Part shown: positions 1 to 64,000 of the stretch, piece after piece
How the letters are laid out: the number at the start of each line of letters is the position of its first letter
How positions within the stretch are numbered: the first letter of the stretch is position 1
Source: an uncultured Spartobacteria bacterium
GTDB taxonomy: Bacteria > Verrucomicrobiota > Verrucomicrobiia > Chthoniobacterales > Chthoniobacteraceae
Length of the DNA: 64,000 nt
Direction: 5' to 3'
Assembly (NCBI GenBank): GCA_903901425.1
Contig: CAIURC010000042.1
Span: 1-64,000, forward strand
Program-made: the position numbers and the translations under genes
Notes under the pieces: model-generated
The model's database searches: none
What the model was told of the DNA's origin: nothing
Seen by the model: only the letters and a program-made list of their open reading frames with translations

Positions 1-3000
1 CGTCGGAACTGTCTGTCACGGCAAAACGCACCGGCGCGTTCACCAGCGCCACGCCGTTGCCGTCGGTCACCGACACCGTGAATTTCTGGGCAAACACACC
101 GCCGCCCGTCATCATCTGGTCGTCGCCGCCCACCACCGCCAGCCGCACACTGCGGCCGTTGAAATATTCCCGGGGATCGCTCCCAGCTTCCTGTTCCTGC
201 CGGTTGCTGAGCCCGTCTCCATCCGGATCCGCCTCCGGGTTCTGCCCCCGGCCTCCCAGCCATTTTTCCTCCCAGCGGTCCCGGAGCCCGTTCCCGTCGG
301 TATCGGCATTCTCCATGGCAGTCAGGAGATCGGTGGGCAGTGCCGAGGCGTAACTGCGCAGATCCACCACGGCACCCCGGAAGATGCTGCCGGGCTGCCC
401 GATCCGGACCTGACCCGCCTCCGTGGCCAGGCCAGTTGGCGAAGACGCCTGAAGCTGGCCGTTCACCAGAAGCCGGGTCCCGGTTCCCGACTGGGTTCCG
501 GATTCAATTCCGACATGGTTCCATTCGCCGGGCTTCAATCCGGCGGCCGTCAGGTTTCCGGCGAGGAGCAGTTCGGCCGTTCCAGCCGCGCCGGGCCGGA
601 CACTGAGCCAGGTGGCAGCGCCGCTGGTGATCAGAGGGGTGCTGGCGGCCGGGACTTGCCCGATCCTGAGCCAGAAGCCAAGGGACCATGGCCGGGAATT
701 TTCGCAGAAAACCAGGCCGGCGTTGTCCAGCGCGGCGGACCCGGTTCCATCCAACACCAGTGCCGTGTTGCCACCGAACCCGGGCTCAAACCGGGCTCCA
801 GTTGCAAGAACTGCGGCATAGCCGGTGCCGGCGGTGTCCCGGCCACGGCTGGCGGGATCGGCAAATTCCCAGCGCCCGACCAGGGCGTTGGTCACGGCGG
901 TTGCGGAAATCGTGCCGATTTTATCGCCGGCACCTGCCCGCGCTTCAATCTGGGAGGCCACGGCCCCCTTGACACCCTGCGTGTAACGCACCGCCACGTC
1001 TCCCGCGGCATCGGTCCGGATCGAAACCAGCCCGCCGGCATCCGCGCCGTCCAACCGGCCGCCTCCCGACACCACCCGGACGGACACCGGCGCGTTCGGA
1101 AGCGTTTCCGCAGGTTTGCCCTCGTACCGGACCCGGAATTTGAGGGGTTCGACGAGGGGTTGATTGGCGGGTCCGAATTGCTGGTTGCCGCCCACCACGG
1201 TGAGCACGGGTTTTTGGCCGTTAAAATAGTCAGTGGGATCGGTCTGCGTCTGGTACTCCTGGAGGTCGCTGCGGCCGTCTCCGTCCACGTCGCCATTGGC
1301 GGAAAAGCGCTGGAGATTTCCGGCGATCTGGCCAGTGGCGCTGAGTTTGTACTCCCACCAATCGGGGATCCGGTCGGCGTCCGTGTCGCAGAGGGCGAGG
1401 ATTTCATCGGGCCGGTAACAACTCGCCAGGATCCGCGGTTCCTCGATCCAGCCCCGGAACGAGCGGGTGGCGCCTGCAACGGCCACGGCGTCGTTGCCGA
1501 TCCGCAAAAGACCGGGGTCGACCATGCCGGAAGCCACGGGCCGGGATCCGACGGCGGGCGTGCTCACGTCCAAGCCGTCCACGTACACCGTCACTGATCC
1601 GGCGTCATTCCGGGTGGCCGCGACATGGTGCGGCAGGCCGTCCCGGAACAGCGCGGAAAGATCGGTCCGCGGCACTGTTTCGAAGAGTCCGGCATCGGTT
1701 CGGACTTGGAAACAGAGTCCGGCTCCGCCGCGGAGGGCGAGCACGTAGCCTTTCCCGGTGCCGCTGAGGGCGCTGAGCACGGGGTAAAAGTCGGTGGCGG
1801 TTGACAGGGGCTGGGTTTTGTCAAAAACCACCCATGCGGCGAAGCTCAGTGGCAGGGTTCGCCAGAACTTCTGGGCGGCAGCCGCAGCGGTGGCGGAGAC
1901 CACCTGGTTGTTTCCGGTCCACCGCAGCATTTTCCCGCCGGGCACCAGCGGACTGCCGCCGGTGGCAAAACTGTTTTCCCATGTGACACCGGCAAGCGTC
2001 CCGGTCTGCCGGAACTCGGAGTCATCGGCAGCCGTGACCGCGCTTCCCTCGTCCAGTTTCCACTGGGCGATCAACTGGTGGGTGAAGAGCCGGAAACTGA
2101 CCGGGGCAGAGCCGCCGGCCCGTGACCAGACATCGGTGCGTTGGCCGGGCAGGGCGGGCTGAAGGAACCATGTCTCGGACACGCCGCGGCTGGCGGCGCT
2201 GGGCACCTCGAGCAGTTTTTCAACCGTGCCGCCGCTGCGCACCGAAAGCCGTGGCTCCAGGGTTTCCCAGCGCACCGGTGCGCCCTGGACGAGCGCCCCT
2301 CCGATCCGCACCTCCACCCCGAGCGCTTCCGGGGCAAACACGCCCTTGTCGCTGGTCTGCAAATCGCCACTGACGATTTTCAATTCCGGCACCTGACCAT
2401 TGAAATACTCGAGCGGGTTGGAGCCTTGGAAATATTCCTCCCGGTCGGTGTATCCGTCGTTGTCGGAGTTGCCCTCGGGCTCGGTGGGTGTCAGCAACCG
2501 GCCCAAGTATTTTTCCTCCCAACGGTCGTCCATCCCGTTGGCATTGAGGTCCCGCACCCCGGGATACAGAACGGCTCCGGTGATCCCGCCGCCGTTGGTG
2601 TAGAGCGAGCAGTTTGGGTAGAGCGCCCCGGCGTTTGCTGCCACAGGTTGCGCGGTTTGGATACGGACCCCGTTTTTTGAAAACTCGATCTGGTTACCCA
2701 CCCGGCGGATCCGGAACTGGTCATTGGCCGTGTAGGTGAGCGCAGCGGGGACCGTCACCAGTTTCACATTTGCGCCGTAGAGTTCCAAGACGCCGCCGGC
2801 CTTGAAATAGAACCCGTGTTCCATCTCAAACGCTTTCTTGAGGATACTGGCTGTGGTCAGCCCCACAAAAACGTTTGCAGTGGTGCGCGGCACACGGAAC
2901 TCGAGCGAGCCGTCCGTGCCCGGCGCGAGCCCTTGGTCCCCGACCGCTCCGGCATCCCATGCGGCGGTGTTGCTGTTCTTAGTCAGAACACTGCCCGTGC

Positions 3001-4642
3001 CCGGCACCGGATGGGCCGGCACTGCCCTCAAAACGTCGCGCCACACCACGTCCTGACTGGCGCCCCAGAGTTCGCACTCGGTCACGGCGCCACCTGGCTC
3101 CGTGGCTTCGACGCCCACGAGCACCTCGCCCAGCGGCGCGGTCAGCGATCGTTCATGGAACACACGTCCGTTCCTGAGGTATTGTACCCTTTCCCCCTGC
3201 GCCCCGACGGCACGCCGGATCCCGTAGGTGTCCCCCGCCACCGCCGGATGCCCCGGGCCGGCCACTCCGCTTTCCACCACCTCCACCCGGCTACCCACCA
3301 TCCGCAGTCCCAGTGCCAGAACCGGAGCGGGAACCGGATCCGGGGCGCGCCGCAGCCCGAGGGCGATCCCGGGTTTCTCAAACACAAACCGCACAAAGCC
3401 GTCCCCGGGGATGGTCTTGACCGACGTGGCCCGGGCCCCGGCAGCGGTGGCTTCCACCCGGCTCCGGCCCGAAACCGTGGCTGCAAGGATGTTGGCAGCC
3501 GAGTTCCACGCCATTTTTTCCACCCCCAGCCAGCCCCGGACCCGGACATCGCGGACCCTTGAAGACGCTCCGAACAGGAAACACCCCACCTGCAGCGACT
3601 CCGCCCCGGTCCAGCTCTTGGAGGCCACGTCCACGGCCCGTTCAGCCAGCGGGTAGACCTGCACCCCGTTTTTGAAGTACCGGATCTCGCATCCAACCCG
3701 GTCGATTCGGAACACGTCTGCCAGAAGAAAATCGCCCCGCATTTTTTCCACGCCCCGCTCCAGGATCCGGTACTTTCGGGTGCCGCCCCCGGTGCCGGGA
3801 AACGCGGCTTCGATGCAGTACTCCATGGAGGCGGCTTGGGTATGTCCGGTGGTTTCGCCGCTCAGACCGAGGGCGCACTGGAGGGTTTCCTGGCCGAACC
3901 GGAACTGGACACTGCAATCTCCGAGCAACCGGCGTGCGCCCATGGCGCCCACCCAGCCGGCCACATTCGACTTGAGCAGACCTGAAAGCCCGGAGGCGGC
4001 GGTGGAATACTCGGCGGTGACCCCGGCGGGTGTTTCCCAGAGGACGGGTTCGCCGCCTTCCTCGGCCCAGAGCCGGACCCCGGAAACGCCCGCGCCAAAG
4101 GCTTTGAGACTGGTATCGACAAAGAGGCGGCCCAGTGCAGGCACATCGGAGGTGAGCAGAGCGGTGGCGCCCTTGTAATACGTCACCTGAGCGCCACGCC
4201 GCTCAATCCGGAAAACATCTCCGGCGGAATAGGCGCCGTAATTGGTCCCGCGTTTTTGGTTCAGTTCGTAGATTTCAACCACCCCGGCAGCGGTTCCACA
4301 AATGGCGTAGTCCAGACTGGTGATATTGGCGTCCCGATTGAGCCCGGCCAAGCCAACCCTCGCGTCCATGTTTTTCTGGTCAAACCGGAACTCCACTGCG
4401 CCGTCGCCGCTGATTTCCTGAAGGCTACGCGCCCCGGCGTCCCATGCGGCACCCGCGAGGGTTTTTCTGACTGCTGTTCCTGCAGCGGTGCCAGATGCAG
4501 GCGGCGCTGCGGCGGTGGTAGACACATTGACCGGTTCGATCCACGTGACATCCCTCCAGAGTTGCGTCTGGGCGTGGGCAGGGATCCCGAGGAGGAACCC
4601 GAGAAGGAGGAGAAATCGGAGAGAAAAGAGAAGTGCGGTCAT
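1..4642 (-). CDS. Giant secreted LamG / Big-1 / Ca-binding-linker protein (C-terminus beyond left edge)
   Basis: Reading the minus strand from the ATG at 4642 gives one uninterrupted frame to the left edge: 1547 codons with no stop. Residues 1-24 are a signal peptide (MTALLFSL, leucine run, ending AHA). The first ~700 residues contain three or four beta-rich modules with recurrent 'FRIxRxGxxVxYxKNG' and 'W...G...VEFR' patterns. Two LamG/concanavalin-like modules follow (starts 'LIAQWKLDEGSAVTAADD' and 'LVGRWEFADPASRG'). They are separated by acidic linkers of thrombospondin-3/EF type ('DTDGNGLRDRW', 'DPDGDGLSNRQEQEAGSDP', then 'EYFNG') and by Big-1-like Ig modules ('LTVVGGNQQF...', 'NGVALVNAPVRF'). 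Family knowledge: such proteins are exported adhesins or carbohydrate-binding surface proteins, and some continue into RHS or autotransporter regions. The C-terminus is not visible, so anchoring is unknown. No good Shine-Dalgarno precedes the start. Confidence 0.85.
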   Translation of the reverse strand, partial: MTALLFSLRFLLLLGFLLGIPAHAQTQLWRDVTWIEPVNVSTTAAAPPASGTAAGTAVRKTLAGAAWDAGARSLQEISGDGAVEFRFDQKNMDARVGLAGLNRDANITSLDYAICGTAAGVVEIYELNQKRGTNYGAYSAGDVFRIERRGAQVTYYKGATALLTSDVPALGRLFVDTSLKAFGAGVSGVRLWAEEGGEPVLWETPAGVTAEYSTAASGLSGLLKSNVAGWVGAMGARRLLGDCSVQFRFGQETLQCALGLSGETTGHTQAASMEYCIEAAFPGTGGGTRKYRILERGVEKMRGDFLLADVFRIDRVGCEIRYFKNGVQVYPLAERAVDVASKSWTGAESLQVGCFLFGASSRVRDVRVRGWLGVEKMAWNSAANILAATVSGRSRVEATAAGARATSVKTIPGDGFVRFVFEKPGIALGLRRAPDPVPAPVLALGLRMVGSRVEVVESGVAGPGHPAVAGDTYGIRRAVGAQGERVQYLRNGRVFHERSLTAPLGEVLVGVEATEPGGAVTECELWGASQDVVWRDVLRAVPAHPVPGTGSVLTKNSNTAAWDAGAVGDQGLAPGTDGSLEFRVPRTTANVFVGLTTASILKKAFEMEHGFYFKAGGVLELYGANVKLVTVPAALTYTANDQFRIRRVGNQIEFSKNGVRIQTAQPVAANAGALYPNCSLYTNGGGITGAVLYPGVRDLNANGMDDRWEEKYLGRLLTPTEPEGNSDNDGYTDREEYFQGSNPLEYFNGQVPELKIVSGDLQTSDKGVFAPEALGVEVRIGGALVQGAPVRWETLEPRLSVRSGGTVEKLLEVPSAASRGVSETWFLQPALPGQRTDVWSRAGGSAPVSFRLFTHQLIAQWKLDEGSAVTAADDSEFRQTGTLAGVTWENSFATGGSPLVPGGKMLRWTGNNQVVSATAAAAAQKFWRTLPLSFAAWVVFDKTQPLSTATDFYPVLSALSGTGKGYVLALRGGAGLCFQVRTDAGLFETVPRTDLSALFRDGLPHHVAATRNDAGSVTVYVDGLDVSTPAVGSRPVASGMVDPGLLRIGNDAVAVAGATRSFRGWIEEPRILASCYRPDEILALCDTDADRIPDWWEYKLSATGQIAGNLQRFSANGDVDGDGRSDLQEYQTQTDPTDYFNGQKPVLTVVGGNQQFGPANQPLVEPLKFRVRYEGKPAETLPNAPVSVRVVSGGGRLDGADAGGLVSIRTDAAGDVAVRYTQGVKGAVASQIEARAGAGDKIGTISATAVTNALVGRWEFADPASRGRDTAGTGYAAVLATGARFEPGFGGNTALVLDGTGSAALDNAGLVFCENSRPWSLGFWLRIGQVPAASTPLITSGAATWLSVRPGAAGTAELLLAGNLTAAGLKPGEWNHVGIESGTQSGTGTRLLVNGQLQASSPTGLATEAGQVRIGQPGSIFRGAVVDLRSYASALPTDLLTAMENADTDGNGLRDRWEEKWLGGRGQNPEADPDGDGLSNRQEQEAGSDPREYFNGRSVRLAVVGGDDQMMTGGGVFAQKFTVSVTDGNGVALVNAPVRFAVTDSSD

Positions 4643-4669
4643 GGGAGCGCGGAGGAAAGGCGGGCGTGG

Positions 4670-4697
4670 GATACAAGAACAGTGTTCACAGCGTCAA
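4670..4697 (-). promoter_or_regulatory. Possible sigma-70-type promoter for the giant secreted protein
   Basis: On the minus strand TTGACG (4697-4692) is followed 16 bases later by TGTATC (4675-4670), about 28 bases upstream of the ATG. An 11-base palindrome, GAACACTGTTC read on minus (4687-4677), lies between the two boxes and could be an operator. Both boxes are imperfect, so this is a guess supported mainly by position and by the AT-rich context. Confidence 0.3.
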
Positions 4698-5144
4698 CTC
4701 CGTTTATTCACTATTTTCATAATAACTGTTTCACACTCTGGAGTTCGGACGGAAACCAAACATGTTTTATTACTCCTCAAGCAGTCTGAAGAAGGTCGCG
4801 GCCAGCGACCTGGGTGAAGCCCCCCCCCGCCCGCCAAGCGTCCTGATCCGGATTCCGGGAATGCGGGCTGAAATGCCTCTTCACACCTGCCTACTTCCAC
4901 TCCCGCCAAATCCTGCCGGTTTTTTCACATGCCGCCGGTTCCGTTGCATGGAGGTGCGCCGGGGAGCATGGGGCTGCAGTCCAAAAAACTTCACTCCGCG
5001 AGAACCTCTCAGTGCTGGCAGATCTCCCGGGTGGTCTTTGAGCCGTGATTTTTACAAGACTGTGCCGGGTGCGCTTCAGGTCTGACGCCAGAGGCACGGT
5101 TACGGTGTACCGCTCCAGGGATGCGCAAAACTAGCGCGCCGCCC

Positions 5145-5163
5145 CCTCCCACCCGGTGGGAGG
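5145..5163 (-). terminator. Hairpin downstream of the esterase gene
   Basis: Perfect 8-bp stem CCTCCCAC / GTGGGAGG with a 3-base loop, 62 bases past the esterase stop. On the minus strand it is followed by a G run and only later by TTTT, so it lacks the immediate U tract of a classical intrinsic terminator. Confidence 0.35.
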
Positions 5164-5224
5164 CCGCTCTGGATGCGGTGAAAATGTCTGATCCCGGGAA
5201 TGAACCCGGCGTTGGCTGGCAGAT

Positions 5225-5977
5225 TTAGTGAGCAGCCAGAAGCTCGCGCACCTTGGTCTCGATGGAATCCGCCCAGATCTGGTATCCCTTGGCGTTGGGA
5301 TGCAGGAGGTCGGGCATGATCTCTTTGGAGAGGGTGCCGTCGGGTTCGAGGAATTTCTTTCCGATGTCGAGGTAATGGACGCGCTGGCCATCGGCAAACT
5401 TCTGGATGAGCGTGTTGGTGGCCTCGTTCTGGAGACGCATTTTGTCGGAGGAATCAGCGCCGCGGGGGAAGATTCCAAGGAGCAGCACTTTGGACTTCGG
5501 GCACTTGGCGTGGAGTTTTTCGAGGATGGCCTTGATGCCGGCGGCGGTCTGCTCGGCGGAACAGGAATAGACGGCACCGTCGAGTTCCTTCTGCGGCCGC
5601 CCCTGATGGCCGGTGTTGTTGGTGCCGATCATGAGGACAATCAGCTTGGGCTGAAGCCCATCGAAGTTGCCGTGTTCCAAACGCCAGAGCACATGCTCGG
5701 TACGGTCGCCGCCGATCCCGAAGTTTGCGGCCTTGAGCGGCGCCCAGTGTTTTTCCCAGATCTCGCGTCCCCTGCCCGCGGACTCCCAGCCGTGGGTGAT
5801 GGAGTCCCCCAGGAAGACAAGCTCGGCCTCGCCCTTTTTGGAGATTTCGTTGAAGCTTTCGTGCCGTTTTTCGGTACCGGGATGCAGGACGGGTTGAGTG
5901 GCGTAGTTGGGGCCGGATTCGGCGGCAAAGAGCGGCAGAGCGAGTGTGAGGAGCGGGAGAATAAAACGCAGTTTCAT
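5225..5977 (-). CDS. Secreted SGNH/GDSL-family esterase (PAF-acetylhydrolase-like)
   Basis: 250 residues. Residues 1-19 form a signal peptide ending in AA. Block I is LGDSITHGW with nucleophile Ser59. Next come the block II-type GIGGDRTEHVLWRL and block III-type MIGTNN, and block V DLLHPNAKGY with Asp223 and His226 completing the triad. This pattern and length match the platelet-activating-factor acetylhydrolase gamma/beta-like branch of SGNH hydrolases. In environmental bacteria these usually deacetylate sugars or short esters in the periplasm or outside the cell. It stands alone: 144 bp separate it from plsC upstream. The natural substrate cannot be told from sequence. Confidence 0.88.
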   Translation of the reverse strand: MKLRFILPLLTLALPLFAAESGPNYATQPVLHPGTEKRHESFNEISKKGEAELVFLGDSITHGWESAGRGREIWEKHWAPLKAANFGIGGDRTEHVLWRLEHGNFDGLQPKLIVLMIGTNNTGHQGRPQKELDGAVYSCSAEQTAAGIKAILEKLHAKCPKSKVLLLGIFPRGADSSDKMRLQNEATNTLIQKFADGQRVHYLDIGKKFLEPDGTLSKEIMPDLLHPNAKGYQIWADSIETKVRELLAAH

Positions 5978-6121
5978 GGGGGTGTTTTTTGGGGGGCTAT
6001 GAAGGCGGGAAACAGGAATTTGGCCCTGCGGTGTGGACCCGAGATTTTTCAGCGGATCGCGTGGACAAAATCAACCGCTGTTTTTGGAACCTGCAACGAA
6101 CCGCCGTTGGCGCTGGACTGG

Positions 6122-6745
6122 CTAGTCCGAGTCCGGGGTTAAACCGGCGATGACCCGCATAACGCGGTCACTCAGATGCTGGTAGAGATCACGGCCCTCC
6201 CGGCCCTGAAGGTCTTCGGGGCCGAAGTGGATTGGGTGGCCCACGACGAGTTCGATGGGGCTGAAAAGCCGGGGGCGGCCGCCACGGGGAAACGCTTTGA
6301 ACGCACCGAAAACGCGCATGGGCACAACGGGGGCAAGGGTTTTGGCGATGACGAGACCGAGGCCTGGCTGAGCTTCCTGCAACTGTCCGTCGAGGGTGCG
6401 AGAGCCTTCGGGAAAAATGACTGAGGCATTTCCTGAGCGGACCACCTTGATCAGGGTTTTGAGGGCAGCCATGTCGGCGCGTTCCTGGTCGACGGGGATG
6501 ACGTTCAGGTGGGGAAAAATGGGGCCAAGGATGGGCCATTCGAGGAGGGTTTTGCGGGCGAGATAAAAGATCTCGCGGTCGCAGGAGATGCCGGCCAGAG
6601 GGGGGTCGAGATAGCTCTCGTGGTTCATGGCGAGGATGAGTCCCCCCTCGGCCGGGATGCGCTCGCGGTGTCGGACCTTGAAGCCGAACAGCGTCCGGGC
6701 AAGGAACTTGGCGAGTTCGTAGTGTGTGCGGTAGATGGCCCCCAT
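6122..6745 (-). CDS. plsC: 1-acyl-sn-glycerol-3-phosphate acyltransferase
   Basis: 207 residues, PlsC/LPLAT superfamily. It carries the catalytic HX4D motif (NHESYLD, His42 and Asp47) and the substrate-binding FPEGSRT motif near residue 115. The family transfers an acyl chain to lysophosphatidate at the inner membrane, giving phosphatidate for phospholipid synthesis. It lies 27 bp downstream of cmk and closes the purF-to-plsC run. The cmk-plsC pairing is common in bacteria, and here it fits the usual arrangement aroA-cmk-plsC. The protein is short, and only the N-terminal part looks membrane-associated. Confidence 0.9.
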   Translation of the reverse strand: MGAIYRTHYELAKFLARTLFGFKVRHRERIPAEGGLILAMNHESYLDPPLAGISCDREIFYLARKTLLEWPILGPIFPHLNVIPVDQERADMAALKTLIKVVRSGNASVIFPEGSRTLDGQLQEAQPGLGLVIAKTLAPVVPMRVFGAFKAFPRGGRPRLFSPIELVVGHPIHFGPEDLQGREGRDLYQHLSDRVMRVIAGLTPDSD

Positions 6746-6772
6746 GAGCGCTGCGTTGTTGTGATGCTGCAG

Positions 6773-7432
6773 CTAAACGGTAGGAGGAAGAATCCCGCGT
6801 TTTGCGAGGTGTTCGAGCAGAACGTCGACGGTCCCCCCCACGGTCAGATCGGAGCTGTCGATGATATCGGCCCCGGCGGGAATCTGAAGCGGCGAGGCGG
6901 TTCGGCTGGAATCCTGGCGGTCGCGTTCGGCAACGCGATCGGCGTAGCCCTGGCGGCGCCGGCGCATTTCGCGGACCTCGGGCGAGGCATCGATGTAGAA
7001 CTTGTACGGCGTCTCCGGAAAAACGACGGAGCCGATGTCGCGTCCCTCCATGACGACGTTGTGGCGTGCTCCGAACTCGCGTTGCAAGCCGACCAGGAAC
7101 TGGCGGATGGCGGCGACAGAAGCCACGTCGGAAACGCGGGCATTGACGGCAGCGGAATTGAGGGCCTCGCCGGGGTCGGTGCCGTTGACGAGGAAAGATT
7201 CGACGCCATCGACGAGGGAGCATTCGAAGCGGGTGCCGTTGACCAGAGCGATGAGGGCGTCGGGACCGAAGGCGGGTTCGGGCTGTGCAAGGGCGCACCA
7301 GGTAACGGCCCGGTACATGGCGCCTGTGTTGACGTAGACGAATCCGAGACGGGAGGCGAGCTGGCGTGCGACGCTGCTTTTTCCGGAAGCGGCAGGGCCA
7401 TCAATGGCCACCACGGTGTGGGTGAGGCTCAT
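6773..7432 (-). CDS. cmk: Cytidylate (CMP/dCMP) kinase
   Basis: 219 residues. The P-loop GPAASGKSS is at residues 12-20 and is followed by the NTGAMYRA segment typical of Cmk. 'MEGRDIGSVVFPE' matches the conserved GRDIGTVVxP stretch, and an Arg-rich lid (EMRRRRQGYADR) is present. It phosphorylates CMP/dCMP to the diphosphate in pyrimidine salvage and nucleotide supply. Its ATG overlaps the aroA stop by four bases (ATGA), indicating translational coupling. The length agrees with the family (about 220). Confidence 0.96.
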   Translation of the reverse strand: MSLTHTVVAIDGPAASGKSSVARQLASRLGFVYVNTGAMYRAVTWCALAQPEPAFGPDALIALVNGTRFECSLVDGVESFLVNGTDPGEALNSAAVNARVSDVASVAAIRQFLVGLQREFGARHNVVMEGRDIGSVVFPETPYKFYIDASPEVREMRRRRQGYADRVAERDRQDSSRTASPLQIPAGADIIDSSDLTVGGTVDVLLEHLAKRGILPPTV

Positions 7433-8766
7433 GAATCGCTCTGGGGCAACTGGCTGATGACGGGGATGGGTTCGGAGCGTTGTTCCTTAATCAGCTCCTG
7501 GAGCTGCGCTTCGAAACCCGGATACGAGGTGGCCACGCAGCCGGTGCCGGTGATCACGGTTTCGCCTTCAGCAAAGAGGCCGGCGATCGCAAATGCCATG
7601 GCGATCCGGTGGTCGCCGAAACTGTCCACGGTGGCACCGCGGAGCGGTTTTCCGCCCTGGATTTCCATGCCATCCTCGGTTTCCTGAACCTCGGCGCCCA
7701 TGGCGCGGAGGTTGGTGGCGATGGCAGCGATCCGGTCGGTTTCCTTGACGCGGAGTTCTTTGGCATCGCGGATGACGGTCAATCCTTCGGCGAGCGCGCC
7801 GGCCACGGCGAGGATGGGCAGTTCGTCGATGACGTTGGGGATTTCCTTTCCTTCGATGACCGTCCCCTTGAGGCGTGCACCCCTGAGTTCGACGGTGCCC
7901 ATGGGTTCGGCTTCCTCGTTCTCGACGATTTCCCGGACATGCGCTCCCATGCGGAGGAGAACGCCCAGAACACCGGTCCGTGTCTGGTTGAGGCCCACCT
8001 TGCGGACGAGGATTTTGGAGTCGGGATTGGCCGCGGCAGCCACCAACCAGAAAGCGGCGCTGGAGATGTCGCCTGGCACCTCGAAATCGCGGGATTCCGG
8101 TGTCTGACCTCCGCGGATGCTGGTGCTGAGCCCGTTTTTCTGGGGGCGCACCAGGAAATATTCGAGCATGCGTTCGGTGTGATCGCGGCTCTGGGAGGGT
8201 TCGGTGACGGTGGTTTTGCCTTCGGCAAACAGGCCGGCAAGCAGGATTGCGCTTTTGACCTGAGCGCTGGAAACCGGGGACGCGTATTGGATGGAGCGCA
8301 GTTTAGCCCCTTTGACCTTGAGCGGCGGCCTGCCATCGCCGCCTTCGGCGACAAACTTGGCGCCCATCTGGGTCAACGGTTCGATAACCCTTTTCATGGG
8401 CCGTTTGGAGAGGGAGGCATCCCCGACAAGGCGGGTTTCAAACGGCTGGGCGGCGAGCAGTCCGGAAAGCAACCGCATGGTGGTGCCCGAGTTGCCGCAA
8501 TCGATGTCCCCGGCCGGCGCTTTGAAAACGCCCCGGGTGCCGCGGACCAGCACGGTGGTTTCGTCCTGGATTTCAATCGAAACCCCAAGGGCCCGCATCG
8601 CGCCCACCGTGGAGAGGCAGTCCTCGCCCGGGAGAAATCCGCGGATCACGCAGGGCCCGTTGGTGAGGGCTGCCAGAAGGATGGCCCGGTGCGAGATACT
8701 TTTGTCCCCCGGGACAGTGATTTCAGTGTGTATGGCCGGAGCCCGGCGAATCTTCCAATCAGACAT
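7429..8766 (-). CDS. aroA: 3-phosphoshikimate 1-carboxyvinyltransferase (EPSP synthase)
   Basis: 445 residues. The shikimate-3-phosphate/PEP-binding PGDKSISHR is near the N-terminus (Lys22), followed by DCGNSGTTMRLLSG and, in the C-terminal domain, KELRVKETDRIAA and FGDHRIAMA. It makes EPSP from shikimate-3-P and PEP, the sixth step of the chorismate pathway. It lies nine bases after tyrA, so chorismate formation and tyrosine branch-point genes are co-transcribed. The GNSGTT form, rather than NAGTAMR of the E. coli type, resembles the Firmicute-like enzymes. I do not infer inhibitor sensitivity from that. Confidence 0.97.
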   Translation of the reverse strand: MSDWKIRRAPAIHTEITVPGDKSISHRAILLAALTNGPCVIRGFLPGEDCLSTVGAMRALGVSIEIQDETTVLVRGTRGVFKAPAGDIDCGNSGTTMRLLSGLLAAQPFETRLVGDASLSKRPMKRVIEPLTQMGAKFVAEGGDGRPPLKVKGAKLRSIQYASPVSSAQVKSAILLAGLFAEGKTTVTEPSQSRDHTERMLEYFLVRPQKNGLSTSIRGGQTPESRDFEVPGDISSAAFWLVAAAANPDSKILVRKVGLNQTRTGVLGVLLRMGAHVREIVENEEAEPMGTVELRGARLKGTVIEGKEIPNVIDELPILAVAGALAEGLTVIRDAKELRVKETDRIAAIATNLRAMGAEVQETEDGMEIQGGKPLRGATVDSFGDHRIAMAFAIAGLFAEGETVITGTGCVATSYPGFEAQLQELIKEQRSEPIPVISQLPQSDS

Positions 8767-8775
8767 CGAATCGGC

Positions 8776-9624
8776 TTATTTGGGGAGCCGCAACCGGTCC
8801 CGCTCGGCCTTGGCATGGGTCAGAAATGCGTGCATGTGTTCTTCGGGACAGTCGGAACCCAGCAGTCTGAGGGTTTCACCGAGTTTTTCAATCATAGCCT
8901 CCACCGATTTTTTCACGGCGGGTCCGTTGCTGCGGAGGATTTCGACCCACATGCCCGGGGAGCCACTGGCCACCCGGGTGGTGTCGCGGAAACCGGGCCC
9001 GCAGAGGTCGAGCGCTGCGGGATCTTGATCCACGGCCATGTTGACCAGACAGGCGGCAAGGAGATGCGGAAAATGGCTGATCAGGGCGACCCGGGCGTCG
9101 TGTTCCTCCGGGGTCATCCGGAACACGCGGGCGCCGAGCATTTCCCAGAACCCGCACACCTGTTGCTCAGCCTCCGGATCGGTTTCAGGGAGGGGCGTGA
9201 CGATGCAGGGGCGTCCTTCAAAGAGCCGGGCACAGGCGGCAGCCATCCCTGTTTTTTCCGAACCGGCCATGGGATGGCTTCCCACAAACCGGGCGTGGCC
9301 ATCCAGGATCGGCCCGAGGTCGCGCACCACCATGGATTTTACGCTGCCCACGTCCGTGACAATCGTTCCAGGTGCGATCCAGCGCACAGCCTCCCGGGCC
9401 AAATCCGGCATCGAACCAACCGGCGTGGCAAGCACCACCATCTCCGCGCCGGACACCACGGTCGAAATCTCGGTGGAGGCGCGGTCCGCAAATCCGCCCT
9501 GCAACGCTTCGCGCGCCGACTCTTCCCTCCGGGCCCAAATGGCGACGGAGTGACCGCCGCGCTCTTTCAACGCCAATGCAATCGATCCCCCGAGCAAACC
9601 CGGCCCCAGAACTGCCACGTTCAT
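8776..9624 (-). CDS. tyrA: Prephenate/arogenate dehydrogenase
   Basis: 282 residues. An N-terminal Rossmann motif GPGLLGGS binds NAD(P). The prephenate-dehydrogenase signature GSHPMAGSEKTG is present, followed by a helical dimerisation domain. It catalyses the oxidative decarboxylation that commits prephenate (or arogenate) to tyrosine. There is no fused chorismate mutase or ACT domain, so feedback control must come from elsewhere or be absent. The start is supported by GGGGAGG six bases upstream of the ATG. It lies in the minus-strand operon directly upstream of aroA. Confidence 0.93.
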   Translation of the reverse strand: MNVAVLGPGLLGGSIALALKERGGHSVAIWARREESAREALQGGFADRASTEISTVVSGAEMVVLATPVGSMPDLAREAVRWIAPGTIVTDVGSVKSMVVRDLGPILDGHARFVGSHPMAGSEKTGMAAACARLFEGRPCIVTPLPETDPEAEQQVCGFWEMLGARVFRMTPEEHDARVALISHFPHLLAACLVNMAVDQDPAALDLCGPGFRDTTRVASGSPGMWVEILRSNGPAVKKSVEAMIEKLGETLRLLGSDCPEEHMHAFLTHAKAERDRLRLPK

Positions 9625-9686
9625 GCGGCCTCCCCTCTCGGAGCCAAAGTTCTCACGAAAAATTCAGGCCGGCTCGGCGCTTCGGG

Positions 9687-10049
9687 TCAGGGTACGACGA
9701 AGATGCGCTGGGTCAGCGGATCTCTGGCCAAGTCACCGGGTGCAAACCCTTTGACCTCAATGTACCCGGACTTCGGAGAAGACGGGAGAGTGACGTACCC
9801 GGGTTTTCCTGGAACGGGCTTGGCGTACTCATAGTTGCCCACCTTGGGAGGTGCGGGCGGGGGTGTTTCCTCAACCTGAGGCGGGGCAACCGGAGCAGGG
9901 TCCGCGGCCGGGTCGGCTGCAGCGGTTTCCTGACTTTCCGTCGGCGGAATAAACCCGCCCTGCGGCTCGGTCGTGTTGCGGCGTCCCTGACATCCCGCCA
10001 GAGCCAGTAAAAGCGCGAGGAAAAGCGGAGAGAAATTCAGGAACTTCAT
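9687..10049 (-). CDS. Small proline-rich lipoprotein of unknown function
   Basis: 120 residues from the ATG at 10049. Residues 1-20 are a lipoprotein signal with lipobox LAGC (Cys20). A Pro/Ala/Glu-rich spacer of about 50 residues follows ('APVAPPQVEETPPPAPPK'), then a compact tail containing YEYAKPVPGKPGYV and 'SPKSGYIEVKGFAPGD'. The tail resembles short lipoprotein C-termini in other Verrucomicrobia that end in a residue pattern about processing to the cell surface, but I do not recognise a named domain. The frame stays open further upstream, but that part is antisense-like noise over the hydrolase gene. Spacing of 17 bp to the upstream gene and 62 bp to tyrA puts it inside the operon. Confidence 0.75.
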   Translation of the reverse strand: MKFLNFSPLFLALLLALAGCQGRRNTTEPQGGFIPPTESQETAAADPAADPAPVAPPQVEETPPPAPPKVGNYEYAKPVPGKPGYVTLPSSPKSGYIEVKGFAPGDLARDPLTQRIFVVP

Positions 10050-10066
10050 AAGATGTTCCCAGCCTC

Positions 10067-11008
10067 TTAGTCCAAACCGTCCCGGGTGACAACCCTTAAC
10101 CCTTCCATTCCGCCTCCGGTGTCCTCGGTGGCCAGCGCCGCCCGAATTCCGGCCTCGATCCGGTCTGGGGATTCCAGCGCTTCCAAGGGGCGGCCGTTTT
10201 CCAGGGTGTGGACCGGGCATGAACAGCGGAGCACACTGGCCTCGAAGTCCAGCCTGAGACGTCCGGCCAACCAACTCATCACAGCGTGTTCGGCCCCGGG
10301 CTGGCGCGAACAGTTGGTGTAAACCTCGATGCACTCCTCCGTCACTGCCTCTGGACGGCTGAATGCGTGTTTGCGCAACCAGGAGGAAATTGCGTTCCGG
10401 GTGGCCAGATGGTTCCGGTAGAGGAATCTTCCCAGCAACCCCCAGCGGAAAGCCTGGCGTGTCAGCCAACCGGGCGGCTGCTGTTCAGCCCCCCATCCGC
10501 CAGTGGGCCGGTAGAGCAGCAGTCCGGACACCAAACCGGGATGGGCACCCGCCAGTTCCGTGCAGAAGGCGGCAGACAACCCGCTGGCAATCAGGACGGC
10601 GCCCGGTTCCGTGGCGCGGAGGAATTCGGCGAGCATCTGGACGTAGTCGGCAGCCCCGAAAACGCGCTGGGGCCTTGAAGACTCGCCAAAGCCGACCAGA
10701 TCAAGGGCAATAACCCGGTGTTCGCCTCCAAAGCGTTCATAGACCTTGGACCATTCATACGAGGAAGCGCCACACGCCACATCGTGGACAAAGACCAGAA
10801 GCGGCCCGGATCCGGACTCATGAAAAACGACCTCCCCCAACGAGGTGTGGAGCACCTTGGTGACAAACACCGGCGGGGAGATGGCCCCCGACATCCGGAG
10901 CGGCACCGGTTTGCGGACGGCATATTTGAGGGCCATGATGACGGCGCCGAGGACACCGGCGCCGAGCCCGACCTTCCATGCTTGGCCTGCGAGTCGCTTC
11001 TTCCACAT
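10067..11008 (-). CDS. Membrane-anchored alpha/beta-hydrolase-fold protein, catalytic residues doubtful
   Basis: 313 residues. Residues 11-30 are a hydrophobic segment that could anchor the protein in the inner membrane. The fold is recognisable from VHDVACGASSYEW (oxyanion-hole region), LDLVGFGESSRP and the nucleophile-elbow position SGLSAAF (Ser145). The elbow is GxSxA rather than GxSxG. The place where the catalytic Asp should sit reads ENGRPLE, and no histidine follows in the last 50 residues. A normal Ser-Asp-His triad is therefore not evident. It may be a non-catalytic homologue or use an altered mechanism. Co-transcribed with purM (20 bp upstream). Confidence 0.75.
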   Translation of the reverse strand: MWKKRLAGQAWKVGLGAGVLGAVIMALKYAVRKPVPLRMSGAISPPVFVTKVLHTSLGEVVFHESGSGPLLVFVHDVACGASSYEWSKVYERFGGEHRVIALDLVGFGESSRPQRVFGAADYVQMLAEFLRATEPGAVLIASGLSAAFCTELAGAHPGLVSGLLLYRPTGGWGAEQQPPGWLTRQAFRWGLLGRFLYRNHLATRNAISSWLRKHAFSRPEAVTEECIEVYTNCSRQPGAEHAVMSWLAGRLRLDFEASVLRCSCPVHTLENGRPLEALESPDRIEAGIRAALATEDTGGGMEGLRVVTRDGLD

Positions 11009-11028
11009 GGCCGAGCGGACAGGTGTCC

Positions 11029-12084
11029 TTAAAACTCCAAGACAACCTGGCCGCGCCCGGGCACGATCCTGCCAACCGGGATTCCCCGGGTTTTGGCGAG
11101 GATTTCAGAGGCGTCTTTTTCGGCAACCACGAGAACCATTCCGATGCCCATGTTGAACACCTGATACATCTCGGCTGGATCCACGCCCCCGCCCTCTTGG
11201 ATATGTTTGAAGAGTGCAGGCACCTTCCATGACCCGACCCGGATCGAGGCATCGCAGTCCTTGGGAAGCACACGCGGGAGGTTGTCGACCAGACCGCCTC
11301 CGGTGATATGGGCCAAACCACGCAGCTTGCCTTCCGGCAGCGAGGCCAGGAGCGGCTGGTAATTCACGTGGACTTGGAGGAGTTCCTCGCCGACGGTGCG
11401 CCGGACACCCTCCAGACGGCTCCCGGGCTTGAGGCCCATCTGTTCAAAGAGAACCTTCCGCGCGAGTGAATAGCCGTTGGTGTGGAGTCCGCTGGAGGGA
11501 AGACCAATCACCACGTCCCCCTTCCGGATCCGGCTCCCGTCGATCATCTTGGGCCGGTCCACCACCCCGACGATGGTGCCACACAGGTCGTACTCGCCTG
11601 GGTGATACATTCCTGGCATCTGGGCGGTTTCCCCCCCGACCAGCGCGCATCCCGCGGCGCGGCAGGCCTTGGCAAACCCCTTGAGCAACTGGGCAAAAAC
11701 CCCGGGCTCAAGCTTTTCAGCGCCGATGTAGTCGAGGAAAAACAACGGTTTTGCCCCGAGCACAGCGATGTCATTGACGCAATGGTTGACGAGGTCCTGC
11801 CCCATGGTGTCGTGGCGGTTCAGGGCGAAGGCCAGTTTGAGCTTGGTGCCCACGCCGTCCACGCTGGAGACAAGGACGGGGTCGCGCATGCCTTTGAAGT
11901 TGGGCCGGAACAACCCGCCAAACCCGCCGATCCGGCCCAACACTTCGGGGCCGTGCGTCGCACTCACCATCCGGTGAATCCCCTTTTTGACCTTGTTACC
12001 CAGATCCACGTCGACCCCAGCCTGGGCGTAGGCCTTGGGCTTGACGGCGGGTTTTCTGGAGGTTTTCGCTGTGCGGACGCTCAT
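11029..12084 (-). CDS. purM: Phosphoribosylformylglycinamidine cyclo-ligase (AIR synthetase)
   Basis: 351 residues from ATG 12084. The PurM-superfamily motifs SSVDGVGTKLKLA, HCVNDIAVLGAKPLFFLDY, and GCALVGGETAQMPGMY are all in order, with SSGLHTNGYSLARK and HITGGGLVDNLPR in the C-terminal half. It converts FGAM to AIR with ATP in purine synthesis. The ATG lies four bases after the purF stop. An apparent upstream extension of the frame only covers purF antisense-of-frame sequence and is rejected. Length is typical (340-350). Confidence 0.96.
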   Translation of the reverse strand: MSVRTAKTSRKPAVKPKAYAQAGVDVDLGNKVKKGIHRMVSATHGPEVLGRIGGFGGLFRPNFKGMRDPVLVSSVDGVGTKLKLAFALNRHDTMGQDLVNHCVNDIAVLGAKPLFFLDYIGAEKLEPGVFAQLLKGFAKACRAAGCALVGGETAQMPGMYHPGEYDLCGTIVGVVDRPKMIDGSRIRKGDVVIGLPSSGLHTNGYSLARKVLFEQMGLKPGSRLEGVRRTVGEELLQVHVNYQPLLASLPEGKLRGLAHITGGGLVDNLPRVLPKDCDASIRVGSWKVPALFKHIQEGGGVDPAEMYQVFNMGIGMVLVVAEKDASEILAKTRGIPVGRIVPGRGQVVLEF

Positions 12085-12088
12085 GATT

Positions 12089-13582
12089 TTAAGAGGGCGA
12101 TTGAAAAAGTTCGGGCTGTTTGCAGTTGGAAGAAAGCAGGCTGGGCCGGTTCTGGCGGCGTTCCATGATGAACTTGTCCACGCTCGGATTGACCGGGACA
12201 GGATACTCGCCGTTGAAACAGGCGAGGCAGAAATGGGACATCCGCTGACCGGTCGCGCGGACCATGCTCGCCACATCCAGATACCCGATGGAGTCCGCCC
12301 CGAGGTAGTCCCGGATCTGGTCGATCGTGCACTGGTTGGCCAGCAACTTTTCCGGATCCGGGAAATCAATTCCGTAATGGCAGGCAAACCGGTGCGGCGG
12401 ACAGGAGATCCGCATGTGGACCTCCTTGGCGCCGGCTTCCCGGAGGTTGATCACCCGGGCACGGGCCGTGGTGCCGCGGACAATGGAATCATCCACCACC
12501 ACGACGCGTTTGCCCTCCACCGCCTCCTTGATCAGGTTGAGCTTCACCCGGACGTTGAAATCCCGGATCAACTGCGTGGGCTGAAGGAACGTGCGCCCGA
12601 TGTAGTGGTTCCGCACAAAAGCATGGTGGTACGGGATCCCCAACTCCTCCGCCAGGCCGAATGCCGCGTAATTCCCTGAGTCCGGCACCGGCACGACAAT
12701 GTCGGCCTCCACCGGGTGGAGACGCGCCAGTTCACGCCCCATTTCCGTACGCACGCGGGCCACGTTGGTCCCGTTGAACACCGAATCGGGCCGTGCAAAA
12801 TACACGTACTCAAAGATGCAAAACGCTTTCTTTTCGGCCCGGAATGGAAACTCGGACCGGATCCCGTGTTCGTTGATAATCACGACCTCGCCGGGTTCGA
12901 TTTCGCGGATGTACTCGGCATGGATGAGGTCAAACGCGCAGGTCTCGCTTGAAAGGACGTAAGCGCCATCGACTTTCCCGAGCGCCAGCGGCCGAAACCC
13001 GAACGGATCCCGGACACCGATGACCTCCCGTTCGCCCATCATCACGAGCGAAAACGCGCCTTGGATCCTGCAGAGCGCTTGGAGGACGCCGCCGGGCTCC
13101 TGAGGCTGCGCCATGAGATGGAGAATGATCTCGCTGTCAACGGTGGTCTGAAAAATGGAGCCCTTGAACTCGAGTTCCTCGCGCAGTTCGGAGGCGTTGA
13201 CCAGGTTGCCGTTGTGGGCAATGGCGAGTTGGCCCCGGGAACAATCCACCATCAAAGGCTGTGCATTGATGAGTTTGCTGGAACCGGTGGTGGAATAGCG
13301 GACATGACCAATGGCGCGTGTGCCCTTGAGGCGCTCCAGGCTTTCCGGGGAAAAGACTTGGGAAACCAGTCCCATGTCGACATGCCGGACGAACGGCGTG
13401 TTCGGGCCATTGGCGGTGACAATCCCGGCACTCTCCTGGCCGCGATGCTGCAGTGCAAACAATCCGTAATACGTCAGTATTGCGGCGTTTGGATGTCCAA
13501 AAACGGCGAAAACGCCGCACTCGTGGGTCGGTTTATGGTGCTTCACTTCGGGGCGAACCCCGACACTACTGCCACAGCACAC
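12089..13582 (-). CDS. purF: Amidophosphoribosyltransferase (Fe-S type, with propeptide)
   Basis: 497 residues. The N-terminal glutaminase nucleophile is the Cys of THECGVFAVFG, preceded by a short propeptide. The PRTase domain contains the PRPP loop VVVVDDSIVRGTTAR. Cysteines in AFCIFEYVYF, FACHYGIDF and the CLAC pair near the C-terminus match the four ligands of the 4Fe-4S cluster in the Bacillus-type enzyme. It makes 5-phosphoribosylamine from PRPP and glutamine, the first committed purine step. The start is a GTG. Another GTG at 13546 would give a shorter, nine-residue propeptide and is an equally good choice. First gene of the run leading to plsC, 85 bp after ptsI. Confidence 0.95.
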   Translation of the reverse strand: MCCGSSVGVRPEVKHHKPTHECGVFAVFGHPNAAILTYYGLFALQHRGQESAGIVTANGPNTPFVRHVDMGLVSQVFSPESLERLKGTRAIGHVRYSTTGSSKLINAQPLMVDCSRGQLAIAHNGNLVNASELREELEFKGSIFQTTVDSEIILHLMAQPQEPGGVLQALCRIQGAFSLVMMGEREVIGVRDPFGFRPLALGKVDGAYVLSSETCAFDLIHAEYIREIEPGEVVIINEHGIRSEFPFRAEKKAFCIFEYVYFARPDSVFNGTNVARVRTEMGRELARLHPVEADIVVPVPDSGNYAAFGLAEELGIPYHHAFVRNHYIGRTFLQPTQLIRDFNVRVKLNLIKEAVEGKRVVVVDDSIVRGTTARARVINLREAGAKEVHMRISCPPHRFACHYGIDFPDPEKLLANQCTIDQIRDYLGADSIGYLDVASMVRATGQRMSHFCLACFNGEYPVPVNPSVDKFIMERRQNRPSLLSSNCKQPELFQSPS

Positions 13583-13667
13583 AGGGTCAAGCGGACTCCC
13601 CGCAAATTTAAGCCCCCTGTTCCAACCAGGACACGCTCGAGAGGGGATCGGAGGGGAATCCCCCGGC

Positions 13668-15434
13668 TCAGAGCAGGTCCGGATACAGCCTGCGGGCGAG
13701 TTCCTCGCACCGGGCCTGAATCTTGGCAGGACTCTCCTCGCGGATGACCGACTCGACCAGTTCCAGACAAGACTTCATGTCCAGGGACTGGACGGCCCGT
13801 TTGACCCGGGGCACTACGGCCGCGCCGGCGCTGAGCTCATCCACGCCAAGCCCCAAAAGCAGCGGAGCCAGTACCACGTCCCCTGCCATTTCACCGCAGA
13901 CCCCCACCCAAATCCCCTCCGCGTGACCGGCGTCGACCACCGTACGGATCAGCCTCAGGATGGCCGGATGGGTTGGCTCATACAAGTGGCTGATCTTTTC
14001 ATTCAACCGGTCGACGGCAATCGTATACTGGATGAGGTCGTTGGTTCCGATGCTGAAAAAATCGACCTCCCGGGCCAGCAGATCGGCGCAGACAGCGGCG
14101 CTGGGGATTTCGATCATCGCACCGACCTCCATTTCGGCGTTGAACGGCTGCCCCTCGGCCACCAACTCCCGGCGGCACTCCTCCAGCACGGCATTGGCCC
14201 GGCGCAACTCCTCCACCCCCGAGATCATCGGATACATCATCCGGACATTCCCGCAGGCCGAGGCCCTGAGGATGGCCCGGATTTGGGTTTTGAAGACGTC
14301 CGGACGCTCAAGACAAAACCGGATGGCGCGGCAGCCCAGGAAGGGGTTTTCCTCCTCAGGCAGGTTCAGGGCCGTCATCAGCTTGTCCCCGCCAAGATCC
14401 AAGGTTCGGATGATCACGCTGTGCGGAGCCACGGCCTGTGCCACGTCCCGGTACGCTTGAAACTGGTCCTCCTCAGTGGGAAGCCCGGTCCGGTTCAGGT
14501 AAAAAAACTCGGTCCGGAACAAGCCGACCCCTTCCGCGCCGCACTCGTTGACCTGCTCCACCTCGTCGGGGAGTTCGATGTTTGCAGACAGAATGACGTG
14601 GCGTCCATCGGCCGTGGTCGACTGGGTTTCGCGCAGCTTGTGCAGCTGTTCCTCGACCTCCGTCTTCTTGATCTCCAACTCGCCATACTCCCAGAGCGTC
14701 TGCTCGTTCGGGTTGAGGATCACGACACCGTTGTATCCGTCCAGAAGGATGTCGTCCCCGTTGTCCACCTGCTCACTAAAACTGTGCAACCCCACCACCG
14801 CAGGAATGTTCAGTGAGCGCGCCATGATCGCCGTGTGCGAGGTTTTGCTTCCGACATCCGTGGCAAATCCGAGAACCGAACTGCGGTTGAGTTGGGCGGT
14901 GTCCGAGGGAGTCAGGTTGTGGGCCACCAGCAAATGCTCGGTTTTCCATGCCCCAAGGTCCCGGGCCTCTTTTCCCGTCAGGTTCCGGATCACGCGCCGC
15001 GCCACGTCATGGATGTCGGTGGCGCGCTCCCGGAGATAGGGGTCGTCAATCTGCTCCAAGGTTGCCGCGTACCGGTTGGCCACCCGGGAGAAAATGTGCT
15101 CCACGTTGAGCCGATCCCTCTGAAGGGTCCGCAAGACCTCGTCCAGCAGCGTCCGATCCTCCACCACCAGGAGATGAGCGTCAAAAATGCTGGCATCCTT
15201 GGCTCCGATCGAGCCCGCAATCCGCTCCTGCAGGCTTAGGATCTGTCCCCGGGTCGCCAGAAGGGCGTCCTCCAAGCGCGCAATTTCCTCCGGAATATCC
15301 GCCTCGGACACCTCGCGGACGGGCGGAAGTTCATCCTCAGTCCGGTGCACCACCACCCCCCGCGCGATTCCCGGGGAAACGCCGATTCCGTGGAAACGCT
15401 TCTCCGCCCCGGGCCTTGGCTCCCCGCCGGTCAC
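13668..15434 (-). CDS. ptsI: PTS enzyme I (phosphoenolpyruvate-protein phosphotransferase)
   Basis: 588 residues. It starts with GTG preceded by GGAGG seven bases upstream. N-terminal HGIGVSPGIA, the active-site histidine His200 in GSKTSHTAIMAR, and the C-terminal PEP-binding TIM barrel (LFRTEFFYL, FSIGTNDLIQYT, CGEMAGD) are all present. It takes phosphate from PEP and gives it to HPr (next gene, 45 bp upstream in the same direction). No sugar-specific EII gene is in the window. With hprK beside it, a regulatory rather than transport PTS is plausible. Confidence 0.96.
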   Translation of the reverse strand: MTGGEPRPGAEKRFHGIGVSPGIARGVVVHRTEDELPPVREVSEADIPEEIARLEDALLATRGQILSLQERIAGSIGAKDASIFDAHLLVVEDRTLLDEVLRTLQRDRLNVEHIFSRVANRYAATLEQIDDPYLRERATDIHDVARRVIRNLTGKEARDLGAWKTEHLLVAHNLTPSDTAQLNRSSVLGFATDVGSKTSHTAIMARSLNIPAVVGLHSFSEQVDNGDDILLDGYNGVVILNPNEQTLWEYGELEIKKTEVEEQLHKLRETQSTTADGRHVILSANIELPDEVEQVNECGAEGVGLFRTEFFYLNRTGLPTEEDQFQAYRDVAQAVAPHSVIIRTLDLGGDKLMTALNLPEEENPFLGCRAIRFCLERPDVFKTQIRAILRASACGNVRMMYPMISGVEELRRANAVLEECRRELVAEGQPFNAEMEVGAMIEIPSAAVCADLLAREVDFFSIGTNDLIQYTIAVDRLNEKISHLYEPTHPAILRLIRTVVDAGHAEGIWVGVCGEMAGDVVLAPLLLGLGVDELSAGAAVVPRVKRAVQSLDMKSCLELVESVIREESPAKIQARCEELARRLYPDLL

Positions 15435-15479
15435 GCGCCTTCCTCCGGCCTGAAAGGTTGCACACCCCCGGAAGCGGAC

Positions 15480-15788
15480 TCAGTCCTCATCGAATTTCCT
15501 CAGAACGATGGCCTCAATTTCCTCCATGGCGCGCCCGGCATCGGAGCCTTCGCAGGAAACCTCCAGTTTGGAACCGGGTCCCGCGGCGAGCATCATCAAA
15601 CCCATGATGCTCTTTCCGTTGACGCGTTCGCCGTCTTTGGCGACCCAGATCTCGCATTTGAACCGGCTACACGCCTTGACCAACATGGCAGAGGGGCGTG
15701 CATGGAGGCCGAGCCGGTTCAAGACGGTCAGAACCTTGACCACCTTGCCGTCTCCTGCGTCCTCTGTTTTGCGCGATAATAAGCCCAT
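15480..15788 (-). CDS. ptsH: Phosphocarrier protein HPr
   Basis: 102 residues: the ~85-residue HPr fold with a 14-residue N-terminal extension (MGLLSRKTEDAGDG). Active-site His29 lies in NRLGLHARPSAM, and the regulatory serine Ser60 in NGKSIMGLMMLAAG, the site phosphorylated by HPr kinase. Its ATG shares one base with the hprK stop (TAATG), so kinase and substrate are coupled. It transfers phosphate from enzyme I to downstream PTS or regulatory targets, none of which is visible here. Confidence 0.95.
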   Translation of the reverse strand: MGLLSRKTEDAGDGKVVKVLTVLNRLGLHARPSAMLVKACSRFKCEIWVAKDGERVNGKSIMGLMMLAAGPGSKLEVSCEGSDAGRAMEEIEAIVLRKFDED

Positions 15789-16747
15789 TACGGAACCCTC
15801 TTCTGCATTGCCTGCAGGAGTCTCTGGTTAAAAGCAAGCGCACTGTTGTGCCCCATGCTCTTGAGCTTCTGATCCAGCGCCGCCACTTCCACCAACCGGG
15901 CGAGATCTCGACCCGTCCGGACGGGGATGGTCACATGCGGGATAAGGATCCCAAGAATTTCAAAATACTCCTGATCAATCCCAATCCTATCGACTTCCTC
16001 CAATTCCTGCCAGTCCTTTAAGGTCACAATCAGGTCCAACCGCTTCTCGGTGCGCACACTGCCCACGCCGAAGATGGACATCACGTTGATCACCCCGATC
16101 CCCCGGACCTCCATGTGGTACCGGGTCAACTCCGGGGAGGTCCCCACCAACTCCCGGCCTTCCAATGCCCGGAACCGGGTGATGTCGTCGCTCACCAGAC
16201 TGTGCCCCCGCTCCACCAAACCCAGCACCGCCTCGCTCTTTCCAATCCCGCTTGACCCCCGAATCAGCGTCCCAATCCCCAAAATGTCCACCATCGATCC
16301 GTACTCGCTCTTGGTCGGGGCAAAATCCACCTCCAACGCCAAGGTCGCCGCGTTGATGTACTTCATGGTCACCATCGGCGTCCTTAACACCGGGATCTCC
16401 GCCCGGGCCGCCTCCTCCAAAAGCACGGGCACCGGCTTGGACCCGCGCGAAACCACCAAGCCAGGGATGGGCTGCTCGCAAAGGGCGCGGCACCGAGCGC
16501 GGGCCAATTCCGGAGGCAGGCTTTTGAGATAGGAAGTTTCCGCAGCCCCGATGACCTGGATGCGTTTTTCCGCGAAATAATTATAGAACCCCGAGAGGGC
16601 GAGCCCGGGCCGGTTAATCGTGGGCTCACGGATCCGGCGATCCATCCCGACCTCCGGCCCCTCGAGCTTCATCTGGAGCAGTTCCGCGTGCCGGGAAAAA
16701 AACTCGCCGAAGGTGAGGGTCGGTCGTTGCGGCTCGGAATGGCTCAT
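15788..16747 (-). CDS. hprK: HPr kinase/phosphorylase
   Basis: 319 residues. The P-loop is GSSGIGKSE (about residues 164-172), followed by GHSLVSDD and the HprK signature GIGVINVMSIFGVGSVR. The N-terminal domain (about 1-130) has the HprK_N look (IQVIGAAE, VVSRGSKPVP). It phosphorylates or dephosphorylates the HPr serine in response to metabolite state. The stretch before the P-loop reads YGSMVDILGIG, where most homologues I remember have HGxLVDxxGxG; the His-to-Tyr change is noted as odd. Good Shine-Dalgarno (GGGGAAAGGG) before ATG 16747. Confidence 0.93.
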   Translation of the reverse strand: MSHSEPQRPTLTFGEFFSRHAELLQMKLEGPEVGMDRRIREPTINRPGLALSGFYNYFAEKRIQVIGAAETSYLKSLPPELARARCRALCEQPIPGLVVSRGSKPVPVLLEEAARAEIPVLRTPMVTMKYINAATLALEVDFAPTKSEYGSMVDILGIGTLIRGSSGIGKSEAVLGLVERGHSLVSDDITRFRALEGRELVGTSPELTRYHMEVRGIGVINVMSIFGVGSVRTEKRLDLIVTLKDWQELEEVDRIGIDQEYFEILGILIPHVTIPVRTGRDLARLVEVAALDQKLKSMGHNSALAFNQRLLQAMQKRVP

Positions 16748-16880
16748 CGGCCCTTTCCCCTACAGGAAAAGGAGGCCGCTTTCCCACACCAAAAATGGAT
16801 TGGGTCAAGATTCCCACGCGAACCAGAAACCGGTTCCCGGCTGGAAACTGGAACCGGCCTGCACGCCCGCGAAGGGCGCC

Positions 16881-17465
16881 TCAGTCGAACGTGGGCTCCA
16901 TGAGACCGTACCCGCCGTCTTTTCTGCGGTGGAGCACGTTGATTTTCTCGCTCCGGGCATTGAGGAAAACAAGGAACTGGCGGTTGGACATCTCCAACTG
17001 CAAGACCGCCTCATCCACGAACATGGGTTTGACCGGGTACCGTTCGGTCTGGATGACCTGAGGTTCGTAGTGTTCGCCGGCGTCCTCGAGTTCGAGGCCG
17101 CTGGTGTCCAAGACCTGCTCTTCCCACTGCCGGACTTCGCCTTTGCGGGGCCGATGGGAGCGCATGATCTTGGTCTTATACTTGCGCATCTGCTGGGCGA
17201 CCTTGGCCACCACCCCGTCGATGGAGGCATACATGTCGTCGGTTTCAAGACTGGCCTCGATGGTGATGTGGTTGTTGCAGTGCAGCACCACCTCCGCCAT
17301 GTGCCGGTGCTTTTCCACATTCAGGATCACCTGAGCCTCAATGATCCGCGGGTAATCCAAGTGCAGATGGTCCAGCTTCGACACCGCGTAGTTCTTGATG
17401 GCCTCGGTGATGCTCACATGGCGGCCTGTCACACGAATCGGCACGTTGACGTTTGCAGTTTGCAT
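16881..17465 (-). CDS. hpf: Long-form ribosome hibernation promoting factor
   Basis: 194 residues from ATG 17465, which is preceded by GAGGAAAAAC. Residues 1-100 are the S30AE domain (VPIRVTGRHVSITEAIKNY, LDYPRIIEAQVIL). A charged linker follows, then a C-terminal dimerisation domain (KPMFVDEAVLQLEMS...VLHRRKDGGYGLMEP) as in long HPF proteins that form 100S ribosome dimers. It binds the 30S subunit in stationary phase. It sits between lptB and hprK, the position hpf also has in the proteobacterial rpoN region. Confidence 0.93.
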   Translation of the reverse strand: MQTANVNVPIRVTGRHVSITEAIKNYAVSKLDHLHLDYPRIIEAQVILNVEKHRHMAEVVLHCNNHITIEASLETDDMYASIDGVVAKVAQQMRKYKTKIMRSHRPRKGEVRQWEEQVLDTSGLELEDAGEHYEPQVIQTERYPVKPMFVDEAVLQLEMSNRQFLVFLNARSEKINVLHRRKDGGYGLMEPTFD

Positions 17466-17545
17466 GGTTTTTCCTCGCTGGTTTTCTGGGTTGATCTGGA
17501 TTGTTCTGGGCTGTTCTCGGCGCCCCGGCTCTACCGGGGGCAGTC

Positions 17546-18325
17546 TCACATCTGGAAACGTTCCCCCAAATATACCCGGCGCGCCACCGGATCATTCAAT
17601 AGAAAATCCTTGGTCCCCTGCGTTTCCACCCGCCCCTCATAGATCATGTAGGCGCGATCCACGATGGAAAGCGTCTCCCGCACGTTATGGTCGGTAATCA
17701 GGATCCCCAACCCTTGGTCACGCAACCGGACAATAATCTGCTGCACGTCCGCCACCGCAATCGGATCCACGCCGCTGAAAGGCTCGTCCAACATCAGCAG
17801 ACTCGGACGTGTCACCAAAGATCGGGCAATGGTCAGGCGGCGCTTCTCCCCCCCCGAGAGCGTCAGAGCCACCTGCTTGGCCACATGGGTGATTCCAAAC
17901 TGTTCCAAAAGCTCCTCGCAACGCGCCCGCCGTTCCTTCCTTCCCAACGGCTGCGTCTCCAGAATCGCCAAAATATTCTCCTCCACCGTCAATTTCCGGA
18001 AAATGGATTCCTCCTGCGGCAGATATCCCATGCCCATCCGGGCCCGCTGATACATGGGCTTTCCAGTCACCTCTTCCCCGTTGAAGACCACGCGACCGCT
18101 GTTGGGACGCACCAGCCCGACAATCATGTAAAAACTGGTGGTCTTTCCTGCCCCGTTCGGGCCTAGCAACCCAACGATCTCCCCCTTCCGAAGCTGGATG
18201 TCCACCCCGTTCACCACGGCGCGCCCCCCATACACCTTCACCAGTTTCTCCGTGTACAACACCACCCCTTCCCGGCCCGAACCGGGAGCGTTCTCCGAAC
18301 CCGCTGACTCCGACACCGCGTTCAA
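17546..18325 (-). CDS. lptB: LPS export ABC transporter ATP-binding protein
   Basis: About 259 residues. It has Walker A GPNGAGKTT, the Q-loop region GYLPQEESIFRKL, ABC signature LSGGEKRR, Walker B LLMLDEPFSGVDP and switch His in ITDHNVRETL, the order and spacing of LptB. It powers extraction of LPS from the inner membrane with LptFG (not in the window). The start is uncertain. I chose TTG 18325, which overlaps the lptA stop and has GGAGG six bases upstream. GTG 18316, or a GTG near 18265 immediately before the conserved LYTEKLVKVYGG, are alternatives. The ~20-residue N-terminal extension is not conserved-looking. Confidence 0.92.
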   Translation of the reverse strand: MNAVSESAGSENAPGSGREGVVLYTEKLVKVYGGRAVVNGVDIQLRKGEIVGLLGPNGAGKTTSFYMIVGLVRPNSGRVVFNGEEVTGKPMYQRARMGMGYLPQEESIFRKLTVEENILAILETQPLGRKERRARCEELLEQFGITHVAKQVALTLSGGEKRRLTIARSLVTRPSLLMLDEPFSGVDPIAVADVQQIIVRLRDQGLGILITDHNVRETLSIVDRAYMIYEGRVETQGTKDFLLNDPVARRVYLGERFQM

Positions 18326-19143
18326 CGCCCCCCCTCCGGAGCAGACTCCTTGATCACAGTTTTGTTGGCACCGCGGACCTCCATTTTGCCCGCACGGTTG
18401 AGAACCATCACAGTCTCCTCCTCCAAAGCGATGCACATGTTCACCCCTGTCTGCACCCACGGCATGCCGGTCAGCGTAATGTTGCCCGTCTCCGCGTCGT
18501 ACACCGCTTTGCGGCCTTCCCCCGTGTTCTTGGTAACTTTCCCATCTGCCTCCTTCTTCTCCTGAATAATCCGGACCCGATTACTCCCGATGGCCTCAGC
18601 CACCGCCTGTTTCAAACCGCCGCCAGACTCCTTCCCCCTGCGCCCCTCGCCTTTGTCGCCCACAGCCTTTGCAGAATCGGCCGCCGGTTTTTCACTGTCG
18701 GATTCCTTCCCCTTTAAAAAAGCCGTCAACTTGTCGCAAGCCACCCTGAACTCCGGGTCATTCACCACCACCTTGCCCTTGAAAACAGCCAGATGCTCCT
18801 TGTTGTCGAAGCTCACCGCCTCGGAGGTGATCTCAGTGGACCCTTTATGCCGCTTTGAATCGGAATCGCGCACCCCGGGTCGCCCCGGGGAATCTGCGGG
18901 AACCCCTGCGGGACTGGATTCCGGCTTGGAATCGCCACCGGCTCCCGGTTTTGGGCCGGTTGATTTGCCAGGAGCGCCTCCGGGCGAAACAGACTCCAGA
19001 GTCCGGAGGAGGTCCGCCTCGGTGATCGGCTTGCTCAGAGGATCCTGCGCCTCAAGTTGAAACACGCAAAGGCCGGCTGCCAACCAGACCACCACCCGTT
19101 TAGGGACTCGGTTTTCGGGAAGGTTCATTGGGCTTGTCTTCAT
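18322..19143 (-). CDS. lptA: LptA/OstA-like periplasmic LPS-transport protein
   Basis: 273 residues. The signal peptide is at about residues 15-33 (VVVWLAAGLCVFQLEAQ). The OstA/LptA-N beta-jellyroll pattern starts at TEITSEAVSFDNKEHLAVFKG ('...F.G.V.v.dp.....C..L'). It is interrupted by a low-complexity charged insert (about 145-175), then continues with 'RKAVYDAETGNITLTGMP'. The segment before the domain (45-95) is Gly/Pro/Lys-rich and likely disordered. LptA bridges inner and outer membranes in LPS export. Its 5' end overlaps lptC by 44 bases (29 if the internal ATG at 19128 is used). Context with lptC, lptB and kdsA makes the role secure, though sequence alone is divergent. Confidence 0.82.
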   Translation of the reverse strand: MKTSPMNLPENRVPKRVVVWLAAGLCVFQLEAQDPLSKPITEADLLRTLESVSPGGAPGKSTGPKPGAGGDSKPESSPAGVPADSPGRPGVRDSDSKRHKGSTEITSEAVSFDNKEHLAVFKGKVVVNDPEFRVACDKLTAFLKGKESDSEKPAADSAKAVGDKGEGRRGKESGGGLKQAVAEAIGSNRVRIIQEKKEADGKVTKNTGEGRKAVYDAETGNITLTGMPWVQTGVNMCIALEEETVMVLNRAGKMEVRGANKTVIKESAPEGGR

Positions 19144-19876
19144 TCGGTTGGTTGTAAATCAGCATCCGGACCTCGCCGACCACGTCCCCCTTGCGGGTCC
19201 GCGTGTCAAATTCCAGGGCGCGCCCGGTCAATTCAAAATCCTGTCGTTTCACAGTGACCCCCTCCTGGCCACGCAAAACCCGCGTGTTCAGGTCCAACGT
19301 GGAACTGGGCAGATCGATGATCATCTCGCTTTCCTCATTCTGCCCAAAGGTTTCCACCCGCATCTCCTTCATCTTCACCTGATCGTCGTCCAGCAATTCC
19401 GCCACCCCAATGGCAAAAGTCATTTGCCGCCGCCCCTTCTCATCAAAATACGGGATGTTCAACCCCTTGGAGTCATGCCCCTTCACCAAAGGCAAAGACA
19501 TCCGCCCCCCTCCTTTTTGCGCACCCTCCTTATTTTTCCCATCCCCCCCTTTTTCCGGGGCGCGCTCCGCTTTTCCCCCGGCCTCCCCCTCTGACGATTT
19601 CCCCTTTTTCCCGGATTTCTCCCCGGTTTTCTCGCGCTTTTTCTTCTCCCCGGCCCCCTCCTTGGAACCCTCCGCGGCGTCCCCGCGATTTTTGGGGGTG
19701 GAATTGTCCCCGCTCTTGGCCGGCTTGCCAGGTGCACCGGGATCTCCGGGCCCGACTTCTGCAGAACCGGGCTGGTTCAGAACACACAGCGTCACTGCCG
19801 CAATCCACGCCGCCGCCCCCAATGACCATGCCCGCCCGGATGCAGGGCTCAGAAATCTTTTAGCGGACAAGTTCAT
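19100..19876 (-). CDS. lptC: LptC-like LPS-transport protein with lysine-rich linker
   Basis: 258 residues from ATG 19876. N-terminal hydrophobic segment (about 17-37). Residues ~45-105 form a long Lys/Glu/Gly-rich stretch (e.g. GEKKKREKTGEKSGKKGK). Then comes a beta-jellyroll region of LptC type (LNIPYFDEKGRRQMTFAIG, SSTLDLNTRVLRGQEGVTV, FDTRTRKGDVVGEVRM). LptC is the bitopic periplasmic partner that receives LPS from LptBFG and hands it to LptA. It overlaps the kdsA 3' end by 17 bases and lptA by 44. The assignment rests on weak sequence similarity plus strong context. Confidence 0.75.
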   Translation of the reverse strand: MNLSAKRFLSPASGRAWSLGAAAWIAAVTLCVLNQPGSAEVGPGDPGAPGKPAKSGDNSTPKNRGDAAEGSKEGAGEKKKREKTGEKSGKKGKSSEGEAGGKAERAPEKGGDGKNKEGAQKGGGRMSLPLVKGHDSKGLNIPYFDEKGRRQMTFAIGVAELLDDDQVKMKEMRVETFGQNEESEMIIDLPSSTLDLNTRVLRGQEGVTVKRQDFELTGRALEFDTRTRKGDVVGEVRMLIYNQPNEDKPNEPSRKPSP

Positions 19877-20690
19877 GGATCGCCGACAGTTGCTCCAAGA
19901 CGTCCTTGAGTTCAGACAACGCAATCTGGTTGGGCCCGTCTGAAAGCGCTTCGGAAGGGTTCTCGTGGGTCTCAATAAAAACCCCGTCGCATCCGGCCGC
20001 CACCGCCGCTCGCGCCAGAACCGGCGCCAGAACACCGTCTCCGCCCGTCCGGTCCCCCGCTCCACCGGGGCGCTGCACGGAATGAGTCGCATCAAACACC
20101 ACCCGGTGACCCGCCTCCCGGATCCAGTACAGGGAGCGCATGTCAGCCACCAGATTCTGGTAACCGAAACTCACCCCGCGTTCCGTGAAAAAATACCGTT
20201 CGTTCCCGGCAGCCCGAATCTTCGCGGCGATATTTCCGACGTCCCAGGGCGACAGGAACTGACCTTTCTTCACATTCACCACCCGGCCCGTCTTTGCGGC
20301 TGCCTCAATCAAATCGGTCTGCCGGCAGAGGAATGCAGGGATCTGCAACACATCCACCCACTGGGCGGCGATGGACGCCTGTTCGGGCAGGTGGATGTCG
20401 GTGGTCACAGGAACCCCAAAAGCTTTCCCGACCTCCCCGAGCAACTTGCACCCACTCTCCGCGTCCCGCCCACGGAAGGATTTGCCCGAGGTCCGGTTGG
20501 CCTTGTCAAATGACGCTTTGAAAACCCAGTGCACCCGCAATTCCCGGCAAATCCCGGCCAACTGCTCTGCCATGCGCCACACGAATGCGTCCGACTCCAT
20601 CACGCAGGGACCCAGAATGAAAAGCGGTTTGCCTCCCCCAAGCACGGCAGATCCAATTTCCAGGGGAGGAAGTTCAGGCACTCGGGACAT
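19860..20690 (-). CDS. kdsA: 3-deoxy-8-phosphooctulonate (KDO-8-P) synthase
   Basis: 276 residues. FILGPCVMES, FKASFDKANRTS, PVTTDIHLPEQ, LQIPAFLCRQTDLIEAAA, VNVKKGQFLSPWD and VFDATHSVQRPGG define KdsA clearly. It condenses PEP and arabinose-5-P, committing carbon to the LPS inner core. The Cys of GPC (where the E. coli enzyme has Asn) is the metal ligand in the Aquifex-type enzymes, so a metal-dependent class is predicted. It heads the kdsA-lptC-lptA-lptB run. 122 bp of non-coding DNA precede it. Confidence 0.96.
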   Translation of the reverse strand: MSRVPELPPLEIGSAVLGGGKPLFILGPCVMESDAFVWRMAEQLAGICRELRVHWVFKASFDKANRTSGKSFRGRDAESGCKLLGEVGKAFGVPVTTDIHLPEQASIAAQWVDVLQIPAFLCRQTDLIEAAAKTGRVVNVKKGQFLSPWDVGNIAAKIRAAGNERYFFTERGVSFGYQNLVADMRSLYWIREAGHRVVFDATHSVQRPGGAGDRTGGDGVLAPVLARAAVAAGCDGVFIETHENPSEALSDGPNQIALSELKDVLEQLSAIHELVR

Positions 20691-20812
20691 CGGATCAGGT
20701 GGGGATTAAACGTGGATTCAGGAAACTGCCATGGGGGGCCTGACGGAGCGCAAAACACCCTGCTCAGACTTCCCGGCAGCCCCTGCTGTCTAACGGGTTC
20801 ATCAGGGAAACT

Positions 20813-21112
20813 CTAGGAAAACCCAGCCGCTTTTTTTGACTCCTCCGCATACCCCGCACGGATCCCGGCAAGCACTCTCTCCAAAACTTGGGCCTCACCC
20901 GGAGCCAAGTTCCCGGACGTCTTCACCCGGATCATTTCCAACTGCTCCAAAAACACCCGCGCCAGCGCCAGATTGCGCGGCGGCACCCCGGGCGGCGGAT
21001 TCGGATGCCGCCCCAGAGCCAGAAGGGCCTGCTGTTGCTGCATCATCACGAACCGAATGAATACCTCTCCGGTTTCTGCCGACTCAATGTCCGTCTTCTG
21101 GTGCTCCGCCAT
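20813..21112 (-). CDS. DUF1844 family protein
   Basis: 99 residues from ATG 21112 (MAEHQKTD). The pattern FIRFVMMQQQQALLALG, then LALARVFLEQLEMIRVKTSGNL and a helical tail GEAQVLERVLAGIRAGYAEE, is the DUF1844 signature. These are small alpha-helical proteins of unknown function, widespread in Verrucomicrobiota, Planctomycetota and Acidobacteriota. A GTG at 21175 would add 21 residues, but these do not fit the family. It is divergent from the DUF3500 gene, with a 124-bp shared upstream region, and may be co-transcribed with kdsA. Confidence 0.8.
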   Translation of the reverse strand: MAEHQKTDIESAETGEVFIRFVMMQQQQALLALGRHPNPPPGVPPRNLALARVFLEQLEMIRVKTSGNLAPGEAQVLERVLAGIRAGYAEESKKAAGFS

Positions 21113-21236
21113 TCCATAAGAGCTAACCTGTTGGAAGATGCTGAAAAACAAAATCTTCGCCTCTGCAGACTTCACAAACCCGCGGACTCAACCTTAGATC
21201 CTCTCTGTTGCCCTTCCACCCCCACCCTGTCCCCCA

Positions 21237-22271
21237 ATGAAACCTCTCTTCTCCTTTGCAGTGCCGGCGTTGGTCTGCCTCTCCACGCTCACCGCACCCG
21301 TCCTCCGCGCACACGAAGCCTCCCTCGAAATGGCAGGCGCCGCTCAGAACTGGTTGTCCGCACTTTCCCCCGAACAGAAGACCAAGGCATCTTTTGAATT
21401 CGCAGACGCAGAACGTGCCAATTGGCACTTCATCCCCCGGGCGCGAAAAGGATTGCCCATCAAGGAGATGACTCAGGAACAGCGCCTCCTTGCACATGCT
21501 CTGCTCTCCACGGGCCTCAGCCACCAAGGATACGCCAAATCCGTCTCCATCATGAGCTTGGAGGCCATCCTCGCAGAACTCGAAAAAACCCGCGTCAACG
21601 GCCCCGTTCGTGACCCGGAGCTCTACTTCTTTTCCATTTTCGGCCAACCCTCCCAGGAAAAACCCTGGGGCTTCCGGGTCGAAGGCCATCATCTGTCCCT
21701 CAATTTCACGGTCCCCCCAAAGGCGTCCCCGGCCCTCACCCCGTCCTTTTTTGGGACCAACCCGGGCGAAGTCCGGCAGGGCCCCCGTTCGGGCACACGG
21801 ATCCTGAGTACCGAGGAAGATCTGGGCCGATCTCTGGTCAAATCCCTGACCCCGGACCAGATCAAAAAAGCCGTTCAACCAGGGGACGCCCCGAAAGAAA
21901 TCCTGAATGATCCCGCCCGGACGGACCCCACCAAGCCAGAAGGTCTCCCGAGATCAGAGATGAACCCGGCCCAGACCGAACTCCTTGCGCGTCTGGTCCG
22001 CGAATATCTCAACCGGCACCGGCCCGATATCGCTGCGGAGGAATGGGCGAAATTGGAAAAGGACGGCTTGGACAAACTCCATTTTCTTTGGGCAGGCGGC
22101 CTCGAAAAGGGGCAACCGCACTATTACCGGATCCAAGGGACCTCATTTGTCGTCGAGTACGACAACACCCAGAATGACGCCAACCATGTCCACGCGGTTT
22201 GGCGCGATTTTTCCCACGATTTCGGACGCGACGTGCTCAAAGCCCACTACGAACAGGCTCACGGCAAGTAG
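21237..22271 (+). CDS. Secreted DUF3500 family protein
   Basis: 344 residues with a signal peptide (1-25, ending LRA). The body has the features of DUF3500: 'LSPEQKTKASFEFADAERANWHFIPR', 'KEMTQEQRLLAHALLSTGLS', 'YFFSIFGQPSQEKPWGFRVEGHHLSLNFT' and the C-terminal 'HYYRIQGTSFVVEYDNTQND' and 'NHVHAVWRDFSHDFG'. The family is common in Verrucomicrobiota, Planctomycetota and Bacteroidota, is exported, and has no established activity. Conserved His/Asp at the end could bind a metal, but this is speculation. Confidence 0.85.
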   Translation: MKPLFSFAVPALVCLSTLTAPVLRAHEASLEMAGAAQNWLSALSPEQKTKASFEFADAERANWHFIPRARKGLPIKEMTQEQRLLAHALLSTGLSHQGYAKSVSIMSLEAILAELEKTRVNGPVRDPELYFFSIFGQPSQEKPWGFRVEGHHLSLNFTVPPKASPALTPSFFGTNPGEVRQGPRSGTRILSTEEDLGRSLVKSLTPDQIKKAVQPGDAPKEILNDPARTDPTKPEGLPRSEMNPAQTELLARLVREYLNRHRPDIAAEEWAKLEKDGLDKLHFLWAGGLEKGQPHYYRIQGTSFVVEYDNTQNDANHVHAVWRDFSHDFGRDVLKAHYEQAHGK

Positions 22272-22346
22272 TCCCAAGGTTCGCCCTTCTGGCTCCAAGC
22301 CCGTTTTGAGACGCCCGCAGCCGCTCCCAAGCGAGGCTTGAGAAAG

Positions 22347-22372
22347 AGGGCGGCCCGGATTCACCCCGCCCT
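22347..22372. terminator. Inverted repeat between converging genes
   Basis: AGGGCGG (22347-22353) and CCGCCCT (22366-22372) form a 7-bp GC stem with a 12-base loop in the 131-bp gap between the converging DUF3500 and DUF6572 genes. No U tract follows on either strand, so it may act only weakly or bidirectionally. Confidence 0.35.
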
Positions 22373-22402
22373 GCGGCCTCTCTGGATCGAAACTTTCGAG
22401 GC

Positions 22403-22909
22403 TTAGGGACCGCAGCCGCAACCGGACCCGCAACCGCCATCCAACCTCCAAGCCGGACCCTCGATCTCGGGCAGACCTCCAATCCGGACTTCCAACCGGA
22501 TTCCTTGATAGGAAATTTGCCGGTTGATCAATCCAAGCAGGTGACGGGTCCGTGGATCCGGTTCTGAGCCGCACTCCAACACCAGCTTCAGGGGACGCCC
22601 ATCCAAGCCCGGGTAGGCCTCGGCCATTTCGCCATCCAAGGCAAAAGAAAGGTAGGCGTTGAACTTTTCCTGGAGTTGGAAGAGTTGGAGGTCATCGCCG
22701 CTCCACGGGCGCCGTTCCACCATTCCCAAAACCACCTGACCTGACGCTGCATCAAACTCGATCCGATCAATTACACCGGTATTTTCCACCCCAGCAGCCC
22801 CCGCGGGCGCAGGAGCGCATTCCTCGGCGCCGCACCCGCCTCCGGAACAGTCTGCGGATGCTTCCTGTGATTCTGCCTGCGTTTCCCCGTCTTGAATCCT
22901 GTCGCTCAT
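22403..22909 (-). CDS. DUF6572-like protein with cysteine-rich ends
   Basis: 168 residues from ATG 22909 (MSDRIQDG). The central part, about 40-150 (GVIDRIEFDAASGQVVLGMV, RPWSGDDLQLFQLQEKFNAY, LSFALDGEMAEAYPGLDGRP), resembles DUF6572, a family with no known function. Unusually, it is flanked by cysteine-rich segments: CSGGGCGAEEC before and GGCGSGCGCGP at the very C-terminus, seven cysteines in all, suggesting metal binding or disulfides. It is divergent from the quinone-oxidoreductase gene (41-bp gap). The frame extends upstream to 23026, but that part overlaps the neighbour's start and is not used. Confidence 0.72.
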   Translation of the reverse strand: MSDRIQDGETQAESQEASADCSGGGCGAEECAPAPAGAAGVENTGVIDRIEFDAASGQVVLGMVERRPWSGDDLQLFQLQEKFNAYLSFALDGEMAEAYPGLDGRPLKLVLECGSEPDPRTRHLLGLINRQISYQGIRLEVRIGGLPEIEGPAWRLDGGCGSGCGCGP

Positions 22910-22950
22910 CCTGCGAACCCTATCCGGCCCCTGATCCCACACGCAATCCC

Positions 22951-23922
22951 ATGAATGCCATCCGCGTCTCCGCCTTCGGCCCACCCGACTCACTCCGCCT
23001 GTCCGAGGTCCAAGCTCCGGATCCAAAACCGGGGGAAGTTCTGGTCCGGGTGGCTGCCGCCGGAGTGAATCCGGTGGATACCTACATCCGGGCCGGTGCT
23101 TACGGCAAACTCCCCGAGTTGCCCTACACCCCAGGCCTGGATGGCTCCGGCACCGTCGAGTCTCTGGGAAGTCCGTGCCCGGATCTTGCCCTGGGCCAGC
23201 GCGTCTACCTCAGCGGAAGCCTGACCGGCACCTACGCCCAGTTCGCCCTCTGCACATTTTCCCAGGTCCATCCCCTGCCCGACGCCCTCTCCTTTACCCA
23301 AGGAGCCGCACTCGGCATCCCCTACGCCACTGCAGATTATGCCCTGCGGATCCGGGCAGCCGCGCAACCGGGCGAAACCCTTCTCATCCATGGCGGCACC
23401 GGGGCCGTGGGCACCGCTCTGGTTCAGATTGCCCAAAACCTCGGGCTCCGGGTTGTTGCAACAGGTGGCACCGCGGAGGGGTGCGCTCTCCTGCGCAGCA
23501 TGGGCGTGGATGCCGTATTCAACCATTCCGATTCGGGCTACGAGTCTGACCTGTTTGCTGCGACGGACGGAAAAGGGTTCCAAGTGATCGTCGAGATGCT
23601 GGCAAACCTGAACCTGCCCCGCGATCTCCAACTCCTGGCTCCCGGCGGCCGCGTGGTGATTGTGGGCAGCCGCGGCCCCGTGGAAATCAACCCCCGCGAC
23701 CTGATGGCGCGCAATGCCGATGTCCGAGGCGTGATGCTTTTTGGCGTTTCACCGGGCGAACTCCGGGAAGTCCATGCCCGGTTGCACCGTGGAGCCTCTG
23801 ACGGCTGGCTCAGGCCAAGGATTGCCGCTGAAATGCCGCTTGCCCAAGCCTCTGAAGCCCACCGGCGGATCCTCGAGCGCGGCCTGAACGGCAAACTCGT
23901 CCTGCTCCCCTGGGAGATTTAA
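22951..23922 (+). CDS. qor: NADPH:quinone oxidoreductase (zinc-free MDR family)
   Basis: 323 residues from ATG 22951. The GroES-like N-terminal domain has VRVAAAGVNPVDTYIRAGAY and PYTPGLDGSGTVESLG. The Rossmann domain has HGGTGAVGTALVQIAQNLG (GxGxxG-type AXXGXXG variant) and 'VVIVGSRGPVEINPRDLMAR'. There are no zinc-ligand cysteines, as in zeta-crystallin/QOR enzymes. It reduces quinones or other enones with NADPH in the cytosol. The 3' end overlaps the converging gntP gene by four bases. Confidence 0.88.
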   Translation: MNAIRVSAFGPPDSLRLSEVQAPDPKPGEVLVRVAAAGVNPVDTYIRAGAYGKLPELPYTPGLDGSGTVESLGSPCPDLALGQRVYLSGSLTGTYAQFALCTFSQVHPLPDALSFTQGAALGIPYATADYALRIRAAAQPGETLLIHGGTGAVGTALVQIAQNLGLRVVATGGTAEGCALLRSMGVDAVFNHSDSGYESDLFAATDGKGFQVIVEMLANLNLPRDLQLLAPGGRVVIVGSRGPVEINPRDLMARNADVRGVMLFGVSPGELREVHARLHRGASDGWLRPRIAAEMPLAQASEAHRRILERGLNGKLVLLPWEI

Positions 23923-25274
23923 AAGAGGAGCGCCACCCGGTCTGCAACGAGGATGATCCCGATTGCCACCACGGCAATCCCGGTCTCCACCACCGTCCAG
24001 GTCCGAAGGGTCTGACCCACGTCCATCCCCAAATATTCCTTCACGAACCAAAACCCCGAGTCGTTCACATGCGACAAAATCAGGGACCCGGCGCCCATGG
24101 CGAGCACGAGCAACTCCCGATTGACCCCTGGATTGGCCTGAACCACCGGCACCATCAGACCCGCGGTCATTGTGATGGCCACCGTGGCTGATCCCACCGC
24201 GATCCGCAGGACACCCGCCATCAGCCAGCCCAGGAGCAACGGCGAAATCCCGGCCCCGCCCAACTGGGAAATTGCCGACCCCACGCCCGACTCGGCCAGA
24301 ACCTTGCTAAATCCCCCCCCGGCACCGATCACCAACAGGATATTGGCGGCAGGCGCAACGCATTGGTCGGTGAATTTGAGGATCTGCCCTCCGTTCAAGC
24401 CGCACCGGGTTCCAAAGCTCCAGAACGAAAACAACACTGCCACAAGAAGCGCGACCACCGGCGAACCCACCAGATCCGCCCACTGACGCACTCCGTGACC
24501 GGCCGGCAGCGTCAGGTCAGCCACCGTTGCCACCAACATCAACAGGACCGGCAGGAGCATCGTGAAAATGCAAATCCCAAATCCCGGCCTCCGTTTTGCC
24601 GCAGGTTCGGCAATCGCCTCCGCACCCAGTCCTCCCATCTGCAGCGGCACGCGGGGCGACACCCAGCGCGCCAGCAAAGGCCCGGTAATCAGCGCCGTGG
24701 GCGCCCCCACCAACACGGACCACAGGATCGTTTTCCCCGTGTCAGCCCCAATCTTTCCAATGGCCACCATCGGGCCCGGATGCGGTGGAATCAGGCCGTG
24801 CGCGGTGGAAAGCCCGGCAGCCATCGGCAGCGCCAACCTGAGGATCGGCGTTCCAGTCTGCCGGGCCAGCATGAATGCCACCGGCCCCAGCAAAACCACG
24901 CCCACCCCAAAGAAAACCGAAATCCCCACCAGAAAACTCACCAGCATGACCGCGTAATCCAAACGTTCACGCCCGAGGAGCCCCACCATCCGGTTGGCAA
25001 TCACCTCCGCAGCCCCAGATTCAGCCAGCATTTTCCCCAGAATCGTCCCCAGCGCGACAATCATCGCCAGAAACCCCAGCGTGTTCCCCACCCCCTCCTG
25101 AAAACTCGCCACCACCCGGCTCATCTCCATCCTCGAAGCCACCCCCACAAACAGCGACGCGCACACCAGCGCCACGAATGCATTGCATTTGAACCGCGCA
25201 ATCAACAGCACCAAACCCACAATCGATCCAAGCGCAATCAACAACAGTTCGTTCGGGGTAAAAACGGCGGCCAT
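23919..25274 (-). CDS. Gluconate/organic acid permease, GntP family
   Basis: 451 residues, about 12 hydrophobic segments. The GntP signature elements are LGTILGKMLAESGAAE, 'VGISVFFGVGVVLLGP' and AAGLSTAHGLIPPHPGP, with LILSHVNDSGFWFVKEYLG near the C-terminus. These H+-symporters import gluconate, glycerate, fructuronate or related sugar acids. No catabolic gene sits beside it, although the sugar dehydrogenase and isomerase pair a few kb away could supply or use sugar acids. Substrate not determinable. Confidence 0.9.
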   Translation of the reverse strand: MAAVFTPNELLLIALGSIVGLVLLIARFKCNAFVALVCASLFVGVASRMEMSRVVASFQEGVGNTLGFLAMIVALGTILGKMLAESGAAEVIANRMVGLLGRERLDYAVMLVSFLVGISVFFGVGVVLLGPVAFMLARQTGTPILRLALPMAAGLSTAHGLIPPHPGPMVAIGKIGADTGKTILWSVLVGAPTALITGPLLARWVSPRVPLQMGGLGAEAIAEPAAKRRPGFGICIFTMLLPVLLMLVATVADLTLPAGHGVRQWADLVGSPVVALLVAVLFSFWSFGTRCGLNGGQILKFTDQCVAPAANILLVIGAGGGFSKVLAESGVGSAISQLGGAGISPLLLGWLMAGVLRIAVGSATVAITMTAGLMVPVVQANPGVNRELLVLAMGAGSLILSHVNDSGFWFVKEYLGMDVGQTLRTWTVVETGIAVVAIGIILVADRVALLF

Positions 25275-25365
25275 GGCGGTCTGAAGTGTGAATAGGGGGA
25301 CAATTCAAAAACCGGACCACGGCCCGGCTCCCGATACCCTTCGCTGTTCAAATCGACTCTGTCGA

Positions 25366-25683
25366 TCAAACACCGCCCCGCAACCGCGTCCGCCCCCCGC
25401 GCCGCGCCCGCATCCCGTCAAACACCCCGTCCAGTCCGTCCACTTTCATCTGGTAAACCACCCGCATCAAATGCCCCAGCCTGCCCTTGGGAAACCCGCC
25501 GCGCTCCGCGAACCAGCCCAGATATTCCGCAGGCAAATCAAACAGCGGCACGCCCTCCGGCGGAAAATTCTCAGGCCCAAACTTGCCGAACGGCATCCTG
25601 CCGCGCTCGATCTCCTTCAGCTCTGCCGCCATCCTCGAGAGCATCTCCGAAGGATCCCCGCCCCCCTGGTCTTGGGCGGCCAC
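25366..25683 (-). CDS. DUF3820 family protein
   Basis: 105 residues if GTG 25683 is used, two bases after the preceding stop; an ATG at 25644 is the alternative. The core MPFGKFGPENFPPEGVPLFD, then LPAEYLGWFAERGGFPKGRLG and HLMRVVYQMKVDGLD, is the DUF3820 pattern (MPFGK...LPxxYLxWF...FPKGxLG). The family is annotated in places as a quorum-sensing-regulated virulence factor, but its activity is unknown. Arg/Gly-rich C-terminus (RARRGGRTRLRGG) may bind nucleic acid. It follows the beta-propeller gene and is probably co-transcribed. Confidence 0.75.
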   Translation of the reverse strand: MAAQDQGGGDPSEMLSRMAAELKEIERGRMPFGKFGPENFPPEGVPLFDLPAEYLGWFAERGGFPKGRLGHLMRVVYQMKVDGLDGVFDGMRARRGGRTRLRGGV

Positions 25684-25684
25684 T

Positions 25685-26935
25685 TCAGTGCACCCGGTAA
25701 AGTGCCGTCTTGGAACGGAGCACGAGGCTCCCTCCCACCACCGCCGGGCTCGCCATGAATCCATCCCCCAGTTGGTTCCGCGCCACTTCCTTGAACGTGT
25801 CGCCCGGCTCGATCACCACCGTCTGACCGGTGCAGTCAAAAAAGTAAATCCGTCCATCACCGTAGATCGGGGAGGCGGCAAAATCCGAACCAATCCGCTC
25901 CTTCCATAGGATGTGGCCATCCGCCGCATCCAAACAGGAGGCAATCCCATTGCTGCTGACCATGTAAATCCGCCGGTTCACGATCAGGGGCGATGTCTGA
26001 TTCGGCGCACCCGCGTTCTGCTTCCAGATCACCCTGCCGTTCGCGTCCCCGGAGGCCCCTGTCATGTCGATCCCCCAAACCTCGGGCTTCATGAATCCCG
26101 TGGCCGTCACCAACAACGAACCCTCCACCACTGGCAGTGGCACATTTGAAAACCCGGGGTAATCCACGTACCACAACTCGCGGCCCGTCGCCGGGTCATA
26201 CGCGTACAGACGCTCTGCCGCCGTGCTGATGCTCACCGCCCCCTGGGGCGTCTTCACCAAAACCGGCGTCCCATAGGCTTTCCGCATGTCCTGGGGGCGG
26301 TTCGCCAGTTTCCCCACCGCCGACCGCTCCGTTTTCCAGCGCGTCTGACCCGTCTTTTTGTCCAAACCGACCTCGAACTGGGCATCCATCCCGTCGTAGG
26401 TGATCAAAATCAGGTCCCCAATCAGGGCCGGTGAGCCCCCGGCGCCATTCTGGAAATCCACCACCAAATCGCGGCGTTCCCAGAGCGTTTTCCCGTCCGC
26501 AGCTGCCAAACACGCCGTCCCCAGCGAACCGAAATGAACATACACCCGGTCCCCATCGAGCACAGGGGTGGGCGACGCAAACGAATTGCGCCGGTGCTTC
26601 ACGGGCGGAGTTGGATTGCGGAAAACCTCCCGGTCCAACACGAGTTTGCCGGACTCCAGATCCACGCACAACACCCGCAAACTGAGCCCCTCCTCGGTCG
26701 CCGTGGTCATCCACACCTTGCCGTCCCCAACAACCGGCGATGACCAACCTTCCCCGGGAAGTTCCGTTTTCCATTTTACCCCCTCGCCCTCCCCCCATTT
26801 CAGAGGCAACTTTCCCCCACCCGCGTACCCCATCGCTGTGGGCCCCCGGAACTGGTGCCATTCCGCCCCGTGTACACCGCGCTGCGGCAGCCAGAAACTC
26901 AGTGCAAGAGCGCTCAGAACAATCGAAATCTTCAT
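25685..26935 (-). CDS. Secreted PQQ-like beta-propeller protein
   Basis: 416 residues from ATG 26935. Signal peptide 1-23 (ending VHG|A). The start of the mature protein, WHQFRGPTAMGYAGGGKLPL, is typical of BamB/PQQ-repeat proteins of Planctomycetes and Verrucomicrobia. Repeated blades carry 'VVGDGKVWMTTAT', 'LDGDRVYVHFGSLGTACLAA', DGKTLWERRD, 'INxRIYMVSSNGIASCLDAADGHILW' and 'IYGDGRIYFFDCTGQTVVIEPG'. Residues for PQQ and metal binding as in quinoprotein dehydrogenases are not evident, so this is probably a structural or binding propeller rather than an enzyme. Confidence 0.85.
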   Translation of the reverse strand: MKISIVLSALALSFWLPQRGVHGAEWHQFRGPTAMGYAGGGKLPLKWGEGEGVKWKTELPGEGWSSPVVGDGKVWMTTATEEGLSLRVLCVDLESGKLVLDREVFRNPTPPVKHRRNSFASPTPVLDGDRVYVHFGSLGTACLAAADGKTLWERRDLVVDFQNGAGGSPALIGDLILITYDGMDAQFEVGLDKKTGQTRWKTERSAVGKLANRPQDMRKAYGTPVLVKTPQGAVSISTAAERLYAYDPATGRELWYVDYPGFSNVPLPVVEGSLLVTATGFMKPEVWGIDMTGASGDANGRVIWKQNAGAPNQTSPLIVNRRIYMVSSNGIASCLDAADGHILWKERIGSDFAASPIYGDGRIYFFDCTGQTVVIEPGDTFKEVARNQLGDGFMASPAVVGGSLVLRSKTALYRVH

Positions 26936-26997
26936 GGGGAGGAATCGCGGGGGTGAACGGGGTGGAGAAGAGGAACCAGCCTCTCCCAAGAAAACAC

Positions 26998-27029
26998 GGG
27001 AGGCCGCCCCTTCTTAGGAACGGCCTCCC
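26998..27029 (-). terminator. Intrinsic terminator after the Gfo/Idh/MocA gene
   Basis: Perfect 9-bp stem GGGAGGCCG / CGGCCTCCC with a 14-base loop. On the minus strand the stem is followed by GTGTTTTCTT. It lies 25 bases past the stop of the dehydrogenase gene, ends the two-gene sugar operon and separates it from the beta-propeller gene. Confidence 0.75.
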
Positions 27030-27053
27030 GAAATCTTTTCAGTCTTCCAACGC

Positions 27054-28202
27054 TTAGGAAACCTTGGGCACGTTCACCCAGCTTCCCGTGGCTGCAGACT
27101 CCAGAACCGCGTCACAGATGTACTGGGTCTCAAGCGCATCCCGGAAGGTCGGGGAGGCAAACTTGCCCGTGTCGAGCCCTTGGAGGAAATCGGCCACCTG
27201 ATGCACGAAAGTGTGCTCGTAGCCGATCTGGAGACCGGGCACCCACCAGTTGCCCATGTAGGGATGATCCGAATCCGTCACGTGGATGGAACGCCAGCCC
27301 CGGAACCGGCCCTCGTCCTTGTAATCGAAGAACTGCAACCGGTGCAGGTCGTGGAGGTCCCATGCGATCGAGGCGTTTTCCCCGTTGATCTCGAGGGTGT
27401 ACAGGGCCTTGTGACCGCGGGCGTACCGGGTGGATTCGAAAGTGGCCAAAGACCCGTTGGAAAACCGGCCCATGAATGTGCAGGCATCGTCGATGCCCAC
27501 CTTCTCCTTCTTGCCCGTCGCGCTGTGGACGCGCTCCTTGACGAAGGTTTCCGTCATGGCGCTCACGGTATCCAAGCTGCCATTGAGCCAGACCGCCGTG
27601 TCAATGCAGTGCGCCAGCAGGTCGCCTGTCACACCGCTACCAGCCGCCGCCGCGTCCAGACGCCACAACCCGGCTCCGCCCTGGGGCAGGTCGGCGTTGA
27701 TTGTCCAGTCCTGCAAAAACTTGGCCCGGTAATGGAAGATCCGGCCCAACTTGCCCGACTCGATGATCTGCTTGGCCAGCGTCACTGCGGGCACACGCCG
27801 GTAATTGTACCAGACCATGTTCGCCACACCGGCCTTCTCGATCTCACGCACCATCTCCTCCCCCTGCGGGCCGTTCAGCGAGAGCGGCTTCTCACACATC
27901 ACCATCTTTCCGGCACGCGCCGCGGCAATCGCAATCTCCGCATGCGAATCGTTCGGGGTGCAGATGTCCACCACGTCAATGTCGCTCCGGTTGATGATCG
28001 CACGCCAGTCGCTCTCCGTGCTCTCCCAGCCCCACTTGTCCGCGTACGCCTTCAACTTCGCCTGGTCCCGGCCACAGGCCGCCTTCAACACCGGCACATG
28101 CCCGCTCTCGAAAAAGTTGCTCACCTTCCGGAATGCATTCGCGTGCGTCCGGCCCATGAAGCCGTACCCGATGATCCCGACGTTCAGTTTCTTTTTGCTC
28201 AT
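27054..28202 (-). CDS. Gfo/Idh/MocA family NAD(P)-dependent oxidoreductase
   Basis: 382 residues. N-terminal Rossmann [16 protein letters not shown], then [21 protein letters not shown] and the catalytic EKP motif (MVMCEKPLS). C-terminal GFO_IDH_MocA_C domain with [14 protein letters not shown] and [21 protein letters not shown]. Such enzymes oxidise or reduce hydroxyls on sugars and inositols. It lies 40 bp downstream of a xylose-isomerase-like gene, a pairing usual in sugar or inositol catabolic operons of Verrucomicrobiota and Planctomycetota. Substrate unknown. No signal peptide. Confidence 0.92.
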
Positions 28203-28242
28203 AATCTCAGGGGTTTTGTTTCAGTTCTCTTCCACAGCGCAC

Positions 28243-29277
28243 TCACCAACCGTGCGCATCGCGCACCTTGATCATCGCCGCAAGAATGTTGTTCCACGTC
28301 TCCTGCTTCTCCAGCATCGCATTCGGGAACATGCAGCCATCCCAGCAGATGTGCTTGAACACCGACCGCGGACTCCCATCCGCCTCCCGGAGCCAGTGGC
28401 CCGAGGCCTTGGTGATGTCCAACTTCCCGTTCGGATCGTCCGCCGGACAATGCCGACCGGTCTTGTCATGCGACCCGGTGCCGTGCACCGACCCATCGTT
28501 CTGTGCCACGTGAAAGTCAATGGTCCAAGGACGAAGCGCATCGGTCATGGTCTTGTAGGCAGCATCAAACTGCTCTGCGCTGTAGCCGGGCTGCAGGAGC
28601 GCGTGCTCCGGAGCGTTCACTCCAAGCAGATACAGGTAGGTGTGCGCCAGGTCCGCCTGGAACCCCACCACCCCGGGCATCCCCACCGCCTCAAGCAGGT
28701 CCACCATGTTCTTCCAGGAATGCATCCCAGCCCAGCAAATCTCGCCCTCCGCCGCCAACCGCTCCCCGTGATCCCCAGCCACCTTCGCCGCTTCCCGGAA
28801 GGTCTCCGCAATCTTGCGCGTGTTGCCCGCCGGATCCCCGTACCACTGGTCAGGACCGGTCGCCGAATCAATCCGGATCACCCCGTACTGACGAACCCCG
28901 TGCTTGTTCAAGACCCCGGCAATCCTGCACGCTTTTTTCACAGCAAGCACAAACTTCTCACGGTCCTCAGGCCCGCCCATCGCCGTGCTGCCCACCGTCC
29001 CCGGCCACACCGGCGCCACCAAGGAACCCACCGCCAGACCCTTGGCCGCAATCTTGTCTGCCACCGCCAGAATCTCCCCCTCCGACAGGTCAATCGGGAT
29101 GTGCGGATCAAACAGGAAAAGGTCCACGCCTTCAAACCGCTGTTCGCCCACACGGGCACTTGCGGTCAGTTCGAGCATCCGATCCAAGCTGATCGGGGAT
29201 TCTTCGGTGCCGGGGGTTTTCCCCACCAGACCGGGCCACATTGCGTTGTGAAGTTTGGGCTGCTTGTTTTGTGACAT
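28243..29277 (-). CDS. Sugar phosphate isomerase/epimerase (xylose-isomerase-like TIM barrel)
   Basis: 344 residues. AP_endonuc_2 / xylose-isomerase-like barrel: [18 protein letters not shown], '[14 protein letters not shown]', [30 protein letters not shown] and [18 protein letters not shown], giving Glu, Asp and His metal ligands in the expected places. It probably interconverts keto and aldo sugars or inositol derivatives together with the dehydrogenase immediately downstream. First gene of that operon. The 255 bp upstream carry no gene. Confidence 0.87.
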
Positions 29278-29532
29278 GCGAGTTGTAGGTTCAGGAGTGC
29301 TCGTTCCGCGGGAGGCTCCCCTCGGGAAATCTGCGGACCAATGGGGGGAACCCCGCCGAGACTTTCAGCGGTACGCCGGGGAACCCCTTTCCAATGCCGC
29401 AAACCGGCCGCACCTGACAAGCTTCTTTTCAAGTGGCGGCGGAACATACTCAAAAATGCTTCAAAAAAACAGCATCTGAGTCACTCCATGGCCGCACCTG
29501 AGCAGTTGCGCTCCAAAAAAGCGCGATCCGGC

Positions 29533-30462
29533 CTAGTCGGACCGGTTCGACACCGCCTGGTCCGTCAGGCTTCCCCGGATCTCGTACCCGGCCGCGCACA
29601 GGCAACCGCCAAAAATGATCACCGCGCCACTGAGGTAAATCCAAAGCAGGAGCGCCAGCACCCCCCCAAATGTCCCGTACAACGCGTTGAAGTTCGTGAT
29701 GTTGGACGTGTAGAGCACAAACAACCCCCGCAACCCGTGCAGCCCAACCGTCACAAAAAACGCCCCTCCCCACACCTCCCTGAAAGTGGTCCGCCGCCGC
29801 GGGGCATACTTGTAAAACATGCTGAACCCGTAAAACAGCACACACCCCGGCACCAGCAACCGCGCCCATCCAAGGACGCCGGGCATGAACCGCAGCGTGG
29901 ACTGCAATACCGCAGGCCGGCTCCAGTAGAACTCCTGCACCTGGTCAAGAACCGCCGGCACCACAATCCCCATCAGGAGCGCACTCGCAAGAATCAGAAC
30001 CATGAGCAGGTTCTGAATCGGCATCCGCCACCACGGGTACTCCCGTGTTCCCCACGCCCGGTTCACCCCGTGGACCAACCCCTGAAAAAAACGCAGCGCG
30101 CTCCATGCCAGCATCCCAAATGCAATCACCCCCGCCGAACGCCGCCCTTTCATCACCCCGCGCAAGCTCTCCACCACCGTCCCCGCAAACTCCGTGTCCA
30201 ACGGGAAATACGGCGCCACCTGCCCGGTAATCTTTTCAAGCGCCACGCCCTCGTCCCCCAAAAAACCTGCCCCCAAGGTAATCAGCAGCACCATCAGCGG
30301 GAACAATGCAAAAAACGCGTAGTACGCAAAGGACGCCGCCCGCTGTTCCCCATCGGTTTCATTGTACTTCTTCAGGGCGCGCCAGAAAACGGCGCCCATC
30401 CGGAAGGCTCGCCGTTTTCCCTCCCCCTGCAGCCACCTCATGATTCTGCCGCGAACATTCAT
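29533..30462 (-). CDS. YihY/BrkB-family inner-membrane protein
   Basis: 309 residues from ATG 30462. The family core RAASFAYYAFFALFPLMVLL is near residue 45, with five or six further hydrophobic segments including 'FGGVLALLLWIYLSGAVIIFG' near the end. YihY proteins (old name ribonuclease BN, a mis-assignment) are membrane proteins proposed to transport or flip small molecules. The function is unproven. It is divergent from tamB with an 85-bp gap, and it converges on nothing downstream. Confidence 0.9.
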   Translation of the reverse strand: MNVRGRIMRWLQGEGKRRAFRMGAVFWRALKKYNETDGEQRAASFAYYAFFALFPLMVLLITLGAGFLGDEGVALEKITGQVAPYFPLDTEFAGTVVESLRGVMKGRRSAGVIAFGMLAWSALRFFQGLVHGVNRAWGTREYPWWRMPIQNLLMVLILASALLMGIVVPAVLDQVQEFYWSRPAVLQSTLRFMPGVLGWARLLVPGCVLFYGFSMFYKYAPRRRTTFREVWGGAFFVTVGLHGLRGLFVLYTSNITNFNALYGTFGGVLALLLWIYLSGAVIIFGGCLCAAGYEIRGSLTDQAVSNRSD

Positions 30463-30547
30463 CGGCAAAAACCCTATCCGCCGCCCCTCCCTCTGACCAG
30501 ACTCTCCGTGCCCTTGCGGGTTACGTCACCTGCGCTAGGCTGGATCC

Positions 30548-33500
30548 ATGCCACCTCCCGCCAACCCGGACAACCGGGATCCCGCCCCGGATCCCCAAAG
30601 TCCCACCTGCCGGGATCCAGTTCCGACGGCAGAGACTCCGGGGACCTCCTGCGGGAAGTCTGGCCGCCGCCTTCCGCGCCTGCGCCGGATTTTCCTCGCA
30701 CTCCTGCTGGCCGCAGTGGGTCTTCTGGCCCTGTTCCACCAGAGCCTCGGACGCGTCCTGCTCTCCCATGGGCTTCGCATGGCGGCGCACTCCCAAGGAA
30801 TTTCGTTTCAGGCGGTCTTGACCGGCAACCCCTTCCGGGATTTCCACCTCAGCAATCTGCGGCTTCAACCCCACGGAAACAAACCCTCCCCCATCGCCCA
30901 CTGTTCCGTTTCCGACCTGCACATCCGACTCCACCTGATGCAGGTTTTTTCTGCACACCCTGAGAAATGCGTCGCGCTGGTCTCCCTGACAGACACGGAC
31001 CTTCGTCTCCAGCCACTGCCGCCTGAAGCGCACCGGAGCCGGCCCTCGAAATCCCCGCTCAAAGACCTCCACCGGACTCTCAGCCGGCCCATCCGGACGC
31101 CGGGCCAACTTAAAATCTCCAACTTCAACCTCCAAAGCGAGACCCCTCTCCTGAAGATTTCCAACCTCGAGCTTTCCCTTTCAGAGTCGGGAAAAGGGTT
31201 CGCGAAGGTTGCATCCCTCCAGTTGCCCAACCGGCCCGCTCTCCGGGACCTGAATTCAGAAATTCAGATCCATCAAGGCCAACTCAAAATTGGTCCGGCC
31301 GGGCTCGATCCCAAACTGGTTCTTGAAAAAGTCGAGATCTCCCCGGTGGCAGCAAACAGGCCTGCGGGCGCGCTCTCCGTGTCCCTGCGCGGGTTCGGCG
31401 GATCCGCGCAACTCGACTTCAGCTCCAGTCCGTCTCCATCCTCCCTCCCTGCGCATCCCTCCGACAAGCGCGAGGCGCAGCCGTTCCACGGCCGGATCAG
31501 CGGAACCTTGGAAGGCATTGACCTGCATGCCTTGGCCCGCTGGCTCCATGCCGCGCCGCCTCCCGTCCGACTCCTCGAAAAAGCCGAGTTCTCGTTCTCT
31601 GGCAACCCGGAACTCCCGGGCACATGGGTCACCGCGACGCAGGTTTCGGGCCGCGAGTTGGCTCTCGGCCCTTTCCGCCGGAATTTGCTTCGGTTTGAAA
31701 TGAAAACCGAGGATGGCCGGCTCCAGTTCCATGCCGCCGCCACGGACCCTCAAGCCCCAGATCTCACATGGACTGGCAGCGGAACCTTGCCCGGAGACTG
31801 GCAACAACTCCGCTCCACAAAGGTGGAGTCCCGCCTTCACACGGCTCCAGGCACAGCCGCCACCCTGACAGGCTCGATCCAACTGGCTTCCGGCACCGCA
31901 TCTGCCGACCTCAAAATCGAGGGAACCAAGCTGCAACTGGGACTCCTCCATGCCGCTCAGGCTGAAATCCTCTTCCGGGCAACAGCACAAATTCCGGATC
32001 GCCGCAGCGCAATTCCGGCCTCCGCCCCCTCGGCAACAGTTGAACTCAGAGCCGGAAACCTCCGATTCCAACAGTGGGCCTCAGATTCGGTGGCGGCCTC
32101 TGTAGAACTCAAAAACAACCACCTGAAAATCGGCGGAATCCAGATTCAATCCGGCCCCAACCAACTCCAATGCAAAGGCGGTTTTCAACTGGTATCCCCC
32201 ACTAAACTCTGGCCGCCCGAATCCGGGTCCCTCGAAGTCCAAATCGAGGCTCCGGAACTCCAGTCGACAGTGCCGGATTTCCTCGGCCGCCCCGTCTCGG
32301 GCCAACTCCAAGGCAAAAGCCAGTGGACCTACTCGAACCACCGCTGGGAATCAGAAACCACTCTCCATTCGCGCTCCCTGAGCGTGGCCGCGATCCCAGC
32401 GGAATCGCTCGATGTCCGGTTCTCCTCCAAGGCCTCCCTCCTCAAGCTGGATTCGATCACCACCAGATTTCCGGGGAACGGACTTCTGGAGGCTTCGCTG
32501 GTATGCCCCTCGCTGCACCCGTCGTCCTGGACCGGAAACGCCACTGCGAAATTCCCGGACCTCCATGCGGTGCTCTCAGCACTCGAAAAACCCGCCCCTT
32601 CCGGAGGCATCCAGGGAAAACTCGCCCTCTCATGGAACCGCCCGGCAGGAACCGAGCCCCAGACCGCCCCTGCGCCGCAGGGTAAACTCCGCTTGAATCT
32701 GGACGGTTTCCGACTCGGGGAACTCCGCATTGACCGCGCATCCCTCGGCGCGGAGTACTCAGAGGATACCTTTCAATCTTCCGAATTCGCAATTCAGAGC
32801 GCAAAAACCCAGCTCTCAGCCACGTTGCACGGGTCCAAGACCCAGCTGGAAATCCGGTCTGTGGCACTGGATCACGGCAACCTCCGCATGCTGAGCGGCG
32901 ACTGCCTGATTCCGATCGTTCCGACTCCGACAGGGTGGCGTCCCGACCCCGGCGCACAGCAGGCCGCAGCGCTCCACGCCATGAACCTGGACATGGACAC
33001 CCTCGCCGCCAGCCTCGGCTTCCCTTGCCCGCTGTCAGGCTCGGTTTCCGCCAGTCTTTTCCTTCATGGCACCCCCTCCGCCCCGATCGCAAAATTTCTG
33101 CTCTCCTCAAAAAACCTGAGCTCGAAAAAACTCCCGCTTCTTGCACCGGCAGAGATCGCCATGGACGCCGACTATCAGGAGGAAAGTGTGGGAATCGGCC
33201 TTGAACTGAAGCACCGCGACACTGCCCCGGTGGCTCTCAGGGGCAGAAGCCGGATTCTACTCAATGACATCTTTAAGCACCGGGGCATTCCGCCGGACGC
33301 GCCCCTGGATGTGACCCTGCGAGCCCCACGGATCTCGCTGTCGATCCTTCCAAAAATTCTCAAGGCCTTCCGCAAGGTGGAAGGGACCTGTGCAGCCGAA
33401 CTCCATCTGGGGGGATCCATGACGCAGCCCGATCTCCGAGGCAAACTGGATCTTCAGGCCGACTACCTCCGACTGGCCGGCGAAGCCGCTCCTCCCGTGG

Positions 33501-34540
33501 ACGCTGTCCGAGTCCAAGCCGCCCTCGCCGGAGACACCGTCCGGATCCAACGCGCTGACGCCACCCTCGGCGGGGGACGCCTCGAAATCTTGGGCACCCT
33601 CCTCTTCAACAACCTGGCGCGCCCCAGCGCCGATCTGCATCTGCGCTGCAAGGATGTCCTTGCGCACCGGACCGAAAACCTCACCGTCCGTGTCGACTCC
33701 GATCTGCGCCTCCTTGGACCCGTCAATTCTGCCGAAGCGTCGGGAAACCTTTGGCTCACCCACAGCAAGTTCTCGCGGGACATTGAAATCCTGCCCATCG
33801 GTCTCCCGGGCAAAAACCGGCCCCGCCCGAAACCCGCCCCCTCCCAGGCCGCCCCGTCATTTCGCACTCCGCCTCTGAGAGACTGCAAATTGGACATCCG
33901 GATCCTGACACGCCCGGAGGATCCTTTCCGGATCCGCGGCAATCTGGCCCAAGGCAGCGCGAACATCGGCCTTCATCTGGGCGGCACTGGTTTCCGCCCT
34001 GAACTTTCAGGAAAAGTCGCCATTGAAAACTTCACAGCGTCCCTCCCTTTCAGCCGGCTCCATGTTTCCAGTGGCCAAGCCATGTTCAGCCCGGACGCAC
34101 CATTTATCCCCCAACTGGATCTCCATGCGGAATCCGAAATCCGGGATTACCGGATTTACGCCCATCTGGCGGGTACCCCTGAAAACAAAAAGATCGACCT
34201 GACCAGCGAACCACCTTTGGACCAGAACGACATCGTCTCGCTGCTGGCCACAGGCACGACATCGGCCGAACTGAATGGAAACAACGATGTTCTCGCGGGA
34301 AAAGCTGCCGTCCTTGTGTTTCAGCAGTTGTACCGGAAAGTCTTCAAACAACGGGACCCCTCCGAGGAGCAAACCCTGTTTGACCGCCTTCAGATCGACA
34401 TAGGCGGCGTTGACAACCGCACGGGCAAACAGGAAGTCTCGGCGCGCTTCAAGCTCGGCGAACAGTTTTATCTCACCGGCGACCTCGACGTGGCAGGCAA
34501 TTTCAACGGAAAGATCCGCTACCTTCTGCGCTACCGATGA
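30548..34540 (+). CDS. tamB: TamB-like translocation and assembly module protein
   Basis: 1330 residues. A basic, proline-rich cytoplasmic N-terminus is followed by one membrane anchor (about 48-66, FLALLLAAVGLLALF), then ~1000 residues of amphipathic beta repeats. The conserved TamB/DUF490 domain is at the C-terminus (GKVAIENFTASLPFSRLHV, AGTPENKKIDLTSEPPLDQN, DIVSLLATG, FDRLQIDIGG, YLTGDLDVAGNFNGKIRY). The family spans the periplasm as a lipid-conducting groove or supports outer-membrane protein insertion. It overlaps tamA by four bases (ATGA), the usual arrangement of the Tam complex. Confidence 0.9.
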   Translation: MPPPANPDNRDPAPDPQSPTCRDPVPTAETPGTSCGKSGRRLPRLRRIFLALLLAAVGLLALFHQSLGRVLLSHGLRMAAHSQGISFQAVLTGNPFRDFHLSNLRLQPHGNKPSPIAHCSVSDLHIRLHLMQVFSAHPEKCVALVSLTDTDLRLQPLPPEAHRSRPSKSPLKDLHRTLSRPIRTPGQLKISNFNLQSETPLLKISNLELSLSESGKGFAKVASLQLPNRPALRDLNSEIQIHQGQLKIGPAGLDPKLVLEKVEISPVAANRPAGALSVSLRGFGGSAQLDFSSSPSPSSLPAHPSDKREAQPFHGRISGTLEGIDLHALARWLHAAPPPVRLLEKAEFSFSGNPELPGTWVTATQVSGRELALGPFRRNLLRFEMKTEDGRLQFHAAATDPQAPDLTWTGSGTLPGDWQQLRSTKVESRLHTAPGTAATLTGSIQLASGTASADLKIEGTKLQLGLLHAAQAEILFRATAQIPDRRSAIPASAPSATVELRAGNLRFQQWASDSVAASVELKNNHLKIGGIQIQSGPNQLQCKGGFQLVSPTKLWPPESGSLEVQIEAPELQSTVPDFLGRPVSGQLQGKSQWTYSNHRWESETTLHSRSLSVAAIPAESLDVRFSSKASLLKLDSITTRFPGNGLLEASLVCPSLHPSSWTGNATAKFPDLHAVLSALEKPAPSGGIQGKLALSWNRPAGTEPQTAPAPQGKLRLNLDGFRLGELRIDRASLGAEYSEDTFQSSEFAIQSAKTQLSATLHGSKTQLEIRSVALDHGNLRMLSGDCLIPIVPTPTGWRPDPGAQQAAALHAMNLDMDTLAASLGFPCPLSGSVSASLFLHGTPSAPIAKFLLSSKNLSSKKLPLLAPAEIAMDADYQEESVGIGLELKHRDTAPVALRGRSRILLNDIFKHRGIPPDAPLDVTLRAPRISLSILPKILKAFRKVEGTCAAELHLGGSMTQPDLRGKLDLQADYLRLAGEAAPPVDAVRVQAALAGDTVRIQRADATLGGGRLEILGTLLFNNLARPSADLHLRCKDVLAHRTENLTVRVDSDLRLLGPVNSAEASGNLWLTHSKFSRDIEILPIGLPGKNRPRPKPAPSQAAPSFRTPPLRDCKLDIRILTRPEDPFRIRGNLAQGSANIGLHLGGTGFRPELSGKVAIENFTASLPFSRLHVSSGQAMFSPDAPFIPQLDLHAESEIRDYRIYAHLAGTPENKKIDLTSEPPLDQNDIVSLLATGTTSAELNGNNDVLAGKAAVLVFQQLYRKVFKQRDPSEEQTLFDRLQIDIGGVDNRTGKQEVSARFKLGEQFYLTGDLDVAGNFNGKIRYLLRYR

Positions 34541-36657
34541 TCCCGGCTCCCCACAAATGCCCGCGCCGGCCCAAGCGGGACGCCCGCACCCAAACCGCCC
34601 TGCTCTGCATCCTCCTTGCCGGCGTTTTTTCCCAACTCTTTAGCACCCCACCCCCGTCGACACCGGAAACCGCCCCCCTTGAAATCGCCGTTCCCCGGCC
34701 CGGGAACCAACCCGCCCTCAGCCTTCGGGTGGAAGGCGTCCTGAGCTTTCCCCTCGACGATATCCGAGCCAGCCTTGAAGACTCCATTCAGGAACTCAGC
34801 GAGGACGGACTGACTCCCGCGCACGCCGATGACACCGCCTATTTCCTGAGTCTGTTTTACCGTCGCTACGGCTATTCTGAGGTGGATGTCCTCCCCGTGA
34901 TCACGCCTCAACGGCTCACCCTCAAGGTCCGTGAAGGACCTCGTACCATCCTCAAAACCCTGATCTTCACCGGGAATATTCAGATCCCGGAAAACCAAAT
35001 CTCCGAGGCGATGATTGGGGCCACTCCCGCCCAAATGGCTGCCGAACCAGATGTCTTCCCCTTCATCCATGCAGAGATCATGGCGGGCATCGCAAGAATC
35101 CGCGGCCTGTACGAATCCCTGGGCTTTCTCGAGGTGGAGGTTCAGGAACCGGAAATCGAAGTTTCCCCAGACCACCGCTCCGCATCCGTCTCTGTAGCCA
35201 TCACCGAAGGCACCCGCCATCATGCGGAACCGGTCACGCTTTTTTCCACAGACGGCGCTCCTCTGCCAGTCGCCCTCCAGGCGGAACTTCTCAAAAAGGT
35301 CCATGAAACAAACCCGGACGCCGTCTATCACCCCGATCGGATGGACACCATCCAGCGCGCCCTCAAATTCCACCTAACCACCCACGGCTATCATGACGCC
35401 GACGTCGTCTGGGAAGCCACCGGGTTTTCCCCAGAGTCCGCCCCGGTTCCCGTCACCTTTCTGCTCACCCTCGGCCCGCTTTACAAATTCGAAGGGGTAG
35501 AGATTGAGGGGCTAGACCGACTCAAGCCGGGCTTCCTCAAACACCGTGTTGCCCCCCTTCTGGGTCAACCCTATTCCCCCACCCTGATTGACGAGAAATA
35601 CAGGGAGCTCCTGCGCACCGGACTCTTTAAAAGCCTCCGCATCGATGCTGTCCCCAAGGACCACACGATCCTGCTCCGTTTGGTCGCGGAGGAGGCCCGA
35701 GCCCGCGAAGTCGGGTTCTCCTTTGGCGCAGGCACCTACGAAGGATTTTCCGCAGGCATCCGGCTCTCAGACCGCAACCTTTTCGGTTCGGGCAGACCCC
35801 TGAGACTCGACTTGGAAATCAGCCAGAGAACCCGACGCGGTGAACTGGTCTGGAATGACCCTTGGTTTCTGGATGCGAGGTTCCTTTTCAGGGCACGGGC
35901 CTATGTCCAAACCCGGGAGGAACCCGGCTACGCAAAAAATGAAACCGGCTCCCGGGTTGACCTCGGCAGGCTTCTCGGACCGGACAGCGATGCGTCCCTT
36001 TTCGCGCAACTCAAACATGTGTCCGTCACCGGACTGGGTGTCCCAGATTCTTTCCTCGGCAACCCGGATTACGCCGTCGCCACTCTGGGGATCACCCAGT
36101 CTATCGACAGGCGCAACAGCCCAACCAACCCGACCAAGGGCTGGATTCTCAGCGGCACACTGGATGCAAACTCGGTTTCAGGCACCTCCACTTTTTCAAG
36201 AGCCACAGGCCGTTTCTCCGCCTACCAACCTCTGGGCAACTCGCTGACGCTTTCTCTGGGGGCACGGGCGGGACTTCTGCTTCCCGCAGACGATATCCCC
36301 ATTGATGAACGCTTCTTTCTCGGCGGCGCCACCAGTGTCAGAAGTTTCCAAGAGCGACGGATGGGCCCCAGCGACGGCGCAGGCCACCCCGTTGGCGGAA
36401 CCGCGTTCACCCTGCTCAATGCGGAGCTGAGTTTTCCTCTTCCAAAGTCCGTCGAAGGCGTTGTGTTTGTGGACGCTGGCAACCTTCTCCCCAACTCCTC
36501 CGACATCTCCTTCTCCGACCTCCGGTTCGGGGTCGGATTAGGGCTCCGATACCGACTGCCCATCGGCCCTCTGCGACTCGACGCCGCACTCAACCCTGAC
36601 CCGCGTCAGGGCGAACCGGTCGGCGCATTCCATTTCATTTTCGGCACCGCATTCTGA
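34537..36657 (+). CDS. tamA: TamA/BamA-family outer-membrane beta-barrel with POTRA domains
   Basis: 706 residues. N-terminal export signal (about 22-38), then roughly three POTRA domains (about 60-390). Their elements include FYRRYGYSEVDVLPV, VREGPRTILKTLIFTGN, YESLGFLEVEVQEPE, and LGPLYKFEGVEIEGLDRLKPG. A Bac_surface_Ag barrel of about 310 residues ends with Phe. The conserved barrel motif appears as GGATSVRSFQERRMG. It pairs with tamB immediately upstream. It could instead be a second BamA-like assembly factor, but context favours TamA. Confidence 0.9.
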   Translation: MIPAPHKCPRRPKRDARTQTALLCILLAGVFSQLFSTPPPSTPETAPLEIAVPRPGNQPALSLRVEGVLSFPLDDIRASLEDSIQELSEDGLTPAHADDTAYFLSLFYRRYGYSEVDVLPVITPQRLTLKVREGPRTILKTLIFTGNIQIPENQISEAMIGATPAQMAAEPDVFPFIHAEIMAGIARIRGLYESLGFLEVEVQEPEIEVSPDHRSASVSVAITEGTRHHAEPVTLFSTDGAPLPVALQAELLKKVHETNPDAVYHPDRMDTIQRALKFHLTTHGYHDADVVWEATGFSPESAPVPVTFLLTLGPLYKFEGVEIEGLDRLKPGFLKHRVAPLLGQPYSPTLIDEKYRELLRTGLFKSLRIDAVPKDHTILLRLVAEEARAREVGFSFGAGTYEGFSAGIRLSDRNLFGSGRPLRLDLEISQRTRRGELVWNDPWFLDARFLFRARAYVQTREEPGYAKNETGSRVDLGRLLGPDSDASLFAQLKHVSVTGLGVPDSFLGNPDYAVATLGITQSIDRRNSPTNPTKGWILSGTLDANSVSGTSTFSRATGRFSAYQPLGNSLTLSLGARAGLLLPADDIPIDERFFLGGATSVRSFQERRMGPSDGAGHPVGGTAFTLLNAELSFPLPKSVEGVVFVDAGNLLPNSSDISFSDLRFGVGLGLRYRLPIGPLRLDAALNPDPRQGEPVGAFHFIFGTAF

Positions 36658-36666
36658 CAACGACCC

Positions 36667-37428
36667 ATGAACGGAAAACCCGCAATCTTCCTCACGGCCG
36701 AGTGGAAACATCTGGTCATGCTCAATTACGCGGCCGATTCGGATACCATTCAGGCCCTGCGGGAACTCACGCCGCCCGGCACTGAACTGGATTCGTGGAA
36801 CGGCAAGGTGTTGGTTTCCATGGTGGGCTTTTTGTTTCTCAACACACGGCTTCTGAAGATCCCTGTCCCTTTCCACAGGGACTTTGAGGAAGTAAACCTC
36901 CGGTTTTACGTCAGAAGACGGCAGGGCTCAGAGTGGCGGCGTGGCGTTGTGTTCGTAAGGGAGATTGTTCCTCTTCGCGCCGTGGCGACTCTCGCGCGGC
37001 TCTGTTACGGGGAAAAATACATGGCCACCAGAATGAGCCACCGAGTCGTCCCTCCCTCCTCCCCGTCCTCCTCCAGTTTTACTCCGATCGGCGGCGCAGA
37101 TTACCAGTGGCTCCACAAGGGCCGATTTTGTTCCGTATCCGCAAAATTTTCGGGCATCCCGGAGCTCCCCGCCGCCGGGTCGGAACAGGAGTTCATCACG
37201 GAACATTACTGGGGGTATTCCGGCCGTATCCGACGCCCAACCCTCGAGTACGAAGTCGAACACCCACGCTGGCGCGTCTGGAACGCGCTCGAACCCGTGT
37301 TGGACTGCGACCCGGCAACCCTCTACGGCCCACGGTTTCAGAGCACCCTCTCCGCCGCACCCTCCTCCGCGTTTGTGGCCGAGGGATCCCCGGTTTCTGT
37401 CCGCTGGGGAACACCCGTCCTATCCTGA
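36667..37428 (+). CDS. DUF2071 (YqjF-like) protein
   Basis: 253 residues, starting nine bases after tamA. YqjF/DUF2071 features are FLTAEWKHLVMLNYAAD, PPGTELDSWNGKVLVSMVGF, 'FHRDFEEVNLRFYVRR', RGVVFVREIVPLRAVATLAR and 'EHYWGYSGR'. The fold is related to acetoacetate decarboxylase. The biochemical role is not established. No signal peptide, so cytosolic. It is probably in the tamBA transcript, although a link to membrane biogenesis is not known. Confidence 0.85.
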   Translation: MNGKPAIFLTAEWKHLVMLNYAADSDTIQALRELTPPGTELDSWNGKVLVSMVGFLFLNTRLLKIPVPFHRDFEEVNLRFYVRRRQGSEWRRGVVFVREIVPLRAVATLARLCYGEKYMATRMSHRVVPPSSPSSSSFTPIGGADYQWLHKGRFCSVSAKFSGIPELPAAGSEQEFITEHYWGYSGRIRRPTLEYEVEHPRWRVWNALEPVLDCDPATLYGPRFQSTLSAAPSSAFVAEGSPVSVRWGTPVLS

Positions 37429-37471
37429 CACTCGCATTTCAAACATCCGCCCCGGGCTCGCCCCGAACCGT

Positions 37472-38113
37472 ATGCGACACAAACCCTACAGCCTGTTGTC
37501 CGCACTCCTCTGCGCCTTCGCACTCGGCGTCCACTTCAGCCCCGAGGTGCATCGGACCTTTGACGGTCCGGGCCAGAAAAAAGCCCCAGAGACCGTCCTG
37601 CCACCGGCACTCCACGCTCCCAAACCCGGGGCTGTAGAAGTACGCTTCTCGCCAGACGGAGGCTGCACTCAGACCATCGTGTCCGCAATCCGGCAGGCCA
37701 AAACCTCGATCCATCTCCAAGCCTACTCCTTCACCTCCGCCCCCATCGCAGACGCTCTGATCCAAGCACACCAGAAAGGCGTGCAAATTGGCGTGATCTT
37801 GGACAAGAGCCATCGATCCGAACGTTCCTCCGTCGCCCCGCGGCTCCACTCAGCCGGCATCCCACTCTGGATCGATCCGCGCCACGCCATCGCTCACAAT
37901 AAGGTGATTGTCGTGGACCGCGAACGCGTCCTGACCGGTTCATTCAACTTCACCAAGGCCGCTGAGGGCTCCAACGCTGAAAACCTCCTCTCCATCCGCG
38001 ACCCTGCCCTCGCCTCTCTCTACGTGCAAAACTGGGAAACTCATCAAAGCCACTCCTCCCCCTTTATCCCGGAACAGGCTCCGATGAACCAACTCCCCGC
38101 TGAACTGCGCTGA
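37472..38113 (+). CDS. Secreted single-HKD phospholipase D-family protein
   Basis: 213 residues from ATG 37472. Signal-like hydrophobic N-terminus (about 6-20). The body is one PLD unit: SAIRQAKTSIHLQAYSFTS and GVQIGVILDKSHR, then the HKD motif (HNKVIVVDRERVLTGSFNFT) followed by AEGSNAENLL. Single-HKD proteins of this size are Nuc/BfiL-like nucleases or phosphodiesterases that work as dimers. The likely role is periplasmic or extracellular DNA or phospholipid hydrolysis. Its last 50 bases overlap the converging capD-like gene. Confidence 0.88.
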   Translation: MRHKPYSLLSALLCAFALGVHFSPEVHRTFDGPGQKKAPETVLPPALHAPKPGAVEVRFSPDGGCTQTIVSAIRQAKTSIHLQAYSFTSAPIADALIQAHQKGVQIGVILDKSHRSERSSVAPRLHSAGIPLWIDPRHAIAHNKVIVVDRERVLTGSFNFTKAAEGSNAENLLSIRDPALASLYVQNWETHQSHSSPFIPEQAPMNQLPAELR

Positions 38114-40085
38114 TCCCGGCATCCTTTGCCACCAAGTTGCCTGGACCTGAAAAGACACCGTTTCCCCCCATCATCCCCCCCGCGCCCCCCTTTCCTGGCC
38201 GGTATTCTGGCACCAACCTCGCGAGCAAACGCTTCAACTCCTCCTTCGCCACACCGCGCACCGCCGCACCGAGCAACTTTTCCAACTCCTGCACCCCGTT
38301 GATCCCCTCCGAGATCCCAGGCCAGACCCGGTTCCCAAACACCTTCATCCTAAAAATCTTGGGGTGATCGGTCGTTTCCACCTCCTCGTCCCCCTGGCTT
38401 AACTCCTCGTAGAGCTTCTCCCCAGGCCGCAACCCGGTAAACACAATCTGCACATCCTCCCCGGGACGGAGCCCGCTCAGTTCCACCATCTGCCGGGCAA
38501 GATCCGCAATCCGCACCGGCTGGCCCATGTCCAAAACAAAGGTCTCTCCCCCCTCAGCCCGGGACGCGCTCTGGAGAATCAAACTCACCGCCTCCGGGAT
38601 CGTCATGAAATACCGGGTCACCTCGGGGTGCGTGACCGTCACCGGCCCCCCGGCGGCAATCTGTCGCGCAAACGTCGGCACCACGCTCCCAGAAGAACCC
38701 AGCACATTCCCGAACCGCACCACCGCAAACCGCGTCCCTCCCACGACCGAAGCTTGGATCGCTTGGACCATGCATTCCGCCAAGCGCTTGGTTGCGCCCA
38801 TCACATTCGTCGGATTGACCGCCTTGTCCGTTGAAACAAACACAAACCGCACCACCCCGCTCTTCACCGCCATCCGCGCAAGAGCCGAGGTGCCCAACAC
38901 ATTGTTCCGGATCGCTTCCCCAGGCTGCGATTCCATCATCGGAACATGCTTGTGGGCTGCCGCGTGAAAAACCAACTCCGGCCGGCACCCCCCAACCACC
39001 GCCTCCAACCTCCGTTCATCCAACAGGTCCGCCACTAGCGGCTCCACCAGCCCACTGCCACCCGCCCCGCGCAACTCCTGTTCCACGGGAAAAAGCGCGG
39101 CCTCCGACCGGTCCAAAATCAGCAACCGCCTCGGACCAAACCTCAAAATCTGCCGGCAAAGTTCCCCCCCAATACTTCCGCCGGCCCCGGTCACCAAAAC
39201 ACTCGCCCCGGCGATCATCTGCCGCACATTTTCCGTACCCACCTCCACCTGGTCCCGCCCCAAAAGATCCTCAATCTGAACCGGCCGGATCTGAGACAAA
39301 CTCACGCGGCCCAGCGCCATCTGCATCATGGACGGAATGGTCCGGAACGGGAGGCCGCTGCGCCGGACCAGATCGACCACCTGGCGCATCCGCGCCCCAG
39401 AGACAGTCGGCAGCGCCAATACCACCTCGTCCAACCGCCCCGCAACCCCAGGTTCCAACAATGCCTCCGGCGCTCCTAAAACCGCAATCCCATGCACCCT
39501 CGTGCCGCGCCTCCGGTGATCGTCAAAAAATGCTGCCGGCCGGAGCCCCAGCCACCCCTTGGCCAACAACTCGCGCGCCAGCGCCGTACCCGTGTCTCCC
39601 GCCCCAACAATCCCCACCCGGCGCGCGCGCACCGCCGGCCGATGCTGCGGGGTCAGGTATCGCTCCCGGAAAAACCGGATCCCCAGCCGGGCACCGCACA
39701 ACCAGGCGCAGGAAACCACCCCCTCCATCAGGCAGAGCCCCACCGGGGGAAAAACCGGCCCCAGAGACAGCAGGCGCCCGGCCACCAGAAACCCGGTAAA
39801 AACCGCGCACACCCCCAGTACCCGCCTCAAATCCGGGGTGCTGAAGTAACTAAGCGAGTCCTCAAACTGACCGAACCCGTACAGCAGCCCCAGCTTCAAA
39901 ACCACCGCCCCGGACACCACCCCCCAACCCATGCTCCACCCCGCCGAAACCGCCGCAAAATCGGTCAGCAACCGACGGCACAGCCACAGGCCAAACACCG
40001 CACACCCGGCATACACCAAGGCCAGAATCAGAAACCGGACCGGAACCCGGTTTGCAAGCGTCCAGTACAAACGTCTCATTTCCAT
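38064..40085 (-). CDS. CapD/PglF-type nucleotide-sugar 4,6-dehydratase
   Basis: 673 residues from ATG 40085, which has AAGGAGG six bases upstream. Four N-terminal membrane segments (about 10-140) precede a first Rossmann domain (RVGIVGAGDTGTALAREL) and the polysaccharide-biosynthesis SDR domain: VTGAGGSIGGELCRQIL, HAAAHKHVPMMESQP, STDKAVNPTNVMGATKR. Met replaces the SDR Tyr, as is normal for the PglF/WbpM/CapD group. It converts UDP-GlcNAc to the 4-keto-6-deoxy sugar. Last gene of the glycan cluster, coupled to the aminotransferase by a 10-base overlap. Gly-rich C-terminal tail. Confidence 0.92.
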   Translation of the reverse strand: MEMRRLYWTLANRVPVRFLILALVYAGCAVFGLWLCRRLLTDFAAVSAGWSMGWGVVSGAVVLKLGLLYGFGQFEDSLSYFSTPDLRRVLGVCAVFTGFLVAGRLLSLGPVFPPVGLCLMEGVVSCAWLCGARLGIRFFRERYLTPQHRPAVRARRVGIVGAGDTGTALARELLAKGWLGLRPAAFFDDHRRRGTRVHGIAVLGAPEALLEPGVAGRLDEVVLALPTVSGARMRQVVDLVRRSGLPFRTIPSMMQMALGRVSLSQIRPVQIEDLLGRDQVEVGTENVRQMIAGASVLVTGAGGSIGGELCRQILRFGPRRLLILDRSEAALFPVEQELRGAGGSGLVEPLVADLLDERRLEAVVGGCRPELVFHAAAHKHVPMMESQPGEAIRNNVLGTSALARMAVKSGVVRFVFVSTDKAVNPTNVMGATKRLAECMVQAIQASVVGGTRFAVVRFGNVLGSSGSVVPTFARQIAAGGPVTVTHPEVTRYFMTIPEAVSLILQSASRAEGGETFVLDMGQPVRIADLARQMVELSGLRPGEDVQIVFTGLRPGEKLYEELSQGDEEVETTDHPKIFRMKVFGNRVWPGISEGINGVQELEKLLGAAVRGVAKEELKRLLARLVPEYRPGKGGAGGMMGGNGVFSGPGNLVAKDAGISAVQRGVGSSEPVPG

Positions 40086-41221
40086 TTCCCGCCTCCTTCC
40101 ACCACTTCCCGCACCACACTGCAGACCCGTTCCACCTCCGACTCCCCAAGAGCCGAACCGCTCGGAAGACACAGACCCCGCTCAAAACACGCCTCCGCGC
40201 GACCCCCGCCAAAAACCCGGCACCCAGCAAAACTCTGCTGAAGATGCAGGGGCTTCCAGCAAGGCCGACTCTCAATGTCCGCCTCTTCAAGGGCCGAGCG
40301 GAGATCTTCGCGCGTCACTCCGCAGGTCTCGGGATCCACCAGCACACAGGTCATCCAGCAACTGGATTCGTGCCCGGCCAACCCCTTGAAAAACCGGAGC
40401 CCGGGCACGCCTGACAACCCGCGTTCATACCATCCCCGGACCCTGCGTCGGGCAGCCACCCTTTCCCAAAGGACTCCCAACTGGGCCCGGCCCACCGCAG
40501 CCAGAAGATTGCTCATCCGGTAGTTGTAGCCCACCTCCATATGCTCGTAGTGGGGAGCCGGCATTCTGGCCTGCGCTGCAAGGTAGCGGGCCCGGGCTGC
40601 CTCCCCGGCACTGCCGCACAGGAGCATCCCGCCACCGGAAGTCGTCAGCATCTTGTTTCCATTGAACGAGAGAACCCCCAGAGCGCCAAACCCGCCGGCA
40701 CACCGGCCCCGGATTCCCGCCCCCAACGCCTCCGCCGCGTCCTCCAGAACAGGAACCCCCCACCGCGCGCAGACCGGTAAAATCCGGTCGTAGTCAGCGC
40801 AGTCCCCGTACAGATCGACCACAACCACCGCCCGCGGCAAACGACCACAGTGGCCCGCCTCCTCCAAGGCCTGCTCCAGCAGCTCCGGATCCATCCCCCA
40901 TCCACCTTCCATGCTGTCCAGAAACACTGGCTCCGCCCCAAGATACCGGATCGGATTTGCACTGGCTGCAAACGTCAGCGTGGAACACCAGACCTCGTCG
41001 CCAGGCCGGACCCCAAGCAGCGTCAGCCCCAGGTGGATCGCAGCTGTCCCAGAACTGACCGCCACGGCCTCTTGAACCCCCAACTCCGCAGCCATCTCCC
41101 GCTCGAACGCGTCCACCTGAGGCCCCAAAGGCGCCACCCAGTTTGATTCCAGAGCTTCAAGCACATTGGCTGCCTCGCGCCCGCTCAAGTGCGGCGGCGA
41201 AAGAAGAATCCGTTGACTCAT
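40076..41221 (-). CDS. DegT/DnrJ/EryC1/StrS sugar aminotransferase (PglE-like)
   Basis: 381 residues from ATG 41221, with GGAGG upstream and a 4-base overlap with the preceding stop. PLP-dependent fold-I motifs are 'AVSSGTAAIHLGLTLLG', LEDAAEALGAG, and the Schiff-base lysine in FNGNKMLTTSGGGML. The C-terminus has RPCWKPLHLQ. The FNGNK...TTSGGG form is that of PglE-like enzymes that aminate UDP-4-keto-6-deoxy-GlcNAc. With the adjacent PglF-like dehydratase it should yield a UDP-4-amino-4,6-dideoxy sugar. Confidence 0.92.
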   Translation of the reverse strand: MSQRILLSPPHLSGREAANVLEALESNWVAPLGPQVDAFEREMAAELGVQEAVAVSSGTAAIHLGLTLLGVRPGDEVWCSTLTFAASANPIRYLGAEPVFLDSMEGGWGMDPELLEQALEEAGHCGRLPRAVVVVDLYGDCADYDRILPVCARWGVPVLEDAAEALGAGIRGRCAGGFGALGVLSFNGNKMLTTSGGGMLLCGSAGEAARARYLAAQARMPAPHYEHMEVGYNYRMSNLLAAVGRAQLGVLWERVAARRRVRGWYERGLSGVPGLRFFKGLAGHESSCWMTCVLVDPETCGVTREDLRSALEEADIESRPCWKPLHLQQSFAGCRVFGGGRAEACFERGLCLPSGSALGESEVERVCSVVREVVEGGGKWK

Positions 41222-42354
41222 GGCTCCCTCCCCTCCCGCAGCCCGGCCCCGATTTCCACCGGACTCCGGTACCAGGGGAAAAACCCGCGCCTCGCCACCT
41301 CCCAGCCGCCCCGCTCCCATTCGGCCGCCGCTTGGCGACAGCATTGCCCGTAAACGACTCCATCCAACACCCAACTCCAGCAACTCATGGGAAACCGGCA
41401 TGGCGAAAAGCCCGCCTTGAACTCAAAAAGCGAATCCTCACTTCCCACGCCACCGCCCAGGTGCAGATAACGCCACCCCCGCCTCCTGCCCCACCTCCAT
41501 GCCGCATCCAGAAGCTTTTTCATGGGTGAAAGCCCCACCCAAGCATCCCGGGTCCCGCTCAGGTAATACTCGCCAATTCCACTTCCCTCGCCAAAAAGCG
41601 CTCCCCCGACGACCTCTCCATAAGCCCCTCCCAAGCGCACCAGCCAAAGGTGCATCCATTCCCCATGCGCAGCAAACAGCTCTCGAAAAAACTCTTCCCC
41701 GTGCAGATAACTGCCCCCCGCTCCCACGCGAGCCATGGTTTCCCCATAAGCCAGCGCAAAATCTCCGAATCCCCGAAGCGGCTCCTCGATCCCACACCAT
41801 AACCCGGTCTCTTCAAGACGCCGAATCCCTCGCCGGTGCGAAGGCCGGATCCCGGCCCAAACCTCCGATTCTTCCCCGGAAAGATCCATGGCTACGGTCC
41901 TTCCCAGCGTTCGCAACTCGCCCACCCCCTCCAACCATCGCGCCTGACCCAGAACCGGGTTGAGCAGGCTGAACACCGTCAAAACCCCCTCCTCCCTCAA
42001 CCATTCCTCGAGCGCCCCCAGAGCCCTGCCCGGAAAACCCCGCCCCTCACCGGTGATCCAGGGGCCCGGATACCCGCGCACCGATGTGGCGTCCCAACGC
42101 CAGTGCCCCACCGGAAACGGGAGATTCCGCAGCAGGCAGGGCAACCCGAAACTCGAGTCACCGTCCCGCAGCACATACAGCCTGGCAATGCCCTCCCCGC
42201 GTCCCTGCGCAAGCCCGTGAAACTCTGGTCCCTGGTAAAAATCGTGCATCCCAGATCCCTGAAGCCATTCCCGCCACTCCCGACGGTCCTCCCTTCCAAA
42301 CGCGAACAATTCAATCCCCCGGAAACTACCAACCCTGCCCGTTTTCAACCGCAT
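41218..42354 (-). CDS. FemAB/GNAT-fold acyltransferase-like protein
   Basis: 378 residues from ATG 42354, chosen over ATG 42408 because GGGGAGG lies six bases upstream. Two-lobed arrangement of FemAB/BioF2-like (Acetyltransf_6) proteins: N-terminal lobe with FYQGPEFHGLAQG and 'SFGLPCLLRNLPFPVG'; central 'WAGIRPSHRRGIRRLEETGL' equivalent to the Kxx(R/N)K-type segment; C-terminal lobe with GGALFGEGSGIGEYYLSGT and 'LSPMKKLLDAAWRWGRRRGWRYLHLGG'. Such proteins transfer aminoacyl or acyl groups. Related ones accompany exopolysaccharide/PEP-CTERM clusters. It might acylate the amino sugar or a glycan, but the donor is unknown. Confidence 0.78.
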   Translation of the reverse strand: MRLKTGRVGSFRGIELFAFGREDRREWREWLQGSGMHDFYQGPEFHGLAQGRGEGIARLYVLRDGDSSFGLPCLLRNLPFPVGHWRWDATSVRGYPGPWITGEGRGFPGRALGALEEWLREEGVLTVFSLLNPVLGQARWLEGVGELRTLGRTVAMDLSGEESEVWAGIRPSHRRGIRRLEETGLWCGIEEPLRGFGDFALAYGETMARVGAGGSYLHGEEFFRELFAAHGEWMHLWLVRLGGAYGEVVGGALFGEGSGIGEYYLSGTRDAWVGLSPMKKLLDAAWRWGRRRGWRYLHLGGGVGSEDSLFEFKAGFSPCRFPMSCWSWVLDGVVYGQCCRQAAAEWERGGWEVARRGFFPWYRSPVEIGAGLREGREP

Positions 42355-42411
42355 CCTCGCACCTCCCCTTTTTTCACCCCGTCTCACCAGTCTCGCACCC
42401 CACTCCATGGC

Positions 42412-43479
42412 TCACCGCAGAGCACATCCCACAGTTTGGTCGGGACCGGGCACCCAGCCTGCCCGAACCGTCCCCACGGGCCTGCGGAGTCCCACCAACC
42501 GGTCACACTTGGCCGCACGCATTCCCGGCTGCGGCCTCAGCCAGAGCGGATCCACCTCCCGCTGCTCAACCAACGCCAAATAAAACGCGGGCAGATCCGC
42601 CCCGGCCACATGCACAAAAGGGTACCCTCCTCCAAACCGCGGGTTGAGCTCCAAGATCCGGCACCTGCCGCCATCCAAAAAAACGTCGCAGTCCAGAAGC
42701 CCGCCATGCCGCAGGCTCGCCCCCAGCCGGTTCCCGAGCCGCTCCAACCCCTCCTCTCGAACCACCTCCGCACGTTCTGTTTCCCCGGCACGCATCCTGT
42801 CTTTCCTCCGCACAAAGGTCGCCCACTGCCCGCCCTCCAAATCCTGCACCACGTCCAGACCGTGTTCGACCCCCTCGAGCTTTTCCTGGATCACCAGCGG
42901 CATCGCATCCGCCGGATGTCCCCGGCGCCTCCTCACCCGGTGCACCCCCAGCGCAAAAGCCTGCTCGAGCTCCGCCTGGTCCTCCACCTGCTCCACCCCC
43001 TCCGATCCCGAACCCCACCGCGGCTTGAGCACCAGCGGAAAATTCAGGCGCCCCGCACGCACCGCCTCCCGCACCGACCCGGGCTCCAAAAAGGTCTGCG
43101 GCCCGTCCAGCCCGTTTCCCGCCAGAAACAGGGCCGTCTTCCACTTGTCGTAACAGATGTCCACCACCTCGGGAGATGAAACCAAAACCACCACACCCGC
43201 CTGAGCAAAACGCTCCCGCGCCGAGGCCAGAACCGGCAACTCCAGGTCATTGAGGGGCACCACAAAACCCACCTCCCGATCCCGGCACACCTCGAGGAGC
43301 TCATCCACATACCCAGAATCACTCACCGGCGGAACCCGGAACCCCTCCGCCGCCTCCTGCAATGCGGGCGCGTCCCCCCTGCAATCCGCCGCATAAACTC
43401 GGCCCCGGGTTCCCAGCGCCGAAACAAACGCCCCCAACAAATAATTCCGCCTTCCAGCCGATGTTAACAAAACATTCAT
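42412..43479 (-). CDS. ATP-grasp carboxylate-amine ligase-like protein
   Basis: 355 residues from ATG 43479, with AGGAGGGAG upstream and a 4-base overlap with the decarboxylase stop. N-terminal pre-ATP-grasp domain (MNVLLTSAGRRNYLLGAF, PLNDLELPVLA). The ATP-grasp core has FPLVLKPRWGSGSEGV, VIQEKLEGVEHGLDVV, and the metal-binding 'CRILELNPRFGGGYPFVH'. Family knowledge: such enzymes activate a carboxylate as acyl phosphate and join it to an amine or amino acid. In glycan clusters they modify uronic acids or sugars. Partner amine may come from the adjacent decarboxylase (inference). Confidence 0.85.
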   Translation of the reverse strand: MNVLLTSAGRRNYLLGAFVSALGTRGRVYAADCRGDAPALQEAAEGFRVPPVSDSGYVDELLEVCRDREVGFVVPLNDLELPVLASARERFAQAGVVVLVSSPEVVDICYDKWKTALFLAGNGLDGPQTFLEPGSVREAVRAGRLNFPLVLKPRWGSGSEGVEQVEDQAELEQAFALGVHRVRRRRGHPADAMPLVIQEKLEGVEHGLDVVQDLEGGQWATFVRRKDRMRAGETERAEVVREEGLERLGNRLGASLRHGGLLDCDVFLDGGRCRILELNPRFGGGYPFVHVAGADLPAFYLALVEQREVDPLWLRPQPGMRAAKCDRLVGLRRPVGTVRAGWVPGPDQTVGCALR

Positions 43480-44831
43480 GCGTTCTCCCTCCTGTCTCCC
43501 AATCCCGCCCCGCCCAATCCGGGCCGGACCCCAAACATCTCCCACCACTCCTGCCGCCCCCGCGCCACGTTCAAATGACCGTCCCCATCCCGGACCAGCA
43601 CCGCCGGCGCCGGCTGGATGAAGGGCGGCTTCAAAACCAGGGTGTACGCGCCCACCTGACCGAACACCGCAAAGTCCCCGGGTTCCACCGGCCCCGCAAC
43701 GCCCCGCACCAGACAGTCGTCCTCCATGCACGTGTAGCCAACCAGATCCGTGCCGCCCGCCTCAGGACTCTCGCAAGGACGCCCGGATCTGCTCCCCGTT
43801 TCGGCCCCCGTTTCGGCCCCCGTTTCGGCCCCCGTTTCGGCCCCCGTTTCGGCCCCCAACCTGCCCCCCAGCACCTCCACGGGAAGCGGCCTGCCATGCC
43901 GCGTCGGCTTAAGGCTGTGCACGCTCCCTGCCGTCACCGCCACCCGGCGTCCCCCCATCTGCTTGCAGTCCAGCACCCGGGCAACCAGCCACATCGCATC
44001 CGATACCAAGGCCGTGCCGGGCTCCAAGACCAGTTCCGGTCCACCCAAGGGATACTGCTCCGCCACCAAACGGCCCACCTGCTCGCCGTACTCCTCAAAA
44101 TCCGACACGGTTTCCAGGAACCCCGAGCGGACTGAAGCCGGCATCGGACTGTAAAACCCTCCGCCAACGTCGATCCGGACCGGACCCGCCTTCCCGAAGT
44201 GACGCCGGCAAAATCCCAGAATGCGCTCCGTTCTCCAGGCATGCGCACCTGCGGAACGATCCCCCCATGAGGAGTGGACATGGACCGCCTCCAACTCCGC
44301 CCCGCAGTTGCGGATCCGCCCAACCACCGAGGCCGCACCATCCCCCCATTCCTCCGGGTCCAACCACGGAAAACCAAACCGGCCTGAACTCGTTCCAAGC
44401 CGGAGTCCAACCCGCAGACAGGCGTCCGGAAACTGCGCAGCCAGGCGCTCCAGCATCCTCACCTCCCTTTCCCCGTCGAGGTTTACCTGCGCGCCCTCCA
44501 GGAGCGCCGCCTCAAACTCGTCCTCGGACTTGCAGGGCCCGTTGAAAATAATCCGTCCCGCACGCACCCCCAACGACCGCGCCAGGGCGTACTCCGCCCC
44601 TGAAACCACCTCCGCCAAGCCGCCCTCCCTGTCCACCCACTCACACAACACGGGCAGATAGTTGGTCTTGTACGAATAGGCAATCCGGCTCGGCCCATAC
44701 CAGTTCCGAAACGCCCCCTCCAATTTCCGGTAATTCGCGGCAAACCGCCCCAGATCCAGCACATAAAACGCGTCACCACACCGGCGACTGGCCGCATCCA
44801 GTGCCTCCCAATCGATCCCCAGATTGCTCAC
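43476..44831 (-). CDS. Fold-III PLP-dependent decarboxylase (LysA/ornithine decarboxylase-like)
   Basis: 451 residues from GTG 44831, overlapping the previous stop as GTGA. N-terminal barrel with PLP lysine Lys55 (AYSYKTNYLPVL), VVSGAEYALARSLGV, 'AVHVHSSWGDRS', RIDVGGGFYSP and the phosphate-site EPGTALVSDA. C-terminal beta domain with the catalytic GYTCMEDDCLV (C-x3-D). It should decarboxylate a basic amino acid (diaminopimelate, lysine, ornithine or a carboxy-polyamine). A loop just before the CMEDD motif contains a fivefold GAET repeat, which the family lacks. Related decarboxylases are found in exosortase-associated exopolysaccharide clusters. Confidence 0.87.
   Translation of the reverse strand: MSNLGIDWEALDAASRRCGDAFYVLDLGRFAANYRKLEGAFRNWYGPSRIAYSYKTNYLPVLCEWVDREGGLAEVVSGAEYALARSLGVRAGRIIFNGPCKSEDEFEAALLEGAQVNLDGEREVRMLERLAAQFPDACLRVGLRLGTSSGRFGFPWLDPEEWGDGAASVVGRIRNCGAELEAVHVHSSWGDRSAGAHAWRTERILGFCRRHFGKAGPVRIDVGGGFYSPMPASVRSGFLETVSDFEEYGEQVGRLVAEQYPLGGPELVLEPGTALVSDAMWLVARVLDCKQMGGRRVAVTAGSVHSLKPTRHGRPLPVEVLGGRLGAETGAETGAETGAETGAETGSRSGRPCESPEAGGTDLVGYTCMEDDCLVRGVAGPVEPGDFAVFGQVGAYTLVLKPPFIQPAPAVLVRDGDGHLNVARGRQEWWEMFGVRPGLGGAGLGDRRENA
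43795..43854 (-). repeat. 12-bp tandem repeat x5 inside the decarboxylase gene
   Basis: Five perfect copies of CCCGTTTCGGCC (plus strand) in a row. In the gene's frame each unit reads Gly-Ala-Glu-Thr. The unit is a multiple of three, so copy-number change would lengthen or shorten a loop without breaking the frame. Confidence 0.95.
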
Positions 44832-45484
44832 GGCTCGCACCCCCTGTCTTCCAAACCCGCTCCTTGCCTCCTCCCATCCGCAGCAGAACCGAAAAACTCC
44901 GCTCCAGTCGCGCACCCGGGCGAGGTCACCCCGCCCCCGCGAAGAACCACCCCGAGGGTAGCCGCCAGAATCCCCAGGTCGCCCCAGAACGAAAGCCCGT
45001 CCACATAGGCCAGATCCAGCTCAAAGCGCTCGTTCCACCCCAGCGCGTTCCGGCCGTTGACCTGGGCCAACCCCGTCATGCCAGGCCGCACCGCATGCCG
45101 CCGCATCTGGCGCTCGGTGTACAGGGGCAGGTATTTCCAAAGGAGCGGCCGCGGCCCCACCAGGCTCATCTCCCCCCGAAGCACGTTCAAAAGCCCGGGC
45201 AACTCGTCCAGACTCCGCGCGCGTAACCACCGGCCAAATCCGTTCATCCGCTCCTCGTCCTCCAAAACCCTTCCATCCGCCGCACACTCCGGGCCCATGG
45301 TCCGGAACTTCCACAACCCAAACGGCCTTCCGTCCAGCCCGGGACGCATCTGCCGGAACATCACGGGCCTCCCGAGTCGGACCGCCACCCCCAACGCCAC
45401 CAGAGCCATGACCGGCAGCAGCCCCAGCCCCAGACACAGCCCAAGACCCACGTCAAACATCCGTTTTCCTATTCTCCGGTACAC
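44828..45484 (-). CDS. PglC-like initiating phosphosugar (undecaprenyl-phosphate) transferase
   Basis: 218 residues from GTG 45484 (GGGAGG eight bases upstream; overlaps the glycosyltransferase 3' end by 16). The N-terminus YRRIGKRMFDVGLGL plus a re-entrant hydrophobic helix is typical of monotopic PglC enzymes. FRQMRPGLDGRPFGLWKFRTM, the catalytic Asp-Glu dyad in RSLDELPGLLNVLRG and MSLVGPRPLL follow. It loads a UDP-sugar (probably a diamino sugar here) onto undecaprenyl phosphate at the inner membrane, starting glycan assembly. The C-terminal ~35 residues after 'LRGGGVTSPG' are unique and probably disordered. Confidence 0.93.
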   Translation of the reverse strand: MYRRIGKRMFDVGLGLCLGLGLLPVMALVALGVAVRLGRPVMFRQMRPGLDGRPFGLWKFRTMGPECAADGRVLEDEERMNGFGRWLRARSLDELPGLLNVLRGEMSLVGPRPLLWKYLPLYTERQMRRHAVRPGMTGLAQVNGRNALGWNERFELDLAYVDGLSFWGDLGILAATLGVVLRGGGVTSPGCATGAEFFGSAADGRRQGAGLEDRGCEP

Positions 45485-46743
45485 GCGCCGTTCCTCCCGT
45501 AAAACTCCAGCTGCTTCCTCACATACCGCGCCCGGCTCAGCCGTCCGCGTCCCTCCAAAGCCCCTGCCGCATACCGCCGCCTCAGTCCAGGATCCCGGCA
45601 CCACACCCGCATCCGGCCAGCCATTGGCTCCCACGATCCGTTGGCCTCCAGCAACTCCCCGTCCACACCGTCCCGGACCACCTCCCGGCATCCGCGCACC
45701 CTCCACGCCAGCACCGGCACCCCCATGGCCAACGCCTCCATGACGCTCACAGGCACCCCCTCCCGACGGCTTGGAAAAACCAGTGCGTCCATCAACGCCA
45801 GAACCGGCGCCATGTCTTCCAACTCCCCCGCACGGATCACCCCGGGATGCGCCCAAAACCGGCTACGTTCCTCCTCTCCGAGGCCGTCTGGATGCAGCGC
45901 ATCCGGCCCGCCCACAACCAGCAACCGCGCCTCCCCACATTCCCGCGCCACGTCCATGAACGCGCGGGCCAGACACCCAAACCCCTTAAAACCCGTCCAG
46001 CGCCCCACAAACCCGAAAACGCATCCCCCGTTCAACCCCCAGCGGCTTCGCATCCGCTCCACCTCCAGACCCGCCATGCTCCCCCGATCGAACCGCGCCA
46101 AGTCGCATCCCAGCCCCGCAGAATCCAACACGTCCACCCGGCGTCCCCCCAAGTCCCGGCTGAGAATCCGCCTGTCGTCCTCGGTCAAAACCAGCACCCG
46201 GTCCATCCGCGCCGCGGCACCGCACTCCGCAATCCGCAGCACCCAACGCATCCCTCCCCCGCGCAACGGGTACCCCAAACCGTGGAAGGTTCCAAAGACC
46301 GGGGGCCAACCCACCCGCTTCGCCAGCGCCACACACAGAACCGCAGCGGAAAAATGCGCGTGCACCCAGTCCGGGGCCAGCCAGTCCACCAGTTCCCGGA
46401 GCCGGACAGCGGCCCGGACCTGGCCCAGCAGGTTGAGCCCGCGCGGAATCTCCACCCGGTGCCAATGGACCTCGGGCATCCCGCACCCACTGCCCCCCAA
46501 ACCACCCGCCGCACAGTGCACCTCCCACCCCTCGCCTGCCAGTGCCGGAACCAGTTCCCGGAAAAAACACTTGAAACTCTCCCAGCGCGGAATCACCAGC
46601 AGCACCCTGCCACGCCCCTTTCCAGAGCCCTTTCCAGAGCCCTTTCCAGAGCCCTTTCCAGGTTCCATCCCAAGTTCCATCCCAAGTTCCTTTGCATCCC
46701 CAGGGCCCCGGGGTTCCCACCGCATTTTGAGTCCTCCATTCAT
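45469..46743 (-). CDS. GT4-family glycosyltransferase (PglA-like)
   Basis: 424 residues from ATG 46743; ATG 46725 has a better Shine-Dalgarno (GGAGG seven bases upstream) and may be the true start. A GT-B fold begins at about residue 47 (RVLLVIPRWESFKCFFREL). Then come HAHFSAAVLCVALAKR, TFHGLGYPLRGGG, FVGRWTGFKGFGCLARAF and the donor-site FPSRREGVPVSVMEALAMGVPVLAW (E-x7-E). It would add the second sugar to the lipid-linked first sugar. The N-terminal extension carries GKGS and ELGM tandem repeats. First gene of the seven-gene glycan run; 231 bp upstream are gene-free. Confidence 0.92.
   Translation of the reverse strand: MNGGLKMRWEPRGPGDAKELGMELGMEPGKGSGKGSGKGSGKGRGRVLLVIPRWESFKCFFRELVPALAGEGWEVHCAAGGLGGSGCGMPEVHWHRVEIPRGLNLLGQVRAAVRLRELVDWLAPDWVHAHFSAAVLCVALAKRVGWPPVFGTFHGLGYPLRGGGMRWVLRIAECGAAARMDRVLVLTEDDRRILSRDLGGRRVDVLDSAGLGCDLARFDRGSMAGLEVERMRSRWGLNGGCVFGFVGRWTGFKGFGCLARAFMDVARECGEARLLVVGGPDALHPDGLGEEERSRFWAHPGVIRAGELEDMAPVLALMDALVFPSRREGVPVSVMEALAMGVPVLAWRVRGCREVVRDGVDGELLEANGSWEPMAGRMRVWCRDPGLRRRYAAGALEGRGRLSRARYVRKQLEFYGRNGACTGE
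46617..46661 (-). repeat. 12-bp tandem repeat x3.75 in the glycosyltransferase N-terminus
   Basis: CCTTTCCAGAGC repeated three full times plus nine bases of a fourth copy. In frame it encodes Gly-Lys-Gly-Ser units directly before the first beta strand of the GT-B fold. Confidence 0.93.
46663..46690 (-). repeat. 12-bp tandem repeat x2.3 (ELGM unit)
   Basis: TTCCATCCCAAG twice plus TTCC, next to the GKGS array but with a different unit. It encodes Met-Glu-Leu-Gly steps and therefore supplies several alternative ATG codons at the glycosyltransferase N-terminus. Confidence 0.85.
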
Positions 46744-46777
46744 CGCACTCCAATCCCCCTTCCTTTTCCGCCGCCCC

Positions 46778-46803
46778 CCCGTTCAAGGGCCCCGTTCAAG
46801 GGC
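46778..46803. repeat. Two tandem copies of a 13-bp sequence upstream of the glycan cluster
   Basis: CCCGTTCAAGGGC occurs twice in direct succession, 35-60 bases upstream of the first glycosyltransferase ATG. Each copy is itself nearly palindromic (CCCGTTCAAGGG), so it could be a regulator-binding site or a repeat-expansion product like its neighbours. Confidence 0.6.
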
Positions 46804-46974
46804 CCGGTTTAGGTCCGGTTCAAAATCCTGCCTCTGAGCGGTGGGGGCCGCTCCCGCCAGCGCACCTTTGCTTGCACCGGCAAAAAACTCCCGCGTGGCC
46901 TCCCACTGCACTCCACCATCCAACCATTTCCGGAACCGGGGCGCCATCCGGAGGGACCACGCCCAGAGCCTCGG

Positions 46975-47523
46975 TCAATCCCCCACACTGAGCACCACAC
47001 TGGCTCGCACCTTGGGGTGTTCCGGCAGCCAGACCTCCACCCGGTACGCACCGCCGGGCTCCATGTCCCGCGTGGAGACCTCCGCCTCGTACTCCAAACG
47101 TTCCCCGGGGTTCAATGCCACCCAACCGCGCCTTGGCTCGAACCGGCGGTCATCCGACCACGTCTCCAGCACGCCGCGCCCAGCCTCCACCAACTGCACC
47201 TCGATCCGCTGGGAGGAGCCAAACTCCAGCTCGCACATCCGACGACCTCGGTTCCTGAGTCCCACACGGACCCGGATCCTGCGGTCCACCCCCAACCGGA
47301 TCTGGCCAGGTTCAAGACTCAGGGTCATCTCCAAGTCGCTCAATCCGGAGGCCGGTTTCTGCGCCACGATCCGGGATTCGCCCCGCTTCCTCCAACCATT
47401 CCAGCATCCCAACCATCCGTTCCCTGCGGAATCCGCACAGGCAGCGCTGCCGGCCAAAAAAAGAAAGAAAACGTACCCGGCAATTTCCTGCCCCCTGCGG
47501 AATGCCGAATTCAAAACGCCCAT
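46975..47523 (-). CDS. Secreted BsuPI-domain protein
   Basis: 182 residues. Signal peptide with hydrophobic core YVFFLFLAGSAACA. From about residue 65 the protein matches the BsuPI (intracellular proteinase inhibitor) domain: MTLSLEPGQIRLGVDRRIRV, FGSSQRIEVQLVEA, VLETWSDDRRF, LNPGERLEYEAEV and GGAYRVEVWLPEHP. The domain is an Ig-like fold; despite the name, its role in secreted proteins is unknown. It is divergent from the next gene (62-bp gap) and stands upstream of, but is not obviously part of, the glycan cluster. Confidence 0.78.
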   Translation of the reverse strand: MGVLNSAFRRGQEIAGYVFFLFLAGSAACADSAGNGWLGCWNGWRKRGESRIVAQKPASGLSDLEMTLSLEPGQIRLGVDRRIRVRVGLRNRGRRMCELEFGSSQRIEVQLVEAGRGVLETWSDDRRFEPRRGWVALNPGERLEYEAEVSTRDMEPGGAYRVEVWLPEHPKVRASVVLSVGD

Positions 47524-47585
47524 GCCCCTCTTATTCCCGCCCGTTCGCTGGTTGCAAATCGGTTTTCATCCGCAAAGATGGCTCC

Positions 47586-48071
47586 ATGAAACTCGTGCGC
47601 ACGTTTTTCCCCCTGCTCCTCTGCCTTTCCGCTCTCGGCATGGCCCGACGCGCCCCGGTCAACCTCCGGTTTCATCTTGAGGGCAACCCCCAGGATGGGG
47701 CGCCCTTCCTTGTTCCCGTCACGTTCCAACCGGGAGATGTCCGTGGAGTGGTCGAAAAAATGCCCATCCTCACCGAGCGCGACGTGGCGGCGGTCCATCC
47801 CGTCAAAACCGGAGACGGCTCCTACGGATGCGTGTTTCAGTTTGATGCCATGGGCAGTCTCCGGCTCAAAACCGCCACTGGCTCCCATATGGGCGCCCGG
47901 ATGGTGGCATTCGTCGGCGACAAAACCGGATTCCGCCAGCAGGGCCAGTGGATTGTGGACAAGCCCATTCAGGATGGCCTGATCTGGATTCAGAAGGGGT
48001 TCACCGAAAAGGAAATCGAGGCGCTCAAGAAGCACTACCGACTCATCGGGCACACGGCCAAACCCCGGTAG
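47586..48071 (+). CDS. Secreted orphan SecD P1-head-like domain protein
   Basis: 161 residues from ATG 47586. Signal peptide 1-20. The mature part resembles the periplasmic P1-head subdomain of SecD: FQFDAMGSLRLKTATGSHMG, ARMVAFVGDKTG, IVDKPIQDGLIWIQKGFTEKEIEALKKHY match 'F...G...f...T....G..lAi.lDg.vi..P.i...I..G...I.G.ft..ea..L'. There are no SecD membrane segments. Stand-alone proteins of this type are known in Verrucomicrobia/Planctomycetes as hypothetical proteins. It is two bases upstream of the transporter gene and so probably co-transcribed. Confidence 0.68.
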   Translation: MKLVRTFFPLLLCLSALGMARRAPVNLRFHLEGNPQDGAPFLVPVTFQPGDVRGVVEKMPILTERDVAAVHPVKTGDGSYGCVFQFDAMGSLRLKTATGSHMGARMVAFVGDKTGFRQQGQWIVDKPIQDGLIWIQKGFTEKEIEALKKHYRLIGHTAKPR

Positions 48072-48073
48072 CC

Positions 48074-49051
48074 ATGGACCCTTTGCAGACGGGGTTTCTT
48101 CCCCTGCTCGCGGCCGTTGCCCCTGTGTTTCTCATCCTCGGACTCGGCTATGGGATGCGGAGGATAGGCTGGCTCACCGAGGAGGCCGACAGCTCCCTGA
48201 TGCGGGTGATTGTCAACCTGCTCTACCCCTGCCTCATCCTCGACACCATCTTGGGAAACCGGGCCTTCGACAACCCCCAGAACCTTTTTTTGGCGCCGCT
48301 CTCCGGGTTTTTTACCGTCTGCCTCGGATACGCCGTCAGCTGGTGGGCAGCGCCCTGTTTTGGAATCCACCAGCCCGCCATGCGGCGCACCTTCGCGTTT
48401 GCCACTGGCCTGTACAACTACGGGTATGTCCCCCTGCCGCTGATCCAAAAATTCTTTGACCCTGAAACCACTGCGGTCCTGTTTATCCACAACGTGGGGG
48501 TGGAAACCGCGCTCTGGACTGCCGGCCTGTTTCTACTCCGAGGCCCAGACCAACCGGGCACGGGCGCGCTCTGGCGCAGGATCCTGAATGTGCCGCTCCT
48601 GGCCATCGCTGCAGCACTGACCCTGCATTTTTTGAATGCCAGAGTCTGGCTCCCTCCGTTTGCTACCCAAGCCGTACACAGCCTTGGTGCCGCCGCCATT
48701 CCCATGGGCCTGCTCCTAACTGGCGCCACATTTGCCGACCAGATGGGTTCGCTCTCCTCGGAACGCCCCTGGAGCACCGACTCGGGTTCGATCCTTCTCC
48801 GGCTCGGCCTTCTTCCCGCACTCATGCTCCTGGTCGCCCGATGGGCTCCCTGTCCGGTGGAACTGCGCCGGGTCATGCTGGTGCAAGCGGCGATGCCCTG
48901 TGCAGTCATCCCGGTCCTCCTGAGCCGCCACTATGGCGGCCAGCCCGGGCTCGCCATGCGCATCGTGCTGGCGACCTCCGCGCTCGGGTTTTTCACCATC
49001 CCGTTCTGGCTCCAAAAAGGCGCCCAGTGGATTCCCGGAATCGCCCGCTAA
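48074..49051 (+). CDS. AEC-family transporter (auxin efflux carrier-like permease)
   Basis: 325 residues, ten hydrophobic segments. The AEC pattern includes PVFLILGLGYGMRRIGWL, 'LYPCLILDTIL', TFAFATGLYNYGYVPLPLI with 'LFIHNVGVETALW', and 'LGAAAIPMGLLLTGATFAD' in the second half. Members move malate, other organic acids or auxin-like acids across the inner membrane. It is adjacent to, and convergent with (4-base overlap), a dicarboxylate symporter gene, so both may concern C4-dicarboxylates. Confidence 0.88.
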   Translation: MDPLQTGFLPLLAAVAPVFLILGLGYGMRRIGWLTEEADSSLMRVIVNLLYPCLILDTILGNRAFDNPQNLFLAPLSGFFTVCLGYAVSWWAAPCFGIHQPAMRRTFAFATGLYNYGYVPLPLIQKFFDPETTAVLFIHNVGVETALWTAGLFLLRGPDQPGTGALWRRILNVPLLAIAAALTLHFLNARVWLPPFATQAVHSLGAAAIPMGLLLTGATFADQMGSLSSERPWSTDSGSILLRLGLLPALMLLVARWAPCPVELRRVMLVQAAMPCAVIPVLLSRHYGGQPGLAMRIVLATSALGFFTIPFWLQKGAQWIPGIAR

Positions 49052-50313
49052 TCCGGACTGGCCGCCTCCAGCCTGCGCCGCAGTTCTGCCGCCCCGAGTT
49101 CGCCCTCCCACCGGCTCACCACCACCGTCGCAACCGCGTTCCCCACCAAGTTGGTCAGTGCCCGGCACTCGCTCATGAACCGGTCCACCCCCACCAGAAG
49201 CGCCATGCCCTCCACCGGAATCCCGGGCACGGCCTGCAACGTGGCTGCCAGCGCCACGAAGCCCGCTCCGGTCACCCCGCTTGCTCCTTTTGAAGCCACC
49301 ATGGCCACCAGAAGCAACGCCACCTGTTCCCGGAGTCCCAACGGAATGTCCATCGCCTGCGCCAGAAACACCGCCGCCATGGTCATATAGATGTTCGTCC
49401 CGTCCAGGTTGAAGCTGTATCCCGTGGGAACCACCAGCCCAACCGTTGCCGGGCTGCAGCCGAGCCCCTCCAGTTTCCGCATCAACCCTGGCAATGCCGT
49501 TTCACTCGAACTGGTCCCCAGAACCAGCATGAGTTCTTCCCTGAGGTAGCGCACCAACTTGAACACGGAAAACCCCGCCCACAACCCGATGCCTCCAAGC
49601 ACCACCCCCACAAACAAGGCGGAAGTGAGGTAAAAGCCCGCCATCAACTTCAACAACCGGTTCAGCGAACCGAAGCCATACGCCCCCACCGTGAATGCCA
49701 TCGCGCCAAATGCCCCCAACGGCGCCAGCCTCACCACCAAACCCAGAATCCGGAAAAAAAATTCCCCGCCGAGCCTGACTCCCGCCACAATCCGCTGGCC
49801 CGCCTCGCCCATGCCCTGCACCGCAAGCGCGCTCAAGACCGAAATGAGCAGCACCTGCAAAAGGTCCCCCCTCCCAAACGCATCCACAAACGTGTTTGGA
49901 ATCACATTCAGCAAATACTCCGAAACCCCCAGTTTGCCGGCAGCACCTGCGTAAGCGGAAACCTTGGCCGAATCCAAGGTCCTGGGGTCCGCATGAAACC
50001 CCTGTCCCGGCTGGAGCAGGTTCACAACGCCCAGTCCGAGCACCAGCGCCACGGTGGACACCACCTCAAAGTAGAGCAGGGTGCGCCCGCCGACCCTGCC
50101 CAGGCGCCTGAGGTCCACCACCGACCCCACCCCGTGGACCACGGTGCAGAAAACCACGGGAGCGATCCCCAGCTTCACCAGTTTGACAAAACCGTCTCCG
50201 AGAGGCTTGAGCCCGGCTCCAAACGCCGGCCAGAGCCCCCCAACGCACACCCCAAGCACGGCTCCGATCAACACCTGCACATACAGCGACCGCAACAAGG
50301 CTCCGCGATTCAT
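49048..50313 (-). CDS. Dicarboxylate/amino acid:cation symporter (SDF/GltP-DctA family)
   Basis: 421 residues. The N-terminal YVQVLIGAVLGVCVGGLWP, 'PVVFCTVVHGVGSV', the serine-rich hairpin region LGTSSSETALPGLMRKLE, and the substrate and cation site 'TGYSFNLDGTNIYMTMAAVFLAQ' with a second hairpin (VASKGASGVTGAGFVALAAT) are all present. It imports C4-dicarboxylates, glutamate or aspartate with H+ or Na+. Length fits the family (about 420). It is divergent from the phosphoribosyltransferase gene across a 90-bp gap. Confidence 0.93.
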   Translation of the reverse strand: MNRGALLRSLYVQVLIGAVLGVCVGGLWPAFGAGLKPLGDGFVKLVKLGIAPVVFCTVVHGVGSVVDLRRLGRVGGRTLLYFEVVSTVALVLGLGVVNLLQPGQGFHADPRTLDSAKVSAYAGAAGKLGVSEYLLNVIPNTFVDAFGRGDLLQVLLISVLSALAVQGMGEAGQRIVAGVRLGGEFFFRILGLVVRLAPLGAFGAMAFTVGAYGFGSLNRLLKLMAGFYLTSALFVGVVLGGIGLWAGFSVFKLVRYLREELMLVLGTSSSETALPGLMRKLEGLGCSPATVGLVVPTGYSFNLDGTNIYMTMAAVFLAQAMDIPLGLREQVALLLVAMVASKGASGVTGAGFVALAATLQAVPGIPVEGMALLVGVDRFMSECRALTNLVGNAVATVVVSRWEGELGAAELRRRLEAASPD

Positions 50314-50403
50314 CCCCGATTAATCCACCGCAGAATCCCCGGTGCAAAGGGTTTTTCCATCCCCCGCACCCCCGGGAACACCGGCTTTTGCGTACCTGTT
50401 TTT

Positions 50404-51387
50404 GTGAAAACACACGATCCAACCCCCAAGGACTGGAACCCCACCCCTCATGGACCTCATGGACCTCATGGACCTCATGGACCTCATGGACCTCATGGAC
50501 CTCATGGACCTCATGGACCTCATGGACCTCATGAAGCCCCAGCCCCCTCTGAAGTCCATCAAGTCCATCAAGTCCATCAAGTCGATCCCCCCCAACACCT
50601 CGGCCCCGGCCTTGGCCCTGAAGCCCACCGGGACCACCGGGACCACCGGGACCACCGGGACCACTGGCACACCGGATGGCCGGCATTCGAAAACCGCTCC
50701 CAAGCCGGCCGGCAACTGGCCCGGGCTCTGGGCAGGCAACCCGCCGGAACCATCACCCTCGGACTGACCCGGGGCGGAATGCCCGTGGCCGCCGAGGCGG
50801 CACGGCTCCTCGGCACGCCCCTGGACCTCTGCGCCGTCCGGAAAATCGGCTCCCCAAACAACCCCGAGCTGGCCCTCGGCGCCGTGGCCTCCGGAGGAAT
50901 CCGCATTTTCAACACCGATCTGGCAGCCGCACTCGGCGTGAGTCCAACCGGTCTGCAAGACGCCGCACAGGCACAGGAAACTGAACTGGAACGGGTGGAA
51001 ACCGCCTGCCGGGCGGGCTGGCCCAGCCTGGATCTGGTTGGCAAACCCGCTTTGCTCGTGGACGACGGGGTGGCCACCGGAGCCACGCTGCGGGCTGCCG
51101 CCGCCTCTGTCCGGGCCAGGGGCGCCAGCCGCGTCACCATTGCCGCACCTGCCGCACCGGCAGAAGTCCTGCCGGCACTGCGGACCGCCGCGGATGCCGT
51201 GCTGGTCCTGATCACCCCGGAGCCTTTCCTGGGCGTCGGCGCCTGTTACCGGGAGTTCCCCCAGGTCCCCAGCGGCGAGGTGGCACGGCTCCTGGAAGAG
51301 TCCAGAACCGCAGCGCCCGCCTGGACACGGGGCCGATCCCCGGAAAACGCCCGGCCCGCCACCGTTCATTCTCCTGAGGCGCCATGA
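50404..51387 (+). CDS. Phosphoribosyltransferase-fold protein with repeat-built N-terminal tail
   Basis: Up to 327 residues from GTG 50404. The conserved body starts at about residue 97 (FENRSQAGRQLARAL, typically the first residues of this family). It then contains LGLTRGGMPVAAEAARLL, RKIGSPNNPELALGAVASGG, the PRPP loop LVDDGVATGATLRAA and the C-terminal GVGACYREFPQVPSGEV. In frame with it, the ~95 preceding codons contain (HGP)9, (VHQ)3 and (DHR)4 units produced by three 9-bp arrays. No ATG exists in frame before 50777, which lies inside the fold. No Shine-Dalgarno is seen at GTG 50404, so the true start is unresolved. It overlaps the GroEL-like gene as ATGA. Confidence 0.72.
   Translation: MKTHDPTPKDWNPTPHGPHGPHGPHGPHGPHGPHGPHGPHGPHEAPAPSEVHQVHQVHQVDPPQHLGPGLGPEAHRDHRDHRDHRDHWHTGWPAFENRSQAGRQLARALGRQPAGTITLGLTRGGMPVAAEAARLLGTPLDLCAVRKIGSPNNPELALGAVASGGIRIFNTDLAAALGVSPTGLQDAAQAQETELERVETACRAGWPSLDLVGKPALLVDDGVATGATLRAAAASVRARGASRVTIAAPAAPAEVLPALRTAADAVLVLITPEPFLGVGACYREFPQVPSGEVARLLEESRTAAPAWTRGRSPENARPATVHSPEAP
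50447..50527 (+). repeat. 9-bp tandem array A (ctcatggac x9)
   Basis: Nine perfect copies of CTCATGGAC, with a partial tenth. All six reading frames remain open through it: HGP in the phosphoribosyltransferase frame, MDL in the next, RSM/HEV/GPG on the minus strand. Confidence 0.97.
50552..50587 (+). repeat. 9-bp tandem array B (aagtccatc x4)
   Basis: Three perfect copies of AAGTCCATC and a fourth with one change (AAGTCGATC). Its reverse complement GATGGACTT shares the core ATGGAC with array A, so A and B are inverted relatives that could pair in RNA or single-stranded DNA. Confidence 0.95.
50624..50668 (+). repeat. 9-bp tandem array C (accaccggg x5)
   Basis: Five copies of ACCACCGGG; the first has one and the last has two changes. 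The unit is unrelated in sequence to arrays A and B but has the same 9-bp period. It ends 22 bases before the conserved phosphoribosyltransferase domain begins. Confidence 0.95.
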
Positions 51388-52988
51388 AATCCGTCCTCTT
51401 CCACGAAAAAGCCCGGGAAGCCGTTCTGCGCGGTGCAACCGCACTGTCCGACGTCATCCGGGTCACCCTGGGTCCAAGGGCCCGCTGCGTTCTGATCGGC
51501 AGAAAATGGGGGGCGCCATTCGCCTGCAACGATGGGGTGGCCATTGCCAAGGAATTTTCGCTGCCAGACCCGGTGGAAAACCTCGGCGCACAGTTCCTCC
51601 GCCAGGCGGCTGAACGCACCGCAGAGAGGGTCGGAGACGGCACGAGCACCGCCACCCTTCTTGCGCACACGCTGTTTGCGGAGGGCATCCGGAACATGGC
51701 CGCGGGGGCCAGTCCGGTGGGGATCCGCCGGGGCTTGGAAAGGGGCCTGGCCGCGGCTCTGGCGAGCCTCTCCGCATTGAGCCGGAAACTGGAAAGCCGC
51801 GTTGAAAAGGCGCAGGTGGCAGCACTCTCGGCCCACAACGATCCGGGGATGGGAAACCTGGTGGCTGAGGCCCTCGAACGGGTTGGAGCGGAGGGCGCTG
51901 TCACCGTCGAAGAGTCCCGCACCACGGAAACCAGCCTGGAGGTGGTCGAGGGGCTGCGGTTCCCGCGCGGCTACATCTCGCCCTATTTTGTCACCGACCC
52001 GGGCCGGATGCAGGCCGTGCTGGAACAACCAGCCGTGCTGCTGGCGGACCGCAGGGTTTCCCGGATGAACGATCTGCTTCCGGTGCTTGAGACCCTGGCC
52101 CGGGAGAACCGCCCCCTGTTGCTGATCGCCGAGGAGGTGGAGGGCGATGCCCTCGCCACCCTTGTGGTCAACAAACTGCGCGGCACACTGAGCATTGCTG
52201 CCGCACGCGCACCCGAGTTCGGAGACCGCCGCCGGGCGTTTCTGGAGGACATGGCCCTCCTGACCGGGGCGCGCTTGGTCTGTGAGGAGGCCGGAATGAC
52301 CCTTGAAAAAACTGGCCCCGAACATTTGGGAACGGTCCGCCGTGCGGTTCTGGACCGGGAATCCACCACGCTGGTGGGGGGGGGCGGGGCCCGCGAACAG
52401 ATCGAGGCCCGGTGCGCCCAACTGCGCCAGATGTCCCAGGAAACCGGTTCGGAATACGACCGTGAAAAACTTCAGGACCGGCTCGCCCGGCTCCAAGGCG
52501 GGGTGGCCGTGATCCGGGTGGGTGCCCCGTCGGAAGCCGAAATGCTTAGCCGGAAAGAGGCGTTTGAGGATGCCGTACACGCCACCAAGGCGGCCCTGAG
52601 CGAGGGGGTGGTGCCCGGGGGCGGACTGGCCCTGTTGCGGACACTGCCCGCGGTGCGCGAGGAGGCCGAGCGGTGCGAGGGCGACGCACGCACAGGAGTC
52701 AAAATCTTGGAAACCGCGCTCGAGGCGCCCGCCCGCCAGATTGCCGCCAACTCGGGGGCGGATCCGGGCGTTGTGGTTTCCCGGATGCTGGAGGGCCCCC
52801 TGGGGTTCGATGCGACGCGCGGCACGTTTACCGACCTCGCCGCAGCCGGCATCCTGGATCCCACCCGGGTGGTCCGGGTGGCGCTCGAAAACGCGGTTTC
52901 GGTGGCGGGCACGCTCCTGTTCACCGAAGCCACCCTCACGGAAATTCCGGAACGCCCGAAGGCGTCCGACACCCCGGATCTGGAATGA
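51384..52988 (+). CDS. GroEL-type chaperonin paralogue (no groES nearby)
   Basis: 534 residues, full-length HSP60 architecture. Nucleotide-site residues are kept: VTLGPRARCVLIG, the Asp of CNDGVAIAKEF, VGDGTSTATLLAHTLF, EGVVPGGGLALL and the catalytic Asp of AFEDAVHATKAAL. The apical domain has GYISPYFVTDPGRM, the substrate/co-chaperonin-binding stretch. Departures include KWGAPFACNDG for the usual TKDG region, and a C-terminus (PKASDTPDLE) without the Gly-Gly-Met tail. Start overlaps the phosphoribosyltransferase stop and its stop overlaps the first pseudopilin ATG, both as ATGA. It is probably a specialised second chaperonin rather than the housekeeping GroEL. Confidence 0.92.
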   Translation: MKSVLFHEKAREAVLRGATALSDVIRVTLGPRARCVLIGRKWGAPFACNDGVAIAKEFSLPDPVENLGAQFLRQAAERTAERVGDGTSTATLLAHTLFAEGIRNMAAGASPVGIRRGLERGLAAALASLSALSRKLESRVEKAQVAALSAHNDPGMGNLVAEALERVGAEGAVTVEESRTTETSLEVVEGLRFPRGYISPYFVTDPGRMQAVLEQPAVLLADRRVSRMNDLLPVLETLARENRPLLLIAEEVEGDALATLVVNKLRGTLSIAAARAPEFGDRRRAFLEDMALLTGARLVCEEAGMTLEKTGPEHLGTVRRAVLDRESTTLVGGGGAREQIEARCAQLRQMSQETGSEYDREKLQDRLARLQGGVAVIRVGAPSEAEMLSRKEAFEDAVHATKAALSEGVVPGGGLALLRTLPAVREEAERCEGDARTGVKILETALEAPARQIAANSGADPGVVVSRMLEGPLGFDATRGTFTDLAAAGILDPTRVVRVALENAVSVAGTLLFTEATLTEIPERPKASDTPDLE

Positions 52989-53584
52989 AAACGCGCGCTG
53001 ACGCCCGCACAGGATTCAGTCTGGTGGAGTTGCTGGCGATCCTCGCCATGCTCGGCACGGCCACCGCCTGGCTGCTGCCCAGCGTGCCGGGCCTTCTGCA
53101 AAGCCAGGCCAGAAGATCCGCACTGGATCAGGTGTTTGCCTCACTCACCCTGGCACGTTCGATCGCGCTCAGCCGCAACCGGCCCGCGCTCTGGGCAGTT
53201 GCCCCAACCGGCGAAGGCTGGCCTTCAGACTACGCACTCCGGGCATTTGCCGTGTTCAGGGGAGAACAGACGGACCCCGGTGCGGCCCCCTTCTGGGTTC
53301 AGGAAACAACCTGGTACCGGCTGCCCGAAGGGGTTGTTTTTGACCCGGAGACGCCGGGTTCCTCCCCCCTCAACGGGTGGAGCGCGCCCAACCCGTTCAC
53401 CGGTCAGCCTCTGACCATTCATGGACTGCACTTTGAACCGGATGGATCGCTCAACACGGACTCGGAGACGCCTCTGGTCCGGCTCAACTCCTTCCGCCAA
53501 CCCCGCCGGGGAACCCGGACCGGCCTCTCGGACACCATCCAACTCCGGCCCTCCACGGGGATGGCCCGGCTCATTCCCCAGTGA
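52985..53584 (+). CDS. Pseudopilin-like protein, Verru_Chthon cassette protein D
   Basis: 199 residues from ATG 52985. Short basic leader, prepilin-peptidase site G|FSLVELLAILAMLG with Glu5, and a hydrophobic alpha-helix (about 10-33). Then comes a GspH-like soluble domain (ALDQVFASLTLARSIALSRNRPA; 'WYRLPEGVVFDPETPG'). Order and flanking genes match the Verrucomicrobia-specific cassette known from Verrucomicrobium and Chthoniobacter. It is translationally coupled to the GroEL-like gene. Function unknown; the family looks like minor pilins of a type II secretion or type IV pilus-like filament. Confidence 0.8.
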   Translation: MKTRADARTGFSLVELLAILAMLGTATAWLLPSVPGLLQSQARRSALDQVFASLTLARSIALSRNRPALWAVAPTGEGWPSDYALRAFAVFRGEQTDPGAAPFWVQETTWYRLPEGVVFDPETPGSSPLNGWSAPNPFTGQPLTIHGLHFEPDGSLNTDSETPLVRLNSFRQPRRGTRTGLSDTIQLRPSTGMARLIPQ

Positions 53585-53615
53585 CACGTTATGAAAAAAC
53601 GATCCGTTCCTGGAC

Positions 53616-54185
53616 ATGACAACGCGCCTCACCCAGAACCGCCCCGGGACAGCGCAGGGGTTTTCGCTCGCCGAGGTGCTGCTCTGCCTGGCCATTCTTC
53701 CGGTGGCGCTCTCGGGGCTTTTTTTTCTGCTGGGAATCTGTCTCGCCCAGAGCCGGGAAACGAGCCAGACCACCGAGGCCGTGCAACTTGCGCAGATGGT
53801 GCTGGCCTCACTCCGGTCCGACCCCTTCGACGCATCCCCCCTTTTTGCGGGGCCGGAGGTTGCCACGGTGGCCCTTGGCGGGCGCACCCCGGAAGATCCT
53901 CCGGTGGAACTCCATGCGTGGACCCAAACGCCGCTCCCCGCGGGAGTCGAATCTGCGACGCCCCCTCCGGTTCCCCTGATCCTGCGGCCCCGGGAAAACC
54001 CGGTGGAAGCCGATTACAGGATCCTGCTCCGTTTCCAACCCCGGGGACGAGGCGGCCCCTCCCCGGCAAAATCCTGCCGGGGCACTTTGGCGGGGATCCA
54101 GGTGGTGCATTGTTCCTCCGGGCGCACGGTATTCCAATCCAGCCAGTTCCTTGCCCGAAACCCGCCCCCGGCAATCGAGCCGTGA
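53616..54185 (+). CDS. Pseudopilin-like protein, Verru_Chthon cassette protein B
   Basis: 189 residues from ATG 53616. Leader ends in G|FSLAEVLLCLAILPVALS (Glu5 present), then a GspI-like pattern AVQLAQMVLASLRSDPF. A short beta domain follows, with proline-rich stretch PAGVESATPPPVPLILRP. Its stop overlaps the GTG start of the next gene. A second ATG at 53591 in another frame begins with a sequence almost identical to the start of cassette protein A (ATGAAAAAACGATCC); it does not lead into this protein. Confidence 0.78.
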   Translation: MTTRLTQNRPGTAQGFSLAEVLLCLAILPVALSGLFFLLGICLAQSRETSQTTEAVQLAQMVLASLRSDPFDASPLFAGPEVATVALGGRTPEDPPVELHAWTQTPLPAGVESATPPPVPLILRPRENPVEADYRILLRFQPRGRGGPSPAKSCRGTLAGIQVVHCSSGRTVFQSSQFLARNPPPAIEP

Positions 54186-54955
54186 ACCTGTTGCCTGCGG
54201 GATTCACGCTGGTGGAAACCCTCGTGGCCGTGGTTCTTACGCTGGTTCTGGCCGGGCTCATGACGCGCACGGTGTCCGACGCTTCGGCCCTCTGGAGACT
54301 TCACTCGGCGCGGTTGGACACTTTTTCCGAAGCGCGGGCCGCGCTGCAAAAGATTTCCAGGGACCTTGCCTCGGCGCAGGCGTTCCCGGAGGCCACCCGG
54401 GACATGGCGGTGCTCTGCATCCGGCCCCACCCCCAAAAGGCCGCAGATGCGCCACCGGGTCTGGAGTTTACGCTCCTCGCGCAGACGCCCGCTTCTGGTC
54501 AAAGCGACATCCGCGCCGTGGGTTACTTCTGCGCCTGGGATTCCACGCTCAACGGCCCGGTGCTGCGCAGACAAACCGCACCGGCCGCCGCGACCGCCGA
54601 GGCGCTGCGGAACCTGCGCCCGGAGGAGGCTCATTTTTTCCCGTGGAACCTCCTTCCTAGAGACGCTCCAAGCGAGGTCCTTGCGCAGTTCGCATGGGAT
54701 CTGAGGGTGCAAACCCCCGGCCCCACTGGTGCACCGGAACCAGCTGGCGGGCTGAGTTTCAACCGCGAGTTGCCCCGCTGGATTGAGATCCGGTTCAAGG
54801 CGGTGTCGCCGTCTGCCCTGAATTCCGTGGGGGCGTTTCCCCAGAATGCCCTCGCCTGGCAAACCGGACCGCTTGGCTGGGGCGGTTCCCCCCTCCAGAG
54901 GTTGCTCCTGAGACACACCCGCGAATTCGCAACCCGGATCCCGCTCGTCCCATGA
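54182..54955 (+). CDS. Pseudopilin-like protein, Verru_Chthon cassette protein C
   Basis: 257 residues from GTG 54182 (GTGA overlap with the previous stop). N-terminus PAG|FTLVETLVAVVLTLVLAG with Glu5. It is followed by a GspJ-like start ('SDASALWRLHSARLDTFSEARAALQKISRDLASAQAF') and a larger beta domain with FNRELPRWIEIRFKAVS near the end. The open frame upstream of the GTG belongs to the overlapping cassette B region and was discarded. Stop overlaps the start of protein A as ATGA. Confidence 0.78.
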   Translation: MNLLPAGFTLVETLVAVVLTLVLAGLMTRTVSDASALWRLHSARLDTFSEARAALQKISRDLASAQAFPEATRDMAVLCIRPHPQKAADAPPGLEFTLLAQTPASGQSDIRAVGYFCAWDSTLNGPVLRRQTAPAAATAEALRNLRPEEAHFFPWNLLPRDAPSEVLAQFAWDLRVQTPGPTGAPEPAGGLSFNRELPRWIEIRFKAVSPSALNSVGAFPQNALAWQTGPLGWGGSPLQRLLLRHTREFATRIPLVP

Positions 54956-57900
54956 AAAAAAGATCCAACCGGGGATTCTCGCTGGTCTGCTGCCTCCTGC
55001 TGCTGCTCCTGCTCTGTGCGGGAGTCACCGGTTTTCTCTCCAGCACCGGTCTCCACAGGTCCGCAGCTCGCCAGAGCCTTGCCAAATCGGTGGCACGCTC
55101 CGCTGCGGAATCCGCTGCAGCCCAGGCGGCAAGTCTGCTTGCCGAAAAAATCGCCGCCGCTCCCGATTCCGCCACCGGTTGGCAACGCATCCGGACGCCG
55201 GGCACCGAGGACTTTTATTTTGAGGGAACCGTCCTGCACCTCCATCCGCAGGCCTCTGGAGCCGGCCCGCTGGTACTGCCCCTTGTTTCGAGGCCCGACT
55301 CAAGCGGCGATCTTCTGGAAGAAATCCCGTCGTCATCGGGGGTCCAGTGCCTCGGCATGGAACCCTGGACATCCGCCAACAGCGTCAACCTCAACCGCCC
55401 CCTGTTCCGTGGGGACCAGCAGGGCTGGATCGGCTCGCCCGAGACCTCCGTCCAGAGACCGCACCCCTTCCGCGCCCGCTGGATTGAGCTCCGCAGCCCG
55501 CAGGGGGCACCGCCCCCACCGATCTCGGCCAGGTACGCGTTCTGGATGGAGGATGAAAGCTTCCGTCTCCACCTCAACCGGATCCAGCGCATGCCGGATG
55601 ACGGAACAGCAACGACCTTCAAGCCCCCGACCATGGAACGCGGTCCGGAACCGCACTCCCCGGGAATCGGCCCGGAGGAAATTCCGATGCTGGGACTTCT
55701 GGCCGGCATGCGCAGCATCCGACCGACCGACCGGGGTCCACTTGCCGTGGAACTTCTGACCCTCAGAAATGCGTTTCCCTCGGGAACAATCCCGGAGATC
55801 CGGTCCTTCAACTATGCACGATCTGGGCGGGACCAGGTTCTGGTCGGGGACGGGCTGCGTTTTTTGGGGACGCTCTCTTCCTCCGCACTCAACCTCTCCC
55901 GGCACGGCACCCAACGGGTGAACCTGAACGCGGCCCTCGGCTTGGAGGAAAAAGAGATGGACTGGACACTCTACGCTCCGCCAACCGCAGTGCTCCAGAG
56001 ACAGCATCGGAGGCTGGTTGAAACCATCCGGTTCCATGCGCCCCGGTTCGGCCAGAGGTTTTACCGGACGACGTCAGACCCGGACCGGGAATCGGTGACC
56101 TCGGCCCACCAGGAGGTGTACCTGAACAAAATTGCGGCGAACATTCAGGACCTGATCGACCCGGACCTCCAGCCCACGCTGGTGGATTCGGCGGGGCACA
56201 TTGTTCCGCCGGGGCGCCCTGAGGCGCCTCTGAACGCAGATGCCCCCGACGGCCACTGGGCGCAGGGCAAGGACAGCACGCCGTGCCTTCAGGAAGCCGT
56301 TGTGCGGCTCCGATCGGAAGCCAGCAACTCCCGCTACAAGCTCCGGGTTGACTACTATCTGGAATTCTGGAACCCGACCGACCGCGACATTTATGTTTGC
56401 GTCCAACCCAGCCTGAACGAACCGCATTCGGTCGGACCGGAGACATTTGTAAAAGTCTCCAATCAACCGGCATGGATCTCCACCCCATCCGGCACCCCGC
56501 TGCGGAGTACCCGTCCCGGGGGGCAGGCTCCGGTCCAATCTCCCGCCCGGGACATTGTGATTGACCTGTGCAGCGGGGTGTACGCCCAGGGAAAACCTGT
56601 CCCCGGGGGCGTCTGCTTCCGGGCAGGCCATGCCACGGTCATCACCACCGACCCGGATTATCTCAAGCCGCCGGAACAGAAAAAGCTCAGCCCCGGTTTT
56701 TCCGGGGGATACAATCTGGAGAACATCTACTTCTGCAGCAAACTCCTCAAAGGCACTCGGGAATACGAGGGGCCGATTGGCCCCCGGGGCACTGCGGGGA
56801 TAAAACCTGATTTCAGGGACAACACCGAGGATTACGACACGGAGGTGCTTCTGGGCAACCTCCGCGGCCTTCTGGACTCGCACCCGGCGGCGGTGGCCAT
56901 GGGCGGAGGCGCCAGGGTAACCCGGCCCGGGCAGTCCCGGGACGACTGGTACGGCGGGTCTCTGCTGGGAAACGGGATCACCCCGTCCCAGACGGGGGAC
57001 CCGCGCACCAACAATGAAGCGCTCCGTTACACCCGGTTTCTGCCCGGGGCATCGACCACACAGCCCGATCAGGGTCGGTACTTCAACACCGTGAGCGCCC
57101 CGCGGTTTAGCCTTGGCCATCCCAATGACACCCACACCAACCCTCACCTCCAGCACCCCTGGCCCGACCCTTACAAGGGCTGGAACCGGACCTCCACCGG
57201 CACCGCCAAGAACCCGCGGATCGCACCCGCCCGCGTCGCGAACGGCTGGACCGGTGCAGACGGGCGGTTCCGGACTGGAATCCCGTCCATTGGCCTGCTG
57301 GGAGACGTTTTTGATCCGGCAAGAAAATCCGGCACACGCGGGAGCCTTGGCATCGAAGGATCCAGGGGCGGAGGGCGCACCCTCCGGATCGGGCAACCCG
57401 ACGACCTTGTGCGGGGTTCTGAACCCCGTGCAGCCAGCCGCGAGTGGGCTGCATGGCGGATGGTGGACTTCTTTGCCACGCGCTCCCAGATCGAGTTGCC
57501 TGGTGTCCTCAACCTGAACGGGATTTCGCGCGACAACGGTTTTGCCCTCCGTGCCCTCTGCCATGGACTGAGCCTGAATCTTGAAGCACAGGCGTCACGG
57601 GCGCTCGAGCCGACGACCGGCCTCCGCCCCTTGGCCACCCAGCTGCCCCTCGACCACGCTGGCCCAGGACTCCACCGGATCATCCGGGACGCAATCGAAC
57701 TCCTGGGCAGCCGCGGTCCCTACACCGGATGCTTTCGGGAACGTGGCGAATGGTCGGAACTCCCTGCGTTTGCAGCCGACTCAGAAACCCTGTTTGAAGG
57801 CACTCGCACCAGCATCGTCTTTGATCATGCGCGGGAGGAACTTTTCAGGAGAACCGTTGAACTCCTCACCACCCGGGGCAACGTGTTCACGGTTTACTGT

Positions 57901-58125
57901 GTGGGACAGGCGATCGTTCCTCCCAAGAGCCCCACGGCCTCGATCCAGATTCTGGCTGAACACTGGCTGAAAACCACCTTTGCGCTGCTGCCCATGAAAG
58001 CGGACGGCTCCCCCTTTGGATTTGCGACCGAGGACTTTAACCCGGATTCCCCCGAATCGGTTGCTCGGAGGTTCACCGCTCCCGACTACTATGACATCCG
58101 AAGCCTTGCCCGATCCGAACCGTGA
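54952..58125 (+). CDS. Large Verru_Chthon cassette protein A (GspK-like N-terminus)
   Basis: 1057 residues. A short basic leader and GFSLVCCLLLLLLL resemble a prepilin signal, but position 5 after the cleavage site is Cys rather than Glu, as in the Glu5-lacking minor pseudopilin GspK. Then 'AARQSLAKSVARSAAESAAAQAA' (helix), and a very large soluble region with conserved-looking segments: SARYAFWMEDESFRLHLNRI, KLRVDYYLEFWNPTDRDIYV, GVLNLNGISRDNGFALRALC and FTVYCVGQAIVPPKSPTASI. Pilin-filament initiator or substrate-binding tip is a reasonable guess. Families of this name are found only in Verrucomicrobiota as far as I know. Confidence 0.82.
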   Translation: MKKRSNRGFSLVCCLLLLLLLCAGVTGFLSSTGLHRSAARQSLAKSVARSAAESAAAQAASLLAEKIAAAPDSATGWQRIRTPGTEDFYFEGTVLHLHPQASGAGPLVLPLVSRPDSSGDLLEEIPSSSGVQCLGMEPWTSANSVNLNRPLFRGDQQGWIGSPETSVQRPHPFRARWIELRSPQGAPPPPISARYAFWMEDESFRLHLNRIQRMPDDGTATTFKPPTMERGPEPHSPGIGPEEIPMLGLLAGMRSIRPTDRGPLAVELLTLRNAFPSGTIPEIRSFNYARSGRDQVLVGDGLRFLGTLSSSALNLSRHGTQRVNLNAALGLEEKEMDWTLYAPPTAVLQRQHRRLVETIRFHAPRFGQRFYRTTSDPDRESVTSAHQEVYLNKIAANIQDLIDPDLQPTLVDSAGHIVPPGRPEAPLNADAPDGHWAQGKDSTPCLQEAVVRLRSEASNSRYKLRVDYYLEFWNPTDRDIYVCVQPSLNEPHSVGPETFVKVSNQPAWISTPSGTPLRSTRPGGQAPVQSPARDIVIDLCSGVYAQGKPVPGGVCFRAGHATVITTDPDYLKPPEQKKLSPGFSGGYNLENIYFCSKLLKGTREYEGPIGPRGTAGIKPDFRDNTEDYDTEVLLGNLRGLLDSHPAAVAMGGGARVTRPGQSRDDWYGGSLLGNGITPSQTGDPRTNNEALRYTRFLPGASTTQPDQGRYFNTVSAPRFSLGHPNDTHTNPHLQHPWPDPYKGWNRTSTGTAKNPRIAPARVANGWTGADGRFRTGIPSIGLLGDVFDPARKSGTRGSLGIEGSRGGGRTLRIGQPDDLVRGSEPRAASREWAAWRMVDFFATRSQIELPGVLNLNGISRDNGFALRALCHGLSLNLEAQASRALEPTTGLRPLATQLPLDHAGPGLHRIIRDAIELLGSRGPYTGCFRERGEWSELPAFAADSETLFEGTRTSIVFDHAREELFRRTVELLTTRGNVFTVYCVGQAIVPPKSPTASIQILAEHWLKTTFALLPMKADGSPFGFATEDFNPDSPESVARRFTAPDYYDIRSLARSEP

Positions 58126-58189
58126 ACGGACCGCTCTTCCGAATCCCGCATGCACCAGCGAGAAAAGGCCCTCCAGAACACGACTCGGA

Positions 58190-58951
58190 ATGGGGCACCG
58201 CGTTTTTTATGGAGCCTGGCTCTGGGTTGCCGGAGGTCTAGTTTTGCCTGCAGAACCCACCCACCCCCGAACAGCACCGGAGTCCGCCGCCTATGTCCGA
58301 CTCTGGAACTTCAATCCTCCAGAGGGCCAGTCCCTGATGCTCTCCGAAGACCAGAGCACTGCCCCCCCGCTCTTGGAGACTCCTGCCAACTGGGTCTCTG
58401 CCGGGTACGTCCCCGTAGCGCCCGGGAGCCACAGGCTCCGGCTTGAATCCGCCCCCGAGGACGAGGAACCGCTCCTGCGCTGCGTTCTGCGCGTTGCGGG
58501 GGGGAATTTTGTCACTCTGCTGGTGGTCTGGCCGGGCGGAACCCCGGAAGTCCGACTTCTGGATGAAACCCCACCGGATGCGCCCCTGACCTCGGGAGTG
58601 TTGACAGTGCGCCACTTTATTCCGGGCGCAGCGATCTGGATCCAAGGCCCTGGGTTCCCTCAACCCAGGGCGATCCACCACCCGAACCACCAGACTTTTC
58701 CGGATCTTGTCCGGGGACTGATCCCTCTGAGGCTCAAGGCCGGGATCCCCGGCCTTGCCCGGAGTGAATGGACCCTTCAGGCGGACTTCAGCCATTGCGC
58801 TTCACAGACGCTCCTGTTGGTGTTGGATCCCTATGGTCGGTTCCGGCCGCGGTTGGTGCCCTCGGGGCAATGTGAAATTCAACCCGAGGAACCCGAAGAT
58901 CCTGCTGGGGAACGGGCACAGAAGCTTCCGGAAAATCTTGCACCCAAATGA
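58190..58951 (+). CDS. Secreted protein of unknown function downstream of the pseudopilin cassette
   Basis: 253 residues from ATG 58190. N-terminal export signal (VFYGAWLWVAGGLVLPAEP). The rest reads as two beta-sandwich-like halves: 'AAYVRLWNFNPPEGQSLML' to 'CVLRVAGGNFVTLLVVWPGG', and 'GVLTVRHFIPGAAIWIQGPG' to 'LLLVLDPYGRFRPRLVPSG'. The tail is acidic, with PEEPEDPAGE. Somewhat like DUF4397-type surface domains, but I do not recognise the family. It follows cassette protein A by 65 bp on the same strand, so it may be a partner of that system. Confidence 0.65.
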   Translation: MGHRVFYGAWLWVAGGLVLPAEPTHPRTAPESAAYVRLWNFNPPEGQSLMLSEDQSTAPPLLETPANWVSAGYVPVAPGSHRLRLESAPEDEEPLLRCVLRVAGGNFVTLLVVWPGGTPEVRLLDETPPDAPLTSGVLTVRHFIPGAAIWIQGPGFPQPRAIHHPNHQTFPDLVRGLIPLRLKAGIPGLARSEWTLQADFSHCASQTLLLVLDPYGRFRPRLVPSGQCEIQPEEPEDPAGERAQKLPENLAPK

Positions 58952-58999
58952 TTTCGCTTTCGGGATGGCGATTCGCCTGAAGCCGTTCTAAAAGCTGGG

Positions 59000-60841
59000 A
59001 TGGAAAAGAAACTCTTCTCGGAACTGGGCTTGTCGCCGGAACTCCTCAAGGCGATCGCACGCATCGGTTTCGAACAGGCTTCCCCAATCCAAACCGCTGC
59101 AATTCCCGCAATCTTGAGCGGCGCGGACGTGGTCGGGCAAAGCCAAACCGGTTCCGGAAAAACCGCCGCTTTCGCAATCCCCGCCATTGAACGGACCAAT
59201 GCCGGCATCAAGGCCGTGCAAACCCTGATTCTGTGCCCGACGCGCGAACTTGCGGTCCAGGTAGCTGAGGAAGTCGCGAAACTCTCACTCTTCAAACGCG
59301 GAGTTCGCGAACTGCCGATCTACGGCGGACAGTCCTATGAGCGCCAGTTCCGTGGTTTGGAAGCTGGCACCCAGATTGTCATCGGAACCCCGGGCAGGAT
59401 TATGGACCATCTTGAGCGGGGCTCGCTCCGACTCGACCAACTGCAGACGGTGATCCTCGACGAGGCAGACCGGATGCTGGACATGGGATTCATCGAAGAC
59501 ATCGAGCACATCCTCAAGCAGGCCCCTTCAAATCGCCAAACTGTCCTTTTCTCGGCCACGCTGCCGCCTCCGATCCAGAACCTGATCCGCACATTCACAA
59601 AGGATGCCGTCAACATCCGGATTGCCGCGGAAACAATGACTGTGCCCGCGATCGACCAGACCTACTACGAGGTGGACCGCCGCTCCAAGGTGGAGGTTCT
59701 CTGCAGGCTCATCGACCTCCACGACATCCGCTACGCCATTGTATTCTGCGCCACCAAAATGATGGTGGACGACGTCGTCGAACACCTTCAGGCCCGCGGC
59801 TACTCTGCGGACAAACTCCACGGCGACATCGCCCAATCGGCCAGGGAACGCGTGGTTGCAAAATTCAGGAAACGCAGCTTCGAGTTTCTCGTCGCCACGG
59901 ATGTGGCCGCCCGCGGTCTGGACATCGACGACATTGAGGTCGTCTTCAACTACGACCTTCCCCACGATGGTGAGGACTACGTCCACCGCATCGGCAGAAC
60001 GGGACGCGCGGGACGCGCCGGGCGTGCCATCACATTTGTCGCCGGCCGCGAAATCTACAAACTTCAGAACATCCAGCGGTTCACGAAGTCGAGGATCCGC
60101 CGGGAACCGGTGCCTTCGGCGGATGCCGTGGAGGAAAAACGCTCGCAACTCTTCTTTGACAAGCTGAGGTCCACCCTCGAGGCGGGCGACTACCGGAGGC
60201 ACGATGCCTCTGTGGATCTCCTGCTTGAAGCGGGCCATTCCCCAACAGAAATCGCATCCGCGCTCATCCATCTCGCCACTCAGGACTCGGCTCGTGTCCA
60301 AGAACCCGCTCCCACCCGGGCGAAGCCTAGCGCGCGCGGTCCGTTGCAGGCGTCTGGCCCTGCCGCCTCCAGGGAGGAGTTTGAACGGACGGCGCCCAAT
60401 CCTTCGCGACCCAAGCGGCCCTCCGAAGACCGGCCAAACTTCACACGCGAAAACACCGAGTTTGACACCCGGCAGAATCCCTCTGCTCCATCCGCGCCCC
60501 ACAAAACCAAGCGTCCCCGGCCGGAATCTCCGCGCGAAGAGAGGCGTCCGGATGGGTTTGAACCTCGAAACAAATTCCGCTCAGAATCCAAAGAACGGGG
60601 AATGCACCGACTGCGGTTCAACATAGGCCGGCAGCACGAAGTCTCGCCTGGAGATTTGGTGGGCGTGATTGCCGGGGTGACCCGGATTCCGAAGGAACAT
60701 ATCGGCGCCATCCGCCTTCAAGACCGCTCGAGTGTTGTGGATGTCTCTGAGGAAGTCTCGGCGCTGGTGTTGAAAAAACTCAACAAGATCAAGTTCAAGG
60801 GACACCGGCTTCTGGTCTCTCCGATGGACGCCGCGGACTAA
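59000..60841 (+). CDS. DEAD-box RNA helicase with DbpA/CsdA-type RNA-binding domain
   Basis: 613 residues. Q motif and motif I (GFEQASPIQTAAIP, GQSQTGSGKTAAF), Ia PTRELAVQV, II LDEADRMLDMGF, III SATLP, V ATDVAARGLDI and VI HRIGRTGRAGR are all present. A basic, proline/arginine-rich linker (about 430-530) leads to a C-terminal DbpA-type RNA-binding domain (LRFNIGRQHEVSPGDLVGVI, KEHIGAIRLQDRSSVVDV). It is a DeaD/CsdA-like helicase for ribosome assembly or cold-shock RNA remodelling. Apparently monocistronic, with a new transcript start likely in the 48-bp gap. Confidence 0.93.
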   Translation: MEKKLFSELGLSPELLKAIARIGFEQASPIQTAAIPAILSGADVVGQSQTGSGKTAAFAIPAIERTNAGIKAVQTLILCPTRELAVQVAEEVAKLSLFKRGVRELPIYGGQSYERQFRGLEAGTQIVIGTPGRIMDHLERGSLRLDQLQTVILDEADRMLDMGFIEDIEHILKQAPSNRQTVLFSATLPPPIQNLIRTFTKDAVNIRIAAETMTVPAIDQTYYEVDRRSKVEVLCRLIDLHDIRYAIVFCATKMMVDDVVEHLQARGYSADKLHGDIAQSARERVVAKFRKRSFEFLVATDVAARGLDIDDIEVVFNYDLPHDGEDYVHRIGRTGRAGRAGRAITFVAGREIYKLQNIQRFTKSRIRREPVPSADAVEEKRSQLFFDKLRSTLEAGDYRRHDASVDLLLEAGHSPTEIASALIHLATQDSARVQEPAPTRAKPSARGPLQASGPAASREEFERTAPNPSRPKRPSEDRPNFTRENTEFDTRQNPSAPSAPHKTKRPRPESPREERRPDGFEPRNKFRSESKERGMHRLRFNIGRQHEVSPGDLVGVIAGVTRIPKEHIGAIRLQDRSSVVDVSEEVSALVLKKLNKIKFKGHRLLVSPMDAAD

Positions 60842-60892
60842 CCCGTTTGCGGCACTTGATCGCGGGTTGCATCCCCTGCTAGTAAACGGCGC

Positions 60893-61387
60893 ATGCCGGA
60901 TCCACACTCTCCTGGTCTCACGCGTGACGAAATCCGCGCCTTGGCACTTGGCGTGATCCAGCGGGCCCGTTTCCCTCAACTTGCAACCGTGGACGGCGAC
61001 CAACCCCGGGTCCGCCCGGTTTCGCCTGTGAAGGTTGAAGGATTCACCGTCTATGTCGCGAACCTGAGGCGGTACGGAAAGACCCGCGAAATAGCCGCAA
61101 ACCCAAAGGTTGAACTCAATTACCTCGACGACCGGCACGACCAAGTCCGGATCACGGGCTGTGCCGAGGTGGTCACCGACCCTGATCTGCTGAGCTCCAT
61201 CTGGAACTCGAACCCGCTTCTGAGAAAGTACCTCGGCTCCCCCGATAACCCGGACCTCGTCATCTACCGGATCCGCCCAGTCCGGGTCCGGTTTATGCGG
61301 GAATGGGCGATTGACTATCATGAGATCCCCCCGGAACTCTTCAACCCATCCACCGCAGCAGGGTCTGTTGCACCTTCCGGAGTCTGA
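60893..61387 (+). CDS. Pyridoxamine 5'-phosphate oxidase-family protein
   Basis: 164 residues. Split-barrel flavin-binding fold: FPQLATVDGDQPRVRPVSPVKVEGFTVY, KTREIAANPKVELNYLDDRH, VRITGCAEVV, then DLVIYRIRPVRVRFMREW. Family members bind FMN or F420 and act on small redox substrates; the true PdxH signature is absent, so vitamin B6 synthesis is not implied. The next gene starts six bases after its stop. Confidence 0.85.
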   Translation: MPDPHSPGLTRDEIRALALGVIQRARFPQLATVDGDQPRVRPVSPVKVEGFTVYVANLRRYGKTREIAANPKVELNYLDDRHDQVRITGCAEVVTDPDLLSSIWNSNPLLRKYLGSPDNPDLVIYRIRPVRVRFMREWAIDYHEIPPELFNPSTAAGSVAPSGV

Positions 61388-61392
61388 TCGCC

Positions 61393-62796
61393 ATGAAAGA
61401 AGAAGTCGTCGACACCCACCAAAAAGCCCTCCGGATCAATCTCGATCACCGCTGGTACGGGACCTTTGCCGAGATCGGCGCGGGCCAGGAAGTGGTCCGC
61501 TGGTTTTTCCGCGTCGGCGGCGCTGCTGGCACCATTGCCAAGAGTATTTCAGCCTACGACATGACCGTCAGCGACGCCGTGTACGGCCCCTCCGACCGGT
61601 ACGTGTCTCGGCAGCGCCTCCAGGCCATGCTGGACCATGAGTTCTCGCTGAACTTGGAGAGGCTCAAAGAAAAACGGGGTGAAACCACCTGTTTCTTTGC
61701 GTTTGCAGACACTGTCACCGCCCGCAGTTTCAAGGGCAACAACGAGTGCCATGGTTGGATGGGGATCAAATTCCAAGCGCACCCCAACGACGACCCCTGC
61801 CAGATCATCATCCACGTCCGGATGCTCGACTCCGAGGCGGCGCTCCAGCAGGAGGCTCTGGGAATCATCGGCGTCAACCTGCTCTACGGGGCGTTCTACC
61901 GCCACCACCAACCTGAATCACTGGTGGACTCCCTCCTGGACCAACTCAACACGGGCCGTCTTGAGATCGACATGATCGAGTTCAACGGCATCGAGTTCCG
62001 GCATGTCGACAACCGGCTCATGAGCCTCAAACTCGTCGAACTCGGCCTCAGTGGCGCCGCAATGTTCGGAAGGAACCGCGAGGTCCTTCAGCCCAGCGAA
62101 GTCTTCCACCGCCATGCCGTCCTTGTGGCCCGCGGCAGTTTTCGACCCGTCACCCATGTCAATCTGGACATGCTCCGCTGCGCCCGGGAGAAGTTCCTGG
62201 CCGATCCCGCTGTGACAGGAAAACCCGTGGTGGAAATCATGGAAATCACCATGCGCAACCTCCTTGCCACGGGCTCTGTTGACCGCCGCGATTTCCTCGC
62301 ACGAGCCGACCTGCTTTCTGCATGCGGAATGACCGTCCTGATTTCCGACTACTCGGAATACTATCGTCTGGCGGGCTACCTGGCGCGGCAGACCAAGGAA
62401 CGCATCGGGATAGTGATGGGCGCGGCCAGTCTTATCGAACTCTTCGACGAAAAATATTACACGCAACTCCCCGGCGGAATTCTGGAATCCTTCGGTCGCC
62501 TGTTCAAAAACGACCTCCGGCTTTTTGTATACCCGTTGCTCCACCCGGAATCCAGCCAACTCACCACGGTCGACAACCTGGCGGTCAGCGAAGAACTCCG
62601 GCCCCTGTACCAATACCTGCTCCACCGCGGCAGCTTTGTCCATCTGGACAACTATCACTCGGAATACCTCGGGATTTTTTCCCGGGATGTCCTCAAACGG
62701 ATCGCGGAATCCGACCCTGAATGGGAACGGATGGTTCCGAAGCAGGTCGCAGACCTGATCAAGGCCCGCGGTTTTTTTGGGTTCAAGAAACGCTGA
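61393..62796 (+). CDS. Widespread conserved protein of unknown function
   Basis: 467 residues with no signal peptide. Highly conserved-looking stretches are RWYGTFAEIGAGQEVVRWFF, VGGAAGTIAKSISAYDM, CHGWMGIKFQAHPND, EALGIIGVNLLYGAFY, VARGSFRPVTHVNLDML and LRLFVYPLLHPESSQL. I recall very similar proteins in Bacteroidota, Planctomycetota and Cyanobacteria carrying clearly wrong names such as TonB-dependent receptor or nicotinate-nucleotide adenylyltransferase. It has no TonB-receptor or nucleotidyltransferase motif. Cytosolic location and strong conservation suggest an enzyme, but I cannot name a reaction. Probably co-transcribed with the PPOX-like gene. Confidence 0.8.
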   Translation: MKEEVVDTHQKALRINLDHRWYGTFAEIGAGQEVVRWFFRVGGAAGTIAKSISAYDMTVSDAVYGPSDRYVSRQRLQAMLDHEFSLNLERLKEKRGETTCFFAFADTVTARSFKGNNECHGWMGIKFQAHPNDDPCQIIIHVRMLDSEAALQQEALGIIGVNLLYGAFYRHHQPESLVDSLLDQLNTGRLEIDMIEFNGIEFRHVDNRLMSLKLVELGLSGAAMFGRNREVLQPSEVFHRHAVLVARGSFRPVTHVNLDMLRCAREKFLADPAVTGKPVVEIMEITMRNLLATGSVDRRDFLARADLLSACGMTVLISDYSEYYRLAGYLARQTKERIGIVMGAASLIELFDEKYYTQLPGGILESFGRLFKNDLRLFVYPLLHPESSQLTTVDNLAVSEELRPLYQYLLHRGSFVHLDNYHSEYLGIFSRDVLKRIAESDPEWERMVPKQVADLIKARGFFGFKKR

Positions 62797-62814
62797 TCGT
62801 CTGTCTCCGGCTTC

Positions 62815-64000
62815 CTAGGCCAGCAACTCGGCGATTTCGTCTCCGCTCAACCCCTCCATGAGGGGCTGTTCGCTGTCCACCGCCGCCTCCATCAACCCGC
62901 GTTTCTTGGACTGCAGGGCAAGGATCTTTTCCTCCACGGTGTCCCGCACGATGAGCTTGTAACTGGTCACAACGTTCTGCTGCCCAATCCGGTGAGCGCG
63001 GTCCGTTGCCTGCGCCTCCACTGCCGGGTTCCACCACGGGTCAAAGTGAATCACCGTGTCGGCCGCCGTCAGGTTCAATCCCACACCACCCGCCTTTAGG
63101 CTGATCAAAAACACCGGCACGGCTCCCGTCTGGAACCGGTCCACCTCTGACTGCCGGTCTCTGGTGGATCCATCCAGGTAACAACTCTCCATCCCAGCCT
63201 CCGCCACCCGTTCCCGGATCAGACGCAGCATCCCTGCGAACTGGCTGAAAACCAAGACCCTGTGTCCGCCATCCACGGCCTGCTCGAGCAGTTCCATGAG
63301 CAACTCCAACTTGGAGGAATCCGCCTCCTCCATTCCCATCAAGCGCAGGTCGCAGCACGCCTGCCTCAGGCGTAGAAGCGCGGTCAGCATGAGCACCCGG
63401 GAACGGCCCTTTTCTTTTTCGCCCGCCAACTCCGCAACCTGCACCCGCGTTGCGGCTAAAAGCCCCGCGTACACCTCCCTCTGCCGTGCCCCCAGCTCGC
63501 AATAGGTCACCTGCTCGATCTTTTCCGGCAACTCCCGCGCAACCTGCGACTTCTTTCTCCGAAGAATGAACGGCCTCAAACGGGCCAGCAATCGCTCCTG
63601 TTCGGCGCCACCGGGATGGGTCTGGATCGGCAACTCGTACCTCTCCCGGAAATCCTGCCGGGACCCCAGCAAACCGGGCATCAAAAAGTTCATGATCGAC
63701 CACAGGTCGCGCACCGAGTTCTCCACAGGCGTGCCTGTCAGCACGAAGCGCTGTCTTGCACGAATCCCGCACGCAGACTGCGCATTCTGACTGTCAGGAT
63801 TCTTGATGTGCTGCGCTTCATCCAGAACCAGAGTATCGAATCCCACCCCGCGCAACCGGTCCACGTCGCGCCTCAGCAGCCCGTAGGTGGTGATCACCAA
63901 GCCCGCATTTTCCAACTCCGAGAACGCCTCGTGGCGCTCGCGACCGGTCAAAACCAGAACCCGTAAGCCCGGAACAAAACGCGCCGATTCCCGTTGCCAG
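62815..64000 (-). CDS. SNF2-family ATPase/helicase, C-terminal part (5' end beyond right edge)
   Basis: 395 codons run in from the right edge without a stop, beginning WQRESARFVPGLRVLVLTG. Helicase motif II is DEAQHIKN, III LTGTPVEN, then FILRRKKSQVARELP. Motifs IV-VI are VLVFSQFAGMLRLIRER, FLISLKAGGVGLNLTAADTV and DRAHRIGQ, with the end of the RecA2 domain near the C-terminus. This is the bacterial SNF2/RapA-like group, usually 900-1100 residues with an N-terminal SWIM or unknown domain. It acts on DNA- or RNA polymerase-bound complexes. It converges on the preceding gene with an 18-bp gap. Only the catalytic end is visible. Confidence 0.93.
   Translation of the reverse strand, partial: WQRESARFVPGLRVLVLTGRERHEAFSELENAGLVITTYGLLRRDVDRLRGVGFDTLVLDEAQHIKNPDSQNAQSACGIRARQRFVLTGTPVENSVRDLWSIMNFLMPGLLGSRQDFRERYELPIQTHPGGAEQERLLARLRPFILRRKKSQVARELPEKIEQVTYCELGARQREVYAGLLAATRVQVAELAGEKEKGRSRVLMLTALLRLRQACCDLRLMGMEEADSSKLELLMELLEQAVDGGHRVLVFSQFAGMLRLIRERVAEAGMESCYLDGSTRDRQSEVDRFQTGAVPVFLISLKAGGVGLNLTAADTVIHFDPWWNPAVEAQATDRAHRIGQQNVVTSYKLIVRDTVEEKILALQSKKRGLMEAAVDSEQPLMEGLSGDEIAELLA

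What the first reader, a model, noticed from the sequence alone, without database searches (positions are those of the whole stretch)
1..4642. Giant modular surface protein open to the left edge
A single frame of more than 1500 codons encodes repeated LamG, Big-1-like and calcium-binding linker modules after a signal peptide. It is easy to overlook because it has no stop inside the window. Module order (beta modules, linker with EYFNG, Big-1, LamG, linker, Big-1, LamG, linker, Big-1) shows a repeating super-unit of about 400-450 residues, so the full protein may be very long and have arisen by internal duplication.
Basis: partly seen in the sequence, partly recalled or inferred. Interest (0 to 1): 0.5.

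Follow-up and report, generated by a model that had tools for sequence, protein, structure and literature searches.

The report
Four-module surface protein linked to RHS
This is the front part of a large modular bacterial protein, probably secreted, and three of its four relatives in the same genome sit right beside RHS proteins, a class that often carries toxins, so it may be an adhesion or target-binding partner in competition between bacteria; the general type is familiar.

Summary
Observation confirmed. One minus-strand frame (ATG 4642 to base 2, 1,547 codons) has no stop. Base 1 is also the contig end, so the 3' end is not assembled. Pfam finds two Laminin_G_3 and two TSP3_bac stretches; Big_1 is not matched here and is subthreshold in a relative. 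Internal duplication is real: four ~170-residue head modules and two full plus one partial [TSP3-YFNG-Big-like-LamG] units, YFNG spacing 393 and 354.

New: (1) the head modules, unmatched in Pfam, fold like SPRY domains (pLDDT 92.7; Z 16.3). (2) Four are found in each of seven genus proteins, five of them in this genome. (3) A same-genus relative aligns throughout and reaches at least 1,996 aa. (4) Of 13 genes with such modules, 10 can be judged: 5 have an RHS gene next, 2 are fused to RHS, 3 have neither. The window copy cannot be judged. (5) Its last 186 bp recur at 185/186 on another contig, fused to a transposase relic.

Best reading: adhesin or target-recognition partner of an RHS polymorphic-toxin system. 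The mechanism is inferred.

The parts
4568..4642 (-). Start codon and probable Sec signal peptide (residues 1-25)
   Evidence: Read by eye from the translation; no signal-peptide predictor was run
4034..4552 (-). Head module 1 (residues 31-203), SPRY-like fold
   Evidence: Profile match; AlphaFold2 mean pLDDT 92.7; VIA-align Z 16.3 to RanBP10 SPRY 5jia
3503..4048 (-). Head module 2 (residues 199-380)
   Evidence: Profile match; similarity to module 1 z 16.8
3038..3517 (-). Head module 3 (residues 376-535)
   Evidence: Profile match; similarity to module 1 z 11.9
2537..3052 (-). Head module 4 (residues 531-702)
   Evidence: Profile match; similarity to module 1 z 25.0
2396..2539 (-). TSP3-type linker 1 ending in LEYFNG (residues 702-749)
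   Evidence: TSP3_bac best stretch 726-744; YFNG motif
2081..2395 (-). Ig/Big-like module 1 (residues 750-854)
   Evidence: By alignment with unit 2; no curated Big_1 match in this protein
1388..2080 (-). LamG module 1 (residues 855-1085)
   Evidence: Laminin_G_3 best stretch 927-1081
1217..1387 (-). TSP3-type linker 2 ending in TDYFNG (residues 1086-1142)
   Evidence: Motif; aligned
890..1216 (-). Ig/Big-like module 2 (residues 1143-1251)
   Evidence: All-beta region in the model of unit 2 (mean pLDDT 75.5); no curated Big_1 match
323..889 (-). LamG module 2 (residues 1252-1440)
   Evidence: Laminin_G_3 passes in two stretches (coordinates of the second are not printed, its place is taken from the alignment); lectin-type jelly roll in the model
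155..322 (-). TSP3-type linker 3 ending in REYFNG (residues 1441-1496)
   Evidence: Motif
2..154 (-). Start of Ig/Big-like module 3 (residues 1497-1547), cut by the contig end
   Evidence: aligned to the relative L069
1..186 (.). Stretch shared at 185/186 identity with the left end of contig C200; bases 97-186 also match an orphan fragment on C103 at 76/90
4517..4972 (.). 5' end of the gene and upstream region, present as a 78% identical truncated copy just upstream of the C34 paralogue

Best explanation
The frame is the N-terminal part (about three quarters, if the gene is as long as its G002 relative) of a modular, probably surface-exposed protein in a verrucomicrobium of the same genus as a MAG titled Chthoniobacter flavus. 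It has a head of four SPRY-fold modules and a stalk of repeated units (TSP3-type linker, Ig/Big-like, LamG). Its family (A) mostly sits beside, or is fused to, RHS/YD-repeat proteins (B), one of which ends in a recognised toxin domain. Most likely working mode: A is exported by Sec and stays at the cell surface; TSP3 linkers stiffen the stalk with calcium; SPRY-like and LamG modules bind a protein or glycan on a neighbouring cell or matrix, and this adhesion serves delivery of the toxin carried by B. Shown here: the modules, the predicted fold, the internal duplication, the four-module head, the physical link to RHS genes and two fusions. Inferred: secretion, calcium, ligand binding, cooperation with B. 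Whether this particular copy has an RHS gene after it is unknown.
For: Domains. Four head modules in each of 7 family proteins, none in 7 other large frames scanned with them. SPRY-like fold; a solved 'structural protein' chain carries a related module by sequence (26gp, E 9.7e-7), and a phage structural protein (Cellulophaga phage phi13:1) by fold. RHS link: 13 genes with such modules examined; 3 cut by contig ends (window, G002, G397-C22); of the other 10, 5 have an RHS gene next on the same strand (C34, C103, C151, G003, G397-C18), 2 are one frame with RHS repeats (G275, 4,913 aa; G394-C3, 8,885 aa), 3 have neither (C28, G394-C1, G397-C6). In the own genome 9 frames carry RHS_repeat; the 3 above 800 aa, a limit chosen after seeing the list, each directly follow a four-module gene. 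Toxin and immunity marks: Ntox44 at the end of the C103 partner, 45.2 bits against 24; an SMI1_KNR4 gene after the G275 fusion. The RHS gene of G004, whose A-like neighbour has no head module, has Peptidase_C39; C34 and C103 partners align with it and keep a Cys, a His and an Asp there (that these are the catalytic ones is recalled).
Against: The window copy has no visible RHS neighbour. Its closest relative (G002) also runs off its contig, and the contig that overlaps that end by 64 nt has an oxidoreductase-like gene (named by eye) next, not RHS, though the coding signal fades across that join. 3 of 10 judged loci have no RHS. The paralogues are related, so the 10 loci are not independent. 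Only one of the partner genes scanned shows a known toxin domain. No anchor was seen, as the C terminus is missing. A fold match shows no ligand.
Confidence: 0.5

Rival explanations
1. A glycan-binding or matrix adhesin with no functional tie to RHS: LamG and the SPRY-like/CBM66-like modules capture polysaccharide or hold cells together, and the RHS neighbours reflect genomic hot spots for large surface genes.
For: The head module also matches CBM66 (Z 14.1), and the LamG half matches AbnA domain 4 (Z 16.2). C28, G394-C1 and G397-C6 lack RHS. TSP3 stretches of paralogues weakly match MtsD and CglD (39.6-57.2 bits against cut-offs of 800 and 400).
Against: RHS is next or fused in 7 of 10 judged loci, and in two both are one polypeptide.
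Confidence: 0.3
2. The window gene is itself an A-RHS fusion, as in G275 and G394-C3: the missing part encodes RHS repeats and a toxin tip.
For: Fusions exist in the same class; the contig breaks in a repeat, and RHS pieces of this genome lie on many short contigs.
Against: The five complete four-module genes of the genus (C34, C28, C103, C151, G003) stop after TSP3 repeats without RHS in the same frame.
Confidence: 0.1
3. The left end is an assembly or strain-mixing artefact, so the last ~186 bp do not belong to this gene.
For: Bases 1-141 are identical in C42 and C200 and both contigs start at the same base, as at a branch of an assembly graph. The genome has 1.94% estimated contamination.
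Against: The relative G002 has the same module at the same place and the alignment runs through. The C200 junction is shared with C103 (73% over 229 columns), so that junction was not made by the assembler.
Confidence: 0.08

Closest known systems
RHS/YD-repeat polymorphic toxin systems (Zhang et al. 2012, PMC3482391; abstract start and passages seen)
   Same: Partner genes have RHS repeats; the C103 partner has an RHS core and Ntox44; a SUKH-type gene follows one fusion; loose RHS ends occur on short contigs of the genome
   Different: The window protein shows no RHS repeat, core or toxin domain in the part present; it belongs to the neighbours of such genes. 'LamG' and 'concanavalin' do not occur in the held part of that paper
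SPRY/B30.2 domain
   Same: Predicted fold of the head module: Z 16.3, rmsd 2.4 over 149 residues to RanBP10 SPRY
   Different: No Pfam SPRY match at E <= 1; 14% identity; tandem and bacterial
Cellulophaga phage phi13:1 structural protein (BFVD S0A0Y9) and PDB 26gp 'Structural protein'
   Same: 26gp: sequence similarity to head module 1 (E 9.7e-7); phi13:1: same fold (E 2.5e-10)
   Different: Phage protein (phi13:1); that 26gp is this same protein is a guess from its name and similar length. A protein search of the phage collection with the head found no match
MtsD cohesion and CglD gliding proteins
   Same: TSP3 stretches of two paralogues (39.6-57.2 bits)
   Different: Far below the equivalog cut-offs (800 and 400 bits); shared repeat type only

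Membership tests
Laminin_G_3 (PF13385) | Profile match above the gathering score | tested here: met
   74.4 bits against 27.6, two stretches
TSP3_bac (PF18884) | Profile match above the gathering score | tested here: met
   45.4 bits against 25, two stretches
Big_1 (PF02369) | Profile match above the gathering score | tested here: inconclusive
   No match in the window protein at E <= 1; 25.5 bits against 34.9 in the relative; all-beta region in the model, not searched alone
SPRY domain | SPRY/B30.2 beta-sandwich fold | tested here: met
   Ranks 1-30 are SPRY or PRYSPRY entries, Ash2L entries, one CTLH ligase module and three CRLF3 entries; the first other kind is CBM66 at rank 31. Predicted model, not a solved structure
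SPRY domain | Sequence match to the SPRY profile | tested here: not met
   No SPRY match for the window protein at E <= 1
RHS polymorphic toxin system | RHS/YD repeats or RHS core in the protein | tested here: not met
   None in the 1,547 residues present; the C terminus is missing
RHS polymorphic toxin system | RHS gene next to the family's genes | tested here: met
   5 of 10 judged loci next to RHS and 2 of 10 fused; not judgeable for the window copy
RHS polymorphic toxin system | Immunity gene next to the toxin | tested here: inconclusive
   SMI1_KNR4 after the G275 fusion; the small frames after the G003, G397-C18 and G394-C3 genes have no Pfam match; not examined at C34 and C103
RHS polymorphic toxin system | Contact-dependent toxin delivery | not testable with these tools
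   Needs competition assays

The most novel reading that the evidence does not exclude
The TSP3-YFNG linker is a swap point. Orphan 3' cassettes (C200, C103), each fused to the relic 5' end of an IS200-like (RAYT-type) transposase gene, exchange sequence with full-length four-SPRY genes, so that the stalk and tip of this adhesin are shuffled by transposase-linked cassettes much as RHS tips are exchanged, and adhesin and toxin diversify together. Support: 185/186 identity of window and C200 up to a sharp break at base 186 inside the linker, against 76/90 to C103; an old junction shared by C200 and C103 (88/112 on the transposase side); IS200-like transposase genes after the A-B locus of G003 and the G275 fusion. 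Against: the transposase-side element also recurs at places without a cassette, no such transposase gene was found in the fetched C34, C103 and C151 loci, the similar-looking frame after the G394-C3 fusion has no Pfam match, and a second strain in the bin could explain the near identity.
Probability: 0.15. Interest if true: 0.62.

Novelty: new variant of a known kind. Interest (0 to 1): 0.4.

Why it matters
How exported RHS proteins find a target cell in Verrucomicrobia is, as far as I know, open. A neighbour gene with four SPRY-fold modules, sometimes fused to RHS in one polypeptide, is a testable candidate for the recognition part. The SPRY fold is best known (recalled) as an intracellular eukaryotic peptide-binding domain; a tandem and probably extracellular bacterial form, with a related module in a phage structural protein, invites a ligand search. 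If the cassette reading held, it would tie adhesin diversity and toxin diversity to one recombination process.

Tried and rejected
Extending left: window base 1 is the contig end. The places sharing the first 186 bases are C200 (same direction, so a branch and not a continuation) and a short C103 fragment; the true 3' end was not recovered. RHS contigs of the bin (C15, C27, C62, C6, C147, C70) were read; none appears among the DNA matches to the window end.

Using G002 for the full length: contig C52 overlaps C47 by 64 nt and would give 2,118 aa, but third-position G+C drops from 0.84 to 0.69 across the join, so 'at least 1,996 aa' is the firm value.

Named relatives: the first scan of genome contigs found none; the second found one locus, the G002 record CAMAUX010000047.1. 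Phage records by protein: no match. Four-module head: 3 of 213 order genomes, own included, at E 1e-15 with at most 5 candidates scored per genome; modules in 4 of 387 phylum genomes, own included, with at most 3 or 9 scored. Absence elsewhere is therefore soft.

Set aside: G006, G012 and G024 frames are RCC1 proteins. G004, G007 and G018 frames match the stalk of the window protein and have RHS genes near but no head module; they are not in the 10 judged loci. For G397-C6 and C28 the absence of RHS rests on the frame map and a YD-motif count, not on Pfam. The fold list for the super-unit is filled by lectin-type domains, among them toxin binding domains and sialidases; I take this only as the common jelly roll of LamG. 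The Big-like part was not searched alone. NCBIfam matches of the window protein are all under the cut-offs.

Papers: searches gave none. 51, 53 and 93 gave listings from which I opened nothing. 52 led to PMC3482391 and PMC6425310 (passages); 94 led to PMC4960237 (passages on YD-repeat proteins in the Akkermansia outer membrane). I make no claim of absence from print beyond these nine searches of the open-access library.

Full report
WHAT IS THERE. The window is bases 1-64000 of contig C42 (92,769 bp) of a 5.1 Mb, 224-contig genome. On the minus strand a frame starts at ATG 4642 and is open to base 2 (1,547 codons). Upstream on the same strand lie a GDSL-type hydrolase (5225-5977) and an acyltransferase (6122-6745). 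Nothing is known to the left, since the contig ends there.

MODULES. Pfam gives two Laminin_G_3 stretches and two TSP3_bac stretches; NCBIfam gives nothing over its cut-offs. A profile built from the four N-terminal repeats was run on 14 proteins. It finds four copies in each of seven: the window protein, four paralogues in the same genome (C34, C28, C103, C151) and one protein each in two other genomes of the genus (G002, G003). It finds none in the other seven large frames, which had come from the search with the window protein. After the head come units of TSP3-type linker ending in a YFNG-like motif, an Ig/Big-like region and LamG. Two full units and the start of a third are present; their mutual similarity stands at z 14.5-16.3 against 200 shuffles. 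The G002 protein aligns with the window protein throughout at 44% identity and carries three units within 1,996 residues before its own contig ends. The complete paralogues are 1,296-1,551 residues stop to stop.

FOLD. Head module 1, folded with a 28-row alignment, gives pLDDT 92.7 and pTM 0.88. Ranks 1-30 of the structural matches are SPRY or PRYSPRY entries, Ash2L entries, one CTLH ligase module and three CRLF3 entries; best is RanBP10 SPRY, Z 16.3, rmsd 2.4 over 149 residues, 14% identity; CBM66 follows at rank 31, Z 14.1. By sequence one solved chain matches the head profile: 26gp_Q, a 'structural protein', E 9.7e-7. By fold the structural protein of Cellulophaga phage phi13:1 ranks second among viral models. 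Pfam's SPRY profile does not match, so this is a SPRY-like fold and not a demonstrated family member by sequence. The model of the super-unit is weaker (pLDDT 75.5); its LamG half matches lectin-type jelly rolls.

NEIGHBOURS OF THE FAMILY. I examined 13 genes with SPRY-like modules, which are those returned. Three are cut by contig ends: the window gene, G002 and G397-C22. Of the other ten, five have an RHS-repeat gene next on the same strand: C34 and C103, C151, G003 and G397-C18, which has a single module. Two are single frames with both modules and RHS repeats: G275 (4,913 aa, 8 modules) and G394-C3 (8,885 aa, 19 modules). Three have neither: C28, G394-C1 and G397-C6. In the own genome nine frames carry RHS_repeat at E <= 0.001; the three above 800 aa, a limit I set after seeing the list, each directly follow a four-module gene. 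The other six are shorter, on contigs that are mostly short, so truncation may hide more. The C103 partner has an RHS core and ends in Ntox44. The G275 fusion is followed by an SMI1_KNR4 gene. The RHS gene of G004, whose neighbour lacks the head, has a Peptidase_C39 domain, and the C34 and C103 partners align with it and keep a Cys, a His and an Asp there. Such features are those of polymorphic toxin systems as described in PMC3482391 (passages). The other partners scanned show no toxin domain in Pfam.

SIGNS OF RECOMBINATION. Bases 1-186 of the window recur at 185 of 186 identity at the left end of contig C200, where the homology stops sharply inside the codons of the TSP3-YFNG linker. In C200 the fragment is fused to sequence that matches the start of an IS200-like transposase gene on C196 (locus L142; Y1_Tnp match; the label RAYT is recalled). 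The same junction, diverged (88 of 112 on the transposase side, 75 of 90 on the cassette side), exists on C103. It is therefore old and not made by the assembler, while the near identity of C200 and the window must be recent. The 5' end and upstream region of the window gene also recur, at 78%, as a truncated copy just upstream of the C34 paralogue. Transposase genes of this kind follow the A-B locus of G003 and the G275 fusion. Against a special link: the transposase-side element also occurs at other places of the genome (C68 and shorter pieces on C39, C158, C104 and C33), and a protein search found no such transposase gene in the fetched C34, C103 and C151 loci. Gene turnover by duplication and recombination is well supported; a role of the transposase is inference. 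That C200 comes from another strain in the bin is not excluded.

MECHANISM. Inferred chain: Sec export (signal peptide by eye), surface retention (anchor unknown), a calcium-stiffened stalk (general knowledge of TSP3-type repeats, recalled), ligand binding by the SPRY-like head and LamG, and support of the RHS partner. Only the anatomy, the predicted folds and the genetic linkage are shown.

TAXONOMY AND SPREAD. The G002 record is titled Chthoniobacter flavus, isolate MaE-04nov19-34 (MAG); the tool places the own genome in the same genus. The four-module head was found in 3 of 213 genomes of the order and modules in 4 of 387 of the phylum, own genome included in each, with few candidates scored per genome.

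VERDICT. Interest 0.4.

Noticed in passing
L107, L108, L110 (contigs C15, C27, C6): Short contigs of the own genome carry RHS core ends with different tails followed by small ORFs, like arrays of exchangeable tips with possible immunity genes (immunity by position only).
   Followed up: partly
L185-L187 (G394:C3:384538-411192) and L182:3475-18213: Very long single frames (8,885 and 4,913 aa) combining 19 and 8 SPRY-like modules with RHS repeats.
   Followed up: partly
L114:2036-12601 (G003:C35): An RHS gene (1,806 aa) directly upstream, not downstream, of a 1,715 aa frame with TSP3-like motifs and no head module.
   Followed up: no
L180:9311-11707 (G394:C1): The four-module gene of G394-C1 is followed by a 799 aa frame with TSP3 and a subthreshold transglutaminase-like match; the G275 fusion has a similar subthreshold match.
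   Followed up: no
window 51378-52985: A GroEL-like frame (named by eye, no domain search).
   Followed up: no
window 13671-17591: Neighbouring frames that look like PTS enzyme I, HPr, an HPr-kinase-like protein and a hibernation factor (by eye).
   Followed up: no

Follow-up and report, generated by a model that had tools for sequence, protein, structure and literature searches.

A seven-gene operon in a soil Verrucomicrobia bacterium, with a probable role in making a cell-surface amino-sugar and attaching an amino acid to it

The window, by which is meant the whole stretch of 64,000 nucleotides that was analysed (contig CAIURC010000042.1, positions 1 to 64,000), belongs to the 5.1 Mb draft genome of an uncultured Spartobacteria bacterium of the Chthoniobacteraceae. 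Seven intact genes occupy positions 38064-46743 on the minus strand, overlapping tightly in the order GT4 - PglC - decarboxylase - ATP-grasp - FemAB-like - PglE-like - PglF-like. This is the content, placement and order that the initial annotation had given. With Pfam E-values that range from 9e-9 (Acetyltransf_6, FemAB-like) to 2e-114 (Polysacc_synt_2, PglF-like), the seven genes are not chance open reading frames. At four of the six gene junctions a 4-base ATGA/GTGA overlap is possible, and the remaining two consist of one 16-base overlap and one 57-base gap. The program-listed open reading frames of the cluster are too long at their 5' ends; better starts are proposed below.

45469-46743, minus strand: GT4 glycosyltransferase (Glyco_trans_1_4, E 5e-25); start at 46743 or later, for example 46605.
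44828-45484, minus strand: PglC-like monotopic phosphoglycosyl transferase, 218 aa (Bac_transf, E 1.7e-53), with the DE dyad DELPGLLNVLRGEMSLVGPRP; its GTG start overlaps the end of the GT4 gene.
43476-44840, minus strand: alanine-racemase-fold PLP decarboxylase-like protein, called DC here (Orn_Arg_deC_N, E 6e-17); alternative GTG start at 44831.
42412-43479, minus strand: ATP-grasp ligase of the PRK12767 type, called ATPg here, 355 aa (NF009404; PylC-like_N); ATGA overlap with the DC gene.
41218-42354, minus strand: FemX-like double-GNAT protein, 378 aa, the FemAB-like member of the cluster (Acetyltransf_6; profile match to FemX, E 7e-15; AF2 model).
40076-41221, minus strand: PglE-like DegT aminotransferase, with the PLP lysine in NGNK.
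38064-40085, minus strand: PglF-like membrane-anchored NDP-sugar 4,6-dehydratase (Polysacc_synt_2, E 2e-114, and CoA_binding_3); alternative ATGA start at 40079.

Two of the cluster genes carry in-frame 12-base tandem repeats. Those in the DC gene (43794-43857) are of the ETGA type, in a stretch that is missing from the two closest homologues of DC, and those in the GT4 gene (46616-46690) are of the GKGS type and lie at the N terminus. Elsewhere in the window, positions 50446-50533 form a perfect 9-base tandem array of about ten copies.

Four of the genes appear to encode an ordinary lipid-linked amino-sugar route, in which the roles of the GT4 and PglC-like proteins are read from family membership. 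The PglF-like protein contains a STDKA...MGATK motif (STDKAVNPTNVMGATKR at 418), GAGGSIG at 300 and a membrane/CoA_binding_3 region; the S-M-K motif is taken here to mark the PglF/WbpM type. When the PglE-like DegT protein was compared with the PDB, the top matches were 1o61 (E 3e-83) and 4ztc, presumably both PglE of C. jejuni, ranking above the perosamine synthases. The expected product of such families is a lipid-linked 2-acetamido-4-amino-2,4,6-trideoxy sugar. From the Pfam families, motifs and PDB ranking, the Pgl-type set that had been proposed for this cluster is supported.

The acetyltransferase PglD had been reported as missing, and this is right for the cluster. The single PglD_N protein of the genome is encoded on contig C78 beside genes for a NeuC-like epimerase, a CBS-nucleotidyltransferase, an SDR and a DegT protein, and therefore belongs to a separate nonulosonate-type cluster (L064 7781-13479). 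The reported absence of an exosortase holds within the cluster and fails genome-wide, as a search of the same genome located two on other contigs. Within the window cluster, no gene could be assigned to Wzx, Wzy or an oligosaccharyl transferase.

The DC protein was searched as a profile against the PDB. The best match was N-citrylornithine decarboxylase (PDB: 7kh2), covering the full length with an E-value of 4e-46, followed by the next match at 1e-32. DC keeps the Schiff-base Lys58, Glu273, the glycine loop, the stacking His and Cys371, the last within the sequence C371-M372-E-D-D. In decarboxylases having the alanine-racemase fold, this Cys is the catalytic base, and the acidic residue that follows it in ODC, ADC and DAPDC binds the substrate amino group; N-citrylornithine decarboxylase has Met at that position and, together with its clade, acts on conjugated amino acids (PMC7857480). 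The residue after the Cys is Met in the window and in a homologue from the sister genome G003, Ile in a homologue from Myxococcota (L111), and the LysA rows of the alignment read C-E. The window, G003 and L111 proteins form a clade (100/99) and, by sequence, are a distinct subfamily.

This subfamily departs from its relatives in the EPGR motif, which reads EPGT in the window, EPGA in G003 and EPGM in L111, with Arg in the 19 other aligned rows. In relatives the Arg contacts the PLP phosphate. Since it is replaced, DC is best regarded as a divergent relative and not as a member of the N-citrylornithine decarboxylase family, and with the Arg lost its activity could be altered. An AF2 model of DC, built from two sequences, reached a pLDDT of 47 and no conclusion was drawn from it. 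Two further identities were rejected: LysA/ODC, on the residue beside the Cys and the profile ranking, and the XrtA/PEP-CTERM decarboxylase, the exosortase-linked type that the initial annotation had mentioned, on a TIGR03099 score of 56 bits, far under the cut-off of 478.

The adjoining ATPg matches NF009404 with 366 bits, above the curated cut-off of 316, which places it in the PRK12767 type. The association of decarboxylase and ATP-grasp that had been singled out in this cluster recurs across phyla. The wider DC family was compared with LysA-like controls: 22 of its 23 loci include an ATP-grasp gene within the gene run, mostly directly adjoining and, in Streptomyces, separated by one MFS gene, as against none of the eight control loci. 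Since many of the 23 loci are from one clade, in which the pair is followed by a urea-transporter/M23-type protein, the independent cases amount to about six branches. At the Myxococcota locus L111, the pair is found in the same order with the same ATGA overlap, and the locus also holds PglC-, Wzy- and FemAB-like genes. In Streptomyces, in Nitratidesulfovibrio and in one further genome of the Verrucomicrobiota phylum, the pair is joined by a third gene, of GNAT or FemAB type.

Other settings of these families were encountered. Many Verrucomicrobiota contain a second type of operon with an ATP-grasp gene and a DC-family decarboxylase (L021 9264-14095; L044; L165-L169); in L021 there is also a fusion of urea transporter and M23 peptidase, confirmed by Pfam, with homologues at the other loci by tblastn. 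A stand-alone DC homologue in G003 (L020 11759-14372) is convergent to the gene of an HGSNAT-like membrane acyltransferase, a family that also stands beside ATP-grasp and decarboxylase genes in Nitratidesulfovibrio. There, on plasmid pDVUL01 (L154 5204-10477), HGSNAT-like, ATP-grasp, decarboxylase and FemAB-type genes form a run near a gene annotated as XrtA/PEP-CTERM histidine kinase PrsK. Two Streptomyces plasmids (L155 6383-13067 and L153 6430-13075) carry a run of genes for a 2OG-Fe dioxygenase (PF10014), methyltransferase, decarboxylase, MFS transporter, ATP-grasp and FemAB_like protein that looks like a small-peptide natural-product cluster.

The pairing lends itself to a scheme in which a free amine, such as putrescine or cadaverine, is produced by DC and used afterwards by the ATP-grasp enzyme to amidate a sugar acid. 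The ATGA coupling of the two genes here and in Myxococcota agrees with such a scheme, as does the shared locus at 22 of 23 sites, yet the subfamily has Met or Ile rather than Asp/Glu after the catalytic Cys, the window cluster contains no uronic-acid-forming gene, and the sugar route ends in an amine, so that the sugar would itself be the amine partner. The scheme is doubtful as a result. The polyamine or cadaverine-like product of the initial annotation also meets the Met that DC shares with N-citrylornithine decarboxylase: polyamine chemistry is unlikely because DC is without the acidic residue used by the polyamine-forming enzymes, and its substrate is more plausibly a conjugated amino acid.

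The FemX-like protein was modelled with AF2 to a pLDDT of 94.4 and has a double GNAT fold. Over about 300 residues the model aligns with FemX and FemA at Z-scores of 25-26 (26.4 to FemX, PDB: 6snr), and with the tRNA-dependent Sba18/Sbb17 at a Z-score of 24; the best acetyl-CoA GNAT enzymes score about 14-16. Lys313 aligns with the catalytic Lys305 of FemXWv (PMC12945691) and is Lys in 52/52 homologues. Single open reading frames that combine ATP-grasp and FemX-like domains were found in Chthoniobacter RYN_611, a Chloroflexi MAG and an Alphaproteobacteria MAG. The long FemAB open reading frame of G026, which was considered as another such fusion, was rejected as it carries an NAD_binding_9 match and a FemAB-like domain only.

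A scan of GTDB contigs identified 79 FemAB-like loci in many phyla. PglC-like genes are near 60 of these and DegT genes near 47, and the FemAB-like gene adjoins an aminotransferase gene in many. ATP-grasp genes were detected at 17 of the 79 loci, the three single-frame fusions among them; none was detected at the other 62, so the FemX-like protein presumably also works without an ATP-grasp partner.

It had been suggested that the FemAB-like protein replaces PglD. In its full form, this suggestion makes it an acetyl-CoA N-acetyltransferase whose product is plain diacetamido-bacillosamine, with the ATP-grasp and DC genes unrelated. PglD is indeed missing from the cluster, the Pfam match is to a GNAT model (PF13480), and the position beside an aminotransferase gene is a common one. 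Nevertheless, PglD and the FemAB-like gene occur together within one cluster in two relatives, G020 and G026, and PglD is also present at 8 of the 29 GTDB FemAB loci having DegT and PglF, and as a rule the replacement therefore fails. The whole-length similarity to FemX/FemA, well above that to any acetyl-CoA enzyme, and the invariant equivalent of Lys305 make acetyl transfer improbable, and the fusions identify ATP-grasp as the tight partner of the FemAB-like protein.

Within the Chthoniobacteraceae, the DC gene sits inside the cluster in the window genome only. The cluster is found without it in G003, G001, G020 and G021 and, with changes, in G019 and G026, so that, of the seven family genomes that bear FemAB, six have a cluster lacking DC. 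In the sister genome G003, it is encoded on another contig away from the cluster. In G020 and G021, a flavin oxidoreductase gene lies between ATPg and PglC; G001 has no flavin gene at the cluster and a 59% identical copy elsewhere in the genome. No specific enzyme name could be given to the flavin gene, which returned only generic flavin-monooxygenase-like and pyridine-nucleotide oxidoreductase scores.

Taken by genome, each of the five Chthoniobacteraceae with a close ATPg has one partner, DC in two and the flavin oxidoreductase in three, and never both. The other 35 of the 40 family genomes are without a close ATPg and, at the thresholds used, have neither the DC subfamily nor the flavin gene; some of them carry more distant DC relatives that are urea-transporter-linked or LysA-like. 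Drawn blindly, a 5/5 pattern has p = 1.5e-6, a value that overstates the case because the five genomes share ancestry. In the GTDB set, all five loci with the flavin gene have an ATPg. The ATPg tree divides by partner as well, with the window and the G003 row (DC) on one side and six rows on the other; in five of these six ATPg adjoins the FAD gene, which in the remaining one, G001, is located elsewhere in the genome.

The initial annotation had named absence of the decarboxylase and the ligase from otherwise equal clusters in relatives as the finding that would count against it. The decarboxylase proved to be absent from such clusters and the ligase did not. In view of the either/or partner pattern, which is the unexpected part of the finding, the absence turns out to be informative. 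It can also be read as a sign that the DC gene entered the operon recently as a bystander and contributes nothing to the glycan, consistent with its presence at just one of the 79 GTDB FemAB loci as well as its absence from the six family clusters. Set against this are the nearest homologues of DC, found in G003, whose own copy of the cluster lies on a different contig, and at the FemAB/ATPg locus of Myxococcota; the DC and ATPg trees, which agree in placing L111 outside the window and G003; and the almost constant linkage of the DC family to ATP-grasp. Less probable still than acetyl transfer by the FemX-like protein, a bystander origin is not favoured. An equally slight chance is given to a DC that has turned to another PLP reaction (e.g. 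racemisation) or is inactive, for although the EPGR Arg has become T, A or M in three members and alanine racemase has the same fold (a Streptomyces plasmid encodes one relative with the annotation 'alanine racemase'), the Lys58, Glu273, glycine loop, stacking His and Cys371 are retained, and this Cys is the catalytic base of decarboxylases of the fold.

The preferred reading, to which a probability of roughly 0.5 is given, is that of a surface-glycan operon in which a lipid-linked 4-amino-4,6-dideoxy sugar is decorated on its free amine with an amino acid and then tailored. The chemistry, order of steps, acceptor and product that we infer would be as follows. The PglF-like dehydratase and PglE-like aminotransferase would convert UDP-GlcNAc to UDP-2-acetamido-4-amino-2,4,6-trideoxyglucose, the PglC-like enzyme would transfer the phospho-sugar to undecaprenyl phosphate, and GT4, going by its family, would add the next sugar. 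The FemX-like protein, drawing on aminoacyl-tRNA, and the ATP-grasp ligase, using a free amino acid and ATP, would build one amide bond, or two in succession, on the free 4-amine of the sugar, which may replace or supplement PglD-type acetylation. Linked ligases often form bonds in succession (PMC4431377). The substrate of DC would be either the amino acid itself or, with greater likelihood, the conjugate, the kind of molecule that its closest characterised relatives use, and the product would be a pendant that is decarboxylated and carries an amine; sister species would have a flavin oxidoreductase in this role.

A broader reading is possible and is held tentatively. Here the FemX-like tRNA-dependent transferase and the ATP-grasp enzyme would be parts of a swappable cassette of Gram-negative surface-glycan operons that builds an amino-acyl chain on a bacillosamine-type sugar, with either a DC or a flavin oxidoreductase, never both, as the finishing enzyme. 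The finishing gene may lie outside the operon yet stay in the genome. The either/or pattern behind this reading comes from five genomes of shared ancestry. Overall, what the initial annotation observed is confirmed and its interpretation is supported in part.

The operon may be compared to several known systems. Like the bacillosamine pathway of Campylobacter (PglF, PglE, PglD, PglC), it has a PglF-like dehydratase, a PglE-type aminotransferase and a PglC-like monotopic transferase; unlike that pathway, it is without PglD and an identified oligosaccharyl transferase and adds FemX-like, ATP-grasp and decarboxylase genes. The FemABX aminoacyl-tRNA-dependent transferases, which include Sba18/Sbb17 and Orf11 of streptothricin-type antibiotics, share the double GNAT fold and the Lys305 equivalent, and Orf11 aminoacylates an amino-sugar intermediate. 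In contrast, the window protein is encoded in a lipid-linked glycan operon, is paired or fused with ATP-grasp, and its use of tRNA is putative. N-citrylornithine decarboxylase (FigC/FslC) and its polyamine-unrelated clade (SbnH, AcsE, MccE, BtrK) resemble DC in the best full-length profile match and the Met after the Cys, but in DC the EPGR Arg is replaced and the partner is an ATP-grasp enzyme in a glycan cluster instead of a siderophore synthetase.

In the butirosin side-chain pathway, BtrJ is the ATP-grasp ligase. Its partner BtrK is an alanine-racemase-fold decarboxylase (PMC7857480, PMC2922099), and together they furnish an amino sugar with a decarboxylated amino acid, much as is proposed here. 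The window operon differs in having no acyl carrier protein gene, in serving a surface glycan and not an antibiotic, and in having a FemX-like protein instead of BtrH. The XrtA/PEP-CTERM exopolysaccharide clusters (TIGR03099, FemAB-type) likewise place decarboxylase-like and FemAB-like genes beside sugar genes, and exosortases do occur elsewhere in the genome; however, the window proteins score far under the curated cut-offs and the cluster is without an exosortase. No description of a glycan system with decarboxylase, ATP-grasp and FemAB was found among the open-access papers searched.

A single sugar amine is the common point of the FemX-type transferase, ATP-grasp ligase and tailoring enzyme of this compact operon. 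Amino-acid amides are common on bacterial glycans and, to our knowledge, few of the enzymes responsible for attaching them have been assigned. That decarboxylase and ATP-grasp are linked repeatedly, in several phyla and in many cases alongside a GNAT or FemAB-type gene, suggests a general route to decarboxylated amino-acyl amides. If true, the cassette would represent a tRNA-dependent aminoacylation of bacterial surface polysaccharide, and the either/or partner predicts two chemically different pendants on the otherwise equal glycans of sister species.
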